A DNA stretch of 60,815 bases. Source: a virus. Positions 1 to 60,815 of this stretch are shown in pieces. Numbering within the stretch: the first letter of the stretch is position 1; the number at the start of each line of letters is the position of its first letter. Below the pieces are notes generated by a model, which was not told the DNA's origin, made no database searches, and saw nothing but the letters and a program-made list of their open reading frames with translations. The position numbers were made by a program, and so were the translations under genes. The stretch spans positions 1-60,815 of the IMG/VR virus record IMGVR_UViG_3300045579_000055, one strand, 5' to 3'.

Positions 1-698
1 GTAATAGATGCTCCGACAGCAACAGTTCCAGCAGTTGCAGGAAGTGAGATCTCTGATGTGTAGCGACCTGTTACAAGAGCATCAGCAGTTACTGTTCCAG
101 CGGTTGCGCCACCAAGAGTAGTAACAGTTACTGTATCAGCAACAGCGTTGCCGAAAATATCTGATACATCAAGAGTTGCAGTTACCTTGCCAGAAATATT
201 TCCTGAAGCAGGGATTGACATCTTAAGATCGTATGCAGGACCTGCAACACCCTTAAGATAGATTGTTGTGCTTGCACCAGTTACAGAAACTGTAACAGCA
301 GATGCAGCAGTACTTGTTGTGTATGCATATACAGTCGCTGTTGTTGAAGCAGGCGTTACTGTAATTGATGATGATCCAGCAGATGCATTTACTGTTGAAC
401 CAATTGCAGATACGAGGCGTGTGTTAGCACCTACTGCAGTAAATGTTACTGGTGTTCCAGCAACTACTGTAGCGGTGATAAGAAGTGCTTCGTTGTTTGT
501 TGCAGTTGTGGTATCTGCAACGCTTACTACGTTGTCAGAAGGAACCTTTACTGTGAATGGTGAGGCTGCTGTACCAGAACCAGATACTTCAGTTGTTACG
601 TCTACTGAAACGGTATTGGCACTTGCAGGTGTCACTACGAGTGTGCTCGATGCCAAGGCTGCAACCATGACAAGGGCGATCTTCTTAAATGAATTCAT
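1..698 (-). CDS. Secreted Ig-like/adhesin-like protein, partial (C-terminus outside window)
   Basis: The frame stays open from an ATG at 698 to the window edge (232 codons), so the protein is cut off. An AAGGAG site lies 6 nt before the ATG. The first 27 residues form a classical Sec signal peptide: a KK pair, a hydrophobic core and an A-S-A cleavage site. The rest is rich in Thr, Ser, Val and Ala, with beta-strand-like segments and no Cys, resembling bacterial Ig-like domains of S-layer or adhesin proteins. It follows the large terminase gene by 26 bp and could be co-transcribed. Export from the host cell or display on its surface is inferred from the signal peptide; the actual function is unknown. 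A secreted beta-sandwich protein is unusual in a phage. Alternatives are a surface decoy, a superinfection blocker or a cell-wall binding protein. Confidence 0.75.
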   Translation of the reverse strand, partial: MNSFKKIALVMVAALASSTLVVTPASANTVSVDVTTEVSGSGTAASPFTVKVPSDNVVSVADTTTATNNEALLITATVVAGTPVTFTAVGANTRLVSAIGSTVNASAGSSSITVTPASTTATVYAYTTSTAASAVTVSVTGASTTIYLKGVAGPAYDLKMSIPASGNISGKVTATLDVSDIFGNAVADTVTVTTLGGATAGTVTADALVTGRYTSEISLPATAGTVAVGASI

Positions 699-724
699 TT
701 TTCTCCTTTTATTATTCATTTGGT

Positions 725-2506
725 TTATATTGTTTTTAGCCTATCCAAATAGTCTTTAATCTCTTCTATTTGACTAGGTTTATATTGTATCACGTTCTCA
801 GGTAGTTCGTCAACTCGCTTAGGTCTATCCCTAAAAGTATGAACCTCTACCTCAGTGTCTGTATTTTTAGGGGTATAAGATATAGCCCCAAAAATAGCAC
901 CACACACAGCATCAGCCAAGTCCTTTGACTTTTTGCGTGGATGGTCAACTCTATCATTTTTCATAATCTTTAACTGGGTTAGTTCATCAAATAATAAATC
1001 AATTGCAGGCATAGCAAGTCTTTCCTCATACACGAGCATAGCCATATCCTCATAGTGCTTCTTGGCAACAGAAACAGTATCAGTTTTCATTCCAACCTGC
1101 TTGAGTTCATTCTGAATATCAAATGACTGCCAACGGTCAAAGGAAACCATTCCAATATCAAACCCAAGCCTTCTAAGGTTCTGAATCCACTGTTTAACCT
1201 CAGAAAGATTAACGGGACCTTCAACTTTTGGCTCCCACCAAGCAACGGCATCTACTACTACAATAGGTGCTACTTGTTCGTAGTTGTTGATTACTTGTAT
1301 ATTTACCCATTTTTCTACATGTGCAATTGCTACCGCACACTTGTCATGCTTTTGTGCAAGGTCAGCATGAACATAATATTTTTTAGTTGGATCTGGTTTA
1401 AATGCTTCGTCAAACCTTTTAAAATTATCTATTGGGTTTCTTAATGTCATACAGGCTCTTACTTTTTCTGCCTGCTTAAAAAATGCATCTGAAGCAAAAG
1501 TTGGTACGCATGCAAAGCGCATCATGGCATCACCAAGGTCTGTCATAAATGCAATCATAAAGTCATTAATCTTTCGTGTAGGGTTTACTTCCCATGTAGG
1601 TCTCTTTAGTGCAAATACTCCTGGATACTTATATGAAATTATATGATCTTCGTCCCACGAAATTTGAAACTTATTGTCTGGGTCTGTCTCTGGAAGCAAT
1701 GGATTAATTATGAATTCGTGTGTTCTTTCAACTGATTCTTTTTCAGCAATAACTGCATCATATCTTTCTGAGATAAAGTCTCCTGGATATCTTGGGAATG
1801 AAAGCAAAACAACCTTTCCTAAATCTGGGAAACGAGAGTCTACTGATCCACGGAAAGCCTTATATATATTGTCTGCGGTCTTTCCTTGCTCATTACCCGT
1901 TCCAACCTCAGATGCAAAACCAGAAATCTCATCAAGAACTGCAAGAAGAAGGTTTAAACCCTCATGTGATTCACGCTCTGAGTGACCAGAGTAAACAGTA
2001 ATTGATTTATCAAACTCAACTGAGTCTGCCTTAGCATTATACTTTCCAGCAAACCATGGGGACTTTTCAATCTTAGATTTAAAACCTTTAAAGAAAACAT
2101 TCTTTGCTTGTTGTGCGTTAATAGCAACATTGATAAGGTCAATAGCATCTCCAGAGGGCTTTCCAAAATACTTTGCAGGGTCTTTTAGGCATAATAGTTT
2201 ATATACTATATATGAGCATGCTACGGTTGATGTGAAGTCTTTTCCAGATCCCTTGCCAAGTTGTAGGATGATTTCATTCTTTGTGTACTTATCATAATAG
2301 CGAGTTCCTTTTTCTTCCCCCATTATGTCTATCAAATCTTCTTTACGATAAATCTGACTCATAGCCTCAACAATGTCATATTGAATATCAGACAAAGGTG
2401 GTTGGCCAAGGTAGTCTGGAGACTCAACAAAAGTCTTTGCATCTACTGGGGTTTCTTCAAAGTGATTACTTTTAAGAACTTCTAAAAAATCATCAAAGTC
2501 TGCCAT
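725..2506 (-). CDS. terL: Terminase large subunit (ATPase/nuclease)
   Basis: This is the DNA-packaging motor, which translocates DNA into the prohead and cuts it. At 593 aa it has normal family length. The N-terminal ATPase carries a Walker A-like LGKGSGKD at residues 83-90, with Asp where Ser/Thr is usual; I recall such variants from other siphovirus terminases. A Walker B segment ends in DE at 192-193. The C-terminal RNase H-like nuclease shows candidate metal ligands at D381 (VHADLA), D456 (SFDRW) and D528/D531 (KDLADA). The start overlaps the small-subunit stop as TAATG, implying translational coupling. The gene lies about 36 kb from the portal gene, at the end of the recombination module and not beside the head genes. 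Confidence 0.92.
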   Translation of the reverse strand: MADFDDFLEVLKSNHFEETPVDAKTFVESPDYLGQPPLSDIQYDIVEAMSQIYRKEDLIDIMGEEKGTRYYDKYTKNEIILQLGKGSGKDFTSTVACSYIVYKLLCLKDPAKYFGKPSGDAIDLINVAINAQQAKNVFFKGFKSKIEKSPWFAGKYNAKADSVEFDKSITVYSGHSERESHEGLNLLLAVLDEISGFASEVGTGNEQGKTADNIYKAFRGSVDSRFPDLGKVVLLSFPRYPGDFISERYDAVIAEKESVERTHEFIINPLLPETDPDNKFQISWDEDHIISYKYPGVFALKRPTWEVNPTRKINDFMIAFMTDLGDAMMRFACVPTFASDAFFKQAEKVRACMTLRNPIDNFKRFDEAFKPDPTKKYYVHADLAQKHDKCAVAIAHVEKWVNIQVINNYEQVAPIVVVDAVAWWEPKVEGPVNLSEVKQWIQNLRRLGFDIGMVSFDRWQSFDIQNELKQVGMKTDTVSVAKKHYEDMAMLVYEERLAMPAIDLLFDELTQLKIMKNDRVDHPRKKSKDLADAVCGAIFGAISYTPKNTDTEVEVHTFRDRPKRVDELPENVIQYKPSQIEEIKDYLDRLKTI

Positions 2507-3051
2507 TACTGCTCACTAATTGATTCAGATACAATCGTTACTACTTCGTTTTGCTTTGCAATAGCAGATAGTCTTTGCATGATAATGTCTCTTACTTCTG
2601 GATGTTCTGATGCTATATCTCTAAGAATTCCCACCAGAACTTCTTGTCTTCTTTCAATCTCAACCATTTCTTCTGCAAGTTCTTTGTTCTCAAGCAAGCC
2701 AGCCTTCTGTAGCATATCAATTCTTTTAGATTCAATATCCATTACAAGTTTAATTGCAGCAGTCTTTGCGCTAAGGTTATTAGTCATTGATGCTTCATCA
2801 ATAACTTCGTATGTACGAGATACCAGTTTGCTATAGTGAGTGTCTGCTGCAGCGAGTGCCTCTTTGGCACGAGCACGGATAGCGTCATTGGCAGATGCCA
2901 TAACCTTCCACTCATTAATAAGTGTTACTACTTTAGTCCTTGGGATGTCTAGTTGTTTAGAGATTACCGTAGGGTCATTTCCCTTAAGATATTCCTCTAC
3001 TACTTGATTAACTTGATCAAGATGTTTAACTAAATCATCTTCAGTTGACAT
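2506..3051 (-). CDS. terS: Probable terminase small subunit
   Basis: This 181-aa protein directly precedes and overlaps the large terminase gene. Residues about 15-55 read as a helix-turn-helix (a DPTVISKQLDIP-like turn, then a recognition helix with VVTLINEW). The middle and C-terminal parts are long charged helices suited to ring oligomerisation. Small subunits recognise the packaging site and regulate the large subunit. The call rests on position, size and the HTH-plus-helical architecture, because sequence conservation in this family is poor. Its start lies inside the 3' end of the upstream gene (11-bp overlap), so the genes are tightly packed and probably co-translated. Confidence 0.7.
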   Translation of the reverse strand: MSTEDDLVKHLDQVNQVVEEYLKGNDPTVISKQLDIPRTKVVTLINEWKVMASANDAIRARAKEALAAADTHYSKLVSRTYEVIDEASMTNNLSAKTAAIKLVMDIESKRIDMLQKAGLLENKELAEEMVEIERRQEVLVGILRDIASEHPEVRDIIMQRLSAIAKQNEVVTIVSESISEQ

Positions 3052-3313
3052 TGCTTAATTCCCTTGCTATCTTTAAAAGTATAAGATAACCAATTAAGTC
3101 ATCTAAATCGTTATCGCCGACAAAAGATCCGCCTCTAGTTATTCTAGAAAGTTTGTCGTCAATACGAACATGTAGTTGCTCTACGCTATCTGATGTAGCA
3201 AAAACCCTGACAGGATTTAGGGCAGAGTCACCATAAGATTTATTTTTTGCAATAAGCATCTCTTTGATTTCATCACAAACCTGAGCAATAGTAAACTGTG
3301 TCTCAGAACTCAT
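3041..3313 (-). CDS. Small protein resembling nucleotide-modification-associated domain 1 (DUF1599)
   Basis: This 90-aa protein has the pattern K-N-K-S-Y-G-D (residues about 20-30), then RIDDKLSRI and a C-terminal helix DDLIGYLILLKIA. This layout resembles DUF1599/Nmad1 proteins, which occur in phages and near nucleotide-modifying enzymes. The family link is from memory of the motif and is tentative; no activity is established here. The start is the ATG at 3313: GAGGAGG lies 6 nt upstream, while longer in-frame starts at 3331 and 3328 have no such site. It overlaps the stop of the preceding small membrane protein and the start of the small terminase gene. Confidence 0.6.
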   Translation of the reverse strand: MSSETQFTIAQVCDEIKEMLIAKNKSYGDSALNPVRVFATSDSVEQLHVRIDDKLSRITRGGSFVGDNDLDDLIGYLILLKIARELSNVN

Positions 3314-3437
3314 CTTTATCCTCCTCATCACTTAAATCAAAAATGTCTGGAAAGTTTTTAAAGGAATTAATAACATAGGCTATACCTACGGAACTAGCCA
3401 CGGTAATGGCCAAAATAATCTTTTTTGTTTTACTCAT
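3303..3437 (-). CDS. 44-aa predicted single-pass membrane protein
   Basis: The ATG at 3437 overlaps the stop of the upstream HTH gene (ATGA), and the stop at 3303 overlaps the start of the next gene, so this short frame fits exactly into a chain of overlapping genes. The product starts with a Lys-rich stretch, then about 17 hydrophobic residues (IILAITVASSVGIAYVI) and ends in an acidic tail. That is a one-helix membrane protein, likely with its N-terminus in the cytoplasm. Holins and lysis regulators can look like this, but nothing else here specifies function. Confidence 0.6.
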   Translation of the reverse strand: MSKTKKIILAITVASSVGIAYVINSFKNFPDIFDLSDEEDKDEF

Positions 3438-3589
3438 CGTTTAGACTTCCTTAATCCAAATTTTGCAAGATACACATAAATAGTTTCCACGCTTGCCCCA
3501 CACTCCTTTGCAATCTCGTCTGGAGTCTTTTTGTCCATAAGATAACGCTTACGCATAAAGACTTCTGATGTATATAGTTTAGCAGCCAT
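3434..3589 (-). CDS. 51-aa helix-turn-helix protein
   Basis: The ATG is at 3589 and the stop at 3434, overlapping the next start as ATGA. Residues 17-45 form a typical homeodomain-like/resolvase-type HTH: LMDKKTPDEIAKECGASVETIYVYLAKFGL, quoted here in two parts as LMDKKTPDEIAKEC (17-30) and GASVETIYVYLAKFGL (31-46). The protein is basic at both ends, consistent with DNA binding. It sits 4 nt after the RuvC-like resolvase gene in the same operon. It could be a small regulator or a DNA-binding accessory protein; a target site is not evident. Confidence 0.65.
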   Translation of the reverse strand: MAAKLYTSEVFMRKRYLMDKKTPDEIAKECGASVETIYVYLAKFGLRKSKR

Positions 3590-3593
3590 GATG

Positions 3594-4184
3594 TTATTTG
3601 TCAACTCCTATTGCCTTACCCCAGTTTTTTAGTGCCCAATGCCCAATGCCACATGCATCTGCGACATCGTTATCTGTAATAGTTCTGTCATATATAGTAT
3701 TAATAAACTTAATTGTTCTTTCTTTACGAAGATTTCTTTCATAGGTTTTATACCAAGACTCTGACTTTCCTGGGTGCTGAGAACGAATAAATAGTTGTTC
3801 ATCTTTTGATATTTTTTTATTTCCTATATAGTTTTGCCAAGTTATTGGAGAAACTTTTCCAATAGTCTTGGTTCCAGTCTGTCCTGCTGATCCAAGTATT
3901 GCTCCTTGCACTAATGCAAGATCTGCAGCAGTTTTAGGACTATTCATAAATACCGTATGCTCAATAACTATTGCTTCAAACCCTTCGTATATATCAAAAA
4001 ATGCTTTTACCTTTTTACCTGCATCCATAACCTTTTCATATATGTCATTACCTTGAAAGTTTATTTTTCCTACAGTTTTTAAATTTTCTTCCTCAAACAA
4101 AGCAAAAGCAAGACTGTTAGTACTGGCATCAATAGCACAGATGGTATGTGGCTTTAGTTCTAGCCCCCATTTATTTTTTACCAT
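3594..4184 (-). CDS. RuvC-like Holliday junction resolvase
   Basis: This 196-aa protein has RNase H/RuvC-fold landmarks: beta-strand TICAIDAST with D19, AIVIEHT with E75, and a C-terminal NDVADACGIGHWA with D173 and D176. These four acidic positions match the RuvC catalytic set. The family cuts four-way junctions symmetrically; phage members resolve recombination or replication branches before packaging. It lies in a cluster with a Cas4-like nuclease, an Hjc-like nuclease and RecA, which supports that role. The start overlaps the preceding zinc-finger gene by 14 bp. Confidence 0.8.
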   Translation of the reverse strand: MVKNKWGLELKPHTICAIDASTNSLAFALFEEENLKTVGKINFQGNDIYEKVMDAGKKVKAFFDIYEGFEAIVIEHTVFMNSPKTAADLALVQGAILGSAGQTGTKTIGKVSPITWQNYIGNKKISKDEQLFIRSQHPGKSESWYKTYERNLRKERTIKFINTIYDRTITDNDVADACGIGHWALKNWGKAIGVDK

Positions 4185-4455
4185 CTGTTTTATCCTTAAT
4201 CTTTTTTATTGCTTTGCTTACTGCGTCTGGATTTACCGAACAAGATGAGCATACTGCAAAATCATTGTATATTGATAGTGGCATAGAGCAAGACTTGCAC
4301 AGCCTAGTCTTTCCTTTTCTTTTTGCTCTTTTTGATTGCATATACCTTGCAGCAATTTTTTCTTTTGTTGCAAGTTCTCTACATTCAACAGAACAGTATA
4401 TCTGGTAAGATACAGATTGAGAAAATTGTTTATCGCAAAAGTTACAATGTCTCAC
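4171..4455 (-). CDS. Double zinc-ribbon protein of unknown function
   Basis: This 94-aa, strongly basic protein carries two four-cysteine clusters: C4-x2-C7 with C21-x3-C25, and C53-x2-C56 with C69-x2-C72. A Lys/Arg-rich linker (KRAKRKGK) joins them. The start is GTG at 4455, inside the end of the Cas4-like gene. Its position between two recombination nucleases and its charge suggest nucleic-acid binding. I do not recognise a named family. Confidence 0.65.
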   Translation of the reverse strand: MRHCNFCDKQFSQSVSYQIYCSVECRELATKEKIAARYMQSKRAKRKGKTRLCKSCSMPLSIYNDFAVCSSCSVNPDAVSKAIKKIKDKTDGKK

Positions 4456-5257
4456 TTAGAATCTCCAGGGGTGCAATCTTTATTACACCTTGTCCTGCAG
4501 ACTCACATGCTTTTCTAATTGGGCATGACTTGCATATCTTGGAATTAGATCTATAGTTCTTGCTTGGCAAAGTTTTATCTTCCCAAGCCTTTCGAACTGT
4601 TCTCATCCAATCAAATGCCTGGTCTACCCACCGACGGTAATGATCGTTTACTTCTACGGGAATCAAAAGAAGTTCATGATTGTTTTTGTTTTCATAAATC
4701 ATAACACCCTTTGGCCGTTTTAATATTTTCATATAGATAAGCAATTGCATTAAGTGACCAGTCTTGGCCTTTCCTGATGCCTTTCTATATTCAAATCCTT
4801 CATTCATCATTGTTTTAATTTCACCAATGAGTTCTTCTCCTTGCCAATCAAGCATAACATCCCCATATCCAAAGATAGGTGGATCATCATGCCTAATCTT
4901 AAATTCAGTAGTTTCGTTATTATCTTCATCACGATATACTTTCGCTACCCCAGAGTCTATCATTGCTGCCTGGATTCTTGCATGTGATAGAGTACCAGCA
5001 GTCATGTTTGCTGCAGCATAGGCGTCAGCATTGTCTTCAAATGTCTGCCCATCAAAAGCAAGGTACCAATATCTAGCACACTCTCCATGGCCGTAAGCAA
5101 TAGTAGAAGGAGCAAAAGTCTTTTTGACTGTGTGCTTGTCTACTCTTTTAATGGTATACCCCTCCCTGATTTTTTCAACAAGGGCATCAACATTCATCGA
5201 ATGAACTGGTTTTTCTTCTGGCTTTATCATAACTGTATGTAGTAAATTTTTTGTCAT
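4442..5257 (-). CDS. Cas4/RecB-like PD-(D/E)XK exonuclease with Fe-S cysteines
   Basis: This 271-aa protein shows the nuclease core in order: H92, D133 (GYGDVMLDW), E146-I-K148 and Q171 (HLMQLLIY). Four cysteines are placed as in Cas4/AddB-type enzymes: C60 before the core, and C242, C245 and C251 (CKSCPIRKAC) near the C-terminus. These are expected to hold a 4Fe-4S cluster. Such enzymes resect DNA ends to make single strands for recombination, which fits the RecA and resolvase neighbours. It is not a CRISPR gene here, since no array or other cas gene is seen. A promoter (TGCTATACT) lies just upstream, and AAAAGAG precedes the ATG. Confidence 0.85.
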   Translation of the reverse strand: MTKNLLHTVMIKPEEKPVHSMNVDALVEKIREGYTIKRVDKHTVKKTFAPSTIAYGHGECARYWYLAFDGQTFEDNADAYAAANMTAGTLSHARIQAAMIDSGVAKVYRDEDNNETTEFKIRHDDPPIFGYGDVMLDWQGEELIGEIKTMMNEGFEYRKASGKAKTGHLMQLLIYMKILKRPKGVMIYENKNNHELLLIPVEVNDHYRRWVDQAFDWMRTVRKAWEDKTLPSKNYRSNSKICKSCPIRKACESAGQGVIKIAPLEILSETL

Positions 5258-5280
5258 TATATCTCTTTTCTAGTACTATA

Positions 5281-5289
5281 AGTATAGCA
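5281..5289 (-). promoter_or_regulatory. Extended -10 promoter for the Cas4-like nuclease operon
   Basis: On the minus strand this reads TGCTATACT, an extended -10 element with no clear -35. It lies 23 nt before the ATG at 5257, leaving a short leader that contains a ribosome binding site. Confidence 0.5.
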
Positions 5290-5291
5290 GA

Positions 5292-5597
5292 TTATCGAAT
5301 TATATACTTTAGAGCAGACACAAGATTGTTAATTGACTCCGCTGCAGTATAGTAAAGATTCTTTTTTCCCCTGTCAGATTTGTCAACATTGGCCATCCAG
5401 GTAGCCTTTAATGACATCTTTGCAGCGATTGCTTGTAGGCGAACTATTTCGACTGTTGCCACATTAAGTGGTATGTCTGGCTTAATAATAATCTTGGCTA
5501 TAAAGGTAAGGGCTGTAGTCAACTCCTCATCCTGCATGTAGTCTGCTATTTCTGCCAAACCATTTACCATCTCTATTGTTGTCTGTTGCTGTTCCAT
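5292..5597 (-). CDS. Hypothetical 101-aa helical protein
   Basis: I do not recognise this protein. It is predicted to be mostly helical: an amphipathic N-terminal half (MVNGLAEIADYMQDEEL), hydrophobic strings near AKIII and a C-terminal helix ending in KYIIR. It has no Cys and no catalytic motif. The start overlaps the Hjc-like gene stop (TAATG), and the stop is followed after a few bases by a promoter, so it ends a small RecA-containing transcription unit. An accessory role in recombination is only a guess from context. Confidence 0.65.
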   Translation of the reverse strand: MEQQQTTIEMVNGLAEIADYMQDEELTTALTFIAKIIIKPDIPLNVATVEIVRLQAIAAKMSLKATWMANVDKSDRGKKNLYYTAAESINNLVSALKYIIR

Positions 5598-5878
5598 TAT
5601 TCCTCCATCATGTCTTCTAGTATGCTCATCTCAATTATAGCAAGTCTTACCTTGGCATTACCCTCGCCGATTACGACTACGATGGCTGGATCCTTGCCAT
5701 TTTTCATGGCATCCGTAGTAGCCTTAGCCCAAACCTCTTTATTTAAGGTAAAAGATTTTCCAACTTCTTTAAAGTCTACGACAAAAGTTTTCCAGGAAGC
5801 ATCGCCTTTTTGGGTATTGCGTCCAGAATTCTTGTGCTGTTTGGCACCAATTCTTTTGCTTTCGCTTTTCTCAGTCAT
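5597..5878 (-). CDS. Small Hjc-like PD-(D/E)XK nuclease candidate
   Basis: This 93-aa protein has a basic, glycine-rich start (KRIGAKQHKNSGRNTQKGD), then TFVVDFKEVGKSFTL and a strand-rich end (PAIVVVIGE). The order SGR...KGD...V-D-F-K...KSF resembles the minimal core of archaeal-type Hjc resolvases and related phage endonucleases, in which the D and D/E-x-K residues bind metal. The match is by eye and the protein is short, so activity is uncertain. It lies between a zinc-finger gene and RecA in an overlapping gene chain, compatible with recombination. Confidence 0.5.
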   Translation of the reverse strand: MTEKSESKRIGAKQHKNSGRNTQKGDASWKTFVVDFKEVGKSFTLNKEVWAKATTDAMKNGKDPAIVVVIGEGNAKVRLAIIEMSILEDMMEE

Positions 5879-6047
5879 CTTTTTTTACTTTCTTATATCC
5901 TTTTTTAAATAACATTACTTCTGATAAATGTTTTTCTGAGCACATCCAAGACGCCATACCAGTTTCCATATAAACCCTCATGGTTTTTACTTCTTTTTTG
6001 CAAGTCTTACAAGGAAACTTTCCTTCGTATATGCTGTAGTTAGTCAT
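5871..6047 (-). CDS. 58-aa zinc-finger-like protein
   Basis: The ATG at 6047 lies inside the last codons of RecA (8-bp overlap), and the TGA at 5871 lies inside the start of the Hjc-like gene. Such precise interlocking supports a real gene. The product contains C13-x2-C16 (PCKTCKK) and C36-x3-H40 (MCSEKH), a possible C3H zinc site, followed by a strongly basic tail (FKKGYKKVKK). It probably binds nucleic acid. No family is recognised. Confidence 0.6.
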   Translation of the reverse strand: MTNYSIYEGKFPCKTCKKEVKTMRVYMETGMASWMCSEKHLSEVMLFKKGYKKVKKDD

Positions 6048-7050
6048 TTAACCTAGACTTAATTGATTCTTGCAAGTCAAGATCCTCTCTTACTCGATTA
6101 ACAAATGCTTCTTTACCCTGAACTTTTGTGCCATCAGGAAGTATGTACCATGCTCCTGTACGCTCTACAATACCGTTTAGTTCTGCTGTAGTAACCAGAT
6201 CACCAATGGTATCAAGACCAATATCGTCACCTCTAAAGTAAAAATCATACTCACCAGACTGGAACCCTGGAGAGGTTTTGGAGAATTGGAGTTCCCACTT
6301 AATAGTTCTACCAATTTTTTCTTCAATTAATTTATCTCCTACCTTGATCTTGCCCTTAATCGCTTGATTGTCTGACTCTGAAGAAAAGAGTTTAATAATA
6401 CATGAGGAATAAAACTTAGTAGCCTGACCACCAGAAGGCTGCTGGCTAGTATACATAGCATTGATATTGTTACGAGACTGAGAAATAAGAACAAGCAGAG
6501 TTGGCTTAACTTTATTGTTTGCATAGTTAAGCATTTTCCATGCGTTACTAAAGTCACGAGATTCGGCTCCAATCTGTTTAGTGTTTTCTAATGCTTTCAT
6601 TTCATCTGTATCTTTTTCAAAATAGATTGCAGGAAGCATTGATGTAATAGAGTCTACCACAATTAGATCAACTCCAGCATTCATTAATCCGACACCTACG
6701 TCTACCATGTCGCTAATAGTTCTTGCTTGTGAGTAGATTAGTTTCTCTGGATCTACCCCAAGAGTTCTGGCCCAGTCTTCTGAATATGACATCTCTGAGT
6801 CAATCCACGCACACAACTTGCCTTCTGCTTGAGCAAGAGCAATCATTTGAAGACACATAGAAGACTTTGCAGAGGACTTAGATCCCCAGATAAGTACCTG
6901 TCTGCCGTAAGGAAGTCCACCGCCAAGGGCACGGTTTAAACCAAAACTTGGTGTGGGCTGATACTCATAGTTGATACCTACACCACTGCCCAATCTTTTT
7001 CTTAACTTGGGGTCTAACTGTGCTAACGCTTCTTCTATACTAACTGACAT
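6040..7050 (-). CDS. recA-like: RecA-like recombinase
   Basis: This 336-aa ATPase has the RecA core: GINYEYQPTPSFGLNRALGG at the start of the domain, a Walker A segment GSKSSAKSS (56-64), and a Walker B segment LIVVDS (129-134). An L1/L2-like region follows with SRDFSNAWKML and ISQSRNN. Canonical RecA has Gly before the Lys of Walker A; here it is Ala, which is unusual. The start is taken at 7050 because GGAGG sits 6 nt before that ATG; the ATG at 7056 abuts the GGAGG. It overlaps the end of the polymerase gene. Its role is strand exchange for repair or recombination-dependent replication. Confidence 0.88.
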   Translation of the reverse strand: MSVSIEEALAQLDPKLRKRLGSGVGINYEYQPTPSFGLNRALGGGLPYGRQVLIWGSKSSAKSSMCLQMIALAQAEGKLCAWIDSEMSYSEDWARTLGVDPEKLIYSQARTISDMVDVGVGLMNAGVDLIVVDSITSMLPAIYFEKDTDEMKALENTKQIGAESRDFSNAWKMLNYANNKVKPTLLVLISQSRNNINAMYTSQQPSGGQATKFYSSCIIKLFSSESDNQAIKGKIKVGDKLIEEKIGRTIKWELQFSKTSPGFQSGEYDFYFRGDDIGLDTIGDLVTTAELNGIVERTGAWYILPDGTKVQGKEAFVNRVREDLDLQESIKSRLND

Positions 7051-10000
7051 GTACATCCTCCAATGTTACGGTTCCGTCTTTAGTCTTGCCAAAATCAAAC
7101 TTGTAATACTTTCCTTCTTCAATATGCATGTATGCTTTTGGAAATGATGTTGGAAACACTGTAATCGAATGAAGATCTCTCTTTGTGTCTGCCAGTGTAA
7201 GCGACGCCATTTTCTTTCCAGCCTTAGTAACTCTTGGTTTAAAAGAAACCACAAACATTTCATCATCTTTAAATGGCAATTGCTTGTATCCTAAAAACTT
7301 TACAAGAGCATGCGATGATTCTTTTATTTCTTCAGATGGTATGAAAGATACAATCCGATTATCATTACAAAGAACCAAATAAGAACGACCCGTCTCAATA
7401 GCGGTATTTTCATCATCAAATATACCGACAGACCCAGTCTTGTCCAAAATTTCAACTCGTGACCATCCTGTTCCCCTCTTAATAGATTTTACCATACCCA
7501 TAAAAATATATGAGCCTTTTTCTTCAAAGTCAACAATGTCCTGAATAAATGCATAGTAATGGGATGGAATGGTAATATTAAACTCTGGAAGGTTTAAAAA
7601 CTCATAAAGATTTTCTTTAATTGCTTTATCATCTCTTGGATTGTCTGGAAATGTTGCTGCACCAATAGCCTTTAGTGCCTGAAGGGCTCTACTGTTTACA
7701 CCATTTCCCTTAGTAAATGTGAACGCTTCAAGTTCTGCATAAGACTTAAAAGGTCGTGCCTGTATATATCGTTCTGCAATCTTATCAGATATAAATTTGA
7801 TTGCCGTGAGTCCGAACCGAATACCCTTACCCTCAATTTTAAAATCAATATCCGAATCATTAATGTGAGGTAGTTTAACGCTAATCCCCATTCTTTTCGC
7901 TTCAATAAGATATTCAGTTCTCGCATCTTTGTCCTTTTCATTTTTTAGCACTGAGTACATAAACTCAAGTGGATAATAATACTTTAACCACGCTGTCCAG
8001 TATGACAGAGTTGAATATGCTACTGCGTGAGACTTGTTAAATGAATACCCTGCGTGGGCCTCAAAGTCATGCCACAAATCTAGAGCAGCATGTGGTGTAA
8101 TGTACTTGGATGCACCCGCTACAAATTTTTCCTTAAACTGATCAAATTCTTTAGCATCCTTTTTCTTTCCAATGATCTTTCTAACTTTATCTGCTTCCGA
8201 CATGGACATACCGCCAAGGTGTACGCATGCTTGCATAACTTGTTCCTGGTAAAGAATACAGCCATAGGTGTCCTCCGTAAATTCTTTTAATACTTGATGA
8301 ATGTAGGATATGTTTTGTCTACCGTGTTTACGATCAACATAATCTTTTCCAATTGTGTTCATTGCACCTGGACGGACAAGAGCATTGGATGCTGCAAGTT
8401 CGTTTAAGTTTTTAACGCCCATCTTTACAAGAAGGTTTGTGTATGGTGCTGCTTCACACTGAAACACTCCCTTTGTGTGGCCGTCAGAAAGCATTTGATA
8501 AACATTGGCATCATCCATTTTAATCTTAAGAAGATTTATCTTTTTGCCATCTCGCTCTTTGATTATATCAATTGTGTCTTTAAGAACTGACAAAGTTTTA
8601 AGTCCAAGAGCATCAATTTTAATTAAACCAATTCTTTCTGCTTCTTCCATGTCAACGCCAACAACAGGAATTCTTTCATCAGAACCAGTAGACGATCTAG
8701 TTTCAAGTGGTGCGTATCTAAAGATTGGTTCTTTGCTTGTTACTACGCCTGCTGCGTGAATACCTGTACCACGAATACGACCACGAAGTTGCTCTCCATA
8801 AATCTCTACTTCTGGATATTTTTCACGAAACTCATATGTTGATTTTGATGTACAGAAATCATCCCATGAGTCTACAGTCTTTAATACCTTATTAACATCT
8901 GACAAAGGGATGTTGAGAACTCGTGCAACATCTCTAACAATTCCTTTACCAGTAAACTCAAGGAAGGTGGCAATGGAAGCAACATGTCGATACTGTCTAA
9001 CTAGATAGTCTTTTACTTCTTCACGACGAGTATCTTGAATGTCTGTATCAATATCTGGAAAGTCATTACGCTCTGGATTAATAAAACGGAAGAACAAAAG
9101 ATTATGCTCAATAGGGTCAATATCTGTAATTCCTAAAGCATAACAAACAAGAGAACCAGCAGAAGAACCTCTTCCTGGACCAACCAAAATCTCTTCTTTC
9201 TTTGCCCAGTTAATCATGTTGCTAACAACCAAAAAGTATGGGGCAAACTTTTTGTCTTTAATAATCTGTAACTCTTCTTCAAGTCTATCAAGGTACTCTT
9301 GGTTTTCTGACAAACCACGCTCTACCAAACCTTCTAGCGCAACCTTTGCAAGTTCCTTATCAGGACTTTTATACTGTACTGGTAGAAGGTTTAATCCTTC
9401 TTGAATGCCATAGTCTCCTACTGTATCTGCTAGTAGAAGTGTGTTTGAGTAGATATCTGGTCGATCAATACCCTGCGATTCCATCGCTGCTTTAATCTCT
9501 TCATATGAGAGCAAGTGGATGTCAAACTTATTAAATGTTATCTGACGGTCTTCGCCATATAGATAATCAAGGCGTTCCATCATGTCTTTTTTCTTTTTTG
9601 ATTTTTCATATGTTGCATCTTTTTCAAACTTGCCGTGGGTATTCATAAGCAACTTAAACTCTTGAATTTCTTTTTGTGATGGGTCAACATGATGGCAGTC
9701 TGGTGTAACAATAACCTTAATGCCAAACTCATCAGCAAGTTCGATTAAATATTTATTAATGTGGGCTTCGTTGTGAGGCATGACTTCAATATAATAGTCA
9801 TCGGCAAATCTTTCTTTGAACCAAGAAATGTACTTCTTGGCGAGAGCAAACTCTTCTTCTTCTAATGCTTTTACGAGTACGCTACTTGGGCAAGCAGAAG
9901 AAACAATGATTCCCTCTTTATATTTTTCTAATATAGCAAAATCAAACCTTGGCTTCTTAAAGAAACCATCTGTCCAAGATAGTTCACTGATCTTATTTAA

Positions 10001-10315
10001 ATTTTCTAAACCAATTTGATTCTTGGCTAGAAGGATAATGTGATTATAGACAAGATCTTGTTGACCTTCTCTTTCAGACTTATCTCGTGTATCAGATATG
10101 TCTGCACACATGTATCCTTCTAGACCTAGAATTGGCTTAATGCCCTTTGCTTTTGCAATACGGTGCAGTTCCCTATGCCCAGATAAAGTACCGTGGTCGG
10201 TGATAGCAATTGCTGGCATCCCCAACTCAACTGCACGGTTCACGTATTCTTCTGGAGTAGCAATCCCATCAAACAAACTAAAATGGGTATGGACATGTAA
10301 GCCTACGTAGTTCAT
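7040..10315 (-). CDS. dnaE-like: DNA polymerase III alpha subunit (C-family, DnaE-type)
   Basis: At 1,091 aa this is close to bacterial DnaE (about 1,160). The N-terminal PHP domain begins with the metal motif H7-x-H9 (LHVHTHFSLFDG) and has TDHGT near 40; metal ligands look intact, so a proofreading exonuclease is possible. The palm has RGSSAGSLVCYALGITDIDP, then PDIDTD (about 416-421) holding two catalytic aspartates, with the third in KIDALGLKTL. The C-terminal part has a helix-hairpin-helix/OB region (YIFMGMVKSIKRG). It begins 1 nt after the possible ssDNA-binding gene and overlaps RecA. It is the phage replicative polymerase. No sliding clamp or clamp-loader gene is seen, so host factors are presumably used. 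Confidence 0.95.
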   Translation of the reverse strand: MNYVGLHVHTHFSLFDGIATPEEYVNRAVELGMPAIAITDHGTLSGHRELHRIAKAKGIKPILGLEGYMCADISDTRDKSEREGQQDLVYNHIILLAKNQIGLENLNKISELSWTDGFFKKPRFDFAILEKYKEGIIVSSACPSSVLVKALEEEEFALAKKYISWFKERFADDYYIEVMPHNEAHINKYLIELADEFGIKVIVTPDCHHVDPSQKEIQEFKLLMNTHGKFEKDATYEKSKKKKDMMERLDYLYGEDRQITFNKFDIHLLSYEEIKAAMESQGIDRPDIYSNTLLLADTVGDYGIQEGLNLLPVQYKSPDKELAKVALEGLVERGLSENQEYLDRLEEELQIIKDKKFAPYFLVVSNMINWAKKEEILVGPGRGSSAGSLVCYALGITDIDPIEHNLLFFRFINPERNDFPDIDTDIQDTRREEVKDYLVRQYRHVASIATFLEFTGKGIVRDVARVLNIPLSDVNKVLKTVDSWDDFCTSKSTYEFREKYPEVEIYGEQLRGRIRGTGIHAAGVVTSKEPIFRYAPLETRSSTGSDERIPVVGVDMEEAERIGLIKIDALGLKTLSVLKDTIDIIKERDGKKINLLKIKMDDANVYQMLSDGHTKGVFQCEAAPYTNLLVKMGVKNLNELAASNALVRPGAMNTIGKDYVDRKHGRQNISYIHQVLKEFTEDTYGCILYQEQVMQACVHLGGMSMSEADKVRKIIGKKKDAKEFDQFKEKFVAGASKYITPHAALDLWHDFEAHAGYSFNKSHAVAYSTLSYWTAWLKYYYPLEFMYSVLKNEKDKDARTEYLIEAKRMGISVKLPHINDSDIDFKIEGKGIRFGLTAIKFISDKIAERYIQARPFKSYAELEAFTFTKGNGVNSRALQALKAIGAATFPDNPRDDKAIKENLYEFLNLPEFNITIPSHYYAFIQDIVDFEEKGSYIFMGMVKSIKRGTGWSRVEILDKTGSVGIFDDENTAIETGRSYLVLCNDNRIVSFIPSEEIKESSHALVKFLGYKQLPFKDDEMFVVSFKPRVTKAGKKMASLTLADTKRDLHSITVFPTSFPKAYMHIEEGKYYKFDFGKTKDGTVTLEDVHVS

Positions 10316-10316
10316 C

Positions 10317-10973
10317 TTACCAATCAGCGTTGGTAGATGAAGTTACTGAAGGGCCGTCAAAGCCCAGGTAGAACGCTTCTTGTTCCGCATATGGAATCTT
10401 CTTTAGTGCTGACTCCAAAGGATAAGGTTCGATATCTTTCCAATCAAATGGTTCCTTATCTGGTGCTGATGGAATAAGTGTGTAATTGGTTTCAGTTCCC
10501 TGACCATTACGCTTTAACTTCCATACTACGTTTGAGATGCTTCCTGTTTCAAGAGCATACTCACGAATTGTATTAAATGATGATTGCTTGCTGATACCCA
10601 TTGACCAGATCGCAACATATGGTGCTTCAATGCCATCGTCAACTAGAACGTTGCAATAGAAACGAAGACGGCCACGCCATCCAGCCTTTGGATCTTTACG
10701 GTGCATCTCTTCTGCCCAGTCACGGCCTTCTGATTCCATTGTGTCTACAGCCTTACGCTTATAGTCCTTTGGATTGACGTGCTCCTTAACAACAAGTGCT
10801 AGGCCACGCTTTTCATTATAGTTTGCAGAATCTTCGTCAAGTTCTTCAATGAAGCGAATCTTGACAGATTGTCCATCTGCTAGTTTGAGCCACTTTACTT
10901 TTGGCCCATCGTTTTCATACTTTGGTCTGTCGAGCAGGGCGTTGATGTTCTTGATTCCCTTTACAATGCTCAT
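10317..10973 (-). CDS. Possible ssDNA-binding protein (218 aa)
   Basis: The first 60 residues, with KVKWLKLADGQSVKIRFIEEL, resemble the start of phage gp32-like or related ssDNA-binding proteins, which share a W-x-L...G-x-x-V-x-I-R-F beta pattern. Further aromatic and basic beta segments (GWRGRLRFYCNVLV, VWKLKRNGQGTETNYTLIP) would suit an OB fold. The C-terminus is not the usual acidic SSB tail. It sits between primase and DNA polymerase, where an ssDNA-binding protein would be expected. AAAGGAG lies 8 nt upstream of the ATG. The family assignment is inference. Confidence 0.5.
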   Translation of the reverse strand: MSIVKGIKNINALLDRPKYENDGPKVKWLKLADGQSVKIRFIEELDEDSANYNEKRGLALVVKEHVNPKDYKRKAVDTMESEGRDWAEEMHRKDPKAGWRGRLRFYCNVLVDDGIEAPYVAIWSMGISKQSSFNTIREYALETGSISNVVWKLKRNGQGTETNYTLIPSAPDKEPFDWKDIEPYPLESALKKIPYAEQEAFYLGFDGPSVTSSTNADW

Positions 10974-10998
10974 ATTATTTCTCCTTTGTGTGTTTGTA

Positions 10999-11943
10999 TT
11001 AGTTTAGCATAGACTCTATGGTTTTGTCAAACGAAGACTTTAAACCTTTAATTTCTTCATCTGGCATATCGCCTATGTCTTTATATTGTTTATTTAGTTG
11101 TATAACAGAAACACGAGAACCAAGTTTTTCAATTATCCTGTTTTTCATGTTTCCTCCTGCCTCATCGTTATCTGCAATAACAAGAATGTTATTGAAATAC
11201 TTTTGAAGCAATTCTATTTGTTTTCCTGAGACATTGGCCCCAAGCGTTGCTACTGCTGGGATGTCTAACTGGTCAAGTCTGATTACGTCGAATGAAGACT
11301 CTACTACATATACTATATCAGATTTCTTCACACGATGCAAGTTAAAAAGAGTTTTGCTTTTAGGAAGGCCTGGAGTATTTTTAAAGTCCTTTCCCTCAAT
11401 GGATCTTCCAACAAAGCCAAGGAGTATCCCGTCTGGACTGTGAACTGGGACAGTAACCATATCTTGCTTTTCAGAATATCCTAAAGAAAATTTAATACAA
11501 GACTGCTTAGTTAGTTTGCGATACTGGAAATAATTTTTTGCTCTATCAGATGCAATAAGGTTATTGTGAAGTCTTTTTATAATTAGTTCATCAAATGGCC
11601 TGTATTGTTCTTCTTTGATAAGAGCACGGTCAATCTCTGTAGCAAGATTGCTCACCTTCTCTTTGCTCTTTATAAACCTTGCTGCCTCAAAATATGTTCT
11701 GCCAGAGGTGTGCATTACTAACTCTATTAGATCTGCAGATTTTTGACATGAGAAACAAAAAAACATTCCGTTAGTCTTGTGAACTTCTCCTGCTGGCGTT
11801 CTGTGGTTATTATGAAATGGACAAAATATTATAAAATCTGCATCTAATTCTGACTCGACTGTTGTGCCTGATCCTGCAAGGACTCTTTTGACTTGTTCGG
11901 CTGTATAGGGACTAGGTTGGTTCCGTCTATTCCTGCTATCCAT
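10999..11943 (-). CDS. dnaG-like: DNA primase (CHC2 zinc finger plus TOPRIM)
   Basis: This 314-aa protein synthesises RNA primers. The zinc-binding domain has C41-x2-H44 and C63-x2-C66 (CPFHNN...FCFSC). A linker follows, then a primase core with a TOPRIM segment: VYVVESSFDVIRL with E215, and VIADNDEAG with D258 and D260. It is shorter than bacterial DnaG (about 600 aa), as it lacks the helicase-binding C-terminal domain. The ATG at 11943 has GGAAG upstream and lies inside the last 100 bp of the preceding small gene, so two frames are read there. It is followed by the ssDNA-binding candidate and polymerase. Confidence 0.9.
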   Translation of the reverse strand: MDSRNRRNQPSPYTAEQVKRVLAGSGTTVESELDADFIIFCPFHNNHRTPAGEVHKTNGMFFCFSCQKSADLIELVMHTSGRTYFEAARFIKSKEKVSNLATEIDRALIKEEQYRPFDELIIKRLHNNLIASDRAKNYFQYRKLTKQSCIKFSLGYSEKQDMVTVPVHSPDGILLGFVGRSIEGKDFKNTPGLPKSKTLFNLHRVKKSDIVYVVESSFDVIRLDQLDIPAVATLGANVSGKQIELLQKYFNNILVIADNDEAGGNMKNRIIEKLGSRVSVIQLNKQYKDIGDMPDEEIKGLKSSFDKTIESMLN

Positions 11944-12215
11944 TCGCTCTTCCTTTTCCCTGCGTAAACTCCGTGTACCGATAATTCAAATTCAAAAAAG
12001 TCTTTACTATCATTATACCGTAAAGTGAAGTCTGGGTCAATATCAATCCTTGGAACATACCCACTCAACCTCATCTCTGAAACTAACAGCCTTACGTATT
12101 CTATCTTTAATCTTCCAAGCAAAGCCTCATCTTGAATTATGCCATTAATATAAAACCTTTTAAGTGGCTTATGATGATAGAAATCTGGAGGTATGTTCTC
12201 CCTGGTTTGTGACAT
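11844..12215 (-). CDS. Hypothetical 123-aa protein between helicase and primase
   Basis: I do not recognise this protein. It is a mixed alpha/beta protein with IRQ-poor, aromatic-rich segments (FYHHKPLKRFYINGIIQDEALLG, here noted as residues 12-34) and a Gln/Ser-rich tail. Its last 100 bp overlap the primase start. It has no good ribosome binding site, but a TATAAT lies 5 nt before the ATG, so it is probably translated from a leaderless message. Position between helicase and primase suggests a replication accessory function, such as a loader, but this is inference only. Confidence 0.6.
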   Translation of the reverse strand: MSQTRENIPPDFYHHKPLKRFYINGIIQDEALLGRLKIEYVRLLVSEMRLSGYVPRIDIDPDFTLRYNDSKDFFEFELSVHGVYAGKRKSEWIAGIDGTNLVPIQPNKSKESLQDQAQQSSQN

Positions 12216-12220
12216 ACCAT

Positions 12221-12226
12221 ATTATA
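12221..12226 (-). promoter_or_regulatory. TATAAT -10 element, leaderless start of 12215 gene
   Basis: On the minus strand TATAAT is followed by 5 nt and then the ATG at 12215. Unlike most promoters here it lacks the TGn extension. Spacing implies a transcript starting at or next to the start codon. Confidence 0.5.
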
Positions 12227-12227
12227 A

Positions 12228-13448
12228 CTACTTATCTTCATAGTCTTTATACCTATAGTATCCCTTGTCAAAATCGCATTGGACCAAGAAATCTCCCATA
12301 AATCCGTTACGATTCTTTCTAAAGGCACACTCAATAATATCGCTATTTGTCCCACGACCAAGGGCCAACACCCAATCGGCATCGTAGGCAATCTGTCTAG
12401 ACCACGCTGTCTGACCTAGGGTAGGTACTGTAGACAAGTCATTGACATCGTCTGGGGTAGCAGAAGAAATAGCAATAATAGGAACTTCTTCACCAATCGC
12501 CATCAGTTTAAGTTCTCGTGAAAGGTTCTTCATTCGTACCGTTTCATTGTCTGACTTCTGATTAGGAGCCATCAATTGAAGGTAGTCAACGATTACAAAG
12601 TCTGGCTTGTACTGGTCAATCTTTCCACGTAGTACGGATGGGTTAATTTCTCCACCCTGATCGTTTGAAATAATATGAAACTCTGGCTTACCCTGTAGAT
12701 TTTTAGCATGCCATTCCTTTAGCATATCCAACTCTACTTCTCCATTGCTTAATTTGCGGTGTGACCAACGTCCCTCGCCCATAATAGTAAAGACACGATT
12801 ACGAACCTCCGTCTCACTCATCTCAAGGCTTATGACCAGTGGGCTACGACCCTGTTTCCAGGCCTGTACAGCGAAATAGAGAGCCAACCAGGACTTTCCG
12901 ATACCTGGATATGCCAAGAAGACTCCCAACTGCCCTGGCATGATTCCAGAGGGTAAATAGTTGTCAAATCCTGGCAGACCAGTCTTGATGCCAATATGAC
13001 CTAGGGCTTGTTGCTTCTTTACATTTTCAAAGTAAGCAATCGCAGACTCTAGGTCTGTGACATCAATATCACGAATAGCAGCAGTATTCTTTTTTAGTTC
13101 TGAGGTTTTTGTAATGAGGCCTTCTAGGGCCTTGCTGCCCTCACCCTGCTGAACATCTGTTGCAGCAGATCTTAGTATGTCTTTAAGACTGTCCCGCAGA
13201 TACTCTCCCTGCAACTCCTCAAGGTGATGCTTAGTAGCGCCAACTCCTGGGACTGGATCAAAGTCACGAAACTTTTCTCTTACCAAGTCTGTTGGTGGAA
13301 GTGACGAGTTATTCTCAAAATACAGACGTATGAAGTTCCATATATCTCCATGGGTTCTCAAAAGATTATCGACATTGGCCTGTAGCAAAACGTGAATCTG
13401 TTTATCCTGAAGAAGGGCTGTAATTAATTTTGACTCTGTGTTATTCAC
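12228..13448 (-). CDS. dnaB-like: DnaB-like replicative helicase
   Basis: This 406-aa RecA-fold helicase has Walker A AYPGIGKS (179-186), the DnaB motif VISLEMSETEVRNR (205-218), and Walker B VIVDYLQLM (285-293). An arginine-finger/DNA-loop region (AFRKNRNGFMGDF) lies near the C-terminus. The N-terminal part (1-150) is short and helical, without an obvious full DnaB N-terminal domain. It unwinds the replication fork. The start is GTG at 13448, within the last codons of the upstream gene. A transcriptional restart lies right after the stop. Confidence 0.92.
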   Translation of the reverse strand: MNNTESKLITALLQDKQIHVLLQANVDNLLRTHGDIWNFIRLYFENNSSLPPTDLVREKFRDFDPVPGVGATKHHLEELQGEYLRDSLKDILRSAATDVQQGEGSKALEGLITKTSELKKNTAAIRDIDVTDLESAIAYFENVKKQQALGHIGIKTGLPGFDNYLPSGIMPGQLGVFLAYPGIGKSWLALYFAVQAWKQGRSPLVISLEMSETEVRNRVFTIMGEGRWSHRKLSNGEVELDMLKEWHAKNLQGKPEFHIISNDQGGEINPSVLRGKIDQYKPDFVIVDYLQLMAPNQKSDNETVRMKNLSRELKLMAIGEEVPIIAISSATPDDVNDLSTVPTLGQTAWSRQIAYDADWVLALGRGTNSDIIECAFRKNRNGFMGDFLVQCDFDKGYYRYKDYEDK

Positions 13449-13749
13449 TTAGCCACTCCTTTGCCATTCGTCGACGCTCTGCTCTTTCTTGACTATCTTT
13501 TAATCTATCCCTTTTAGCCTGTAATATTTTTTCTGCATTGTATGCAAAATAATTCCATGACGGGGTTTCTGAAACAGCAAAATAGTACTCAAGTATCTCA
13601 TAACATCCCTGCAATGTGTAGGACTCAATGAGGGCATCAGATGCCCACTGTTCTACATTCAAATTTAGAGATGGCTTCGATTCGTACCTTGCGGTATGAT
13701 ACTTGCTGTATCTTGAAAGCAAAGCCATACGGTCTTTGCGTTCAGCCAT
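13441..13749 (-). CDS. Hypothetical 102-aa protein upstream of helicase
   Basis: I do not recognise this protein. It is helical and charged: a basic N-terminus (MAERKDRMALLSRYSKYHTAR), an aromatic middle (CYEILEYYFAVSETPSWNYFAY) and a strongly basic/acidic coiled C-terminal helix (AKRDRLKDSQERAERRRMAKE). It overlaps the helicase start by 8 bp and is coupled to the upstream gene through TAATG. The location directly before a DnaB-like helicase is where helicase loaders often lie, but no ATPase motif is present. Confidence 0.65.
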   Translation of the reverse strand: MAERKDRMALLSRYSKYHTARYESKPSLNLNVEQWASDALIESYTLQGCYEILEYYFAVSETPSWNYFAYNAEKILQAKRDRLKDSQERAERRRMAKEWLSE

Positions 13750-13958
13750 TACTTCTCTTCAGCCTCGGTTTGTGCTTCTAAAATCTTGGCAGTTAGTTTG
13801 TCTTCAACAAATTTGTAGACACGCTCAAAAGCCTGATCAGTATTTTCTCCGTCACGCTTAGAATCCACTACTCCAAGATCAAGTCTTAGTGATTGAAAAT
13901 TTCCCAGATTTAGTGTGTATCCAAGTGTTACAGACACTTTAGTTGAATCGTTTTCCAT
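13749..13958 (-). CDS. Hypothetical 69-aa protein
   Basis: The start is set at 13958, where GAAGGG lies 6 nt upstream and just after the upstream gene ends (13972); the longer frame from 14039 would overlap that gene by 68 bp. The product has a beta-rich half (KVSVTLGYTLNLGNFQSLRL) and an acidic C-terminal helix ending in EAEEK. No family is recognised. It is coupled to the next gene through TAATG, so it belongs to the helicase operon. Confidence 0.6.
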   Translation of the reverse strand: MENDSTKVSVTLGYTLNLGNFQSLRLDLGVVDSKRDGENTDQAFERVYKFVEDKLTAKILEAQTEAEEK

Positions 13959-13971
13959 GCTATACCCTTCG

Positions 13972-14514
13972 CTAAATAGATTCGCCCCATATTGGGACAA
14001 ACCGTCCATCTTCTGTTCTCGTATATGTAAGTATACCATCGCCCATTCTGCGTGTCAACTCTTGCTTGCTGGGCGTAATATCATTAGTAATTAATTTATC
14101 TTTTCTTGGTCTACCAATATGGTATGTAGCAAGTATATCACGAATCTCTCTTACTTGCGATTCAGAGTAATATGACCTTACCTGAAATCCTCTTGCCCCA
14201 CCTTTTTGAGATCCCGTCGGAAATGGGATGACTCCTCGTTTCATTAATGATGGCATATATTTTTTATGACGATTAACTAAATCAGCAGTCTGACCTACGG
14301 TGTAGGCTCGCTCTCTTTTATTTTTAAAATCACTAATTAAACAACTTTCAATTTGGCCCTTTGTTATATTATAAACAGACATTATTCCATTAGACTTGTT
14401 AAGATGATGTATCCTTACTAAGTCTCCGTTTAAGAACCAAACCTTTTTGTTCCCTGGAATTACAGGGAGGACATTGTAGCCTTCGCTCTCAATTGTTCCC
14501 TTTTTAATAACCAC
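13972..14514 (-). CDS. MerR-type HTH plus AT-hook DNA-binding protein
   Basis: This 180-aa protein has an N-terminal beta-rich part (1-65), then a MerR/excisionase-like winged helix: AYTVGQTADLVNRHKKYMPS (about 89-108) with a basic wing and YYSESQVREIRDIL. A short AT-hook core, GRPRKDK, follows near residue 138. This points to AT-rich DNA binding, either as a transcription regulator or replication-origin protein. The start is GTG at 14514 with GGAGGG 3-4 nt upstream, inside the last 55 bp of the zinc-ribbon gene. It sits at the junction of tail and replication genes, a good position for a switch regulator. Confidence 0.65.
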   Translation of the reverse strand: MVIKKGTIESEGYNVLPVIPGNKKVWFLNGDLVRIHHLNKSNGIMSVYNITKGQIESCLISDFKNKRERAYTVGQTADLVNRHKKYMPSLMKRGVIPFPTGSQKGGARGFQVRSYYSESQVREIRDILATYHIGRPRKDKLITNDITPSKQELTRRMGDGILTYTRTEDGRFVPIWGESI

Positions 14515-14651
14515 TTGCCCTCCTGAGAATTACTAGGTGGATGAAAAAATGTTCTTGCTCCACAAGACATACAATACATTTCTATATTATTTATTTCTGA
14601 ATATTGTCGATCAACAAACATTCTGCCTTTGCATCTTTTACAAAAAATCAT
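14460..14651 (-). CDS. 63-aa zinc-ribbon protein
   Basis: The product has C4-x2-C7 (FCKRCKGR) and C27-x2-C30 (YCMSCGAR), a canonical zinc ribbon, and a basic C-terminus. The start overlaps the stop of the preceding tail gene as TGATG, and the end overlaps the HTH/AT-hook gene. Zinc ribbons of this size usually bind nucleic acid or protein partners. It links the structural operon to the replication genes. Confidence 0.65.
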   Translation of the reverse strand: MIFCKRCKGRMFVDRQYSEINNIEMYCMSCGARTFFHPPSNSQEGKWLLKREQLRAKATMSSL

Positions 14652-15097
14652 CAGTTTGGTATGCCTATTGCAATAAGGTTAATGCCAACACTTGTAACTC
14701 CGCCCAGGTTAAATTTAACTGACCCCTCTATACTTGATGTAGTTACGCTAGACAATGTAACAACAACATCTTTGCCAGCGTCGGTTACATTTCCCATATT
14801 TACAGGAGTTGCTGTTACAACTGGCGTAAACTTAAACTCTGTAGGAAACGAATAAGAAAATGGAAGGCTAGAACCAGCAGTCTGGCTTACGCCATTTGTG
14901 ACTTGAACATATCCGCCAATAATTCTTGCTTCTGATGTTTTGACGCTCTGTTTTCCTGCATTTGGAGTATCCACTGTAACATATTTATTTACAGATGTTG
15001 AAGCCTGCGTTGATAAATCATTAACAGCCTTAACAATCTGATATATATATGTTACGTCTAGTGGCTGCCCTCTTTCGGGTACGGGTAAAATGGCCAT
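14651..15097 (-). CDS. Probable baseplate/tail-tip structural protein (148 aa)
   Basis: The N-terminal 40 residues form a helix (DVTYIYQIVKAVNDLSTQ), and the rest is beta-rich with repeated small residues (FKFTPVVTATPVNMG, KDVVVTLSSVTTSSIEG), like receptor-proximal domains of tail fibres. It is the last gene of the tail module. It has no ribosome binding site, but TGGTATAAT lies 6 nt before the ATG, so it is probably read from a leaderless message. The exact role is unknown. Confidence 0.55.
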   Translation of the reverse strand: MAILPVPERGQPLDVTYIYQIVKAVNDLSTQASTSVNKYVTVDTPNAGKQSVKTSEARIIGGYVQVTNGVSQTAGSSLPFSYSFPTEFKFTPVVTATPVNMGNVTDAGKDVVVTLSSVTTSSIEGSVKFNLGGVTSVGINLIAIGIPN

Positions 15098-15103
15098 AAT
15101 ATA

Positions 15104-15112
15104 ATTATACCA
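15104..15112 (-). promoter_or_regulatory. Extended -10 promoter, leaderless start of 15097 gene
   Basis: The minus strand reads TGGTATAAT, then 6 nt, then the ATG at 15097. It overlaps the stop codon of the upstream gene. Spacing puts the transcription start at the ATG. Confidence 0.65.
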
Positions 15113-15542
15113 GACTTACGGTTCCAGAGTTGTATATCTCTAAATCGTCGTTTAAAACTGGATTTATTGATGATACCTGCACAATTACTAGAACAGAGTT
15201 TGTTCCAGTTTTTAGAAATGAATAATTGCTTGATCCAGTGGTTGCTTTGTAAGTTGGCAAAGCAGAATCAAAACCCACAAAAACATCATATAGTATTTGT
15301 GTAGAAACATCTCCCGATTCCCAATTTACGATTACTGTATTCCCTACAATATTTATATCACCACTTCCAGGAGCAACTGCTGAGGACTCGGTAGAAAATA
15401 TTGGAGAGTAGGCAGATTTTCTATTTTTATCTTCTGCAACTATCCTAAATCTTAAAATTTTGGTGTTCGCTGTCGTCACCTTGCCCAACAATTCTTTTTT
15501 AACAACAACATTTTTAATTCCAGGATCTGGTGTGATTGACAT
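15105..15542 (-). CDS. Structural beta-sandwich (Fn3-like) tail protein (145 aa)
   Basis: This protein reads as one fibronectin type III-like beta sandwich: TKILRFRIVAEDKNRKSAYSP, then NTVIVNWESG and a final strand set with SVLVIVQVSS. Fn3 modules are common in phage baseplates and bind carbohydrates or act as spacers. It starts 3 bp after the upstream tail gene. No catalytic residues are evident. Confidence 0.55.
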   Translation of the reverse strand: MSITPDPGIKNVVVKKELLGKVTTANTKILRFRIVAEDKNRKSAYSPIFSTESSAVAPGSGDINIVGNTVIVNWESGDVSTQILYDVFVGFDSALPTYKATTGSSNYSFLKTGTNSVLVIVQVSSINPVLNDDLEIYNSGTVSLV

Positions 15543-15544
15543 AA

Positions 15545-16708
15545 TTAAACATCCAGTGCAAATCTAAACTCAATATAGTTTGTAGTATTTGCTGACTTAA
15601 TGATTGGCCTTTCTTGTTTATTTTTTATTACAGAATAGCCAGTGAGGCCATACAAAGAGTTTGTGGACGTAACATTTTCAAGTCTTAGTCCATCTAGACA
15701 TAGATAGAAAGAGTCTGAAGGAATTCCAGACTTTGTTATTTGTCCATAAATTTTTGACAAAGAAACCTGATCCCACAAGAAACCTGTTGTCTTTTTTATA
15801 TTTTGAAATTGTTTTGCTGAAACAACATATCTATTTTCTTGAAGATTTCTTTTGTCTGTAGATACTCCAGAAGCAAATGCCTGATCATCAATATCTACCT
15901 GAAACTTTGCATACTCTTGGCCTCCTGTAGAATTAACATGAGAAAACTCTATTAAAATTTTCACATTGTCTGGAACTGTCAAAGAGTCTTCGACTTTGCT
16001 TGCAATAGAAAATGCTAGTCTTAATTCATCAAGAGGACTATTCTTTGAAAAATTAACGGAGGGGCTATCTAATCTTATGTAGTCAGAAGTTGATGATGCC
16101 TGCATTTCTCCTTGAGCGTCAACTGTAATTGTTGATGTGTCTCCACGCAGAACAATTATATTATTTAAAAATCTGCATCTTTCATTTCTTCCAACTCTGT
16201 CATCTGATGTAAAAATTCTATTATCGGCATTTGTTGCAAAAACTTTGTCACTTATGTTTATAGTTCCGTTTGCATCTTCTCCGTCTAGAGGTTCAAGTTT
16301 CGGAGGTATTACAACAGGAGAACCTCCTGCCTGACTATATTTCCAGTCATCAGTATCGGTAAAAGAGTATACGTTTTTACTATCAAATGATCCTGCTACT
16401 GGGTTTGATGCTGCAGAAAATATTCCAACCTCTGTAATTTCATACCTTTCTGCTGTAGGCAGTTCTGCGGTAAGGACTATCTTAGACAAACCACCTTCAT
16501 CAACAAAACCTCTAGAGATAATTGGCATACGCAACATTTCAAAATCTAAAGACTTCTTGTCTCTTATTGCATCTAGTTCTGAATTAGTAAAAGGATAATC
16601 AGACGCCACTGGCTTTGGTCCACAGCCTATAGCAATATGAGAGGCGTAAGACGTTGTCTGTCCAACAAGGTACTTAGCCAAAAGGTTCTTGCCTACATTA
16701 GTTATCAT
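15545..16708 (-). CDS. Minor tail/baseplate protein (387 aa)
   Basis: The N-terminus (MITNVGKNLLAKYLVGQ, then ASHIAIGCG) matches a pattern I associate with actinophage minor tail proteins: a short helical anchor followed by 'H-I-A-I-G-x-G'. A central domain with ERYEITEVGIFSAAS looks like a tail-fibre attachment fold. The remainder is beta-rich and includes a lectin-like part (VKILIEFSHVNSTGGQEYAKF). It overlaps the upstream gene through ATGA and lies in the baseplate operon. It probably forms part of the tail tip or fibre base. Confidence 0.6.
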   Translation of the reverse strand: MITNVGKNLLAKYLVGQTTSYASHIAIGCGPKPVASDYPFTNSELDAIRDKKSLDFEMLRMPIISRGFVDEGGLSKIVLTAELPTAERYEITEVGIFSAASNPVAGSFDSKNVYSFTDTDDWKYSQAGGSPVVIPPKLEPLDGEDANGTINISDKVFATNADNRIFTSDDRVGRNERCRFLNNIIVLRGDTSTITVDAQGEMQASSTSDYIRLDSPSVNFSKNSPLDELRLAFSIASKVEDSLTVPDNVKILIEFSHVNSTGGQEYAKFQVDIDDQAFASGVSTDKRNLQENRYVVSAKQFQNIKKTTGFLWDQVSLSKIYGQITKSGIPSDSFYLCLDGLRLENVTSTNSLYGLTGYSVIKNKQERPIIKSANTTNYIEFRFALDV

Positions 16709-17235
16709 TGAGTGCTCCCGTAGTATATTGTATCATCAAAAGTGTTTCCAGCGGTTAATATTTCAACTTCTACCTGCTCATTTTCTTTTATGTTTATTAA
16801 ATTAATCACAAGGTCTCCGCTTATTGGGTCTATATAAATAGACTTTCCGTTGTAGACTTTTACTCCATCGACCAGGTCGTATCCGTTTCCATACCTAGGA
16901 AGATAGTTTGGAATTGATATAGCAAGTGATTTAAAAAATGAGTCAGCAGACTGTAATCTTAAAACATTGTTTGGATTATACTGTAGGTAAAGATCTGTTA
17001 AATTTTTTATTGGTGTATAAATTACTGTCTGACCATTGACCAGGTCGTGCCTAGATATTGTAGCAAGTTCAAAACCACCTATATCTTCAAATATAAGGTC
17101 TGTCATTATTTCAATAGCAACAGCCTGTTCTCCAAATATTAGTAAGTCTGGGGTTGCAACTTTGACAGAATCAGAGGTATTGGTTTTGACTGGATTTGGA
17201 ATTCCTGCTGTTGCTGGCATGCTTGTGTCTGCCAT
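16705..17235 (-). CDS. Baseplate-associated protein (176 aa)
   Basis: I do not recognise a named family. The protein has a short flexible N-terminus (ADTSMPATAGIPNPVKTN) and then a compact mixed domain with DLVNGQTVIYTPIKNLTDLYLQYNPNNVLRL, quoted in parts as residues 62-77 and 78-92. GAGGTGG provides a ribosome binding site just upstream. It is coupled to both the hub protein and the next minor tail gene, so a baseplate role is inferred from position. Confidence 0.55.
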   Translation of the reverse strand: MADTSMPATAGIPNPVKTNTSDSVKVATPDLLIFGEQAVAIEIMTDLIFEDIGGFELATISRHDLVNGQTVIYTPIKNLTDLYLQYNPNNVLRLQSADSFFKSLAISIPNYLPRYGNGYDLVDGVKVYNGKSIYIDPISGDLVINLINIKENEQVEVEILTAGNTFDDTIYYGSTQ

Positions 17236-20200
17236 TTATACCACCTCACTTAAAAATAGTTGCATCTCTGGACCGTTTGAATTTCTTGAAAAATCAATAT
17301 TGTATACAACAAATCTGTTTGAAGAGTCTGCAGCAATATCTATTCCATTTTCTTTGTAGTCTACGCTTACTATATCTCCAAGTTGGATTGTTGGAATAGA
17401 AAATATCTTAACTCCAAGTGCTTTTCTTGGTTTTGATATTTTTGTAACAAGCCACTTCATTAGTTCAGATGCTTCATCTTGTGACTGAATATAGGCAGCA
17501 TCTAAAGAAAAATCTTTTCTTCCGTGCTGCATACGGCTAAACTTTATATCTTCGTAGTCTAACTTAAACTTAAACGGATTTGAAATTAGTTTGTCTGCAA
17601 CAAATTTTGGATCTGACATTACGCTATTTTTATTAAAATATTGATCAACTGTCAAAGTGTTGCTTGACTGCTGAGTAAAAGTAATTCCCTGAATTCTTAA
17701 ATAGTTTCCACTAGTTTCATCTAGATTAAGCGCAGTATCTGTTGCATTAAACACTAGAAATTCTGCGCCATATGACCCTGCTCTAAATCCAGAAATAACA
17801 AATCCTTTTATTTTATTGAACGTTGGAGAAATTTTTGCTGTTAGTGCTGGAAATGCTTTGTCATATTTAAAACTAAATTCTGCCACTTCTCTCATTATAC
17901 TTCCAAACTCCTCAAAATAAATATCATACTTTGGTGGTTCTGAAGATCCAATTCCAGAAAGATAGGTACTTTGTATTAATCCACTCATAGCGTATTTTCT
18001 GAAAGAGTTACTTGCATCAATATCAGAGTCTGCAAAAACAGAATTGACAACGGTTCCCAAAGAGAATGACGTGTTCTGAGAATAATTGTTGCATAGTGCA
18101 TAGACATTTTCAAACATTGCTCTTGAAGAACCTCTGGTAAATAAAGCAATATTTGAATACTCTGGCAACGGATCTGAGTCGTCTACTGTTTTTACCATGG
18201 TTCCATTTATGTATAGGTAGAACCTTCTTATGTTTCCTATGTTTTCATATTCTACTGCTAAGTCATATACCGTCGGATTTTCTTCAGCAAATAATCTTGA
18301 CTGACCAGTGAACCTGCCATCATCTACTATAATCTTGGCTAAGCCTTTGTATAGGGTAAGTGGAATTGCTTTACCATTGTCAGACTTGACTTTATAAAAC
18401 AAAACATTGTGAACATTTTGTTTTTCTTTTTCTGACAACTTATTTAATCCAAGTGCTGCAATTTCAAAATAATATCCAACGTTGGTTGTTGGGTTTAGCA
18501 TTACTGCTATACCTCCAGACCCTCCAGATATTGTAACATTTTTATCTGGGGTAGAACCATTTATAACATAGTATGATGCTGCACCATTAGCAGTTTGACC
18601 ACGATCACTACTGTTTTCAATTTTACCAACTAGTCGTATTCTAGTTCCAAAGTGCTTATATTTTTTATCTGTCAAAGGCTTATGCACATATGATACAAAA
18701 TCTCTTGGCTTATCTTTTGTCGTAAAGTTGGGACCAGTCAAAGAAAGCGCTGATGCTTGAACAGATCCAGGAACCTGCTGAGTTTGTGTAGTTATCTCTC
18801 CTGTTAAAGAGGTTGACAAAAAGTTTCTAATAAGTCCTGTTCGTGTCGAAGTTCTTGCCAAAGCATCAGAAGATGCTCCATTGCTTATTGTTTTTCCTGC
18901 AGAAGCAACTGTTGTTTGTGGCAAATCAGTTTTTGTTTCAAACAAATATTCTGAAGCCATATAACATCCTTTTACATTGTCTTCAGATTTCCAATAATCA
19001 GATATACCAGCAGAATGCTCTACAACTGTTGTTCCAAATTGACCACGGCCATGCTTGGCAACTGGACCATTTTTAAGTTTTAAAATTCCTTCTTGTTCAA
19101 AATAATTAGGAACAGAGTAAATTCTGACAAGGCCTGTTGGATAAATTTTTCCATTAAATGGAAGTTTAGAGAAATAGTTTTGATACTCTTCAACTGAAGA
19201 TATCCAAACATTGCCCGAACCAGTTACGTTATATTGAACTGCGTCATACTTTATAACTTCTCCACTAGAGTAAAAGTAACCATTGTATCTTGTAATCCAG
19301 TATACCGCTTCTCCAAGACTAAACGTGTTGTTTATTACGATACCGTTTTTTACCTCTGGGACTTTATCTGATAGGTTAGAACTTAAAGGTATTGCAGCAA
19401 GCACATATGAAGATTGTGTTCCAACCTCGTTATTAATTGACTTTGTGTTCTCAGTACCAGATACTTCCCAAAGTAGTGCTGGCTTATACACATACATTCT
19501 TTCATCTTCTAGAAGACTCGCCTGTCTTAAAGTACCGATAGATCTTTGAATATGTCTAACAGTGTAATTTATTGTGCCACCGTTGTAAACCGTGTTTGAC
19601 TCATTTGATACCGAAACAATGTTTGCTAGTTTTGCATTGTCTAAAGTTTTATTTTTAATTTCTCTATCTTCATACAAATCGTTAGTTCCTTTAAGAGCAA
19701 ATGTGGTTGGTCTTTGTTCTTTAGTTGGCATTATATAGTCTTTGCTCATCATAACAAAGTTATTGTACTCATCAAAAAACATTGCTGTCTGTGTTGATAT
19801 TGCCAAATCCTGCAACACCTGAGCAACACTTTTATCTGGAGCAACAAAGAAAAATGGCATTACCATTTCTTTTTCATTAGAGACTCTTCTAAATGTATAG
19901 TTAGAAAAACCGATACTGTCTAACAAAAGAGAAACTGCAGAACTAACAGAAACCTCTGTCATTAATATTTCTGGTGCTGTAATTGATTCTAGATACCAAT
20001 ACATATCTCTTAACGATATAGAAATTCTTTTATTGACCAAATCTGCTTTTGGAAATGAATCAGAGTATAAAGTTTTCATAGGAACCCAATAGTCCCAACC
20101 ACCAACATTTATAATAATTTCATAAAACTTAAACTGCACATGACTATCTACATATTTTGCAATAATACTTGATGGGTTATTTTCGTTAAATGCCTGATCA

Positions 20201-21783
20201 TGATCAAAAATATTAATGCTTCCATTTGATGCAACTAACTGTCCTACTGGCAAACCACTTAAACCTAAATCAGATGCGCTTTTATTTATTGAATAATCTA
20301 ACACCTTGTCGGAAAGATTCATTGCAAGTCTTGGAGAAATTTCAATAAGATCAAAAGTGGAATCTTTTGCAGTCATAGAATCTACAACAATCCTAACTCC
20401 AGAAATGTATTCAAACTCTCGATATTTAATTTTATTATCTAAAGAGTTGATAAATTTATCTGGGGAGGTTGCATCTGTAAGGAAGTTGGTTAACCTATCA
20501 ACAGTTTCATCCTGCACATACCATCCGTATTTTGGAGTTATAATTGTGTAGTCTGCGCCATTCCATATATAATATTTTCCTATATCATTTTCATTTTCTT
20601 TAATAAGATATGCATAGCCAATAACAGACTGCTCAGGAAGTAGTGTGTCACTTGAGTATACCTCGGCAAAAACAAATGTGTCTATCCATTCGTCTGGAAC
20701 GATAAAGCCATATGATATTTCAACATAGCCATCGCTTTTAATAATTGCAGAACCGTCTTTTCTTCTTTTTGATGGATCAAACGAAATAATATCTTGCCAA
20801 TTTCCTTCTTTTAAGAATTGAATTTTCCATCTGCTTGGAACTTTTTGATTTACCTCTCCATAAAATGGGTCAGCAAAAGAGCCTGTCGAGGAGGAGAATG
20901 GTCCAAGGTCTTCAGTGCCTGTATGGGTTTGCATTTTGATTACAACCCTGTTTGTTGGTATTTGCTCTTTGTATACCACGAAAGGACAAGCATCTTCTAT
21001 GGCATTTTGAACACCATTTATTTTTGATGCAATTCCATACTCAAAATTTTCTGCTACACCTTTCTTTTCTGTATTGTCCTTGTCAATAAATGTTTCGCTA
21101 AATCCATAGGAAACAGAAGCATCATTATATGTGTACTTATATCTAGTTTCAGTCCTGTATGATGTCCAATATTTAAACTTATCTTTTTTATCTGGCATAT
21201 AATATCTTGGTCTATCTGCCATAAACATATTTGGATAATGTAGTTTTCCATTTTCAAAATATACAGCCTTATTGATGCCAGATCTAGGTCTAAATCTTTC
21301 AAAGCAACTTTCTAAGGAGTATAGCGTTTGAGTTTTTTCTTTTTTAGTTAAAAATGTAGTTGGGGTATTATCATTTTCAAAAGTGCCATCTATTAAAACA
21401 TCAGCGTCTGTTGCTCCTGTATAAAAATTTCCAACATCATTAATATCAAAACTTGTAGGTAAAGAAGAGTATATAGAAGATGGTTGTTCTGTACTCACCC
21501 TCCATCGATTTCTAGTGTCCGTGTCAGAAATCTTACACTCATAAGTCGCACCTGAAGAAGATTTGCCTATTGCTCCAGCAGGTGAACAAAAAGCCCCTGG
21601 GGTAATGGTCCATACCGAACTTATTGGGTTTGGTGTTGAAGTTTGGGTTGGTCTATATCTATAATTACCAATATGCTTGATATTGTTTGTTCTGTTCATA
21701 TTTAATTCTGCAATAACTGCTGACTTATTTCTAACAGTATCAGCAGTCTCTAAAAAGGTTTGCAGGTCTTTGTCTTCAAACAT
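17236..21783 (-). CDS. Large tail hub/minor tail protein (1,515 aa)
   Basis: This is the largest tail protein after the tape measure and follows the distal tail gene, where siphoviruses encode the baseplate hub/tail-associated protein. Segments near 620-720 (SVSSAVSLLLDSIGFSNYTF; VAQVLQDLAISTQTAMFFDE) resemble the hub fold of gp27-type proteins. The C-terminal third has LamG-like beta-sandwich features (GNIRRFYLYINGTMVKTV). A typical 'LGDIVSVDYKENGI' hub strand lies near the end. The start is placed at 21783: it shares its A with the stop of the upstream gene (TAATG) and has GGAAGAAG before it, unlike the frame beginning at 21816. No peptidase motif was recognised. Confidence 0.75.
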   Translation of the reverse strand: MFEDKDLQTFLETADTVRNKSAVIAELNMNRTNNIKHIGNYRYRPTQTSTPNPISSVWTITPGAFCSPAGAIGKSSSGATYECKISDTDTRNRWRVSTEQPSSIYSSLPTSFDINDVGNFYTGATDADVLIDGTFENDNTPTTFLTKKEKTQTLYSLESCFERFRPRSGINKAVYFENGKLHYPNMFMADRPRYYMPDKKDKFKYWTSYRTETRYKYTYNDASVSYGFSETFIDKDNTEKKGVAENFEYGIASKINGVQNAIEDACPFVVYKEQIPTNRVVIKMQTHTGTEDLGPFSSSTGSFADPFYGEVNQKVPSRWKIQFLKEGNWQDIISFDPSKRRKDGSAIIKSDGYVEISYGFIVPDEWIDTFVFAEVYSSDTLLPEQSVIGYAYLIKENENDIGKYYIWNGADYTIITPKYGWYVQDETVDRLTNFLTDATSPDKFINSLDNKIKYREFEYISGVRIVVDSMTAKDSTFDLIEISPRLAMNLSDKVLDYSINKSASDLGLSGLPVGQLVASNGSINIFDHDQAFNENNPSSIIAKYVDSHVQFKFYEIIINVGGWDYWVPMKTLYSDSFPKADLVNKRISISLRDMYWYLESITAPEILMTEVSVSSAVSLLLDSIGFSNYTFRRVSNEKEMVMPFFFVAPDKSVAQVLQDLAISTQTAMFFDEYNNFVMMSKDYIMPTKEQRPTTFALKGTNDLYEDREIKNKTLDNAKLANIVSVSNESNTVYNGGTINYTVRHIQRSIGTLRQASLLEDERMYVYKPALLWEVSGTENTKSINNEVGTQSSYVLAAIPLSSNLSDKVPEVKNGIVINNTFSLGEAVYWITRYNGYFYSSGEVIKYDAVQYNVTGSGNVWISSVEEYQNYFSKLPFNGKIYPTGLVRIYSVPNYFEQEGILKLKNGPVAKHGRGQFGTTVVEHSAGISDYWKSEDNVKGCYMASEYLFETKTDLPQTTVASAGKTISNGASSDALARTSTRTGLIRNFLSTSLTGEITTQTQQVPGSVQASALSLTGPNFTTKDKPRDFVSYVHKPLTDKKYKHFGTRIRLVGKIENSSDRGQTANGAASYYVINGSTPDKNVTISGGSGGIAVMLNPTTNVGYYFEIAALGLNKLSEKEKQNVHNVLFYKVKSDNGKAIPLTLYKGLAKIIVDDGRFTGQSRLFAEENPTVYDLAVEYENIGNIRRFYLYINGTMVKTVDDSDPLPEYSNIALFTRGSSRAMFENVYALCNNYSQNTSFSLGTVVNSVFADSDIDASNSFRKYAMSGLIQSTYLSGIGSSEPPKYDIYFEEFGSIMREVAEFSFKYDKAFPALTAKISPTFNKIKGFVISGFRAGSYGAEFLVFNATDTALNLDETSGNYLRIQGITFTQQSSNTLTVDQYFNKNSVMSDPKFVADKLISNPFKFKLDYEDIKFSRMQHGRKDFSLDAAYIQSQDEASELMKWLVTKISKPRKALGVKIFSIPTIQLGDIVSVDYKENGIDIAADSSNRFVVYNIDFSRNSNGPEMQLFLSEVV

Positions 21784-22424
21784 TATACTTCTTCCAAGGT
21801 TACTGAGACATTCCAATAGTCAAACTTAGTTCCTCTTTTTTCAACTGAATAAGAAAAGTCAGTAATAAACATTTCAATCAATTGATTGTACTGCCGAAGA
21901 TGATCATATGGCGCTTCTGTTCCTTTAAAAATTCCTTTTCTATCATATGCAAGAAATACCCAGAAAGAACCTTTGTGTGCATCATACCACTCAAGCATGT
22001 CAGCACCACCTGCCCCCCCATCTGTTGTGTAGGACCTTTTTGGAGAAAGCCCACTAATTGTGTCAAATGTGGGAACATCATCGTGAGACCTAGAAGGAAT
22101 CAATGTCCAACTAGTACTTAGAGTGAGTTTGTCTGAAATATGATATGATCTCATGCGACCATTAATCATTCTTTCTCTTTTTTCTATTCTTTCATTTTTA
22201 AACTGTATTGGCTGCCTATTGTCATCAGTTATCAGTAGGAATTGATCTGCTAATGATGGATCTTCTATTCCTTCTGGATCTGCCCCGATTTCATAGCCAT
22301 TAGGAACATAAATTCCATTTTGCAAAGTGCCAGTATTTTCTGACCAAAGCATACCGCTTGGTCTATAATATTTTTGACGACCAAGCATGTAAGTAACTCT
22401 TGGGTCTATCACTTCTTCAACCAT
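21783..22424 (-). CDS. Distal tail protein (Dit-like, 213 aa)
   Basis: Located between the tape measure and hub genes, the standard place for the distal tail protein that closes the tube and attaches the baseplate. The sequence is beta-rich with aromatic strands (DKLTLSTSWTLIPSRSHD, GSFWVFLAYDRKG, FITDFSYSVEKRGTKFDYWN), consistent with a Dit-like beta sandwich. The start lies inside the last codons of the tape measure gene, with GAGGAG upstream, and the stop shares a base with the next start. The assignment rests mainly on position. Confidence 0.65.
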   Translation of the reverse strand: MVEEVIDPRVTYMLGRQKYYRPSGMLWSENTGTLQNGIYVPNGYEIGADPEGIEDPSLADQFLLITDDNRQPIQFKNERIEKRERMINGRMRSYHISDKLTLSTSWTLIPSRSHDDVPTFDTISGLSPKRSYTTDGGAGGADMLEWYDAHKGSFWVFLAYDRKGIFKGTEAPYDHLRQYNQLIEMFITDFSYSVEKRGTKFDYWNVSVTLEEV

Positions 22425-25400
22425 TTAATGACACTCCTCTAATTCGTCTATTCTCAACATTTTTAATTGTCGACATAACTGCTTGTGCAATCTCGTTAGG
22501 ATTTGCATCAGTTTTAGCGTTAACTGTTAATGTGTATGTATTATTATACACTGCTCCGCCAACTGGCTTTCCGCTATTTAATGACTTCATTGTGTCGACG
22601 CCGTGAGTATTTACAGCATACTTACTCATTACAAATTCTCCAGGGGTAAGCATTGCAGGAACAGTATCAGTTCCTTTAGCAAATCCTCCACGAGCAAAGA
22701 ACTTAGGAATTAAGCCACCCTTTGATATATATCCAAACTTTTGTCGTCTATCAGCAATAATGTTTAGTCCAGTATTAAATCTTAATGCACTTTCTGCTGC
22801 TGCCAATTGTGCTGCTATTGATGCTGCTCCAATAGCCCCAGACTCTCCTGATGCTAATGCACTTGGATTTACTCCTGCTGCAGCAATGGCTGCTGCATTC
22901 ATATCTCCCGCTGCTTTGGCTAGAGCGTATGCGTCTGCTGCTGCTTTTGATGCTGCTGCTGCATCTGTAGTTGCCCCAACTATTGCATCAGTTGCTGCTT
23001 TGTCTGCTGCTACGCTTGCTGCTGCTGCAGCAGCGTTTGCTACAACTGCTGATTGTGCATTTTTAACAGAAACTGGTGTTGAGTTATATTCTTTTAACTT
23101 AGCAAGTATGCTTGCCCACTTTGCGTCAATCGCAGCGGTTGATGCAAGCAACGCTCCTAGTACAGCATCAAAATCTTTTCCTGCAAGAGAGTTTGCTGCA
23201 ATTTTTGCTTTTATGGCATCCCACTCTAACTTAGTTTTATCTAGAACTGTTAGTTCTGAAACAAGTTTATCTATTTGTGCCTGTATTAGTTCGTTGGCAA
23301 AAGTTAGGTCTGCAATTTTATCTTCTAACGGCTCAAGTTGATTCTTTTGTATTTCAAAAATAGCATCTTCTTTTTTCTGAATCTCAAGAAGTTTTGCTTC
23401 ACGTGCTTCTTCTAAATCATAAATCTGATCTTCCAGATTTCTAATGTCTTGAAGAATTGTAACTCGTCTTGGATCGTTTTCCATTTGATAAAGTTTTTGA
23501 GAATTCTCAAACTGCTTTTGATCAATTTCTTCTTGAGACAAACCAGTCTCTGCTCCTCTAAGGCCTCTAATTTCATTTTCTCTTGACTGCTGCAAAGCAT
23601 CAGCCACAGATCCACTAAACCTTTGTGCTGATTGTGCACGAGCATCTTGTGCTGCTTTTGCTGCTGCCGATATATCTCCACTGGTTAGTGCGCCTGCAAT
23701 ATCAAGTTGACTCTTTTGTTGATTGAGAATTTCTTCATTAACTTCTGCAACCTTAGCAAGAGCCTCTGCTTGCTTGTCATATTCTTTATTAATTTGCTCT
23801 GCTTGATTAGCCATAATTGCAGAGTCATTAGACATCTTCGCATTTTGCTTGTTAATTTCCTCCATGGCACGATCACCAAATTCTGGATCCATCTCCAAAA
23901 TTCTTTGCTTATCGCTAATTTTTTCTTGCATTTCTTCTATAGGTCTTGTATAATTCTTTTCAATATCTTTTTCTATATCTCTAATCTCACGATTAATTAA
24001 CTCGATTTGACGCCTAAAACCTTTTGCTGCTATTTCTGCATCTTGAATTTGCTTATTGTTAGCGTTCATTTGCTGAACCATACCCGATGTTCTTGGGTCT
24101 GCGCCTGTTCTTAGCATTTCTTCCTGCACAGAAAACATCTCATCTACAAGATCCATACCAGGCTGAGCAGACTCAGAATATTTTCCAGAGTTATAATTTA
24201 CTTGAATATCAATAATTTTCTTTGCTTCAATAGAGTTTAAATAGTCAGCAATTTCTTGAGCATCAACCTTTCCATCCTTTAAGTCTTCAATCAAGTGTTT
24301 TGCAAGTGCTGGGTCATTCAAAACTTCAGACATCTGATCTGCAGAGAAGCCTGCTGCCTGCATTGCTGTTCCAAGTTTAGGCATCTGCTCAAGAAGTTTA
24401 AACTCTTCGTTAGCCTGAATCATTTTTTGCTTAAGAGCAAACCTTTCTGTTTCATCAGTAGCCTTTTTAAGATCTTCAATATACTGCTTTCTTTCCTTGC
24501 TTCCCTTTTTGCCAAGTGCTCCTGCTGCAATTGCTGCTGCAGTAGCAGCATCCTGAACATGTTCTAATGCTTCTGTTGCAGTCGCTCCTTCTGAAATTAA
24601 AATTCTAAAAGCCTTCTCCTGATTTGCAACTTGCTCTACCGCTTCTCTATTAACGACGTTAGCCTCTCCTACAATAGCCTCGTTGTAGGTTCTCATAATC
24701 TTTTTACCAGTGCCAGTAAATCCTTTTATGTTTGCCTTTGTTTTTGGCTTACCTTTTTCAAATTCAAATATAGCCTTTTTGCCTTTAAGATTTGCCAGTT
24801 TCTTAAAGTCTTCTGAAGACATAGAGGCAATCATATCTCTAAATTCTTTTGGAGCCTTTAGATTTATAAGTCTTTGCTGCAAACCATCAAACAAGTCAAA
24901 TGCACGAGAAATATCCTTTTGTGCTTTTTTGCTACCGAATGCAGCAAGCATAGACTGTAGTGGCTTGGTTGCATCAAATGCCCCATCACGAACATTTTTA
25001 ATTCTCATTGCAAGGTCATCAAGGAAGTCTAATGGGTTTGACCCCTTACCACCATCAGGAGTAGTGTCAACAGGGGCACCGAGAGATGTCAATCCTCCAA
25101 CAGAACTGGTTTCTAGTTTTTGTACTGCCATTTGTTCTGGGCTAAGTTTTGCTAATTCTTTTTTAAATTCTGCGACAATTTCTAAGTATCTAGCACTTCC
25201 ATATGCAACTCCATCTGCTGATGCCTTTTGGAAAGCCAATGTACTTGCTAACTGTTCTCTGTCTGCTTCCCTCATTGCATCTGTTACTGTTGACTCATAA
25301 GCAAACTGTGTAGCAAGTTTTTGTAAGTATTCTGCCTGACCGTCTAAACTTAGTTTTTGGAATTCCTTGTATCTTTCTGTATTTGCTTTAAGGGCATCAA

Positions 25401-28400
25401 TTGCTGCTGCTTGTGCAGGGTTGACAGCCTTTGCTGCCTCAAGGTCCATATTCTTTTCACCCTTTTTGGCTGCTTCTTCTTTTAATTTTTCAATATTATC
25501 CATTTGTGTTTTTAGTGTTTCAATTCCTTCTAAACCAATTGTATTTACCAAAACCTCAAAGTCAATAGTGTTTCCATCCAATGATTGAATGCCCTTTAGG
25601 GTTTCCATAATTGCATCAAACTCTTTTGGATCTTTCTTGTTCATAATAATTGTAGTAATTATGTTTTGTGCTTTCTTTCTTCCCTTGCTACTAAAGCCTG
25701 CAAACATGTTAAACAATTCTTTTGTTTTTGCTGCACCCTGAGTTTTAAGCCCAGCATTAAGCAGCAGATCTAGTTGTGGAAGTTTGCCAGTAAATAGATC
25801 CATATAACTTGTTGCTTCTCCTGGACTTAGAACCTTGCTTCCAACAAGCATTTCCATTTTTGCCTGGAATCTTTGTGCTGCCTGTTTTGTTCCTAGTCCA
25901 GTTTTTACATATTGTCCAGTCTTATCATTATATTTACCAGTGACTGTATCTGTAGTAAGTCTTTCAGTTTTATTTAAAAACTTCTTTGCAGCATCTTCTT
26001 GATCTGTACCCTTGTATGTTGACTCAACCTGTGATCTAGATGCATCAAAGAATGCATCTTCACGCATAGCCTGTTTGCCCCAAACGGAATTGCTATAAAC
26101 CTTGTCAAAACTTGCTTGACTTTTAGCAATTTGATTAACAATAAGACTATTCATCTTTTCAGTATCTGCTACATTTTGAGTATTTAGTTTTTTAATTTTT
26201 TCTTCAATGTCTAATTTCTTTTGTGCATTTGTTGTTGACGCTAACTCTGTTTCTAGTTTTTTCTTTTGAGTTTCATATTCGAACTGAACCTGGTCAGCCA
26301 TCATTGTTGCCATTTCGATATTGTTCATATTCAGTGCTGCTAATGCTGCAACCTGTTTTCTTGAACTTTCAAACAATCCAGATTTTTGACTAATTTCATT
26401 TTCAAGTTTATCAGTTCTAACATTTGCTTTTGCAACAAGCATTATTCTAGTTTCAATTGGACTATCTTTTAGGTTCTTTCCATCTGGTCCAAGTAATGTA
26501 ACTATCTGTCCAATTATCTGTGATTCAATTTTTTGATCGCCAAGTTCTAAAGCAAGGTTGCTTGCAATACTATTTGCTGCATTCATATCTAAAACACCGT
26601 CTGCAACAGCAGTTGAAAGTTTTAATGCTAGATCTGAAACAGCCTTGTCGTTACCAAAGTCTTTAACATTTTGCTGGAACAGTGCCTTTTCTTTTTTACC
26701 AGGATCTGACCCTAGGAACTGCTTTCCAAATGTGTCATCAATCTTTGTTGTTTCGTTGTATTTCCCATACTGGCTAGACTGTCTGCGCTTATCCATTATT
26801 TCGGATGCGCCAACCTTGCCACTTATTTCACCTATTGCCTGAAGTCCACTTCTTGTTGCTGAAAGGTCTTTTGCAAATTGTGCTGCCTTACCTGCCATAG
26901 CATTAAGGTGCTTATTAAATAAGTATGCTCCTGCTGCAACTGCTGCTAGTGCTACTACAATACCCTGCGGTCCTGTGAGGCCTGCAAGCATTGGTGCAAA
27001 CTGTGCAACTGTTGCTACTGCTCCTAGACCAGCAACTACTTGTGGTGGGGCTCCTGCCATACCCGCAACCATCGCTGCTGTTCCTGCTGCTCCTGAAATC
27101 TTGCCAGACACTCTTCCAACTTTTTCTCTTCTCATGCCTCGCTTTTTTTGAGCAATTTGTTTTTCTGAAAGAGTTGTTGGCTGCTTCTTTCCGTCTGCAT
27201 CGAGTTCGGGATCAAATAAAATCTGTCCATTTTTATCTCTTGTGTAAGTGGATGCTTCCTCATATGCTTCAACAGAGCCCATTCTATTATCTACTGACTG
27301 GCTTCCAGGAGGAACAATTCCATTCTCTGCTGCTTGTCTTGCTGCTTCTTGAGCATTATATGCTTTTAGTCTGTCTAATTCTTTTCTTTTTTCTGCTTCT
27401 ATTTCTTCGTTTGTCTTTGCAATATTTGCTGAAGATTGTGCAATATCTTGTTGTGCAATACCTGCTTGATCCATTGAAGGAAGCATCTCTCCAAGGTTGT
27501 TATTTGCTGCATTGGTTAGTTGGTTGGTTGTGATCAGGTTAGACGTGTTTGTTGTTTGAGCATCTACTGCAGCCTGAGTCACATTGGCAAATTCGTCTGT
27601 TTCTTCTGCAACAATAACAGTTGAGTTTGCTAGGTTCTCTGTTTCCTTAGCAATTTCCTTACTCTGTACCTGTGTTTTCTTTGCTAAACTAACTCTAGTT
27701 TTTGTTGCTGTTTTTTCTGCTGGAAGTTCTACAGAACCCTTAGCGCCACGCTTACGTCTTTGTCTGTCAAGAGATTTAAGAACTTGTCTTTCATCACGCA
27801 TTTCTGGAGTATTAATGTCATCATAGAATGCTTTATTTCCAAGATCCATCTTTGAAACTTTTGATTGTGTTTCTGCTGCTGAAGGTATTGCAGCGTCAGC
27901 AAGTCTTGAAGACTGTGCCCTTACTGCAGGCTGTCCTTCTTCTAATCCTTGTGCAAGACCATCTGCAATATCTTTTCCAAGGCGTTTTGTTCTTTTTGAT
28001 GGTGATGCTGTTTCTGCTTTTTGTTCTGCATTAGTTATTTGAGCATCAACCCATGCAGCAAGTTCCTCACCAGTTGATAGTTGCATTCCTTCTTTTATAT
28101 CTTGTTTTGCAGCCATCATTTCTTTAAGTTTTGCTTCGCCTGGTGTAGGACCAGAACTATCTCTATATTTTCTAGTAGTTATAGGTCTAGTTATTGCTTC
28201 TCCTTCAAGTCTGTCTGCTACGTGTGCGAACTGATACTTGCCGTAGTTTTCTGGAACAGGAAGCCCTCTTTGTTCTAATTCCCACGGCATTGCTTGTTGG
28301 AATGGATCTGAGTTGTACGTAGGACCAGAATGACTTTCTCTACCGTCCCAACCTTTACGTTTGACAACCTCTCCACCAGTTTCTGGATCTATTGCTAAAT

Positions 28401-31161
28401 CATATCTTCTGTTTCTTGATGCTGTCCTATCCTCTGGTGCTGGATCAAGCAAGGCTCTGGTTCTAGCCTGTAACTTTGCAGCATCTTCAGCAGAGAGTCT
28501 ACCACTAGCCTCCATCTCACGAATCCTTGCTTCAATAAGTGGAAAAGCCTTTTTACCAGCAGCATCTACAGATGCAGCACCCACTGCTGTTGATTGAAAA
28601 ATTCCTGCGATTTCGTCTAACTCAGAAGTTATACTAGACCAGAATTCTGAGTATCTATCATATTCAACTCTTACTCCTTCTGCTCTCATCTGTCCTACCT
28701 TTAGAGCAGAAACTATTGATGCCTTTGCTTCTTCACTTTTGGCTAACCATTTAAGGTCCATTCCTGGACCACTTGCATTATTTCCTGGTGCCATCATTGC
28801 ATCTACAGAGTATGTCGCATCATTAAATGTTCCTCCCTGAACTGCACCACTAGTTGGCAAATCAATTAATGGCATACCACTCATAGAACTACGCTGTGCT
28901 ATCTGGCTTTTTAACCAATTTGCATCTGGATTACCGCTTCTCCTGCTACTCTTATATCCTGGAATCTTGTCATCAATCATTGCATTGATTAATGCTCCAT
29001 ACTTATCACTCATAGGGGCAGAGATAACTGTTTCTCCTGGTGTAAGCAATGCTAACTCTGAATCTTGATTTCCAGTACCGCCAACAGTTACGACTTCAGC
29101 CTTTTTACCATCTGCGTATTTTGGTAGCCCTGCAACGGCTCCTGCTGGTCCTGGAACTGAGTTAAATAATCCTGGGGATGTCGCTGCAAGGTTTCTGGCC
29201 TGAGTTCCTGCATTTTGATAGGCCAACGCCAATGCATCAACTGCAGATTTCTCAACATTAAAAGTGCTTATGAGTTGTTGATGAGAAGTGTGAAGAGCAT
29301 TTGTTTCTGCAAGCAATTCAATTTGTTTATTAGTTAAATAGTCAAACCCTCCACCGAGAACATTGTTTTGTCCGTTAAGTTTAGCAATTCCTCCACGTAG
29401 CATTGCAAAGAACTTAATTATGTTTGCAAGTCCGTTAGCAAGGATACCGAATGTCATAAGAGCAACTGGGGCAATAGCACCAAGTACGCCGATCATAATA
29501 GTTATTGCTTTTTTGGTTCCGTCGCTTAATCCGTTAAACTTTGCTAGTAGTTTTCCAACAAATCCAACTATTGGGGTTATTGCTTCTAAGAATGCTTTTC
29601 CTACTGGGATTAATTCATTCTTTAAATTTTCCATGGCTTTTTTGAATTTAGCCCCTGTTGAATCTTCAACTCTTTTTAATTCTCGTTCAGATAAGATTGC
29701 AAGTTCTTCTACTGATGCTCCAGCAAGGTCGAGTGCTCTAGATGCTTGTGTACCATCTTTTACAATGTTTTGAAATAATGTAGAAATACGAGCAAACTGG
29801 AACTTGCCAAATAGTTGTTCAATTGCCCTTGAACGATTAAGTGGGTCTAATGTATCTAGTGCTCTAGCAAGTCCTACTACAGTACCTTTTAAATTTCCAG
29901 CGTTGTTATCAACAATGCCTTTTATGTTAATTCCCATCTCTGCAAGAAATTCGCTAGTTTTCTTTGCTGGGTTAATGATGGATGCAAGTCCAGACTTAAG
30001 TGCGTTAGCACCTTCTGATGCGTTAATTCCACCTTCCTTCATTGCAGTCATAAAGAACGCTAAGTCTTCAACAGATCCACCAAGTTGCTTTACAACTGGT
30101 CCTGCCTTTGGAATTGCAATAGTCAAGTCTTCAATAGATAAGACAGTTTGGTTTTCTACTGCGTTGAGAAAGTTAATTTTTTGTGCAAGTTGCTCTGACG
30201 ATACTCCAAAAGCGTTTTGTAAAGAAATTGTTGTTTCAAGTGCTTGCTGCTGTTCTACTTGGCCAAGGACAGAAAGTCTTGTTGCCTGAACTACTTGAGA
30301 CTCAAGAGCATCTCCCATCATACCCATTGCTGCAGCGGTTGCAGCCATTTCCATAGTATCTTTTACTGCAATACCATATTTAGTAAACTCTCTACCTAAT
30401 CTTTGTATGTCAGCAACTGCCTTATTGGTTGCATCTCCAGAAGTAGTTATATCTCCGTATACCCTTGTAAACTTGAGAACAGCCTCTTCCATTTCCATAA
30501 ATGTTTTGGCTGCTGCTGATCCAAGGATGGAAAGAGGAATTGTCAAACCAACCATCAACTGACGACCAGCCCACTGAGTATTCTTACCAAAGTTTAGAAG
30601 GTTTGTAGAACCTTGCTTTAATAATTGGTTTAAGAACTGCTGCCTTTGTGCAGCCATCTGAACTCTTGTGGCATAGTCTGTATATCTGCCATTGGTCATT
30701 TGTAGATGTTTTGGAACTACCTGCAAAACCTTGACAAGATCTCCATTGGCATTACCCAATTGAATGTATTGCGACTGAAGAAGTTTTACTCTATCTTTAC
30801 GAGCACGGTTAATAATTTCACGCTCTTGAGCAAACATTCCTTTAAAAGTTTTTGTATTTGCCGTCGCTGCTGCTGCTGTATACCTAAAGTACTGTCGCAT
30901 TGACAGTTGGTTTTTTTCAAGGGCGGATGTAAAAGACGCTGTACTTGTTGCTATTTCTTTTTGACTTGCAACAAACTTTCCAGTTGCATTGATAGACTGC
31001 ATGAGTCTTTCGTTGAGGCCCTTCTGGGCATTCATTGCTGCAACATTTCCCTGAGTTAGGGATTGATTAAAAGTGCTTAAGCCAGCCTGAAGTTTACGAA
31101 GAGATGCGAGGGCTGCTCTGGTATCAAAATTAATACCAATATTGGAGTTTACATCAGCCAC
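22417..31161 (-). CDS. Tape measure protein (2,914 aa)
   Basis: This is the longest gene. The N-terminal third carries a TP901-type tape measure domain (residues about 215-420: 'MEEAVLKFTRVYGDITTSG', 'EYGI...MGMMGDALESQ', then VKQLGGSVEDLAFFMTAMKEG). Hydrophobic stretches follow near 540-590 and 1360-1430 (a glycine/alanine-rich segment ending QGIVVALAAVAAGAYLF). Long Gln/Lys/Glu coiled-coil regions fill the middle. The C-terminus has the common FARGGFAKGTDTVPAMLTPG motif. A second LTPGE motif lies near residue 704. At roughly 1.5 angstrom per residue the tail would be about 430 nm. Start is GTG with AGAGGG upstream. Confidence 0.93.
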   Translation of the reverse strand: MADVNSNIGINFDTRAALASLRKLQAGLSTFNQSLTQGNVAAMNAQKGLNERLMQSINATGKFVASQKEIATSTASFTSALEKNQLSMRQYFRYTAAAATANTKTFKGMFAQEREIINRARKDRVKLLQSQYIQLGNANGDLVKVLQVVPKHLQMTNGRYTDYATRVQMAAQRQQFLNQLLKQGSTNLLNFGKNTQWAGRQLMVGLTIPLSILGSAAAKTFMEMEEAVLKFTRVYGDITTSGDATNKAVADIQRLGREFTKYGIAVKDTMEMAATAAAMGMMGDALESQVVQATRLSVLGQVEQQQALETTISLQNAFGVSSEQLAQKINFLNAVENQTVLSIEDLTIAIPKAGPVVKQLGGSVEDLAFFMTAMKEGGINASEGANALKSGLASIINPAKKTSEFLAEMGINIKGIVDNNAGNLKGTVVGLARALDTLDPLNRSRAIEQLFGKFQFARISTLFQNIVKDGTQASRALDLAGASVEELAILSERELKRVEDSTGAKFKKAMENLKNELIPVGKAFLEAITPIVGFVGKLLAKFNGLSDGTKKAITIMIGVLGAIAPVALMTFGILANGLANIIKFFAMLRGGIAKLNGQNNVLGGGFDYLTNKQIELLAETNALHTSHQQLISTFNVEKSAVDALALAYQNAGTQARNLAATSPGLFNSVPGPAGAVAGLPKYADGKKAEVVTVGGTGNQDSELALLTPGETVISAPMSDKYGALINAMIDDKIPGYKSSRRSGNPDANWLKSQIAQRSSMSGMPLIDLPTSGAVQGGTFNDATYSVDAMMAPGNNASGPGMDLKWLAKSEEAKASIVSALKVGQMRAEGVRVEYDRYSEFWSSITSELDEIAGIFQSTAVGAASVDAAGKKAFPLIEARIREMEASGRLSAEDAAKLQARTRALLDPAPEDRTASRNRRYDLAIDPETGGEVVKRKGWDGRESHSGPTYNSDPFQQAMPWELEQRGLPVPENYGKYQFAHVADRLEGEAITRPITTRKYRDSSGPTPGEAKLKEMMAAKQDIKEGMQLSTGEELAAWVDAQITNAEQKAETASPSKRTKRLGKDIADGLAQGLEEGQPAVRAQSSRLADAAIPSAAETQSKVSKMDLGNKAFYDDINTPEMRDERQVLKSLDRQRRKRGAKGSVELPAEKTATKTRVSLAKKTQVQSKEIAKETENLANSTVIVAEETDEFANVTQAAVDAQTTNTSNLITTNQLTNAANNNLGEMLPSMDQAGIAQQDIAQSSANIAKTNEEIEAEKRKELDRLKAYNAQEAARQAAENGIVPPGSQSVDNRMGSVEAYEEASTYTRDKNGQILFDPELDADGKKQPTTLSEKQIAQKKRGMRREKVGRVSGKISGAAGTAAMVAGMAGAPPQVVAGLGAVATVAQFAPMLAGLTGPQGIVVALAAVAAGAYLFNKHLNAMAGKAAQFAKDLSATRSGLQAIGEISGKVGASEIMDKRRQSSQYGKYNETTKIDDTFGKQFLGSDPGKKEKALFQQNVKDFGNDKAVSDLALKLSTAVADGVLDMNAANSIASNLALELGDQKIESQIIGQIVTLLGPDGKNLKDSPIETRIMLVAKANVRTDKLENEISQKSGLFESSRKQVAALAALNMNNIEMATMMADQVQFEYETQKKKLETELASTTNAQKKLDIEEKIKKLNTQNVADTEKMNSLIVNQIAKSQASFDKVYSNSVWGKQAMREDAFFDASRSQVESTYKGTDQEDAAKKFLNKTERLTTDTVTGKYNDKTGQYVKTGLGTKQAAQRFQAKMEMLVGSKVLSPGEATSYMDLFTGKLPQLDLLLNAGLKTQGAAKTKELFNMFAGFSSKGRKKAQNIITTIIMNKKDPKEFDAIMETLKGIQSLDGNTIDFEVLVNTIGLEGIETLKTQMDNIEKLKEEAAKKGEKNMDLEAAKAVNPAQAAAIDALKANTERYKEFQKLSLDGQAEYLQKLATQFAYESTVTDAMREADREQLASTLAFQKASADGVAYGSARYLEIVAEFKKELAKLSPEQMAVQKLETSSVGGLTSLGAPVDTTPDGGKGSNPLDFLDDLAMRIKNVRDGAFDATKPLQSMLAAFGSKKAQKDISRAFDLFDGLQQRLINLKAPKEFRDMIASMSSEDFKKLANLKGKKAIFEFEKGKPKTKANIKGFTGTGKKIMRTYNEAIVGEANVVNREAVEQVANQEKAFRILISEGATATEALEHVQDAATAAAIAAGALGKKGSKERKQYIEDLKKATDETERFALKQKMIQANEEFKLLEQMPKLGTAMQAAGFSADQMSEVLNDPALAKHLIEDLKDGKVDAQEIADYLNSIEAKKIIDIQVNYNSGKYSESAQPGMDLVDEMFSVQEEMLRTGADPRTSGMVQQMNANNKQIQDAEIAAKGFRRQIELINREIRDIEKDIEKNYTRPIEEMQEKISDKQRILEMDPEFGDRAMEEINKQNAKMSNDSAIMANQAEQINKEYDKQAEALAKVAEVNEEILNQQKSQLDIAGALTSGDISAAAKAAQDARAQSAQRFSGSVADALQQSRENEIRGLRGAETGLSQEEIDQKQFENSQKLYQMENDPRRVTILQDIRNLEDQIYDLEEAREAKLLEIQKKEDAIFEIQKNQLEPLEDKIADLTFANELIQAQIDKLVSELTVLDKTKLEWDAIKAKIAANSLAGKDFDAVLGALLASTAAIDAKWASILAKLKEYNSTPVSVKNAQSAVVANAAAAAASVAADKAATDAIVGATTDAAAASKAAADAYALAKAAGDMNAAAIAAAGVNPSALASGESGAIGAASIAAQLAAAESALRFNTGLNIIADRRQKFGYISKGGLIPKFFARGGFAKGTDTVPAMLTPGEFVMSKYAVNTHGVDTMKSLNSGKPVGGAVYNNTYTLTVNAKTDANPNEIAQAVMSTIKNVENRRIRGVSLNG

Positions 31162-31179
31162 TCATTAACACCCTCTTCT

Positions 31180-31503
31180 TTATTTAATTGAGTTTAAAAG
31201 ACCTGTTGCATCTGCCAGTTTCATTCCTGACGCTGCATCAATAATCTTATAGACTGTAGGAAGATCTAGATTTTCCTCAATCGCCTCTCTGTTGTCTGCT
31301 ACTGCAGGCAAATACTGCTTGAATGCGATCTGTACGCAATCTAGCAGAACATTCATTGATTTTTCATTATCTTCTGCCACTTCTTGCAACTCATTAAACT
31401 TCTTCATAAACGGTTTTAGCAATGAGATTTTTAGTGGTCTTACTTCAAACTTTGTTCCATCGATAAGTTGTAGTTGTTCGTTTTCTTCAACTTTTGTAGG
31501 CAT
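31180..31503 (-). CDS. Short tail assembly chaperone paralog (107 aa)
   Basis: This 107-aa protein aligns along its whole length with the first half of the 226-aa gene upstream: shared features include 'PLKISLLKPFMKKF' versus 'PLKIKYLRDFLEKF', 'DNEKSMNVLLDC' versus 'DNESISILVDC', and 'ENLDLPTVYKIIDAASGMKL' versus the corresponding ENLDLPT segment. It ends where the longer protein gains an extra domain. It directly precedes the tape measure gene, the usual chaperone location. It has its own TGGTATAAT promoter and an AAGGAGGGG site. It probably binds the tape measure while the tube assembles. Confidence 0.8.
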   Translation of the reverse strand: MPTKVEENEQLQLIDGTKFEVRPLKISLLKPFMKKFNELQEVAEDNEKSMNVLLDCVQIAFKQYLPAVADNREAIEENLDLPTVYKIIDAASGMKLADATGLLNSIK

Positions 31504-31528
31504 TTCCCCTCCTTATAAGGTTTAGTTA

Positions 31529-31537
31529 ATTATACCA
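31529..31537 (-). promoter_or_regulatory. Extended -10 promoter for short chaperone and tape measure
   Basis: The minus strand reads TGGTATAAT, 25 nt before the ATG at 31503, with an AAGGAGGGG ribosome binding site in the leader. It lies between the two chaperone paralogs, so they can be expressed at different levels. Confidence 0.6.
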
Positions 31538-31558
31538 TAGGACAGGCTTATTTTTTGG

Positions 31559-32239
31559 CTATTCTAAAACCTCATAGGTAAGGCCCATGCCGATTCCAAA
31601 CCCAGCCCTTTCTGCATTTTTACCTTGCAGGGCAAGTATGTCATTTCCACTGGTTGCTTTGCCTTTACTAAATACCCTGGCTTTCATGTCTTCCCATTCG
31701 TTACCCTTGCCTGACTTTTTGTCCAAGTCAATACCCTTCATTGCAGCAAAAAACTTTTTATCATTGTATTCTAATTCTCTTTTTATTTCAAGTGTTGCAG
31801 TTAATTCTGGCATAGATAAAGACTCTTCTAATTCTTCATAGTCTTTCCATATTCCAAGGACAAATACCTCTGACTCTAGTTTTGCCAAGTCTAGTGTTTC
31901 CCAAGTAGATCCACTATCTACTGCTTGAGACTTTACTGTCTCTTCTGATTTTGCATTAATTTTAATTCCCGCTGCAATGTCCAAAACCTCATAAATTGTA
32001 GGAAGATCTAGGTTGTCTTCAAGGTCATCCACCGTTTTGATATGTGGAGCATACTGCTGCATCGCTATCAGTGCACAATCAACTAAAATAGATATTGATT
32101 CATTGTCTGTTTGTGCTTGCTTGATTAACTCAAACTTCTCTAAAAAATCTCTAAGGTATTTTATTTTAAGAGGACCAGCAACTATTTCTGTCCTGTCTAC
32201 CAAATAAAACTTTCTTTTTTTATATATGCTTGTTGCCAT
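31559..32239 (-). CDS. Long tail assembly chaperone paralog (226 aa)
   Basis: The first about 95 residues are homologous to the next gene's product (see 31180-31503). Residues about 110-226 add a second domain with 'WETLDLAKLESEVFVLGIWKDYEELEES' features, including MPELTATLEIKRE and a C-terminal GFGIGMGLTYEVLE. In many siphoviruses a short and a C-terminally extended chaperone come from one gene by frameshifting; here two genes exist instead. It starts leaderlessly: TGGTATACT, 6 nt, ATG. A terminator precedes that promoter. Confidence 0.8.
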   Translation of the reverse strand: MATSIYKKRKFYLVDRTEIVAGPLKIKYLRDFLEKFELIKQAQTDNESISILVDCALIAMQQYAPHIKTVDDLEDNLDLPTIYEVLDIAAGIKINAKSEETVKSQAVDSGSTWETLDLAKLESEVFVLGIWKDYEELEESLSMPELTATLEIKRELEYNDKKFFAAMKGIDLDKKSGKGNEWEDMKARVFSKGKATSGNDILALQGKNAERAGFGIGMGLTYEVLE

Positions 32240-32245
32240 TATCTA

Positions 32246-32254
32246 AGTATACCA
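32246..32254 (-). promoter_or_regulatory. Extended -10 promoter, leaderless start of long chaperone
   Basis: The minus strand reads TGGTATACT, then 6 nt, then the ATG at 32239. It lies just after the terminator hairpin of the tail tube gene. Confidence 0.65.
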
Positions 32255-32263
32255 AATAGAAAT

Positions 32264-32294
32264 GGAAAAGCCCAGACTTTCAAGGGTCTGGGCT
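32264..32294 (-). terminator. Rho-independent terminator after tail tube gene
   Basis: A 9-bp perfect stem (AGCCCAGAC/GTCTGGGCT) with an 8-nt loop, followed in the minus-strand direction by TTTTCC and more T-rich sequence. It lies 18 bp past the tail tube stop codon. Confidence 0.8.
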
Positions 32295-32311
32295 AGTCCT
32301 ATTAAGTTGTA

Positions 32312-32977
32312 TTATACGAGTGAACGATCTACGATCTTACCGTATGATGCGTCATCGTTTGGAAGAAGACGGAATGATACTTCAAACATTGAAGCCTCAT
32401 CACGCTTTGCTGATACTGTTACGCTCTCAATTGAGAGTGCACGGTATGCAACATAGATTCTTTCCTTTGGATCTAGAGAAGAACCAGAACCTGGTCCTAC
32501 TGCTACTAGACCACGCTCTAGTGGAACGTCACCGATGTCTCCTGCAGACATTTTCATGTCTAGAAGACCTGCGGTTGAATCATCTAGGTCGTTTTCATCT
32601 CCTGCAATTGCTACTAGAAGATTTTCTAGTGTTGCCTCTGCGAAAGATGTATTTAAGTTAACTGTCATACCTTGCTTGAATAAACGAGCAACGTCGAGAA
32701 GTTGATCTACTGCTACCTCACCAAAATCTGGTTCGAACGCTAGTTCCAAACCATTTGATGTGTAACCGATATTTGTAAATGCAGTGTCTGTTGACAATGC
32801 TTCCTTATAGGATGTTGTGCTTGGTGTCATTGCTGGAAGATCTAATACTGCTTGAGCATCAGTAATCTTTCCTAGATCTACACCTGCATCTACGTATCCT
32901 AGTGGACCTGCATCATGCGTAAAAAGTGCTGCTGCACCCACGATGATGTTACTACTTGAACCACGGCTGTATGCCAT
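32312..32977 (-). CDS. Major tail tube protein (221 aa)
   Basis: The size, the beta-rich sequence and the position between the tail terminator and the chaperone genes fit a siphovirus tail tube subunit. Typical features are an N-terminal GSSSNIIVGAAALF, a central DLPAMTPSTTSYKEAL with the long loop, 'GLELAFEPDFGEVAVDQLLD', and a final strand pair (SVTVSAKRDEASMFEVSFRL). AGAGGTGAG precedes the ATG. It has its own promoter and terminator, consistent with high expression. Confidence 0.85.
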   Translation of the reverse strand: MAYSRGSSSNIIVGAAALFTHDAGPLGYVDAGVDLGKITDAQAVLDLPAMTPSTTSYKEALSTDTAFTNIGYTSNGLELAFEPDFGEVAVDQLLDVARLFKQGMTVNLNTSFAEATLENLLVAIAGDENDLDDSTAGLLDMKMSAGDIGDVPLERGLVAVGPGSGSSLDPKERIYVAYRALSIESVTVSAKRDEASMFEVSFRLLPNDDASYGKIVDRSLV

Positions 32978-33028
32978 ATTTTCTCACCTCTTTCATTTTA
33001 TTAAAAAAGGGCTTGTTTCCTCATCCTA

Positions 33029-33034
33029 ATTATA
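33029..33034 (-). promoter_or_regulatory. TATAAT promoter element for tail tube gene
   Basis: TATAAT on the minus strand, 51 nt before the ATG at 32977. No TGn extension and no convincing -35 element. The leader is longer than most in this phage and carries the ribosome binding site. Confidence 0.4.
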
Positions 33035-33045
33035 CTGCCTTTTTA

Positions 33046-33633
33046 TTAGGGTGTAGGAGTAGGCGTAAAGTCTGTTAAGGATGATCCTGGAATTATTCTT
33101 CTATCTGGGTGCCAGTCATAGTCTATGATTATCTTATTCCCCGCATAAGTACGGGCTGTGCCAAAGTCTACAATATCTCTGGTTTCTTCGAGTTGATAGA
33201 TCTTGAAGTTATGGAAAAAGCATGGTTCAGAGTTATTGCTCCACTTATCAACATTTTCTCTTGCCCAACAGTTTATTTCTTGTGCTGATATATCTGCATA
33301 GTCCAAAAGATCACTAACCTGCTGCTGAACTTTTATCATATTTGCTTGTGCATCTTCACCTACAGAATAAAAGTAGTAGAGCAGTTGCTCGCACTTGATG
33401 TATGGAAATGGAACTCTTCTCATTTTAAACATTCTGTCATACACACCAAAAACACCATTGCTGTCTGGGAATGTATTCGTGAGATCGTCTATCTGTGTAG
33501 GCAAAGTAGGGAAAAAGTATGTTGTTCCAAATGACTCTGATCCTCCAATAGAATCGTCTGGGTTAAAATTTGGACTTATTTTTGATGCCAAGTAAGCATT
33601 AATAATTGTTGGTGGATGATGAATAATAGCCAT
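33046..33633 (-). CDS. Tail terminator/tail completion protein (195 aa)
   Basis: It directly follows the gp10-like connector gene and precedes the tail tube, the standard location for the tail terminator that caps the tube at the neck. The sequence is alpha/beta, with 'FPYIKCEQLLYYFYS' and a helix 'QANMIKVQQQVSDLLDYAD', then aromatic strands (FFHNFKIYQLEETRDI) and a Pro/Thr tail. These fit the alpha/beta fold of the family. The start overlaps the upstream stop by 1 bp. Confidence 0.7.
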   Translation of the reverse strand: MAIIHHPPTIINAYLASKISPNFNPDDSIGGSESFGTTYFFPTLPTQIDDLTNTFPDSNGVFGVYDRMFKMRRVPFPYIKCEQLLYYFYSVGEDAQANMIKVQQQVSDLLDYADISAQEINCWARENVDKWSNNSEPCFFHNFKIYQLEETRDIVDFGTARTYAGNKIIIDYDWHPDRRIIPGSSLTDFTPTPTP

Positions 33634-34307
33634 TATGCACCCACCCCTGCATTAGCAATCCAAACGTATCCAACTGAAACGCCTTTGCTTCTGCCTCTCT
33701 TTTGTCCTGCCCTTAAGTTCTTTTTATATACCTCTGGATTTTCAAGATATTGTGCAACTCCACTAGTTCTTAAAAATGATTGTGAAAAATATTTATCAAA
33801 AAACAGATCCATGGTTCTTTCAAAACCACCCTGCGCTTCTGTTCCTCCAGGATTTTCAACTCTGATTGGGCTTTTTGTAAACACGGTTTCTCCATTTTCT
33901 TCAAAACTTAAAACCTCTGAGGCTTTTGGTCTAATTGTTACAGCAATCCCATCTTCAATAATTCTTGCTTTGTCATAAAACGGAACCTTAGATCCGTCCT
34001 TAATTGATGTTGATTGACGAAAAGATGACTTAAAAGATAATCCAAGATTGCTGGTTGTAAAAGATAGGTCATACAGTCTTGCACCAGGGCTTCCTGTTTG
34101 ATTCCATTCATAAATATGATGAAGCATTTCTGGATTTACCCTGGCATTTGAGTCTACGAATTGCTTCATTATTTCAACTGTATTGACTCCCAAAGATCTT
34201 AAGAATGGAGTCTTTCCTTTTTGAACACCATCTAAAAACCCAAAGGAATAATTCATAATATTATTCATTTCTTTTTTAAACTTTTTGCTGTTGTATACTG
34301 CTTTCAT
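33633..34307 (-). CDS. Head-tail connector/neck protein (HK97 gp10-like, 224 aa)
   Basis: The N-terminal helices (NSKKFKKEMNNIMNYSFGFL) and the following segment TVEIMKQFVDSNARVNPEMLHHIYEW resemble neck proteins that bridge stopper and tail. The C-terminus is basic (KKNLRAGQKRGRSKG). It overlaps the upstream stopper candidate as ATGA and the terminator gene by 1 bp. The call is by position within a four-gene connector set. Confidence 0.65.
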   Translation of the reverse strand: MKAVYNSKKFKKEMNNIMNYSFGFLDGVQKGKTPFLRSLGVNTVEIMKQFVDSNARVNPEMLHHIYEWNQTGSPGARLYDLSFTTSNLGLSFKSSFRQSTSIKDGSKVPFYDKARIIEDGIAVTIRPKASEVLSFEENGETVFTKSPIRVENPGGTEAQGGFERTMDLFFDKYFSQSFLRTSGVAQYLENPEVYKKNLRAGQKRGRSKGVSVGYVWIANAGVGA

Positions 34308-34753
34308 AAATCACCTGACTGATTCTCTGATCGTCTAATAACTAACTTGTAGGACTCTACAACTCCAAATGGGCCCACAAAAGGTTCGTAAGTTGCTATC
34401 TCAAATAGGGTTCCTTTTCCAGACCTAACCCCAGAAGTCTCTATATAAATAAGATTTCCTTCTTGGTCTCTAATGTCTGATATAAGAATGTTCGTTAAAG
34501 AGTTTTTGCCCTCTCTAGAAGAAATTCTTATGTCTGATTTTGTTCTGCCAACCAACAAAGAGTTTTGAGTAATATTTACGTTTGGCTTTACTTCTTCTTT
34601 AAATGCTGAACCACCTGATGAAAAGGTACATGCAAAAGTTCTATCCAAAACCCATTGTTTTTTAATTGCGCCAAAGTCTCCTTGCTCAACAATTGGATGA
34701 TACAGAGATGCTTGCATTGGGAACATGAAGTCTGGGGTTTCGCATATTGTCAT
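34304..34753 (-). CDS. Head-tail stopper/head closure candidate (149 aa)
   Basis: Small beta-barrel-like protein (KKQWVLDRTFACTFSSGGSA; NSLLVGRTKSDIRISSREG; SYKLVIRRSENQ) situated between the adaptor and the gp10-like gene. Head closure proteins of siphoviruses are of this size and fold and prevent DNA leakage. Starts as TAATG with the adaptor stop. No catalytic motif. Confidence 0.6.
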   Translation of the reverse strand: MTICETPDFMFPMQASLYHPIVEQGDFGAIKKQWVLDRTFACTFSSGGSAFKEEVKPNVNITQNSLLVGRTKSDIRISSREGKNSLTNILISDIRDQEGNLIYIETSGVRSGKGTLFEIATYEPFVGPFGVVESYKLVIRRSENQSGDL

Positions 34754-35634
34754 TACAACACCCCAAGTTTTGTAATAGACTTAGTATACTTCGAAAGTAT
34801 CTTGTCTACAAGTATATTTCCTGTTCCTTCGAATAAACCTTTGTCAAATTGAATTCTATATTGATCTGTGTTATAAGAAGATATAAATCTCTTATAATAA
34901 TCTAACTTTCCACAATCTATGTCGTGTACTAGCATTTCTGTTGCCTTAACAATGTCCGATGGAACCGCTGAATAGCCATACTCAACAGTTATTCTATAAT
35001 CCCAAGTTTTTCCAAAACCTCTATACACGAACTGTGGATCAAGAGAGTCTGATGATGCTGCTGGCAAAACTAGTGGAGCAGATTCAGCACGATTAATATT
35101 GTCTGTTGATTTTTCAACAATTGCTGTCTTGTCAGATGTTACTTCATACTCTCTGTCTGTTACCAACTTGTTATTTTCGTATACACTTAAAACCTTTTTT
35201 ACATCATCCCAGATAGGTAAATAATCTGATCCAGTTCCTGTAAAATTTAAAACCTTTTTCTTATAATAAAAACCTTCTCCAACTATTGAATCAATAATGG
35301 CTCTTGCTATTCCTTCACTATCTGCATAAGCAGAAATCTCAGATGCCGTATTCCCTTTTGTTGATGGATTAACATATGGCCTAGTTGTTTCATAAGAGTC
35401 GTCAAAAACAATATCGTCTAAAATTTTAATCTCTACCCGATACTCAGAGTCATACCTTCCTGGAAGGTTTATAGTAATTGTATCTCCCGTCGAAAGTTCT
35501 TCAAATTCTAGAGTGGAGACTGAAAGGTCCGCCATATCAGTAATAAAAACAGTTACATCCTCATCCACTACAGATGCAGGGATTGTATAAGTAACTGGTA
35601 TATCTGCGTATGGCGGAACTCTCAATATCTCCAT
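34753..35634 (-). CDS. Head-tail adaptor (gp6-like) with N-terminal beta domain (293 aa)
   Basis: Residues 1-110 form an additional beta sandwich (TVFITDMADLSVSTLEFEEL; YRVEIKILDDIVFDD). The C-terminal half has the adaptor signature: aromatic strand RITVEYGYSAVPSDIVKATE, then a helix that continues to about 250. Canonical adaptors are about 100-190 aa, so the N-terminal domain is extra and may decorate the neck. It follows the repeat-linker gene and overlaps the stopper gene. Its ribosome binding site is weak. Confidence 0.7.
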   Translation of the reverse strand: MEILRVPPYADIPVTYTIPASVVDEDVTVFITDMADLSVSTLEFEELSTGDTITINLPGRYDSEYRVEIKILDDIVFDDSYETTRPYVNPSTKGNTASEISAYADSEGIARAIIDSIVGEGFYYKKKVLNFTGTGSDYLPIWDDVKKVLSVYENNKLVTDREYEVTSDKTAIVEKSTDNINRAESAPLVLPAASSDSLDPQFVYRGFGKTWDYRITVEYGYSAVPSDIVKATEMLVHDIDCGKLDYYKRFISSYNTDQYRIQFDKGLFEGTGNILVDKILSKYTKSITKLGVL

Positions 35635-35640
35635 ACTAAG

Positions 35641-36096
35641 TTACCCCAAAACCTTTTGAACTTCTTCTGGTGTTGCTGGGCGGGCGTGTGAGCGAGTTAG
35701 CCATTTATCTGCTTGTTCTTTTGTTACAATGTTGACGCCTCTATAAATAGCCCCTCCTGCTTCTTCCCAACGAACATTTTTTGTTGAGTAGATAGCAACC
35801 TTGTCTCCAAGGTCTTTTGCTGACTTAACATTCTTTTTTGGACCATCTGCTGCCATAGATCCTATAGCGCCACCACTAAGAAATCCTAGTGCCTGAACAG
35901 GCTCTGCTGCAGGTTCTGCAACTGGCTCTGCTACAGGTTCTGCTACAGGTTCTGCTACAGGTTCTGCTACAGGTTCTGCTACAGGTTCTGCAACTGGCTC
36001 TGGCGCTTCAGCAACTACTTCTGCTGGTGCTTGGTTTATTGCTGAATCTTCTACATAGTCATGTATTGATCGCATTTCGTTGTCATTATTTTCCAT
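35641..36096 (-). CDS. Capsid-associated protein with (EPVA)n linker (151 aa)
   Basis: Short N-terminal acidic segment, then a tandem EPVA linker (residues about 32-66), and a C-terminal compact domain (KVAIYSTKNVRWEEAGGAIY...NIVTKEQADKWLT). The C-terminal domain resembles modules I have seen in actinophage head proteins next to the capsid gene. A strong AAGGAGG site and its own promoter suggest high expression. It could be a head decoration protein or head fibre on a flexible stalk. Confidence 0.65.
   Translation of the reverse strand: MENNDNEMRSIHDYVEDSAINQAPAEVVAEAPEPVAEPVAEPVAEPVAEPVAEPVAEPVAEPAAEPVQALGFLSGGAIGSMAADGPKKNVKSAKDLGDKVAIYSTKNVRWEEAGGAIYRGVNIVTKEQADKWLTRSHARPATPEEVQKVLG
35899..36002. 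repeat. 12-bp tandem repeat coding for EPVA
   Basis: About nine units encode Glu-Pro-Val/Ala-Ala. The central five units are identical at the DNA level (GGTTCTGCTACA on the plus strand), with diverged units (GGCTCTGC...) at both ends. Copy number is likely to vary between relatives. Confidence 0.85.
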
Positions 36097-36114
36097 TGAA
36101 TCCTCCTTGTTTGT

Positions 36115-36123
36115 ATTATATCA
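36115..36123 (-). promoter_or_regulatory. Extended -10 promoter downstream of capsid gene
   Basis: The minus strand reads TGATATAAT, 18 nt before the ATG at 36096 with AAGGAGG in the leader. It follows a strong hairpin, so it restarts transcription after the capsid gene. Confidence 0.65.
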
Positions 36124-36135
36124 TTAAAGTATTAA

Positions 36136-36165
36136 GGGGGACAGGAGAGTGAACTCCCGCCCCCC
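36136..36165 (-). terminator. Strong G/C hairpin after major capsid gene
   Basis: A 12-bp stem (plus strand GGGGGACAGGAG with CTCCCGCCCCCC, two wobble pairs on the RNA) and a 6-nt loop lies 21 bp past the capsid stop. No long U run follows, so termination may be incomplete; it could also stabilise the 3' end of capsid mRNA. Confidence 0.65.
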
Positions 36166-36186
36166 ATTAAAGGTTACTGTTACAGA

Positions 36187-37320
36187 TTATGCCTCTGCAG
36201 CAGCGTCAGCGAATGCAATTGCATCCTCTTCTTCCCATTGAATACCAAAGCGGACGAATACTGTGTATTCAATTGTGTCCTTCTTTGCTACGTACTCACG
36301 GTTTACAGTGATATCTCTCTGGAATCCCCATACACGGTTGGCAGGGAATGTCAAATCGATATAGCCTGCTGGGTAGTAAGGAACTTCCTGAACTTCAATT
36401 CCGAGAACACGAGTTGTACGTGCTCCACCGAATGTCTGTCCGATACCATCGAGGTATGACTGACGGTTTGCTTGAGTGCTTCCTGGAATTTGTCCAGCAA
36501 ACGCTTCAGCGACTGCGTCAGCAAGTGTACCGTTATTCTTAACGATTCCACCGAATGCATCGGTACCTGCGTAGAACTTAAGATTGTTCTTAAGTGCACG
36601 GTACTTACGAGGCATTGCATTGATGATGCCCTGCATTACATCAGGTGTCCAAGCATTATCTGCTACGGTCACTACTGACTCATGTGCATCTCCGTTTGTC
36701 TTTACCTTGTTGATAAAGCCTGGCATGATTGACAAGAATGCTCCTGTTGCACCATCACCATTGATAGCGAGATCTTCGATATCATTTGCGAATGCGTTGG
36801 TCATCAAGCGTACCAAGTGATCTTCTAGAGCATCACCTTCGACACCATCTTCCAAAGATTCTGCAGTTACTTCCCAATCAAGACGAATCTTCTTGGTAGT
36901 AAGTTCGACCTTAGAGAATGTTGCACCTGTGTTTGTGTATGTACCAATTGCTTGCGCTGCTGCACGAATTACACGCTCACCGACGTTTACCTTCTCAAGT
37001 TCCATTGAATTAGCCTTCATTGTTACACGACGGCCATCCTTTGCTAACACTGTAGCGTCCCAAACATAGTCGATAAAACGACGTGCCTGCTCGGGGCGCA
37101 AAATTCCAGAAGCCGCTGAACCACTAGGGTTAACAGCATTCGCTCCGCTTGTTGATCCAAGTGTTGCTGTTGGAATATTACCAAGTGTATCTGCACCTGG
37201 GTTTGTTACTCCACCAATACCACCTGATGCGAAAGCACCTTGGCCCTGGTAAAGTCCTGGTGCTGTTCCACCTAGTTCTCCACCTTCGCCTGGCTGGTTT
37301 TTGATTATTTCTTCTGACAT
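36187..37320 (-). CDS. Major capsid protein (HK97 fold, 377 aa)
   Basis: The N-terminal about 75 residues are Gly/Ala-rich and flexible. The rest shows the HK97 fold pattern: long helix 'ILRPEQARRFIDYVWDATV', E-loop/P-domain segments (KKIRLDWEVTAESLEDGVEG, DHLVRLMTNAFANDIEDLAI), A-domain parts (KYRALKNNLKFYAGTDAF) and a final VFVRFGIQWEEEDAIAF. The ATG at 37320 has AGGAGGTG 6 nt upstream and is preferred over the ATG at 37347, although that one overlaps the protease stop (ATGA). It lies directly downstream of the protease/scaffold gene. Confidence 0.92.
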   Translation of the reverse strand: MSEEIIKNQPGEGGELGGTAPGLYQGQGAFASGGIGGVTNPGADTLGNIPTATLGSTSGANAVNPSGSAASGILRPEQARRFIDYVWDATVLAKDGRRVTMKANSMELEKVNVGERVIRAAAQAIGTYTNTGATFSKVELTTKKIRLDWEVTAESLEDGVEGDALEDHLVRLMTNAFANDIEDLAINGDGATGAFLSIMPGFINKVKTNGDAHESVVTVADNAWTPDVMQGIINAMPRKYRALKNNLKFYAGTDAFGGIVKNNGTLADAVAEAFAGQIPGSTQANRQSYLDGIGQTFGGARTTRVLGIEVQEVPYYPAGYIDLTFPANRVWGFQRDITVNREYVAKKDTIEYTVFVRFGIQWEEEDAIAFADAAAEA

Positions 37321-37343
37321 ATTGTCACCTCCTAGTGATTTGT

Positions 37344-37922
37344 TCATTTGAATAGATCGGCTGTTTTGAGGAAACTACCGCCCCATAGGGATTTTTCAAC
37401 CATTTCAGGCTGAGACTGGAAGATATCGCCGATATCTCCAGACTTTCGGAATGCGGTGTCTGCTTCCACAGCGTCTACTCGTTTTCCAAATTTATTAAAT
37501 TCGTCTGTAACTGATGCAATATCTTTTGCAACTGCTGCGAACGAATCCTTAACTGTATCAACATCAACCTTTGAAGACTTAAGAAGTTCTACTTCTGCTT
37601 GCAAAGCCTTTACTGTTGACACTAGATCGCTAAAGGCTGATTCTAGAGTATTTTTCATTTCGGTAACTGCCTGAGCAACTACTTCTTCTGACTTAGATAC
37701 TTCTACAACTGCTTCTGCTACTGTTTCGACTGCTTCAGCATCTTCTGCCTTAGTAATCTCTTCTGCTACAACTTCATCAGTCTTAGCAACTTCCGCTGCT
37801 TCAACCTCTTCTGCTTTAGCAACTTGTTCAGTAACTTCTGCAACTGATGCATCTGCCTCTGGAGCGACCACAACATCTTCAACTACATCTGTCTTTTCAA
37901 CTTGTGTCTTTGATTTTGTCAT
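37344..37922 (-). CDS. Nested scaffold protein from internal start in protease gene
   Basis: Inside the protease gene, in frame, AAGGAGG lies 8 nt before an ATG (37922). Translation from here gives a 192-aa protein identical to the C-terminal part of the long product. It is rich in Ala, Glu and Val with long helices (VTEQVAKAEEVEAAEVAKTD, KALQAEVELLKS) and ends in a basic hydrophobic tail, as scaffold proteins do. The layout matches the lambda C/Nu3 pattern, where the scaffold is an internal product of the protease gene. The ribosome binding site is seen; independent expression is inference. Confidence 0.6.
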   Translation of the reverse strand: MTKSKTQVEKTDVVEDVVVAPEADASVAEVTEQVAKAEEVEAAEVAKTDEVVAEEITKAEDAEAVETVAEAVVEVSKSEEVVAQAVTEMKNTLESAFSDLVSTVKALQAEVELLKSSKVDVDTVKDSFAAVAKDIASVTDEFNKFGKRVDAVEADTAFRKSGDIGDIFQSQPEMVEKSLWGGSFLKTADLFK

Positions 37923-38678
37923 AGGTTGTACCTCCTTGTTAATCTTAGAAGTATTAATGCCTTTAGCACTATCAACTAAGAATTTTATCATTTGTGTTTT
38001 TTCATTATCCGTTTTTTCAACGAACCCTATATTTTCCATTTGTTCTCCACTGACTGGGCTGAGTTCTGATTCGTTCTCAGATGATATTACAATACCGTTT
38101 TCCTTGTCGTAAAAAACATTTTCTAAAACCGTTAAGTCTCCCTTTATAATATCTACACCATCAACTTTTTCAACCGATACTATATTGGCAAATTGGTTTG
38201 CTGGTGAATCTACAAGGCTTAACTCTATTAGGTCGTAGTCTTTAATAATTCTAATTTGTGAGTCTGACTTCTCGTCATAGCCGTCATCCCACTTGTTCAT
38301 GCGTCCACCAATAGAAAAACCTGTTAGTGTTCCGTCTAGAACTTTTTCCCAAGTATCTTGTGCACCCTTTGAGACATAGGCTGACACAAAAACACCTCTA
38401 TAAAATTTCTTTGAATCTGGATCAAAATACTTATCTTCTTTAAAGTTAACCATTTTACCTACTGCTAATGGCTGATGCATTTCTCTAATGTTCCCACGGA
38501 ACTTTGCAAATGCTGCCATACTTGCTTCTGCTGTTACGATGTCCATCTGCTTGTCTAGGTTGTCTAATGATGCAAAACCAGAGACAATACGCCTTTCCTT
38601 ATCAACCTTACTAAAAGGCATTGATAGACGAAGATTTTCCCCATCTGAATTCCAATGGGCTTTAGATATATTGCTCAC
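37344..38678 (-). CDS. Prohead protease fused to scaffold domain
   Basis: Residues 1-200 form an S78-like serine protease: 'RRIVSGFASLDNLDKQMDIV', catalytic His in REMHQPLAVGKMV (68-69), Ser in DGTLTGFSIGG (about 122), and the 'LIELSLVDSPANQ' strand. Residues 253-444 are a helical scaffold-like part. The protease matures the capsid by removing scaffold. The start is GTG at 38678: TATAAT lies 6 nt upstream, the same leaderless spacing as other genes. The GTG three bases earlier is less well spaced. Confidence 0.88.
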   Translation of the reverse strand: MSNISKAHWNSDGENLRLSMPFSKVDKERRIVSGFASLDNLDKQMDIVTAEASMAAFAKFRGNIREMHQPLAVGKMVNFKEDKYFDPDSKKFYRGVFVSAYVSKGAQDTWEKVLDGTLTGFSIGGRMNKWDDGYDEKSDSQIRIIKDYDLIELSLVDSPANQFANIVSVEKVDGVDIIKGDLTVLENVFYDKENGIVISSENESELSPVSGEQMENIGFVEKTDNEKTQMIKFLVDSAKGINTSKINKEVQPMTKSKTQVEKTDVVEDVVVAPEADASVAEVTEQVAKAEEVEAAEVAKTDEVVAEEITKAEDAEAVETVAEAVVEVSKSEEVVAQAVTEMKNTLESAFSDLVSTVKALQAEVELLKSSKVDVDTVKDSFAAVAKDIASVTDEFNKFGKRVDAVEADTAFRKSGDIGDIFQSQPEMVEKSLWGGSFLKTADLFK

Positions 38679-38684
38679 CACTAT

Positions 38685-38690
38685 ATTATA
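38685..38690 (-). promoter_or_regulatory. TATAAT promoter, leaderless start of protease gene
   Basis: TATAAT on the minus strand followed by 6 nt and GTG at 38678. The usual TGn extension is replaced by GGG. Confidence 0.6.
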
Positions 38691-38733
38691 CCCTCCATTT
38701 TATACAAGTATCACATTCTGGACAAATCGGACA

Positions 38734-40326
38734 TCAGGGAGTTTTTCTTCCTTCGCCCTTTGGATTTCTTCCAGCAACCGTTGATGAACTATCAGAGTTG
38801 TTGTTTGTTCTCTCTGAATCCCTAGACCTTGTGGTTGTTGCTTCTGCTGCAGCCTCTGGCTTAAGGTTTAAAACCTCATCGCCACCATCTCTTTGTGGCA
38901 TATCAAGAACAACTCGTGCCTCATTTGGAGTCATGATCTGATTCTTTACATATCTCTCCAATATTTGAGACTGTGCAATTTCGTCAGTTAGCGTTAGTTC
39001 ATTAAACACAAACTCAACGATGTCCGTCTTTTCACGAATAATCTTATTGATCATTTTTTCTAGTTGTCTTTGTGCTGGCCTAGCAACCTGCTCTTTGAAG
39101 GTGCGATCCTGTGCAAGTGCTGCTGCGATAGATGCAGAATCGCCACCCCCTAATTTTGAAAGTGGAACTTGATGTGCTACTAGAATGTCATCACGGTTTT
39201 GTTTACGATACTCCTTGAAGGACCCGTCTTGTATTCCATCTTCAATTGGTTCCATTTTAAATTCAACTTTGTTGTTTTCGCTATCACCTGGAAGTGGAAT
39301 ATATAGCGTTCTGTGTGATTGCCCTCTGAGATTTGTCTGCAAGAACCTAAACATCTTATCTTCTGCGTCTCCAGAAAGTTTTGCACCCTTTAGTGTTACT
39401 ACGTATCTTGGTACTGCCTTATTTGCAAAGTAATCAATATTGTATTGTGATGCCAAAGAATCACCGTGCAAGGAGTTGATTGCAGACATAATGTCTGGAA
39501 CTCCATAAAATGTGTTTAATGGCGAGTATTGCTTGAAATGAATAATCTCATTTGGTCTTGAATCTGTTGTTAGTGGGTTTGGATTTCGTGCTCCAAAATT
39601 ACGGAAGTAGACAATCTTGTTTCCAATAATTTGTACATATCCATCCTTTAATCTGCGGACTCTCATAGTAGTTGCTGGAATATGTCCAACATATCCAATA
39701 TCACCACGGGTAGTTCTTCCTATTTCTAGATATCCATTTCCAGTTGACTGAAGATCTGTATAAACCTTTTCCATTGTAGCCGTAAAAGAATCATCATCAT
39801 TGAGAGACTCTAGCCAATCACGAAGTTCTATCTTTGTTCTTTCAATACGCTTTCTTGCTTTTTGCGTTGCGCTATTGTCCTCAGATGATTCAAGTCTAAG
39901 CATAGTTCTTGGAGAAACCTTGAACTCATAGCCTAGCCCAACAATGTTTTCTACCTTTGCGTCAATTGCTGCGTGGTTTGCAAATGATGTATCATAGTAG
40001 TTTGCTAATTCATAAAGGTTCCAAGGTGGTGTAATAACATCAAACATTCCATAGCCATTTACATATACTAGCCCTGGGTTTATTTCTTTTGACTGTGCTC
40101 CATCAATACCGCTTTTTCCTGCTAACGCAGACGTTGTGTATTGTTTTGTTGGCTCAACCATTTTTGTAGAAAGTCTGCTTGTTCGTCTTTTAAAGTTTGC
40201 ATCTAAGCCATCTAAAGTTTTTAGTGTTTCCCAGTTGCCATTAAATGGATCTGACTTAGAAAACGGATCATCTTTGCTAATTGCACGATCAATGCTTGCT
40301 CCAATAATAACTTCTTTTTCTTCCAT
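38734..40326 (-). CDS. Portal protein (HK97/PBSX type, 530 aa)
   Basis: Forms the dodecameric DNA gate at one capsid vertex. The sequence has the classical portal pattern: 'NYYDTSFANHAAIDAKVENIVGLG' wing start, 'LQSTGNGYLEIGR', 'EIIHFKQYSPLNTFYGVPDI', a stem helix region with 'ARPAQRQLEKMINKIIREK', and a C-terminal 'LTDEIAQSQILERYVKNQIM..EARVVLDMP'. The disordered, Ser/Asn/Arg-rich tail ends in GEGRKTP. Starts as TAATG with the upstream gene. The gene order portal-protease-capsid is standard for HK97-type phages. Confidence 0.92.
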   Translation of the reverse strand: MEEKEVIIGASIDRAISKDDPFSKSDPFNGNWETLKTLDGLDANFKRRTSRLSTKMVEPTKQYTTSALAGKSGIDGAQSKEINPGLVYVNGYGMFDVITPPWNLYELANYYDTSFANHAAIDAKVENIVGLGYEFKVSPRTMLRLESSEDNSATQKARKRIERTKIELRDWLESLNDDDSFTATMEKVYTDLQSTGNGYLEIGRTTRGDIGYVGHIPATTMRVRRLKDGYVQIIGNKIVYFRNFGARNPNPLTTDSRPNEIIHFKQYSPLNTFYGVPDIMSAINSLHGDSLASQYNIDYFANKAVPRYVVTLKGAKLSGDAEDKMFRFLQTNLRGQSHRTLYIPLPGDSENNKVEFKMEPIEDGIQDGSFKEYRKQNRDDILVAHQVPLSKLGGGDSASIAAALAQDRTFKEQVARPAQRQLEKMINKIIREKTDIVEFVFNELTLTDEIAQSQILERYVKNQIMTPNEARVVLDMPQRDGGDEVLNLKPEAAAEATTTRSRDSERTNNNSDSSSTVAGRNPKGEGRKTP

Positions 40327-40712
40327 TATTCTTCATCTCCATATTTTGCTATAGTATCTTTTGCTGCTTGTACAGCGCCAAGATCGTTAAGGCTTGGGAT
40401 TAGTCCTGCCTTCATTCTATCTACTTGCTCTGAGTATTCTTCTTCTGAAACTCTTGTAAGGCCTGGAACGAATATTGCTTGGCCATCACCTGGGTCTCCA
40501 TAATGCATTGCTGCCTCTTTTAGTTGAGCAATCTTTGAAATATCATTTTTATCGGAAGGAATGTTTAAAACAGAACCATTTCCATCTGTAAACCATTTGC
40601 CATTTGCCTTCTTGTAGACGTAAAGACCCCAGTCATAGTTCTTTTCAATGACTTGTCGTCTTACATTTTTAACAATTGGCTGACCAGTTTTTGGGTCTAT
40701 TAGTGAATCCAT
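40326..40712 (-). CDS. Hypothetical 128-aa protein upstream of portal
   Basis: I do not recognise this protein. It has an N-terminal DPKTGQPIVKNVRRQ, an aromatic strand section (YDWGLYVYKKANGKWFTDG) and a C-terminal helix (AVQAAKDTIAKYGDEE). It starts leaderlessly: TGGTATACT, 7 nt, ATG at 40712. The in-frame GTG at 40718 is only 1 nt from the -10 element and is rejected. It is coupled to the portal gene through TAATG, so it is expressed with the head genes. Confidence 0.6.
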   Translation of the reverse strand: MDSLIDPKTGQPIVKNVRRQVIEKNYDWGLYVYKKANGKWFTDGNGSVLNIPSDKNDISKIAQLKEAAMHYGDPGDGQAIFVPGLTRVSEEEYSEQVDRMKAGLIPSLNDLGAVQAAKDTIAKYGDEE

Positions 40713-40719
40713 ATCCACC

Positions 40720-40728
40720 AGTATACCA
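40720..40728 (-). promoter_or_regulatory. Extended -10 promoter, head operon
   Basis: TGGTATACT on the minus strand, 7 nt before the ATG at 40712; drives the portal pair leaderlessly. Confidence 0.65.
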
Positions 40729-40730
40729 TA

Positions 40731-43700
40731 TTAAACTGGATCAACAACGAATTTGGACCAACCTACGTCAGTATACAATGAATATCCGTAGTCTTTTAAG
40801 GTTATTGGCATATCGTCATTAACAATTATCTTGTTTGTGCCCGTATAACTCTTATAAACCTCTGACGGGTTTACACCATAATAACTAGTTTCTGACAAAA
40901 CAAGGACCTTATTCCAGTTAAAGGATGGGGCATTCCAGAACTCCCAGTCTAGACCAGACCCAGACAGAACCTTTACTCTAAACCAAGGTCTTTCAGAAAC
41001 GTTCTGAACCTCTTGCAAGTTTGTTGACTGATAATACGAAATACTATTAAATAGCAATGGGCCAGTCAGCCTAATAGCACCCTCAAAAGATGAAAAGATT
41101 AAACTGTCAGCAAAATTTATACCCAAGAATCCCCACTCTTGTAATGTCAGAACTGGCTCCTTTACAATTTTTCCATTCCAATAAAACCCTATTCCGTCTT
41201 GAACTAAGCCAGTCTTTGCATCTATTGCATATATCTTTGCTCTTCTTCCACTTGGGTCACTAGCAACCATGTAGAACTTTATGTATGCTGTTTTGCTTTC
41301 TATTTCAAATATTTGTGTTGGGGCATAGGGGAAATAGTCTCCGTCAAACCTAACTGCCATCTGCATTGCAATTGCTTTAAAGTCGTTTGCTCTGCTCGTA
41401 TTTACTGGAATTAAAAGTCCCCTGTTTACGAATGGATCATACTGTCCTCTGACTTGCACCCCACTTGTTTTAGTTAGATACAAGTATGATGACGATCCGC
41501 TATAAATTGAAAACGGATTTTGTTTTTTAAAATCATAGTATATCCCAGTCTTTGTATAAGGATAAATGGGAGTTCCAAATCTTGTTCCTATTGGACTTGC
41601 ATCTGATTCGTTAAGTGCTTGAGAAGCATAGGAAAGTTTTTTGATATTAACATTATTTGTGTCTGAGTCTTTAACCTTTATGTCAATGTGAGTAACAATA
41701 GAAAGATCATTAAAGTCTACTCCAGAAGGTGGGTAAATTATCATGTTATCTACAACTTCATATTTAGTCGTCATCCAGTCTGGGCCTGGAACTAAAATTC
41801 CATTTCTAGAAGGTCTTTCTGTTTTTGTAAAATAAAATGGAGTTTGATTTGCTCCTAATTCTGTATATTGAAAAGTTACATAACTTTTAACAACTGCCCC
41901 ATCTGTATCATACCTATAATCTTTTGCTATTTTATTTTTAAGATCTTCATAATCGTTATAGCCCGTAAATAGATAATTATCTAATGACTCATATGTTCTT
42001 TGAATTGGCAACCCATACTGATTTGCAAGTTCCGCATATGTCCATGCAACTGGATCAGTTTCTATTGCAATTGTTTTTGATGGTATAGGATAATCAATAT
42101 TAAACTGTATAAAGTCAAGATCAAAATATTGATCTCCTCTTTTATCAATAACAGATTCAGCAAAGTATGTTAATGGTATCTGATCTTCCCAGTATGCGTT
42201 TGCAGATACAGACAATTTGTAAGTATTAAAAACTTTGTTTGGAGCAAGAGTATAACTGGCAACATGATCAATGAGTGCATCTTCTTCGTCAATAAAAACT
42301 CCTCCACCAGAAATACCTCCATTAACAGTGCCTGTTGTTCCTCCAGACGGTGGCATAGAAGTAGTGTCTATTCCACCATCTATATTGATTAATTGATTAT
42401 TTTGATATACGGCGAACAAATCTTCATTCCATATGGGAACGCCTAGTTCATTAAACAGTCCCCTGATTTTTTGAAAATTATACTTTGTGCAAAATCCAAC
42501 CTTATAAATTTTACCAGTGAAGGTTGATGTTCCATCTTTTTTGCCACCCACGTATAATCTTAAATCAGATAAAGATCCAAAAAAATCTGATGCCTTATCC
42601 CCAAACCGTGCAACAAAGGCTGGAATATTTAATCCAGCGTCCACTAACTCTCCTGGCTCAGCAACTAAAGGAGAGTATAAAGTTTGCAAAGTTCCATTAG
42701 AGTTAATTGAATATGATATTTGGTTATCATTTAACTCTATTGCAAAATAACTGGTACTGTTTTCTTTTTCAATTCTAAACAATGTTTGTGTCTGAGGGGA
42801 TGATTGAGGAAGTCTAAAACATCCGTAGAAAGCAGATGTTGAGCCTTTCAAGAAGTCAAAGTTTTCAAACAATATGTGACCAGATACATTGTTCCACGAA
42901 GAGTTTGGCCTAAATGAAAAAAAGTTTGTTGGGTCTGAAGACTGCGCTATATTACAATCCGAGAACAACTCATCTTCTGTTTTTGAAGATAACAAAATTT
43001 GTGGCAGTGGATTTTTTGAAACAGAGAGCGCTTTGTTTTGTATTAAGGTGTTGTCGTTAAATGCCTGTTTCCAAGATCCTATTTTTGGATACTGATAGTT
43101 AGCAGAATAATTTGCAAAAGCGTAATCAATAAAAACAGAAGTTCCACTATAAGATGTATTAATGTTTTCTGGTATTTCAACACCTTGACCAAAGACAAAC
43201 TTTCTTTTTGTAACAGCAGTTGGTACTACATAAGGATAAATTGCAACACAATCTATATCAATTGGAAACACGTCTTCGTGTGCATAAAAACCTATCCAGT
43301 CTTGATTTTTTTGATTTACTAACATTTCTGGAAATTCTAGAGAAACAGGATCATAACTAAATGATATTACTTCCTGTCCATTAATCACAAGAGAGGCAGT
43401 GTCTTTACCAAGTCTTAGATGTACAAGCATTGGCCTTGTCCATTCGCCAACATAGTAGGTTTTATAATCGCTACCTATTTTTAATCCTATAGAAGGACCA
43501 TCGACATAAATTCCATCATCAGATGCTATTGGGCCAATTATTCGTTTTATATCATTTGTGTATGAATTAACTCTAAGCCAAGTTTCTAATGTATATTGCT
43601 TAAATTTTCCAGATTCATTTAAAAATCCTAAGCCAGGAACTATTAATGATGGATTTGTATCGTTAGGGTATAAGGATGTCAAACTAGATGTTCCATAAAC

Positions 43701-44444
43701 AATGGGGATTCCTAAATTTTTTGCTTTAAGCATGTTGTCAGAAACTAAGTAATATGCGTCAAGTTCTTGTAGTCCGTAGCATTTGGCAACAACTGCTTTT
43801 TGAGGAGCAAGAGATATTTCTGATGGAAGGTTTATTGGAGTAACCCCAAGAGAGGTGGAGGAAAACTCTTCTGACCATTGTCCGAATGTTATTCCATTTA
43901 CTAAAAATGCGTCTTCTGTTTCTGATCCTCCGATAAAGTTAATTTTAAATACTAGTTGTATTTTTGAATCATCTGGAGGGGTATCAAATGTTTCTGATAT
44001 AAATATCCAGTTGCTATTAATTACGGTATCATAGTTTTTTAAATGTCTAACAATTTGCCCACTGGTTGTATCTTCATATTGATACCCAATTTCAAAACCA
44101 GCAATATAAGAACTTTCAGAATAAAAATATCCACCGACAGAAAATGTTTTTAGATATGTGTTTAAGTCTTTTAAATCCATAATCTCATTGCTTATTGCAA
44201 TGATAGATGCTGACTCATTGTTGGTTGGGGTTGCTGTAATTTTGCCTACATAACTGTCGATAAATGGTTCGTCTGTTGAATTTACGTGATCTTCATATGT
44301 ACCGCCAGTAATCGTCCAATTAGAAAGATTTCTTTGCGCTTCTGAAATTAAAGAAATATAGTCTGCGCCGTCATCTAATGCCCATAAACCAGTAGGGTGC
44401 TCTGCGAACACTTTCTCTGCGTATAGGTTTGATGGAGTAGACAT
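40731..44444 (-). CDS. LamG/concanavalin-like virion protein (1,237 aa)
   Basis: Several repeats of a concanavalin A/LamG-like beta sandwich are visible: for example 'RPMLVHLRLGKDTASLVING' (about 330-350), 'DLRLYVGGKKDGTSTFTGKI' (about 635-655) and a third set with 'TGLVQDGIGFYWNGKIV'. Such domains bind carbohydrates or pack as beta stacks. The protein starts with YAEKVFAEHPTGLWALDDGA, a typical opening of LamG-containing phage fibre proteins ('Y...hP.gyW.LdE'). Position upstream of the portal gene is unusual for a fibre, but a head- or tail-attached adhesin is likely. It has a near-leaderless promoter. Confidence 0.7.
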   Translation of the reverse strand: MSTPSNLYAEKVFAEHPTGLWALDDGADYISLISEAQRNLSNWTITGGTYEDHVNSTDEPFIDSYVGKITATPTNNESASIIAISNEIMDLKDLNTYLKTFSVGGYFYSESSYIAGFEIGYQYEDTTSGQIVRHLKNYDTVINSNWIFISETFDTPPDDSKIQLVFKINFIGGSETEDAFLVNGITFGQWSEEFSSTSLGVTPINLPSEISLAPQKAVVAKCYGLQELDAYYLVSDNMLKAKNLGIPIVYGTSSLTSLYPNDTNPSLIVPGLGFLNESGKFKQYTLETWLRVNSYTNDIKRIIGPIASDDGIYVDGPSIGLKIGSDYKTYYVGEWTRPMLVHLRLGKDTASLVINGQEVISFSYDPVSLEFPEMLVNQKNQDWIGFYAHEDVFPIDIDCVAIYPYVVPTAVTKRKFVFGQGVEIPENINTSYSGTSVFIDYAFANYSANYQYPKIGSWKQAFNDNTLIQNKALSVSKNPLPQILLSSKTEDELFSDCNIAQSSDPTNFFSFRPNSSWNNVSGHILFENFDFLKGSTSAFYGCFRLPQSSPQTQTLFRIEKENSTSYFAIELNDNQISYSINSNGTLQTLYSPLVAEPGELVDAGLNIPAFVARFGDKASDFFGSLSDLRLYVGGKKDGTSTFTGKIYKVGFCTKYNFQKIRGLFNELGVPIWNEDLFAVYQNNQLINIDGGIDTTSMPPSGGTTGTVNGGISGGGVFIDEEDALIDHVASYTLAPNKVFNTYKLSVSANAYWEDQIPLTYFAESVIDKRGDQYFDLDFIQFNIDYPIPSKTIAIETDPVAWTYAELANQYGLPIQRTYESLDNYLFTGYNDYEDLKNKIAKDYRYDTDGAVVKSYVTFQYTELGANQTPFYFTKTERPSRNGILVPGPDWMTTKYEVVDNMIIYPPSGVDFNDLSIVTHIDIKVKDSDTNNVNIKKLSYASQALNESDASPIGTRFGTPIYPYTKTGIYYDFKKQNPFSIYSGSSSYLYLTKTSGVQVRGQYDPFVNRGLLIPVNTSRANDFKAIAMQMAVRFDGDYFPYAPTQIFEIESKTAYIKFYMVASDPSGRRAKIYAIDAKTGLVQDGIGFYWNGKIVKEPVLTLQEWGFLGINFADSLIFSSFEGAIRLTGPLLFNSISYYQSTNLQEVQNVSERPWFRVKVLSGSGLDWEFWNAPSFNWNKVLVLSETSYYGVNPSEVYKSYTGTNKIIVNDDMPITLKDYGYSLYTDVGWSKFVVDPV

Positions 44445-44453
44445 TATGAGTCT

Positions 44454-44462
44454 ATTTTACCA
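44454..44462 (-). promoter_or_regulatory. Extended -10-like promoter for LamG gene
   Basis: TGGTAAAAT on the minus strand, 9 nt before the ATG at 44444. No ribosome binding site fits in between, implying near-leaderless translation. Confidence 0.5.
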
Positions 44463-44469
44463 CAGAAGA

Positions 44470-46503
44470 CTATTTATTTATCTTAATTTCACAATAGTCG
44501 GTTGTGCAATAGGACTCTCCCTGAGCCTCTAAATTATCTATGCCGTCATAAATAGCACTAAAGTCAATATGTTTCAACTTGCCAACATACGACTCATATT
44601 GCTCTTCAGTAATCTGAGTATATGGCTGCTGTGGATAAACAGTATTTCCCATTGGTAGGAATGAGACTGCCTTTAATTGTCCCTCGTACATGTGAAGTGC
44701 TGGTACAACATGCTTTGACTCTGTTTCTTTGTCAAATGAAAGTGTTACAGAAACACCATTGTCAGACCAGTATTTTTGTGCAGTTGCAGCAAGAGCAATC
44801 TTTTCAAACAAAGTAACATCCTTTTCAGATCTTGGATGACCTGACTTAATTGGGAAGTATACAACTGATGTGTTTGCTGATACTACGTCGTCTTCAATTG
44901 TGTACCCCGCTGCTTTAAACAAGTGCATCATTGGGTCTGTGTTTCCAAATCGAACTGCACGAAGAAAGAAGTTTCCTCCAGGTCCCCAGTGAACTCCAGG
45001 AGTTGCACCAGAAAGAATTGAAACTGATCCTGATGGCTTAACTGTTGTTACACGAATTGATTCACGAACACAAAGCCATTCTGAATACTGGTGATCATAG
45101 TGACGAATCTTGTTATAGCCCTCGTCCATCCATTCACGAACAACTGGCAAACCCTTTTGGTCTGCAAATGATGCAATACCAGTAAGTGATGTACCAATAC
45201 GACGATTACGTTGCATGATACCGTTTGTTTGTGGCCAGTGTGTTGGAACAAGTGTTACAGTCTTTCCATAAAGGTATGCAAACTTCAGGGTACGCAGGAA
45301 GTCTTCCTTAGACTCATGACGATTTAAGTGCACTTCTACAAGCGTACATAATTCGTATGATTCCAATGGCTGCTCCGCACATGGGTTAAATCCCATCACA
45401 CGATAATCCTTACCATCTGGCGCATCCTTTAGTCTGCCATAATTACGAGCAACATCAAGCCAGATAAAACCTGGTTCTCCGTTTTCTGTAATTAAATCTA
45501 CATAGTCTTCATATTTTGTTCCTACCTCTGCTGAGATAGAGTTATTAGACATCCACGCCCATCCTGGATTTTCTGGATCAAAGGAGTTGCGTTCTGGAAA
45601 TGACTCAGAGTTCTTTAAATTCATAAACACGTCATCTCCAGCACTACCCAAAGCAAGGGTTGCTGAGCGTCTTACGTTACCTGATACCACGCAGGTACCG
45701 ATTAGATTTACAAGGTCTACGATAGCACGAGAGTCTAGTGTTTCTCCAGTCCTGGAGCCTATTACACGGTCTATTTGGTTGTGCAACCTGATAAGAGGTG
45801 CGGGACCAGATGCAACGCCTCCAAAGCCCTTTATGGGGGCTCCTAGGGGCCTAATTAGGTCATAGTTAAATTTCTGTATATTTTGATTAGGTCTGAGATA
45901 TGAGTTTATCAAAACTCTCACTGATTCTACCCAGCCTTCACGAGTGTCTGGAATTTCATAAATCTGTTCTGGCTCTGTGGGACTGTAAATTAAGAAGCCT
46001 TTATCCTGACCAACAGTATCAAACCCTACACCAATGCCAAGCATCAATGCATCCATAACCCAAGCGAACAGGGCCCCTGGATCATTCTTATCAAGGTCTT
46101 TTGTTGAAACCATTGCACAGTTTTGTAGTGCTGCTGAGTTTTTCTTCTCCATAGTCATAGGAGTTCCAAATGCCCACATACCACGACCTGGCGGTGTCCA
46201 CTTTAAGTTAAACATTCTATCAAATGCTTCTTGTGCTGATTTCTGTGCCTTGTAGTCATTCCATGGCAAACGGTTTTCTTTTGCATGGTTTTTTTGAACT
46301 GAATACATACCCTCGATTACACGACGACAAACTTCATGCCATCTTTCTTTAGTTCCATCTTCCTTCATACGAGAATATGTACGAATAAAGGTAATTTCTC
46401 CAAGTGAATTTTCTGCTGCATCTTTAAATCCAAATGGGCTTTCAGCACCTTTGTACTTTTCAATAAAGTCTTCTGGAAGTCTAAAACTAAAAAAATCTGA
46501 CAT
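44470..46503 (-). CDS. nrdJ-like: Adenosylcobalamin-dependent ribonucleotide reductase (class II, monomeric)
   Basis: Reduces ribonucleoside triphosphates to deoxy forms with coenzyme B12, supplying DNA precursors without oxygen dependence. The 677-aa protein matches the monomeric RTPR type in length. Active-site residues are present: C129 (LQNCAMVS), radical Cys C375 with E377 (FNPCAEQ), C386 (YELCTLVEV), and the C-terminal shuttle pair C666-x4-C671 (CTTDYC). The start is ATG at 46503 with AAAGGA upstream; the longer frame to 46560 runs through the promoter. B12 must come from the host. Confidence 0.93.
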   Translation of the reverse strand: MSDFFSFRLPEDFIEKYKGAESPFGFKDAAENSLGEITFIRTYSRMKEDGTKERWHEVCRRVIEGMYSVQKNHAKENRLPWNDYKAQKSAQEAFDRMFNLKWTPPGRGMWAFGTPMTMEKKNSAALQNCAMVSTKDLDKNDPGALFAWVMDALMLGIGVGFDTVGQDKGFLIYSPTEPEQIYEIPDTREGWVESVRVLINSYLRPNQNIQKFNYDLIRPLGAPIKGFGGVASGPAPLIRLHNQIDRVIGSRTGETLDSRAIVDLVNLIGTCVVSGNVRRSATLALGSAGDDVFMNLKNSESFPERNSFDPENPGWAWMSNNSISAEVGTKYEDYVDLITENGEPGFIWLDVARNYGRLKDAPDGKDYRVMGFNPCAEQPLESYELCTLVEVHLNRHESKEDFLRTLKFAYLYGKTVTLVPTHWPQTNGIMQRNRRIGTSLTGIASFADQKGLPVVREWMDEGYNKIRHYDHQYSEWLCVRESIRVTTVKPSGSVSILSGATPGVHWGPGGNFFLRAVRFGNTDPMMHLFKAAGYTIEDDVVSANTSVVYFPIKSGHPRSEKDVTLFEKIALAATAQKYWSDNGVSVTLSFDKETESKHVVPALHMYEGQLKAVSFLPMGNTVYPQQPYTQITEEQYESYVGKLKHIDFSAIYDGIDNLEAQGESYCTTDYCEIKINK

Positions 46504-46540
46504 AATGTATATCGTCCTTTCAAAAACGGAATAAGTGTTA

Positions 46541-46568
46541 ATTATAGCAGAGTTTTGCAAAAAGTAAA
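46541..46568 (-). promoter_or_regulatory. Promoter of ribonucleotide reductase gene
   Basis: TGCTATAAT extended -10 (46541-46549) with a possible -35 TTTACT (46563-46568), 16-nt spacing. Gives a leader of about 31 nt with the ribosome binding site. Confidence 0.65.
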
Positions 46569-46573
46569 ACTCT
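46549..46573. promoter_or_regulatory. Dyad overlapping the reductase promoter (operator candidate)
   Basis: AGAGTTTT and AAAACTCT form an 8-bp perfect inverted repeat around a 9-nt centre, covering the -35 region and touching the -10 element. It could bind a repressor, or form a weak terminator for the upstream oxygenase operon. It does not match the NrdR box as I know it. Confidence 0.45.
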
Positions 46574-46616
46574 ACCTAAAGTTGTTATTAAGGGTTAATA
46601 AACTATACTTTTAAAA

Positions 46617-47234
46617 TTAATGAATCCAGTGTTGCGGAACCATTATCTTTTCTCCACTTTTCACCAAGTGTGCGGTGTGGTGATATGGTGGAGATGGAGG
46701 AAATACAATAATACTTCCTGCTTTTGGCTTAATGGCAAAGGTATAATTTTTTTCTTTTTCTGCAATTGCAAAGTCTGGGTTTGGACTAGCATTTTTTAAA
46801 ACTCCTTCTGGTGATGAAATAGTAAATGATATCTCTCCGCCTTCATAGTTATCATTAAGGTACATCACAAAAGAAACCTTTAATCTTTCATCTCCTTCTT
46901 GCTGATCAAAATGTGCACCCATGAATGTTCCTGGCTGATACTTTTTGATTGGATACTGAGGAAACAATTTTGGCTCATCAGTAATACCCTGAGCCTTTGC
47001 ATAATCTCTTGCAACATCATCAAATGCTTTTTCTAAAGTTTTGTATATGTAGTCATTTCCTTCTGAAGGAGCAATTGTTTTGTCTGTTCCATAAACGTAT
47101 GCTTGACCACTGCAAGCCATCCACTCACCCCACGGGTCCTTGTTATCGTTCTCAATTGCATCGACAAGTTTTTTGGGGTCGTCAATTACATCTGTGTAAT
47201 AGTAAACCTTTTCTTCAAGTATTTCTTTATTCAT
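46617..47234 (-). CDS. Fe(II)/2-oxoglutarate oxygenase (prolyl-4-hydroxylase type), K-variant
   Basis: This 205-aa protein has the double-stranded beta-helix signature: iron ligands H108-x-D110 (GAHFDQQ), the strand 'FVMYLNDNYEGGEI', and a distal His among H185/H186/H189 (PPYHHTAHLVKSGEK). The usual Arg that binds 2-oxoglutarate is replaced by K196. The family hydroxylates Pro or other side chains using O2 and 2-oxoglutarate. AGGAG precedes the ATG. It is the last of six such genes; the substrate is unknown. Confidence 0.85.
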   Translation of the reverse strand: MNKEILEEKVYYYTDVIDDPKKLVDAIENDNKDPWGEWMACSGQAYVYGTDKTIAPSEGNDYIYKTLEKAFDDVARDYAKAQGITDEPKLFPQYPIKKYQPGTFMGAHFDQQEGDERLKVSFVMYLNDNYEGGEISFTISSPEGVLKNASPNPDFAIAEKEKNYTFAIKPKAGSIIVFPPSPPYHHTAHLVKSGEKIMVPQHWIH

Positions 47235-47243
47235 TGTTTGCTC

Positions 47244-47906
47244 CTAGTATTTATTATTTTCATAAAAGCCTTTGACTTTTATAAATCCTACAGTAACATA
47301 TCTAATTGGACCTTCGCCAACATGCCTTACCCCGTGCTCAAACTCTTCGTTGCCTGGAAAAACAAGCAATGTCCCTGGCTTTGGTCTCATATCTGAGTTT
47401 TCTTTGTTATAAAAAAATAAAGTTCCATCTTTATAATCATCATTAATATACAGAATAGCAGCATATCGTATTGATGGATCTGTGTGTTGATCTGTGTGAG
47501 ATTTTAGTTGAACTCCAGCCTGCATTCTTTGCATTGTCCCAAATCCTGCCAATTCTAAAGTGCTGTCTGCTAAAGCAATTAGATCAGAAACTCTCTTGTG
47601 TGAATTTTTGCTAACTAACTCATTTTGAATATTTAAATTCTTGTCATCCCATCCAAGTGTGATCTCATACTTTCCTTCTGCAACCAAATTTTCAACATCA
47701 TCTCTTCCAAATTTTTCCATGCAAAATCTAGAAAGACTTTCTCGGTATGCTTTAGACCATTCCTCTTCTGGTGTTCTATTTATAATATCCCACACAGAGT
47801 CTAGTTCTTCTTGTGATAAAAAATTTTCTATAGAAAGAACTTGATCATGAAAAACTTCTGTTTTAAAACCAGCCTCTTCAAACTGTTTTTGTAAAAATAC
47901 TTCCAT
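47244..47906 (-). CDS. Fe(II)/2-oxoglutarate oxygenase, R-variant
   Basis: A 220-aa protein with H137-x-D139 (LKSHTDQHTD), AAILYINDDYKDGTLFF, distal H191 (FEHGVRHV) and R202 (GPIRYVTVGF), the complete catalytic set. The N-terminal 100 residues are a helical lid-like region with acidic surface, different from the neighbouring enzymes. GGAGG precedes the ATG. It is separated by only a few bases from the genes on both sides, so it is part of one operon. Confidence 0.88.
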   Translation of the reverse strand: MEVFLQKQFEEAGFKTEVFHDQVLSIENFLSQEELDSVWDIINRTPEEEWSKAYRESLSRFCMEKFGRDDVENLVAEGKYEITLGWDDKNLNIQNELVSKNSHKRVSDLIALADSTLELAGFGTMQRMQAGVQLKSHTDQHTDPSIRYAAILYINDDYKDGTLFFYNKENSDMRPKPGTLLVFPGNEEFEHGVRHVGEGPIRYVTVGFIKVKGFYENNKY

Positions 47907-47907
47907 G

Positions 47908-48654
47908 CTATTTTTCCTCCACTTTGTATTTATTATTATGCATATCTATTTTATACCCTTCTTTTAATAACTTTTGCCATTCGGCTCTTTCAAGTTCTTG
48001 CTTTGCCCTGGTCTCTTTCATTTCTGCTGCCCAGGCATCCCTGAGTTCTTGTGGGTATGCGTCTTCTTCACGATCATCCCAGAAAGATCCAATAGTATAT
48101 CTTACGCCACTTTCTATTAATGTTACTTCGTGCATGTTGTTGAATCCCCCGTCAAAAGCAGCAAGCATACCAACTTTAGGCTGTATGCTTATGTCTTGAT
48201 CTGGAAACTGCAGCATACCTCCCTCAAAATTATCATTTAGGTATAGAAATGCTGCATATCTGCTTCTTGTAAAAGCGCCAGAGTGTCCATGCTCGTCTGT
48301 ATTATCTGAATGCTTTCTAGCATATGCGCCTGGCTCCCACTTTTGAGTATGGTATCCAATTTGAGAAATTATCTTTGGATCTAAATCATGAACACTAGCG
48401 ACAGCGTCTATAATACCCTTTTTAATTTGTGTAAAAATATCAGAAGGTAAACCTTCGGAAATTACATGTTCGTCGTTATCTTGTGGCAAAACAGAAGAAT
48501 AAGATTCATAAAAAGATATAGGCATCCAACTAATGCTTCCTAGTTCTGCATGCTTGTCTAAAACCTTTACAAGTTTAGCAGCAGTTTCAGAATCGATAAA
48601 GTTTTCATATACCATTATATCTTTTGTTAGTCTATTTTTATTGTTTAAATTCAT
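47908..48654 (-). CDS. Fe(II)/2-oxoglutarate oxygenase, R-variant with C-terminal helix
   Basis: A 248-aa enzyme with H115-x-D117 (ARKHSDNTDEHG), AAFLYLNDNFEGGML, distal H175 (NNMHEVTLIESGVRY) and R185. A charged helical tail of about 45 residues follows (AEMKETRAKQELERAEWQKL), absent from its neighbours and possibly for oligomerisation. The start is set at 48654: AGGAG lies 10 nt upstream and the ATG overlaps the upstream stop (ATGA); the longer frame from 48702 overlaps the neighbour for 52 bp. Confidence 0.88.
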   Translation of the reverse strand: MNLNNKNRLTKDIMVYENFIDSETAAKLVKVLDKHAELGSISWMPISFYESYSSVLPQDNDEHVISEGLPSDIFTQIKKGIIDAVASVHDLDPKIISQIGYHTQKWEPGAYARKHSDNTDEHGHSGAFTRSRYAAFLYLNDNFEGGMLQFPDQDISIQPKVGMLAAFDGGFNNMHEVTLIESGVRYTIGSFWDDREEDAYPQELRDAWAAEMKETRAKQELERAEWQKLLKEGYKIDMHNNKYKVEEK

Positions 48655-49325
48655 GGTTGCCTGTCTCCTGTATGTTTTGTAATTTCCCAAAAAAATGGGC
48701 AAGTAAATCTTAGTCCACTTTTAATTTCAGTAACACCATGAATGTAGTTTTTATCTCCTGGAAAAAAATATGCTGCACCTTTTTTAGGCTTAAACTGAAC
48801 ACCCTGCAATGGGAAATACAATTCTCCGCCTTCATAGTCGTCATTTAGATAGAACAAACTTGAAAGGTCGTAGTTTGGAAAATCATTTGGAAGTCCAGCA
48901 TCTGGGCCTTCGTGCAGTTCTTTGTCTGCATGAGGGTGTTGAAATTGACCTGGTAGCCATTTAACAATTGTTGCGTTGGTTGGAATAACTTCTACTTTGT
49001 AAAACTCTTCAACAATAGGCTTTAGCCTTTCAAATAGTCCTGCTATAACTGGTGCTATTGCTGGATCATTTTTGTCTAATGTGGGCCTAGTTGCAACCCT
49101 ATCTTTCCAGTATTCTGAGTCATATACTATTGTTCCATTTTCATTTACATGACTTTCTGTAACATCCCAAATTGTTAAAGACTTGGCTGCTTTTTCTAAA
49201 AATACTATTTCTTCTTCTGTCATAAAGTTTTCTAACTCTACGATCATGTCTTTGCTACTACCAAACCAGCCAGATGGAGTCATTGATGGCTTTCTTTTTA
49301 CAATAGATGCGTTTTTTATGTCCAT
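48651..49325 (-). CDS. Fe(II)/2-oxoglutarate oxygenase, R-variant
   Basis: A 224-aa enzyme with H132-x-D134 (HPHADKE), SLFYLNDDYEGGELYFP, distal H196 (YIHGVTEIKSG) and R206 (LRFTCPFFW). All catalytic residues are present. The ATG at 49325 has TGATATAAT 6 nt upstream and no ribosome binding site, so this gene starts leaderlessly and begins a second transcription unit within the oxygenase island. Confidence 0.9.
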   Translation of the reverse strand: MDIKNASIVKRKPSMTPSGWFGSSKDMIVELENFMTEEEIVFLEKAAKSLTIWDVTESHVNENGTIVYDSEYWKDRVATRPTLDKNDPAIAPVIAGLFERLKPIVEEFYKVEVIPTNATIVKWLPGQFQHPHADKELHEGPDAGLPNDFPNYDLSSLFYLNDDYEGGELYFPLQGVQFKPKKGAAYFFPGDKNYIHGVTEIKSGLRFTCPFFWEITKHTGDRQP

Positions 49326-49331
49326 AACTTG

Positions 49332-49340
49332 ATTATATCA
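49332..49340 (-). promoter_or_regulatory. Extended -10 promoter inside oxygenase island
   Basis: TGATATAAT on the minus strand followed by 6 nt and the ATG at 49325. It splits the island into an upstream and a downstream unit. Confidence 0.65.
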
Positions 49341-49353
49341 TAGGCTTTAAATC

Positions 49354-49809
49354 CTACAAATTTCTCTCAATCTCTAATTGTTTTAAAAACCTATCTGCAT
49401 TAAACCTCCAGTTATCCTTTGCAAATGATGTTACAATCTTAATGCAGACATTCTCATAGTCTTCTTTGCTCAACTTATTCTTTAGATCATGAAGTGCTTC
49501 AACCGTGTCAATGTAGTTCTGTCTAACAAATGATGGATCTCCTGCATGATTTCTTTTTAAAACCTTTGTTGTGACTATTCCTGATGGCTGGTACAGAGAA
49601 ACTGTTAAATAATCTTTAGCAAAGCCAGCGTCTTGATACATTTCGTAGCCTTCAATAGCCTGCTCTGCATTATCAAAAGATATAATAGACCTAACTGGAG
49701 ACTCTCCATCTCTTGATACTGTTATCATATAGTGAGCAACTTTTCCATCTTTTGCATTTTTAATATAGTCATTTACCATGTCGTCATGGTTTGGTTTTTG
49801 GTTAATCAT
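49354..49809 (-). CDS. Hypothetical 151-aa protein in oxygenase island
   Basis: I do not recognise a family. The protein is alpha/beta: 'KVAHYMITVSRDGESPVRS' strands, 'FDNAEQAIEGYEMYQDAGF' helix (reminiscent of a phage-wide small domain), and a C-terminal helical half (NKLSKEDYENVCIKIVTSFA). It overlaps the upstream DUF6065-like gene as ATGA and is the last gene of the first oxygenase unit. No metal ligands are obvious. Confidence 0.6.
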   Translation of the reverse strand: MINQKPNHDDMVNDYIKNAKDGKVAHYMITVSRDGESPVRSIISFDNAEQAIEGYEMYQDAGFAKDYLTVSLYQPSGIVTTKVLKRNHAGDPSFVRQNYIDTVEALHDLKNKLSKEDYENVCIKIVTSFAKDNWRFNADRFLKQLEIERNL

Positions 49810-50519
49810 TGTGCACCAGTGTTATCATTTACATAAAGTTTTAATGTTTTTGTTTCATGCTCTCCTCGAACATTACCATTCTCATCAACGGCATCTCTGT
49901 ACCAGTCGGTCCAGTTACCAGACTGATTAACCACCTGGGCTGCTTGACCATAAGAAATATTTGCCTCAGTTCTTGATCTATCTGGATCTTGATAGTCAAA
50001 CATTTCTATTGTGCTGTTATTTAGGTTAGTTAAAGATATCGGAATTATGGTTGCTAATGGTGTGCCAGCCTTTATTACAACTTCTTCGTTTGCTGTTTTT
50101 GCTTTAATGGCTAGTGGAAGAGGGTTGTCAAAAAACGATGTACTAATTAAGTTAGACATTGTTTCAAAATCTTTGTTAAAATAGTTTACTGGGTTTATTG
50201 TAAGAATACTTACATCTTTTTCAGTTTTAAAAATTAATCCAGTATTAAGACTAAGAGAAGATTGACCTCTACCAGTATAAGATCCTTCTGGCGCTTTAAT
50301 GATTTCAACATGGTCTTGAGTTTGATCATTTATTCCGTCCCAAATAAAGGAAATGTCTTCTGAGCAAGAAAGACTCCAGCCAACAACGTTTGCTTGTGTT
50401 ACTGGGAAACATCTATACGCATGCTTTTCTGATGTTGCATCCATCCAATCTCTTTTAATAGACATAGGCGAAATAACAAAAGGATTTCCTTTCATTTTTT
50501 CAACCGAAATATTAATCAT
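49806..50519 (-). CDS. DUF6065-like protein, copy B (237 aa)
   Basis: The central pattern 'YRCFPVTQANVVGWSLSC' followed by 'DISFIWDG', later 'NPLPLAIKAKTANEEVVIKAGTPLATIIP' (shown in parts), is what I remember from DUF6065 proteins; the match is from memory and needs a search. It is coupled to an upstream oxygenase as TAATG. A distant relative (51212-51979) has the same position after another oxygenase. The role is unknown; it could form a partner or substrate-binding subunit. Confidence 0.55.
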   Translation of the reverse strand: MINISVEKMKGNPFVISPMSIKRDWMDATSEKHAYRCFPVTQANVVGWSLSCSEDISFIWDGINDQTQDHVEIIKAPEGSYTGRGQSSLSLNTGLIFKTEKDVSILTINPVNYFNKDFETMSNLISTSFFDNPLPLAIKAKTANEEVVIKAGTPLATIIPISLTNLNNSTIEMFDYQDPDRSRTEANISYGQAAQVVNQSGNWTDWYRDAVDENGNVRGEHETKTLKLYVNDNTGAQ

Positions 50520-51202
50520 TACTCGTTATCCCATTTTGAATCATACATGTCTGGCGTATGATATTTTTTGCTGTAATCCAACATGGTCACAATTGAATAT
50601 TTTGTTCCAGAATGAACTGGCATTGCTTGGTGAGGATACATGAAGTTGGATGGGAAGATATAAAGATCTCCAGCCTCTGGCTTTATGTTTAAATCTTGTA
50701 ATCTAAAGTATAGTTCTCCACCTTCATAGTCATCATTAACGTAAGCAACCAAAGACACAGTACAATTATATGAATAGCCATGGTCGTGATGTTCTTTAAA
50801 GTGCTGACCTGGTCCATACTTAATAAAATTAAATGCTTCCCAATACTTTAATGGCATAATATTATAGTCTCTTCTATAGTCTTCTACCGCTGCTGCTTGA
50901 GCATCATAAATGTCTTGCCATAGGCTTTGAAGTTTAATAGAATCTTCGCTTTTGTCCAATTCAATATCAGTTTTTTTAAATTTAAAATCTACACAATCTC
51001 TATACTCTGGCATAAGTTGTTGATATCCAACATATGCTGGCATCCAATGATATCTTTTACCTTCTGTTGATAATTGTCCATATCCAGCAACAGAGCCCAA
51101 AGTATTTTCAAGTCTATTAATTACGTCAAACTCTTTTTTAATAACTCCTCTATAACAAGTTATTCCATTCCCAAGACTTTCTTTTTCTGTCCATGTTTGC
51201 AT
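50519..51202 (-). CDS. Fe(II)/2-oxoglutarate oxygenase, K-variant, copy B
   Basis: A 227-aa enzyme with H138-x-D140 (FKEHHDHGYSYN), VAYVNDDYEGGELYF, distal H191 (MYPHQAMPVHSG) and K201 in place of the usual Arg. It is clearly paralogous to the 235-aa enzyme two genes upstream: both share 'EAFNF.KY', 'YNCTVS' and 'FPSN/CPSN'. AGGAG lies before the ATG at 51202. It precedes and is coupled to the DUF6065-like copy B. Confidence 0.88.
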   Translation of the reverse strand: MQTWTEKESLGNGITCYRGVIKKEFDVINRLENTLGSVAGYGQLSTEGKRYHWMPAYVGYQQLMPEYRDCVDFKFKKTDIELDKSEDSIKLQSLWQDIYDAQAAAVEDYRRDYNIMPLKYWEAFNFIKYGPGQHFKEHHDHGYSYNCTVSLVAYVNDDYEGGELYFRLQDLNIKPEAGDLYIFPSNFMYPHQAMPVHSGTKYSIVTMLDYSKKYHTPDMYDSKWDNE

Positions 51203-51211
51203 ATATATCTC

Positions 51212-51979
51212 CTATTTATATTCTCTGCGTGACCAAACTTTTTTAATATAAACTCCTCCGTCAGGCTGACGATAAAATTTTGCATTATCTACCATTTTAC
51301 CATATATGGATGATTGATCCAAAGTTTCTATACTATGCTCCCAGTTTTCTCTTTTAAAAGGAAGAACTTGAAGATATGGTGTACCTGCTGGGATTATTCC
51401 TTCCCATCCCTCGGCAATAAAAAAGGGAAAACTACCAAGAAGATGAACTTTGTCTGAGTCAACAATGCCAGTAGTATTTAAAAATGGGAGATCAAACCTA
51501 TTCATTGGTGTCATAAAAAGTGCACTATAACCTTCTGGTAACTCTAGTCCCCATGGAGAACTCCATGCAAAATGATGCTGATAATATCCTTTAGGATGCT
51601 CAAATTGTGGCATTGGCGGTCTTTGAGTACAGAAGTCCTTATACTTGGGATCATTAATAGTTACATTTATAATGCCCTGAGAATTTTTAGAAAATACTAA
51701 ATCACAAGGAGTTTTAAAAAGATATCCAGTTGCAAATGCGTCCATAATTGCTGGGCAGGCTTTCCATGTTGGTATCTTTCCATAATCATCTGCTGTACCT
51801 TCTTTTGGAAATGGACAAACCTCTTTTGTAGCCTTGTAGTATTCTCCATTTGGCATTTTTGCAAACCTGTCTGCATCTTTATACCAATCTGGTATTTCTT
51901 TTTGTGTAGGAACAGGAACAGAAATATCTTCTTTATTTATCCAAGGCCTAAACGATGTAAATTTTGCAATTAGAGACAC
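51212..51979 (-). CDS. DUF6065-like protein, copy A (255 aa)
   Basis: The start is GTG at 51979, overlapping the oxygenase stop as TAGTG. The sequence has 'TWKACPAIMDAFATGYLFKTPCDLVF', quoted here in part as KACPAIMDAFATGYLF, and 'GIIPAGTPYLQVLPFKRENW', a layout like copy B but diverged. It contains six cysteines and many aromatics. Possible partner of the preceding oxygenase. No catalytic motif is identified; the family link is tentative. Confidence 0.55.
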   Translation of the reverse strand: MSLIAKFTSFRPWINKEDISVPVPTQKEIPDWYKDADRFAKMPNGEYYKATKEVCPFPKEGTADDYGKIPTWKACPAIMDAFATGYLFKTPCDLVFSKNSQGIINVTINDPKYKDFCTQRPPMPQFEHPKGYYQHHFAWSSPWGLELPEGYSALFMTPMNRFDLPFLNTTGIVDSDKVHLLGSFPFFIAEGWEGIIPAGTPYLQVLPFKRENWEHSIETLDQSSIYGKMVDNAKFYRQPDGGVYIKKVWSRREYK

Positions 51980-52686
51980 TACTTGTGTCCTAGTTCATTA
52001 ATGTCTGTCATTACGACAACACAATACTTTGTTCCTTCTTTCATTGGCAAAGATGCATGTTCATAAATATAGTTGGATGGACAAAGAATAATATCTCCTA
52101 TTTTTGGAGTGTGAGTGTAGTTGTCCATTCTTGGAAACTTAATCTCTCCACCATTGTAGTCTTCATTTATATAGATAACGGCAGATACTGTACAGTTATA
52201 CATTGGACCATGATCAGCATGAATATTGAAGTGTGTGCCCTCGCCTTCATATTTTACAAAGTTAAATGCCTCATAGTATATTACATTAATTCCCCAATAC
52301 CTTGCATAATCGTCAACACAGAACTTTAACTTTTGATAAATTTCTTCATGTAAGTCTAAAAGTTCAGCATTATGTTCATCTCTTGGGCCCAGGTTTTCTT
52401 GTTTAAATCTAAAATCTACAGCATCTCTAGCCTTTTTAATTGGAACATCAGAGTTGGTTACTTTTGCTTCTGACCATTTGTACTTTCCATTACCGCCTAA
52501 ATTTGACTCAAGAATTTTAATATATCTTTCAGAGTCTTCCTTTGAAAATACATTTCTATAAAGGTTTATTCCAAGTGCTGGATTTTCAACTACAATATTA
52601 TTTCCTATAATTTTTGAAGGATATCTGTTTGTTGCTGTTTCTGATCTATCTTTAGTAAACCAAACATTGTCATTTTCATCATACAT
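51979..52686 (-). CDS. Fe(II)/2-oxoglutarate oxygenase, K-variant, copy A
   Basis: A 235-aa enzyme with H156-x-D158 (FNIHADHGPMYN), SAVIYINEDYNGGEIKFP, distal H210 (YEHASLPMKEGTKY) and K220 instead of Arg. It is the first gene of the oxygenase island and paralogous to the 227-aa enzyme downstream. A weak AAAGG lies 11 nt before the ATG, and TGTTAAAAT about 30 nt upstream may be the promoter. Substrate unknown; the nearest upstream genes are fibre genes. Confidence 0.88.
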   Translation of the reverse strand: MYDENDNVWFTKDRSETATNRYPSKIIGNNIVVENPALGINLYRNVFSKEDSERYIKILESNLGGNGKYKWSEAKVTNSDVPIKKARDAVDFRFKQENLGPRDEHNAELLDLHEEIYQKLKFCVDDYARYWGINVIYYEAFNFVKYEGEGTHFNIHADHGPMYNCTVSAVIYINEDYNGGEIKFPRMDNYTHTPKIGDIILCPSNYIYEHASLPMKEGTKYCVVVMTDINELGHK

Positions 52687-52715
52687 ATTTTGCTTAGCCT
52701 TTCGCTATTGTTAAT

Positions 52716-52724
52716 ATTTTAACA
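52716..52724 (-). promoter_or_regulatory. Candidate extended -10 promoter of the oxygenase island
   Basis: TGTTAAAAT on the minus strand, 29 nt before the ATG at 52686. It lies just upstream of, and partly before, the stop of the preceding gene. Confidence 0.4.
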
Positions 52725-52731
52725 TTTAATC

Positions 52732-53169
52732 TTAAATAAATCTTGAGCCATCCCAGCCGTGTGTTTCGCCAATGGCGACATACTGATCGTCTGGAACTTT
52801 GACTAATTTAACTTCACTGGCAAATGCTGCTTCAAATGCTTCTAGTCTAGGGGAATCAGTTCGTACAGCATTTCTAGCAATTACGACATTGTTGTGTAAA
52901 AATACATAAAGTTTAAAAGAATCCAATTCTTCTGCTGTAGCATCTGCTGCTTTGCTTACAATTCCTCCAGAAAAAGAATTTCCGTCCCAGGTTGAGCCAC
53001 GAGTTGCTGTTGTTTTATGATTGGATGCATCCATTGCAATTATAGGATTTGACAAATCTGAAAGCGCAGAGTCAATAAGGTTTGCTGTTGTAGAGTCATC
53101 ATAATAGTTAATAAAATTTAAAATATCATAAGACTCATCATTGTTTTTAACTAGTACTGCATATTTCAT
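52732..53169 (-). CDS. Hypothetical 145-aa protein after fibre gene
   Basis: The protein starts with MKYAVLVKNNDESYDILNF, has an alpha/beta middle with GSTWDGNSF, and ends in VAIGETHGWDGSRFI. The two WDG-type motifs are reminiscent of small proteins that assist or cap tail fibres, but I cannot assign it. It has its own promoter (TGATATAAT) and AAAGGAG, and lies between the Phe-Pro repeat protein and the oxygenases. It could be a fibre assembly factor. Confidence 0.55.
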   Translation of the reverse strand: MKYAVLVKNNDESYDILNFINYYDDSTTANLIDSALSDLSNPIIAMDASNHKTTATRGSTWDGNSFSGGIVSKAADATAEELDSFKLYVFLHNNVVIARNAVRTDSPRLEAFEAAFASEVKLVKVPDDQYVAIGETHGWDGSRFI

Positions 53170-53192
53170 TTTTATCTCCTTTAATTGTTTTA

Positions 53193-53201
53193 ATTATATC
53201 A
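53193..53201 (-). promoter_or_regulatory. Extended -10 promoter for 53169 gene
   Basis: TGATATAAT on the minus strand, 23 nt before the ATG, following a strong hairpin. Leader carries AAAGGAG. Confidence 0.65.
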
Positions 53202-53213
53202 TATCTTTGGTAT

Positions 53214-53241
53214 GTGGGTGTGAACTTTTATTCACACCCAC
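53214..53241 (-). terminator. Perfect 11-bp hairpin after Phe-Pro repeat gene
   Basis: GTGGGTGTGAA pairs with TTCACACCCAC around a 6-nt loop, 5 bp past the stop at 53247. No U run follows, so it is a hairpin-only terminator or mRNA 3' end structure. Confidence 0.65.
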
Positions 53242-53246
53242 TAACC

Positions 53247-54209
53247 TTAGCAACAACAGTTTCCGCAAGGGCAGCGCCAACAGTAGTTAGCGGTGCATTG
53301 ACATCCTCCACTTGGTGGTGGTGACACTGGTGCTGGTGTAAACGATGGGAAGAACGGTGGGAAGAATGGGAAGAATGGGAAGTAAGGGAAGAACGGTGGG
53401 AAGAATGGGAAGAATGGGAAGTAAGGGAAGAACGGTGGGAAGAATGGGAAGAATGGGAAGAATGGGAAGAACGGTGGGAAGAATGGGAAGAACGGGAAGA
53501 ATGGGAAGAACGGTGGGAAGAATGGGAAGAATGGGAAGTAAGGGAAGAATGGTGGGAAGAATGGGAAGAATGGGAAGAATGGGAAGTAAGGGAAAAACGG
53601 CGGGAAGAATGGAGGAGTAGTAACGCTGTTAGATGAAGGAGACACTCCAGAATCACCATTAGCATTAGTTGCTTTTACTGTGTATGTCTGTGCAGTATTT
53701 GCTTCTTGTGCTACAGATACAGATGTTGAGGCTGTAGTTCCAGACTTTCCATCAGAGGAATACCAAGTATAACCAGTAATTGCTTTTCCACCAGTTGCGG
53801 GGGCAGACCAAGAAACTGTATCATTTTGTGATCCAGTAGTTGTAGATGCCGTTGGAGCACCTGGTGTTGCTGGAACAGTTGTAACTGTAATAGCATTAGA
53901 TGCAGAAGAAGATGCTGATGTTCCAGAAGAGTTAGTTGCAGTAACAGTAAATGTTGGTGTTGAACCAGTTGAAAGACCACCTACAACAATTGGAGAAGAT
54001 GATCCACTTTGTGACTGTCCAGTGCTTGCAGTAACCGTATAAGAGGTTGCTGGAGGAGAACCTGCTGGTAATTCAAAAGTAACAGATCCTGCACCATTAT
54101 TAAATGCTCTGCCTGTTCCTACGTCTGTAGCAACAACATTGATTGGGGGTTTTGGCTCTAAGAAGTCATTTGCTGCTTGAGACCTTTTACCTACTTTTTT
54201 ATTTGCCAT
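53247..54209 (-). CDS. Fn3-domain fibre protein with Phe-Pro repeat and Cys-rich tip (320 aa)
   Basis: Residues about 18-112 and 113-195 read as two fibronectin type III domains (PPINVVATDVGTGRAF..., VPATPGAPTASTTTGSQNDT). Then follow about 90 residues made almost only of Phe, Pro and Tyr, in six units of type P-FFP-(Y/F)FP-FFP-FFP. The last 20 residues contain eight cysteines (CQCTANYCWRCPCGNCCC). No signal peptide. The layout suggests a virion spike: Fn3 base, extended aromatic-proline rod, cross-linked or metal-bound tip. GGGGAG precedes the ATG. I know no family with this repeat. Proline hydroxylation by the adjacent oxygenases is a hypothesis. Confidence 0.75.
   Translation of the reverse strand: MANKKVGKRSQAANDFLEPKPPINVVATDVGTGRAFNNGAGSVTFELPAGSPPATSYTVTASTGQSQSGSSSPIVVGGLSTGSTPTFTVTATNSSGTSASSSASNAITVTTVPATPGAPTASTTTGSQNDTVSWSAPATGGKAITGYTWYSSDGKSGTTASTSVSVAQEANTAQTYTVKATNANGDSGVSPSSNSVTTPPFFPPFFPYFPFFPFFPFFPPFFPYFPFFPFFPPFFPFFPFFPFFPPFFPFFPFFPFFPPFFPYFPFFPFFPPFFPYFPFFPFFPPFFPSFTPAPVSPPPSGGCQCTANYCWRCPCGNCCC
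53345..53620. repeat. 39-nt minisatellite coding for the Phe-Pro rod
   Basis: Six tandem units of 39 nt (one with an extra 9 nt), near identical in DNA, on the plus strand built from AATGGGAAG, AACGGTGGGAAG and TAAGGGAAG blocks. All units keep the reading frame of the minus-strand protein. The copy number probably varies among strains. Confidence 0.9.
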
Positions 54210-54237
54210 TACTTTACTCCCCTTTTCTTAGTGCTAA

Positions 54238-56115
54238 TTATTTGAGATCTCCGAACACAACCCAGGTATTTGCTGCTCTCTTCATGAGAGTTGCAGATGA
54301 CCATCGTGTACGTAGTGTTAATCCTGGAGTAGCATTTGCTGTTACTCCCGCTCCTGCTGCGATTGCAACTGAGCCAGTGTCTGTCTGAAGAACATCAATA
54401 GTTGTTCCAATTGGGAAGTTCAATGTTGAATCTGCAGGAATTGTTACATTTACTGCCGAAGCACCAGTATGAGAAACTTCAATCAAGGAATCTCTTTCTG
54501 ACAGTGCTGAAAGGGTATATGCTGCTGTCTTTTGAATAATTGGAGTTCTTGAAGGAACGCCTTCCTTTGTCTGTGTACCGTCTGAGAATGCTACACCAGA
54601 TGATACTGTTACAGTTGTTGCTTCAAGTCCTGCTACTGCAAGGGTATCAAGAGAGCCTTCTCCGAATGCCACGGTTGTTGATGGCTCTGTTGAAACATCC
54701 TTGAACAACTTCCACTTAGCATCAGATACGTCTCTTACGATACCTGCATGCTTTGCTGCCCCATCGTTGTATGCTACAACAAGACCAAGGTCAACAGTGT
54801 TTGCTGCATTTTGGTGAGCAAGTTGAACCATGTTATCTTCAATTGTAATAGATGTTGCGCTTGCATTAAATGTTGTACCATTTACAGTCAAGTTTCCATC
54901 AACTGTAAGATCCTGGTCAATCTCTACTGAACCAGTGAATATTGCGCCAGACAATGAAGCCTTTGCGTCAAGTGCTGTTTGTGTAGCAGTTGAAACTGGC
55001 TTATCTGCATCTGATGTATTATCAACATTGCCAAGTCCTACTGAAGACTTAGTAAGTGCTGCTACTGCAGTTGAAATCTTTGTGTCTGCTTCTGTTCCTG
55101 CTGAAGCAACTGCTGCATTTGCTTTATTTGTTGCGTCTTGTGCTGCTGTTGCAATTGCATCTGCTTCTGCTTGATCAGCATATGCTGTAGTTGCAATTGT
55201 TGAATCAATATCAAATCTTCCGTCTACTGCATTCCACTCAATACCAGTTCCAGCAAGTGCTGACTGATCTACTTCTGCTCCGTCGATAGCATCTTCAAGA
55301 TCTGCCTGAGTTACAAGAAGAGATGTGTCTGCAATTCCATGTACGCTTAGTGTTAAGTTTGCGTGTGTTCCAAGATCTCCAGAAACTACAGAGACTGCGC
55401 CTGCAAGATCTGAGTCAGTAACTAGTACTGATGTATCTGGAATCCCGTGTACATCTGTTGTTAGGCTATTGTGAGTAGTAATTGCGTTTGTTATTGCTGT
55501 TGACATTCCTGTGCTGTTAACAAGATCTGTCATATCTGAAATTCCATGAACATTCTCTGTTGTAGATGCGTGATCAGTAAGTTGTGAGATATTTGCTTTT
55601 TGACCGAGATTATTTGTAATAGTTGTAGCATAATCAGCATCGTTTGCAAGTGCTGCTGCTAACTCTTGTAGTGTATCTAGTGCACCAGGTGCGCCATTAA
55701 CAAGGTTATTAATCTTTGTCTGAACAAATTCTGTTGTTGCAATTTGAGTTGTGTTTGTTGCTGCAGATGCAGTTGGTGCCAATGGTACTCCAGTAAACTC
55801 TGGAGATGCTATTGTTGCCTTAAGATTTAGTGTGTCTTGTATATCTGAAAAATAATCTGGATTATCTCCTAGTGCTGCTGCTAGTTCATTAAGAGTATCT
55901 AGTGCGCCAGGTGCGCCATCTACAAGATTATTGATTGCGGTTTGCAGTTCTGCTGCATTGGCAAAATACTGCAATGCTGACCAGGCTGAGGAGCCATTAC
56001 CCATCTTAAATTTATTTGTGTCGGTTTCAAAACCGATTTCACCTGCTGCTAATATTGGATTGGCAGCCGTCCATTGGGCTGCAGTACCTCTGCGCTGTTG
56101 CATTCTTGTTGCCAT
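54238..56115 (-). CDS. Tail fibre with Mtd-N-type attachment domain (625 aa)
   Basis: The first 50 residues (MQQRRGTAAQWTAANPILAA, then GEIGFETDTNKFKMGNGSSAW) match the N-terminal attachment domain of major tropism determinant/hyaluronidase-type fibres. Two copies of the widespread 'LVDGAPGALDTLNELAAALG' fibre repeat follow, then a long beta-helical or coiled middle with repeated 'HGI.DTS.LVT', and a C-terminal 'TLNFPIGTTIDVLQTDTGSV' domain common in fibre tips. It probably contacts the host receptor. Promoter TGTTATAAT and AAGGAGAT precede the ATG. Confidence 0.88.
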   Translation of the reverse strand: MATRMQQRRGTAAQWTAANPILAAGEIGFETDTNKFKMGNGSSAWSALQYFANAAELQTAINNLVDGAPGALDTLNELAAALGDNPDYFSDIQDTLNLKATIASPEFTGVPLAPTASAATNTTQIATTEFVQTKINNLVNGAPGALDTLQELAAALANDADYATTITNNLGQKANISQLTDHASTTENVHGISDMTDLVNSTGMSTAITNAITTHNSLTTDVHGIPDTSVLVTDSDLAGAVSVVSGDLGTHANLTLSVHGIADTSLLVTQADLEDAIDGAEVDQSALAGTGIEWNAVDGRFDIDSTIATTAYADQAEADAIATAAQDATNKANAAVASAGTEADTKISTAVAALTKSSVGLGNVDNTSDADKPVSTATQTALDAKASLSGAIFTGSVEIDQDLTVDGNLTVNGTTFNASATSITIEDNMVQLAHQNAANTVDLGLVVAYNDGAAKHAGIVRDVSDAKWKLFKDVSTEPSTTVAFGEGSLDTLAVAGLEATTVTVSSGVAFSDGTQTKEGVPSRTPIIQKTAAYTLSALSERDSLIEVSHTGASAVNVTIPADSTLNFPIGTTIDVLQTDTGSVAIAAGAGVTANATPGLTLRTRWSSATLMKRAANTWVVFGDLK

Positions 56116-56153
56116 TTATATCTCCTTATGGGGTCTGCCCATGAACTAGTCTT

Positions 56154-56162
56154 ATTATAACA
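56154..56162 (-). promoter_or_regulatory. Extended -10 promoter for the large fibre gene
   Basis: TGTTATAAT on the minus strand, 38 nt before the ATG at 56115. The leader contains a small ATGGG/CCCAT hairpin just before AAGGAG. Confidence 0.6.
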
Positions 56163-56170
56163 TCAATTTT

Positions 56171-56626
56171 TTAATTGAAATTATCTACTACACTACCGCC
56201 ATCGAATACGACAGTCCATTCTGTTGTGTCTGGTCCGCCTGCATCCAATCCTATGCCCAATGGGCTATTAAACGATCCACCCTCGTAAAACTGAGTTACT
56301 ATGAAGCCAGTTCCATCAATTGATGTATCGTGAATATGCTGTGGTAGATTATTTGTATCATCAATAGTTGCCTGGGTATACCAAGAACCATTGTAATAGA
56401 AATTTAATCTATTTGTATTTGTATCTAACCACTGCTGTCCGTTAGTTGGTGAAGAAGGAGCCGTTGCGCTTACAGGGATAGACCCGATCAAGGACTCTAC
56501 ATACTCCTTGGTTGCTGCATGTGAAGCAAGAGTTGGTGCTCCTACTGTTACTGCGCCTCCGAATGTACCGCCGTTAGTTACGACTAGTCCATTTTTGACC
56601 TTGAAGTCTTTATCGACTGTTGCCAT
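56171..56626 (-). CDS. Short tail fibre protein with shared N-terminal anchor (151 aa)
   Basis: The first 14 residues (MATVDKDFKVKNGL) are nearly identical to those of the next gene upstream (58283 fibre). A fibre/knob-associated segment 'VGAPTLASHAATKEYVESLIG' and 'PTNGQQWLDTNTNRLNFYYNGSWY' follow, motifs widespread in phage fibres. It may be a head- or baseplate-proximal fibre or an alternative tip. AAGGAG lies before the ATG. Confidence 0.75.
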   Translation of the reverse strand: MATVDKDFKVKNGLVVTNGGTFGGAVTVGAPTLASHAATKEYVESLIGSIPVSATAPSSPTNGQQWLDTNTNRLNFYYNGSWYTQATIDDTNNLPQHIHDTSIDGTGFIVTQFYEGGSFNSPLGIGLDAGGPDTTEWTVVFDGGSVVDNFN

Positions 56627-56660
56627 TTACTGCTCCTTCTTCCAACTATTTATTTTTTTA

Positions 56661-58283
56661 CTACTTTAAAAGTGTTCCAACAACAGCAACTGTTGAGTTG
56701 TTATTGTCAGTTGTTACACGAAGACGAACATCTGCTCCAGAAACGTCTGCTGAAACTGATCCAAGAGAACCATTTGTTCCAACCATTGCGTATTCTGTTA
56801 CTGCGACATTGTCTGATGTGTCAAGTGTTAGAATAACTTTTGAAACCTCTGTATGGGTTCCGTTGGCAATCTTAACAAGGAACTCAGCAGAACGATAGTC
56901 TGCCTTAGCCCATGAAACTGCTGTGCTTGTGCTTGCAGTTGCGACAGTTGCTTCTGCTGCTACCTGCTTTGCTACTGAAGCAATCTCTACTGCAGGGAAG
57001 TCTGGAGTAACTGCTTCAAGAGCAGATACTGCACGAGCATCTGTGAAGTAAAGACGGTTTACGCCTTCTGCAAGATCATCAGTTGTAGAGTCTGCAACAC
57101 CATTTTCTGCTGTAATTGTAAGATTATTTGATCCATCTTTAGTAATTACAATGTTAGTTTTTGTTGCATTTGCAAGCAATGTTGCTGCTTCTGCTTTTGC
57201 ACGAGCATCTGTGTAATAAAGGTTTGAACCTTCTGCTACATCGTCTGTATCAAGTGCTGCAATAGTTCCATTTATTGTTGAAGCAAGTCCATCTGCATAT
57301 GTCTTAGCATCTGCTTCTGCTGTGTCAGCGTATGACTGATAAGCAGTTGTAATTGCTGTCTCACGAGTATCTGTATATGCTTTTGCGTCAACTTCAGCCT
57401 GATCTGCATATGCATTAGCATCTGCCTCTGCTGCATCAACATATTGCTTTGTTGCTGCTTCAAGATTGTTTGCTGGGTCTGCATGAAGAACAAGAGCACC
57501 AGTCATGGTGTCTCCAGCCTTTGAAACCTTTGTTCCTACTGATGTGGCAAGATCTGCTGCATAGTTTGGATTATCTCCAATTGCTGCTGCTAACTCGTTA
57601 AGTGTGTTAAGAAGTTCTGGAGCAGAATCTACAAGATCTGCAACCTTTTGATCAGCATAAGACTTTGCGTCTGCTTCTGCTGTATCTGCATATGATTGAT
57701 ATGCTGTTGTAATAGCAGTCTCACGAGTATCTGTGTAAGCCTTTGCATCTGCTTCTGCAGTATCTGCATAAGACTTAAGAGAAGCATCAAGTGAAGAAAT
57801 TTCTCCATCTGTGTAATCATTTGCATCTTCAAGTGCTGCGTTAGCCTTTGAAGTAGCATCTGCTGCTGCGTCTGCAATTGCTTCTCCCTTAGCGGTAGCA
57901 ACTTCTGCATCTGTTGCAAATGAACCATTTAGGGTTGTAGAAATTTGTACATTTTGTGTACCATTAAAATTAACTTGACCAGTTACATCACCAGTAAGTT
58001 CAATTGTGCGAGAAGTCTCAAGCGCTGTTGCTGTATCTGCATTACCAGTTACATCACCAACGAGATCTGCTGTAATTGTACCTGCAGCAAAGTTGCCAGA
58101 AGCATCACGCTTTACAACCTTATCTGCTTCGTTTGCTGAGGTGGCTGTACCACCAATTAAGTTGACGATGTATGTATTATCGTCTGGTTTCTTGGTAAGA
58201 ACGTCAAAATTGTTTACTGTTGCTGTTGTGCCTTCGACAATGAGACCATTCTTTACCTTAAAGTCTTTTACTACTGTTGCCAT
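56661..58283 (-). CDS. Tail fibre protein with long Ala/Asp coiled repeats (540 aa)
   Basis: Shares the N-terminal anchor MATVVKDFKVKNGL with the 151-aa gene. The middle (about 120-370) is a trimeric coiled-coil-like array rich in 'YADTAEADAK' and 'AYTDTRETAITTAYQ', plus one 'LVDSAPELLNTLNELAAA' unit. The C-terminus (about 450-540) is a beta sandwich that resembles the C-terminus of the preceding 148-aa gene. It probably forms a long side or central fibre. AAGGAGAT precedes the ATG. Confidence 0.85.
   Translation of the reverse strand: MATVVKDFKVKNGLIVEGTTATVNNFDVLTKKPDDNTYIVNLIGGTATSANEADKVVKRDASGNFAAGTITADLVGDVTGNADTATALETSRTIELTGDVTGQVNFNGTQNVQISTTLNGSFATDAEVATAKGEAIADAAADATSKANAALEDANDYTDGEISSLDASLKSYADTAEADAKAYTDTRETAITTAYQSYADTAEADAKSYADQKVADLVDSAPELLNTLNELAAAIGDNPNYAADLATSVGTKVSKAGDTMTGALVLHADPANNLEAATKQYVDAAEADANAYADQAEVDAKAYTDTRETAITTAYQSYADTAEADAKTYADGLASTINGTIAALDTDDVAEGSNLYYTDARAKAEAATLLANATKTNIVITKDGSNNLTITAENGVADSTTDDLAEGVNRLYFTDARAVSALEAVTPDFPAVEIASVAKQVAAEATVATASTSTAVSWAKADYRSAEFLVKIANGTHTEVSKVILTLDTSDNVAVTEYAMVGTNGSLGSVSADVSGADVRLRVTTDNNNSTVAVVGTLLK
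57307..57388. repeat. Fibre coiled-repeat copy 1
   Basis: An 82-bp segment coding for AKAYTDTRETAITTAYQSYA; repeated exactly 360 bp (120 codons) away at 57667-57748 with a few silent changes. Confidence 0.8.
57667..57748. repeat. Fibre coiled-repeat copy 2
   Basis: Direct repeat partner of 57307-57388. Internal duplication likely lengthened the fibre shaft. Confidence 0.8.
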
Positions 58284-58299
58284 TTTATTATCTCCTTAG

Positions 58300-58746
58300 T
58301 TATGCCTTAAGTCCTATACGGGCGAACCGTGCAGTGACTGGCTTGATCGCAGGATCTGGAGTGACTGTAATAGCCACGGTATTTCCAGTGCGAGAGACGC
58401 TTATGGTGCCAATATTCCCATCATTGTCTATTGTTCCGTATTCGCTGACTGATACATTTGCACCGTCAACGAGAATTGTTAGTTCGGTTGCATAGAACTT
58501 GTTGTCCCCTGCTGTGGTCTTGGATACTGAAATAATATACTTGACCATACGCCAAACTGTAGCATCAAAGTTATCAATTACAGTTACGTTCTCAATACCA
58601 GTGATTGTGTTTTCATTGTTACCATAAGAACCCAAGTCTGTTGCTTGAGCAGTTGCGGTATCAATCAAATCTTCATAATTTTCTTGAGTAGGCCTATCTC
58701 CTGTTTCAAAAAGAGCCTTTACGCCTGAAATTGATATTTTAGCCAT
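58300..58746 (-). CDS. Small fibre-tip-like protein (148 aa)
   Basis: N-terminus is a short helix (SGVKALFETGDRPTQENYED), the rest is a beta sandwich that resembles the C-terminal domain of the 540-aa fibre: 'VSVSEYGTIDNDGNIGTIS' aligns with 'VAVTEYAMVGTNGSLGSVS'. It may act as an independent tip or fibre connector. It starts leaderlessly with TGTTATAAT 6 nt before the ATG. Confidence 0.7.
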   Translation of the reverse strand: MAKISISGVKALFETGDRPTQENYEDLIDTATAQATDLGSYGNNENTITGIENVTVIDNFDATVWRMVKYIISVSKTTAGDNKFYATELTILVDGANVSVSEYGTIDNDGNIGTISVSRTGNTVAITVTPDPAIKPVTARFARIGLKA

Positions 58747-58752
58747 GTCGTA

Positions 58753-58761
58753 ATTATAACA
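58753..58761 (-). promoter_or_regulatory. Extended -10 promoter, leaderless start of 58746 gene
   Basis: TGTTATAAT on the minus strand followed by 6 nt and the ATG at 58746. Confidence 0.65.
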
Positions 58762-58778
58762 TGCTTTTAATTAAACTA

Positions 58779-59024
58779 TTATAGAATGTAGTTGCTGTAG
58801 CCAATAACCTGTAGTGGAATTGGTGGGGGATTGTTTTTAGAGTATCCAAACACACTTACATTGATAAACTGAACCCGAAATGGCAAAACCTCTTCTACTC
58901 TAGCCTTTGGCTGGAAGTGATCTATTCTTATTCTTTTGACATCAAGGTCTTTGATTTGAGTATGAGCAAGCCTATGGGTTGTTCTATAAAATTCTTGTGG
59001 TAGTGGGGTTAGGTTTGTTGTCAT
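58779..59024 (-). CDS. Hypothetical 81-aa structural-module protein
   Basis: I do not recognise it. It has a basic middle (KDLDVKRIRIDHFQPKARVE) and beta strands at the C-terminus (FRVQFINVSVFGYS). It is coupled to the BppU-like gene through TAATG, so it probably works in the same baseplate or fibre assembly. Confidence 0.55.
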   Translation of the reverse strand: MTTNLTPLPQEFYRTTHRLAHTQIKDLDVKRIRIDHFQPKARVEEVLPFRVQFINVSVFGYSKNNPPPIPLQVIGYSNYIL

Positions 59025-59407
59025 TAATTTGTTACATCTTCAATGATAACCATTGACCCTTTGGCTACCGTCCAAACTCTGCCCTCTGATAAAAGTTCTG
59101 TGAGTTGGATATCAAAGATGTCTCCCGTCTCAAGAAGTTCTGATTGTGAAGATGTAATGTTTACCGTGAAACTTCCTTCTGTGTCCTGAAACTCAACTGG
59201 CTGAGGGGATAGAGAAACAATAAGCACTCCATTACGACGAATGTCCATATCAACTTCCCAGTCATCAAGAAGTAGTGGCTCTCTTGCATCGTTAGTTACA
59301 TAAACACGAAATGCTGCAGAATCTCCACGAACAACAGTCCAACGAATTTCTGGAGGTGCTGCACCTAATGCATAAGAGTCTGTGGGTTGATTTCTGAAGG
59401 TAGCCAT
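59024..59407 (-). CDS. BppU/LtfC-like N-terminal baseplate domain protein (127 aa)
   Basis: The sequence 'IRWTVVRGDSAAFRVYVT...PLLLDDWEVDMDIRRNG' (quoted in parts) is a beta sandwich typical of the LtfC/p132/Gp6 domain found in actinophage fibres and the BppU N-terminus, where it attaches receptor-binding proteins. Here it stands alone as a 127-aa protein. It has a leaderless start: TGATATAAT, 6 nt, ATG. Confidence 0.7.
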   Translation of the reverse strand: MATFRNQPTDSYALGAAPPEIRWTVVRGDSAAFRVYVTNDAREPLLLDDWEVDMDIRRNGVLIVSLSPQPVEFQDTEGSFTVNITSSQSELLETGDIFDIQLTELLSEGRVWTVAKGSMVIIEDVTN

Positions 59408-59413
59408 AATGTT

Positions 59414-59422
59414 ATTATATCA
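59414..59422 (-). promoter_or_regulatory. Extended -10 promoter, leaderless start of 59407 gene
   Basis: TGATATAAT on the minus strand with 6 nt to the ATG at 59407. It overlaps the end of the upstream gene. Confidence 0.65.
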
Positions 59423-59980
59423 CGACAACCCGTCTTTAAGGGCTCCCCAGGTACCGTTGCCTTTTGTTTGAACAATTAGCATTCCACCTTCAGCAAGTGT
59501 TGCTTGAATTGCAACAACTGCAATGTATCTTGCTGGTCCAGTTGCTGGTCGACCTGCAACAAGAGTTCCAGTATTATCTACATAAACCTTTGTTCCAGCA
59601 GGACCCAAACCTGTTGTATTCATTTGAATAACCCCAGAGACAATAACTAAACCATTAGAACTATCTGGAATATTATTTTTTACCAAACCAAGAATTGGAA
59701 CATTTGGATTATGGGTAGTGCTAGATGGATTATAAATTTCAATTAAAGATTTATTTTGTCCAGAATGCTGCATGCTACCACTAATAAATACTGGTATACC
59801 CTGAGAAATTGCTGTGCCTGTAGTATTTCTAACATCAATATATGCTGCGCCATAGCCCAGGGGAGGAAGAATATTATTCAAAGCATCAACTAAAACCTTA
59901 AAATCTCCGTGTACATTAACGGGATCTGAAGCAATAGGGTATGAAAGCGAGTTAGGATAGTTAGATGCGTATTCTGGCAT
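59420..59980 (-). CDS. Fibre-associated structural protein (186 aa)
   Basis: It begins with a linker (YASNYPNSLSYPIASDP), a short helix and then beta-rich domains with 'AAYIDVRNTTGTAISQGIPV' and 'VDNTGTLVAGRPATGPARYI'. The latter resembles short beta modules in fibre-associated and capsid-decorating proteins with repeated G-x-x-V/A patterns. It is the first gene of the minus-strand fibre operon and starts next to TGGTATAAT, 7 nt before the ATG. Confidence 0.65.
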   Translation of the reverse strand: MPEYASNYPNSLSYPIASDPVNVHGDFKVLVDALNNILPPLGYGAAYIDVRNTTGTAISQGIPVFISGSMQHSGQNKSLIEIYNPSSTTHNPNVPILGLVKNNIPDSSNGLVIVSGVIQMNTTGLGPAGTKVYVDNTGTLVAGRPATGPARYIAVVAIQATLAEGGMLIVQTKGNGTWGALKDGLS

Positions 59981-59987
59981 AATCTTT

Positions 59988-59996
59988 ATTATACCA
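59988..59996 (-). promoter_or_regulatory. Extended -10 promoter, leaderless start of 59980 gene
   Basis: TGGTATAAT on the minus strand, 7 nt before the ATG at 59980. It diverges from the lysozyme promoter in the same about 100-bp gap. Confidence 0.6.
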
Positions 59997-60006
59997 CCCT
60001 ATAAAG

Positions 60007-60036
60007 TTGACTTTTAGCATAATTTTGTGTTATACT
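60007..60036 (+). promoter_or_regulatory. Sigma70-type promoter of the lysozyme gene
   Basis: TTGACT (60007-60012), 18-nt spacer, TATACT (60031-60036), with TGT just before the -10. The clearest complete promoter in the window. Transcription start expected near 60043. Confidence 0.8.
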
Positions 60037-60043
60037 TGGTAGT

Positions 60044-60061
60044 AACACCTACCAAGGTGTT
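60044..60061 (+). promoter_or_regulatory. 7-bp inverted repeat at lysozyme transcription start
   Basis: AACACCT-ACCA-AGGTGTT, a perfect stem with a 4-nt loop beginning at the expected transcript start. It can act as an operator or as a 5'-end mRNA hairpin. The ribosome binding site AAGGAGG at 60072 lies outside the stem. Confidence 0.65.
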
Positions 60062-60083
60062 ATTGTTTTCTAAGGAGGAAACT

Positions 60084-60647
60084 ATGATTAAATTTATCGA
60101 AAGAAACAAAGAGATCATTAGCATACTCAGCATACTGACTTTAGTAGCGACTTTGTCAAACGCTGCTAATGCTGAAACACAAATAGGTGACAAAAATAAT
60201 TTGAGTATAGAACAGGCTCAGGAGCAAGGAAACGCCTCGAAAGAGGTTTTTTTGGTTTCTAAGGCAAAAAAACTAGAGAGTTTTGAGAACAAGGTTTCTC
60301 TGACTGATACCGAATTAAAGCAACTCCTTTCCCTTGTAGGGTTTAAGGGGCAAGATCTTGTAGTGGCTTGGGCCATTGCCAAGAAAGAATCTAATGGTAG
60401 GCCTTTGGCATTTAATGGCAACCATAAGACTGGGGACTCCTCTTATGGAATGTTCCAAATTAATATGATTGACTCTTTAGGTCCAGACCGTAGGGATAAG
60501 TTTGACTTGGACTCTAATGCTGAATTGTTCAATCCCGTCAAAAATGCAGAGATTGCATACTACATGTCTAGAGGCGGAGAAGACTGGTCTTCATGGAAGG
60601 GTATTACCCCAAAGACCAAAATGTGGATGAAAAAATTTCCTAAGTAA
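60084..60647 (+). CDS. Secreted lysozyme/transglycosylase-like enzyme (187 aa)
   Basis: The only plus-strand gene. AAGGAGG lies 5 nt before the ATG at 60084; the longer frame from 60027 begins inside the promoter. Residues 1-30 are a Sec signal peptide ending N-A-A-N-A. The C-terminal 100 residues have the SLT/lysozyme pattern: catalytic E102 in AKKESNGRP, then GDSSYGMFQIN (117-127), and NAEIAYYMSRGGEDWSSW. It would cut peptidoglycan glycan strands outside the membrane. Its own promoter and terminator suggest timing separate from the virion genes, either for lysis or for entry-related or superinfection functions. Confidence 0.85.
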   Translation: MIKFIERNKEIISILSILTLVATLSNAANAETQIGDKNNLSIEQAQEQGNASKEVFLVSKAKKLESFENKVSLTDTELKQLLSLVGFKGQDLVVAWAIAKKESNGRPLAFNGNHKTGDSSYGMFQINMIDSLGPDRRDKFDLDSNAELFNPVKNAEIAYYMSRGGEDWSSWKGITPKTKMWMKKFPK

Positions 60648-60664
60648 AATATAATAACTAAAAG

Positions 60665-60694
60665 CACCTATGGTACAAACTGTAGGTGTTTTTT
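60665..60694 (+). terminator. Terminator after lysozyme gene
   Basis: CACCTA (60665-60670) pairs with TAGGTG (60683-60688), then T6. An A run before the stem extends pairing and could allow termination in both directions, since the next gene converges on it. Confidence 0.75.
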
Positions 60695-60815
60695 AGTTTC
60701 TTAAAATAAGATTAATTGCTGCTCTTGGAGCCTTGACTGTTTCAACCTCATGGACTAAGTTCTTTGGAATAAACACAAAATCTCCTTCAACAATATGAGT
60801 TTCATTTTCCAAGTT
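60693..60815 (-). CDS. Cupin-like protein, C-terminal 40 residues (partial)
   Basis: The minus-strand frame is open from the window edge and ends at 60693. It contains GDFVFIPKNLVHEV, which matches the second cupin motif, G(x)5-P-x-N/G-(x)2-H, giving a metal-binding His. It could be a small cupin or the end of another double-stranded beta-helix dioxygenase, related in fold to the oxygenases at 46.6-52.7 kb. The N-terminus is missing. The stop overlaps the converging terminator. Confidence 0.6.
   Translation of the reverse strand, partial: NLENETHIVEGDFVFIPKNLVHEVETVKAPRAAINLILRN

Follow-up and report, generated by a model that had tools for sequence, protein, structure and literature searches.

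Within the window, that is the whole 60,815-nt stretch of viral DNA that was analysed, a PF13640 profile search identified six 2OG-Fe(II) oxygenase genes on the minus strand between positions 46617 and 52686 (Table 1). Three other genes lie within this run: dufE and dufF, whose DUF6065-type products are paired with two of the six oxygenases, and an ORF for a 151-aa protein. The array gene oxF lies closest to the gene for an Fn3-FFP protein (FFP protein), which is situated directly upstream of the array and has a tail-fibre-like gene with an Mtd_N domain upstream of it in turn. The start codon of oxC is probably the ATG at 48654, with the listed TTG at 48702 being too early, because the relatives of this protein begin with MNLxNK.

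Table 1. Features of the oxygenase array and its flanking genes.
Feature	Position	Strand	Evidence
Ribonucleotide reductase (RNR), downstream of array	44470..46506	-	phrog_367 1.9e-141
oxA, 2OG-Fe(II) oxygenase, Lys anchor	46617..47234	-	PF13640 5.6e-12
oxB, 2OG-Fe(II) oxygenase, Arg anchor	47244..47906	-	PF13640 1.8e-11
oxC, 2OG-Fe(II) oxygenase, Arg anchor (probable start)	47908..48654	-	PF13640 2.4e-9
oxD, 2OG-Fe(II) oxygenase, Arg anchor	48651..49325	-	PF13640 1.3e-8
151-aa protein, no assigned function	49354..49809	-	Patchy, in part of relatives; no match in Pfam or PHROG
dufE, DUF6065 protein after oxE	49806..50519	-	PF19541 2.3e-26
oxE, 2OG-Fe(II) oxygenase, Lys anchor	50519..51202	-	PF13640 1.3e-15
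dufF, phrog_7084/DUF6065-like, after oxF	51212..51979	-	phrog_7084 1e-35
oxF, 2OG-Fe(II) oxygenase, Lys anchor	51979..52686	-	PF13640 2.8e-9
Fn3-FFP protein, proposed substrate	53247..54209	-	Two Fn3-like domains, (FFP/FFPP)n repeat, Cys-rich tail
Tail-fibre-like protein, Mtd_N domain	54238..56115	-	PF18454 2.7e-14; several tail-fibre PHROGs

All six ORFs reached the gathering cut-off of PF13640 (36-59 bits against 27; E-values of 1e-15 to 1e-8). The HxD...H metal triad and the basic 2OG anchor are kept in orthologues of all six enzymes, and the catalytic residues were found to be invariant in the family alignments, namely H108/D110/H186/K196 in oxA, H137/D139/H191/R202 in oxB, H131/D133/H191/R201 in oxC, H132/D134/H196/R206 in oxD and H156/D158/H210/K220 (oxF numbering) in oxE and oxF. 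This bears out the original prediction of six oxygenases with an H-x-D motif, a distal His and a basic anchor, which is Arg in three of them and Lys in the other three. The other five oxygenases show 18-29% identity to oxA, and oxE and oxF share approximately 44%.

The predicted double-stranded beta-helix fold was examined using a structure model of oxF, alone among the six oxygenases. In a structure comparison this model (pLDDT 88.5) resembles solved 2OG oxygenases (best E-value 1e-9), in agreement with the expected fold. Almost without exception, its best 50 Foldseek matches in the PDB are prolyl hydroxylases or closely related PKHD/PolD proteins, including PHD2 with HIF peptides (1e-9), an algal P4H with (Ser-Pro)5 and bacterial P4Hs. 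Within the top 20 is the viral prolyl hydroxylase of PBCV-1, a P4H-fold enzyme which is reported to act on peptides from the virus's own proline-rich proteins. Profile searches pointed in the same direction. A pooled profile of the six oxygenases matched the Bacillus anthracis P4H first (2.4e-11), followed by P3H1, PKHD and EGLN1, and the best PDB match of the oxE/oxF profile was a prolyl 4-hydroxylase (1.3e-6). The top match of oxC was prolyl 3-hydroxylase 1 (7.7e-8), as was the top oxygenase match of oxD (P3H1, 1.1e-5); two designed proteins outscored P3H1 over a 39-residue stretch of the oxD profile and were judged to be an artefact. Matches for oxB were weak (P3H1, 1.5e-3; a Naegleria TET-like protein, 0.02), and oxA had no PDB relative at E<=0.1. 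Overall, the nearest solved relatives are thus prolyl hydroxylases of the P4H, P3H and PHD types, with the similarity weaker for oxD and oxB and absent for oxA. It should also be noted that a prolyl-hydroxylase-like fold is compatible with more than one type of substrate, since TET enzymes share it and relatives of P4H are active on free amino acids.

No other protein of the window is as rich in proline as the FFP protein adjoining the array. The low-complexity repeat segment of the FFP protein consists of 50 F, 35 P and 4 Y in 89 aa and has a DNA period of 39 bp, with Phe and Pro codons varying at the third base, such that the reading frame looks to have been selected. As it contains neither Lys nor Arg, this segment would escape cleavage by trypsin. 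A 14-residue motif of this repeat was found in at least 120 viral stretches and was absent from 257 Gb of GTDB cellular genomes. The FFP gene was present upstream of oxF in all 114 testable close loci, which had been fetched by oxE or dufF sequence alone. It was also present within 4 kb upstream in 112 of the 114 testable loci from two scans with diverged oxF queries (47% and 59% identical to that of the window), including 57 of the 58 loci whose oxF scored below 400 bits. In the reverse direction, an array oxygenase lies no more than 3 kb downstream of 71 of the 79 FFP ORFs with at least 3 kb of downstream sequence. Close relatives share the gene order of the cassette, and the placement of the array after fibre genes, noted originally, was conserved across diverged phages. 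As a counterpoint, the fragments L328, L476 and L477 hold array-type genes and no FFP, and the linkage can stem from common ancestry of one phage group. A second type of oxygenase was found at 18 loci downstream of other proline-repeat proteins. The neighbouring protein has FFP plus PTPVA at loci L461-L464 and L466-L469, VTPA repeats without FFP at L470 and a PPFFPPSFVA repeat at L473, and at L472 it is a tail-fibre-like protein with APTPV repeats.

The cassette belongs to a group of lake-dwelling phages in which a run of six to nine oxygenases is conserved. It is present in hundreds of viral contigs, with at least 598 relatives of oxE confirmed, and a seventh oxygenase gene often lies between oxD and oxC. 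No megablast match to positions 44000-56000 of the window was found among cultured phages, nor any tblastn match to dufE or to the half of the FFP protein that contains the Fn3-like domains.

The product of dufE scored 93 bits against PF19541 (cut-off 26.6), while dufF itself matches no Pfam family and is a profile-profile relative of dufE. A dUTPase-like fold is predicted for dufF from its structure model (pLDDT 78), as the best 50 Foldseek PDB matches all belong to the dUTPase/dCTP deaminase superfamily, albeit with E-values of 5e-4 to 5e-3 and low TM-scores (0.22-0.32 by query, up to 0.61 by target). No sequence match of the DUF6065-type proteins to the dUTPase family PF00692 was detected in Pfam or PDB scans, and hhalign against four dUTPases gave P 0.003 with a probability of about 10%. 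The Asp/Gln positions conserved in dufF are missing in dufE. Both proteins belong to or resemble the DUF6065 (PF19541)/phrog_7084 families, which have homologues in halovirus HF2 and gammaproteobacteria. Unlike those of the array, the halovirus and cellular copies had no recognised 2OG oxygenase neighbour in the loci examined. An attempt to derive the function of DUF6065 from cellular context failed, the cellular homologues standing alone with varied neighbours, and a literature search returned no paper on this domain. The DUF6065 proteins are taken here as putative accessory partners of the oxygenases.

It is suspected, with a probability of roughly 60%, that the cassette hydroxylates prolines of proline-rich fibre or stalk proteins which the phage itself encodes. 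This reading rests on gene content, intact active sites, the fold of oxF and the linkage to FFP and other proline-repeat genes. The six enzymes (up to approximately nine in relatives), if active, would hydroxylate prolines with the help of Fe(II), O2 and 2-oxoglutarate, the first target being the (FFP/FFPP)n segment of the protein encoded just upstream, which would be located on the virion. Hydroxylation may increase the polarity or rigidity of this strongly hydrophobic repeat, or turn it into a receptor-binding surface, and the Lys-anchored and Arg-anchored enzymes may act on prolines at different positions or in different sequence surroundings. The original prediction had placed a virion protein first among the targets, a choice which is supported; it had overlooked that the FFP-repeat protein is the likely substrate, that two DUF6065 proteins accompany the oxygenases and that the closest folds are those of prolyl hydroxylases. 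Two counterpoints to the fibre-proline reading are that oxA is without a PDB match and that it does not explain the dUTPase-like fold predicted for DUF6065. A more specific and tentative version is a hydroxyproline-rich aromatic virion stalk built by an assembly line of P4H-like and P3H-like enzymes with dUTPase-fold partners, in which case these phages would have an equivalent of the hydroxyproline-rich glycoproteins of plants or of the adhesive proteins of mussels. Among aquatic phages, the 2OG oxygenases form a strongly expanded and still puzzling gene family, for which the FFP linkage supplies a concrete candidate substrate. If hydroxylation of this kind occurs, peptidyl-proline hydroxylation would join the known virion modifications and phage surface chemistry would be tied to the supply of oxygen and iron.

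Some of the array oxygenases may have other targets. It is unlikely, however, that the cassette mainly modifies Lys, Asn or Pro of other fibres or of host envelope proteins rather than FFP prolines. Several fibre genes do lie beside the array, six diverged enzymes suggest several targets and the oxE/oxF profile shows a weak similarity to the lysyl hydroxylase LH3 (0.0013), yet the best sequence and fold matches are prolyl hydroxylases and the array adjoins the FFP gene.

Modification of nucleotides or DNA bases is improbable. Here the oxygenases would oxidise the base and the dUTPase-like DUF6065 proteins would handle the nucleotide pool, with which the predicted fold of dufF is consistent, as are the weak TET match of oxB and the weak Tet_JBP match of oxD, the only one of the six to match PF12851 (20.3 bits, below the cut-off of 34.9). 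The P4H/P3H matches are far stronger than these, however, and neither the C5 methylase PF00145 nor the dUTPase PF00692 was found in a set of 10 related and perhaps fragmentary records; the DNA-base modification originally raised as an option therefore has little in its favour. The missing Asp/Gln positions of dufE and the lack of an oxygenase neighbour for the cellular DUF6065 genes examined also argue against it. An RNR gene adjoins the array in the window's own phage group, and another lies near the halovirus relative of dufF. Adjacency to RNR was nevertheless rejected as a sign of nucleotide chemistry, because the RNR gene of phage StarPlatinum precedes the portal gene with no array annotated in the stretch examined; the L201-type group likewise showed no link to RNR in its two testable loci. 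The RNR gene is probably an inherited neighbour lying outside the cassette.

Host metabolic control, through a lower 2-oxoglutarate level or reactions on small molecules, has been proposed for cyanophage 2OG oxygenases (PMC3037559, PMC9602691) and is just as doubtful here, since it explains neither the linkage to proline-repeat genes nor why there are so many diverged enzymes whose active sites are invariant.

The assumption that phages normally carry single oxygenases proved wrong, as T4-like cyanophages carry several, with 24 in S-SCSM1 (PMC9602691, PMC3037559), and pelagiphages carry eight distinct ones (PMC9599517). These belong to the same Pfam family, similarly expanded in phage genomes, and their functions are only proposed; no linkage of them to FFP or DUF6065 was found in the published literature, and oxE shares at most 39% identity with cyanophage proteins over part of its length among the matches listed. 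Literature searches found no substrate for phage 2OG oxygenases and no phage precedent for hydroxyproline or virion hydroxylation. What is new here is the tandem oxygenase cassette with its FFP neighbour. The P4H-1 of Chlamydomonas reinhardtii, solved with a (Ser-Pro)5 peptide, and the B. anthracis P4H share the fold and the HxD...H/Lys site but are cellular, with approximately 16% identity. Another similar system is PBCV-1, which encodes a P4H-fold enzyme (PDB 5c5t) and for which evidence of hydroxyproline in viral proteins is cited in PMC9301287 (Eriksson 1999). PBCV-1 is a eukaryotic algal virus, whereas the cassette is found in tailed phages with tandem diverged enzymes, DUF6065 partners and FFP repeats.

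On the minus strand of the window, an IMG/VR virus record, the ORF listing and Pfam identified six PF13640 2OG-Fe(II) oxygenases (oxA–oxF), each carrying an HxD...H triad and a basic anchor, which is Lys in oxA, oxE and oxF and Arg in oxB, oxC and oxD. The triad and anchor residues were invariant within every oxygenase family (alignments of 8–22 diverse relatives per family), and the original prediction of six such enzymes, three with Arg and three with Lys, was thereby borne out. This run also includes dufE (DUF6065), dufF (phrog_7084) and a 151-aa protein with no Pfam or PHROG match, and the gene order from upstream to downstream is therefore FFP (an FFP-repeat protein gene), a 145-aa ORF, oxF, dufF, oxE, dufE, the 151-aa ORF, oxD, oxC, oxB, oxA and RNR (ribonucleotide reductase).

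Features and their coordinates
Feature	Record	Position	Strand
Oxygenase array (oxA–oxF)	window	46617-52686	minus
FFP gene	window	53247-54209	minus
(EPVA)n protein	window	35641-36096	
Distinct oxygenase	L171	3994-4572	
FFP protein, Hint/intein-like	L139	7846-9168	
FFP protein, Hint/intein-like	L132	2603-3910	
FFP protein, Hint/intein-like	L249	4895-6274	
FFP protein, Hint/intein-like	L171	2140-3861	
Halogenase/glycosyltransferase region	DSL-LC01 (L481)	101148-107690	

In related phages the array and the FFP gene were nearly always kept together. Starting from oxE/dufF matches picked without regard to FFP, the FFP gene lay upstream of oxF in each of the 114 loci that extended far enough in that direction, and two scans with oxF queries 47% and 59% identical to that of the window gave 112 of 114 testable distinct loci. 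Linkage held in 57/58 of the loci below 400 bits in the diverged-oxF scans. As to the exceptions, L356 starts within the array and is probably truncated, and L328 truly lacks FFP within its 11-kb fragment. In the reverse direction, an array oxygenase lay within 3 kb of 71 of the 79 FFP ORFs having at least 3 kb downstream (median gap 515 bp). Some contigs recur between these scans and the loci have a common ancestry, so none of these numbers counts independent events.

The FFP protein consists of two Fn3-like domains, FFP/FFPP units and a Cys-rich tail; its fn3 match (23.4 bits) lies slightly below the Pfam cut-off of 25, which the L139 homologue exceeds. The repeat segment (50 Phe, 35 Pro and 4 Tyr in 89 residues) is encoded by a 39-bp tandem repeat whose third codon positions differ (CCA/CCG/CCT; TTC/TTT), a variation that fits selection on the FFP frame. 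A 14-residue FFP motif was found in at least 120 viral stretches, with no match in GTDB genomes. FFP segments also occur within larger proteins of 959–1561 aa (L147, L189), the 1561-aa fibre-like protein of L189 having fn3 matches as well. Weak Hint_2/Intein_splicing matches below cut-off and a C-terminal HN mark a Hint/intein-like C-terminal domain on certain FFP proteins (see table), which suggests that the fibre protein processes itself. The window encodes one more proline-repeat protein, (EPVA)n, which adjoins the major capsid gene and is also a possible substrate.

A distinct oxygenase (PF13640, 51 bits), present in 18 loci, offers a partly independent case. Where upstream sequence was available, it usually lay downstream of a proline-rich repeat protein, with FFP plus PTPVA (L461–L464, L466–L469), VTPA without FFP (L470), PPFFPPSFVA (L473) or, with smaller genes intervening, APTPV on a tail-fibre-like protein (L472); L474 and L475 carry the array together with FFP, and the oxygenases of L476 and L477 have no proline-rich neighbour. 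Proline repeats, rather than the FFP motif itself, are therefore the common factor.

The HMM search proposed earlier placed all six enzymes in PF13640, and the oxF model (pLDDT 88.5, pTM 0.86) matches solved prolyl hydroxylases, its best 50 PDB matches being essentially all such enzymes or close relatives (PKHD, PolD), among them PHD2 (1e-9), algal P4H with (Ser-Pro)5 and PBCV-1 P4H. The pooled oxygenase profile matched B. anthracis P4H (2.4e-11), the oxE/oxF profile P4H, and those of oxC (7.7e-8) and oxD (1.1e-5, setting aside two spurious designed-protein matches) P3H1; PDB matches were weak for oxB and absent for oxA. Sequence profiles and the model thus support prolyl-hydroxylase-like enzymes rather than a particular specificity. 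Multiple phage 2OG oxygenases are already published (PMC3037559, PMC9602691, PMC9599517) and PBCV-1 provides the precedent of a virus-encoded prolyl hydroxylase (cited in PMC9301287); the papers searched described neither the tandem cassette nor the pairing with DUF6065 nor the linkage to proline repeats.

The dufF model (pLDDT 78) gave only dUTPase/dCTP deaminase among its best 50 structure matches, with modest E-values and TM-scores; hhalign against dUTPase was weak, and Pfam and PDB sequence scans gave no such link. D93, D174, D176 and Q204, mapped by eye to dUTPase motifs, are conserved in 95% or more of the 134 distinct dufF sequences compared, and the dufE positions aligned with the last three are not conserved. 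Halovirus relatives of dufF (HF2, HRTV-14) lie between RNR and tail/adhesin genes, with no oxygenase annotated nearby. Four gammaproteobacterial MAGs carry solitary chromosomal dufF homologues (L258–L261, 52–53% identical), next to which neither an array oxygenase nor a gene of the array phages was recognised.

Within IMG/VR, searches with oxE and dufF gave hundreds of contigs, and at least 598 relatives were confirmed for oxE and, among the matches listed, 406 for dufF. Gene order is unchanged in close relatives, although oxD and oxC are frequently separated by a seventh oxygenase; in diverged loci oxE, dufE, dufF and oxF are shuffled and some carry additional oxygenases (L160, L165, L172, L183). 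Repeat-bearing contigs of about 60–114 kb hold 6 to 13 PF13640 genes, the contig of the large relative L189 (114,443 bp) having 13 matches.

TerL is 55% identical to that of Streptomyces phage StarPlatinum, in which RNR likewise precedes the portal, and no array is annotated in StarPlatinum within the 49 kb covered; the adjacency of RNR to the array is therefore probably inherited. For TerL, capsid and RNR the closest matches came mainly from actinophages, suggesting an actinobacterial host. A freshwater origin is presumed rather than taken from a record field. PF00145 methylase and PF00692 dUTPase were absent from ten related records. In the freshwater actinophage DSL-LC01, a tryptophan halogenase and a glycosyltransferase are annotated next to genes for collagen-like fibres and may form a further cassette for fibre modification.
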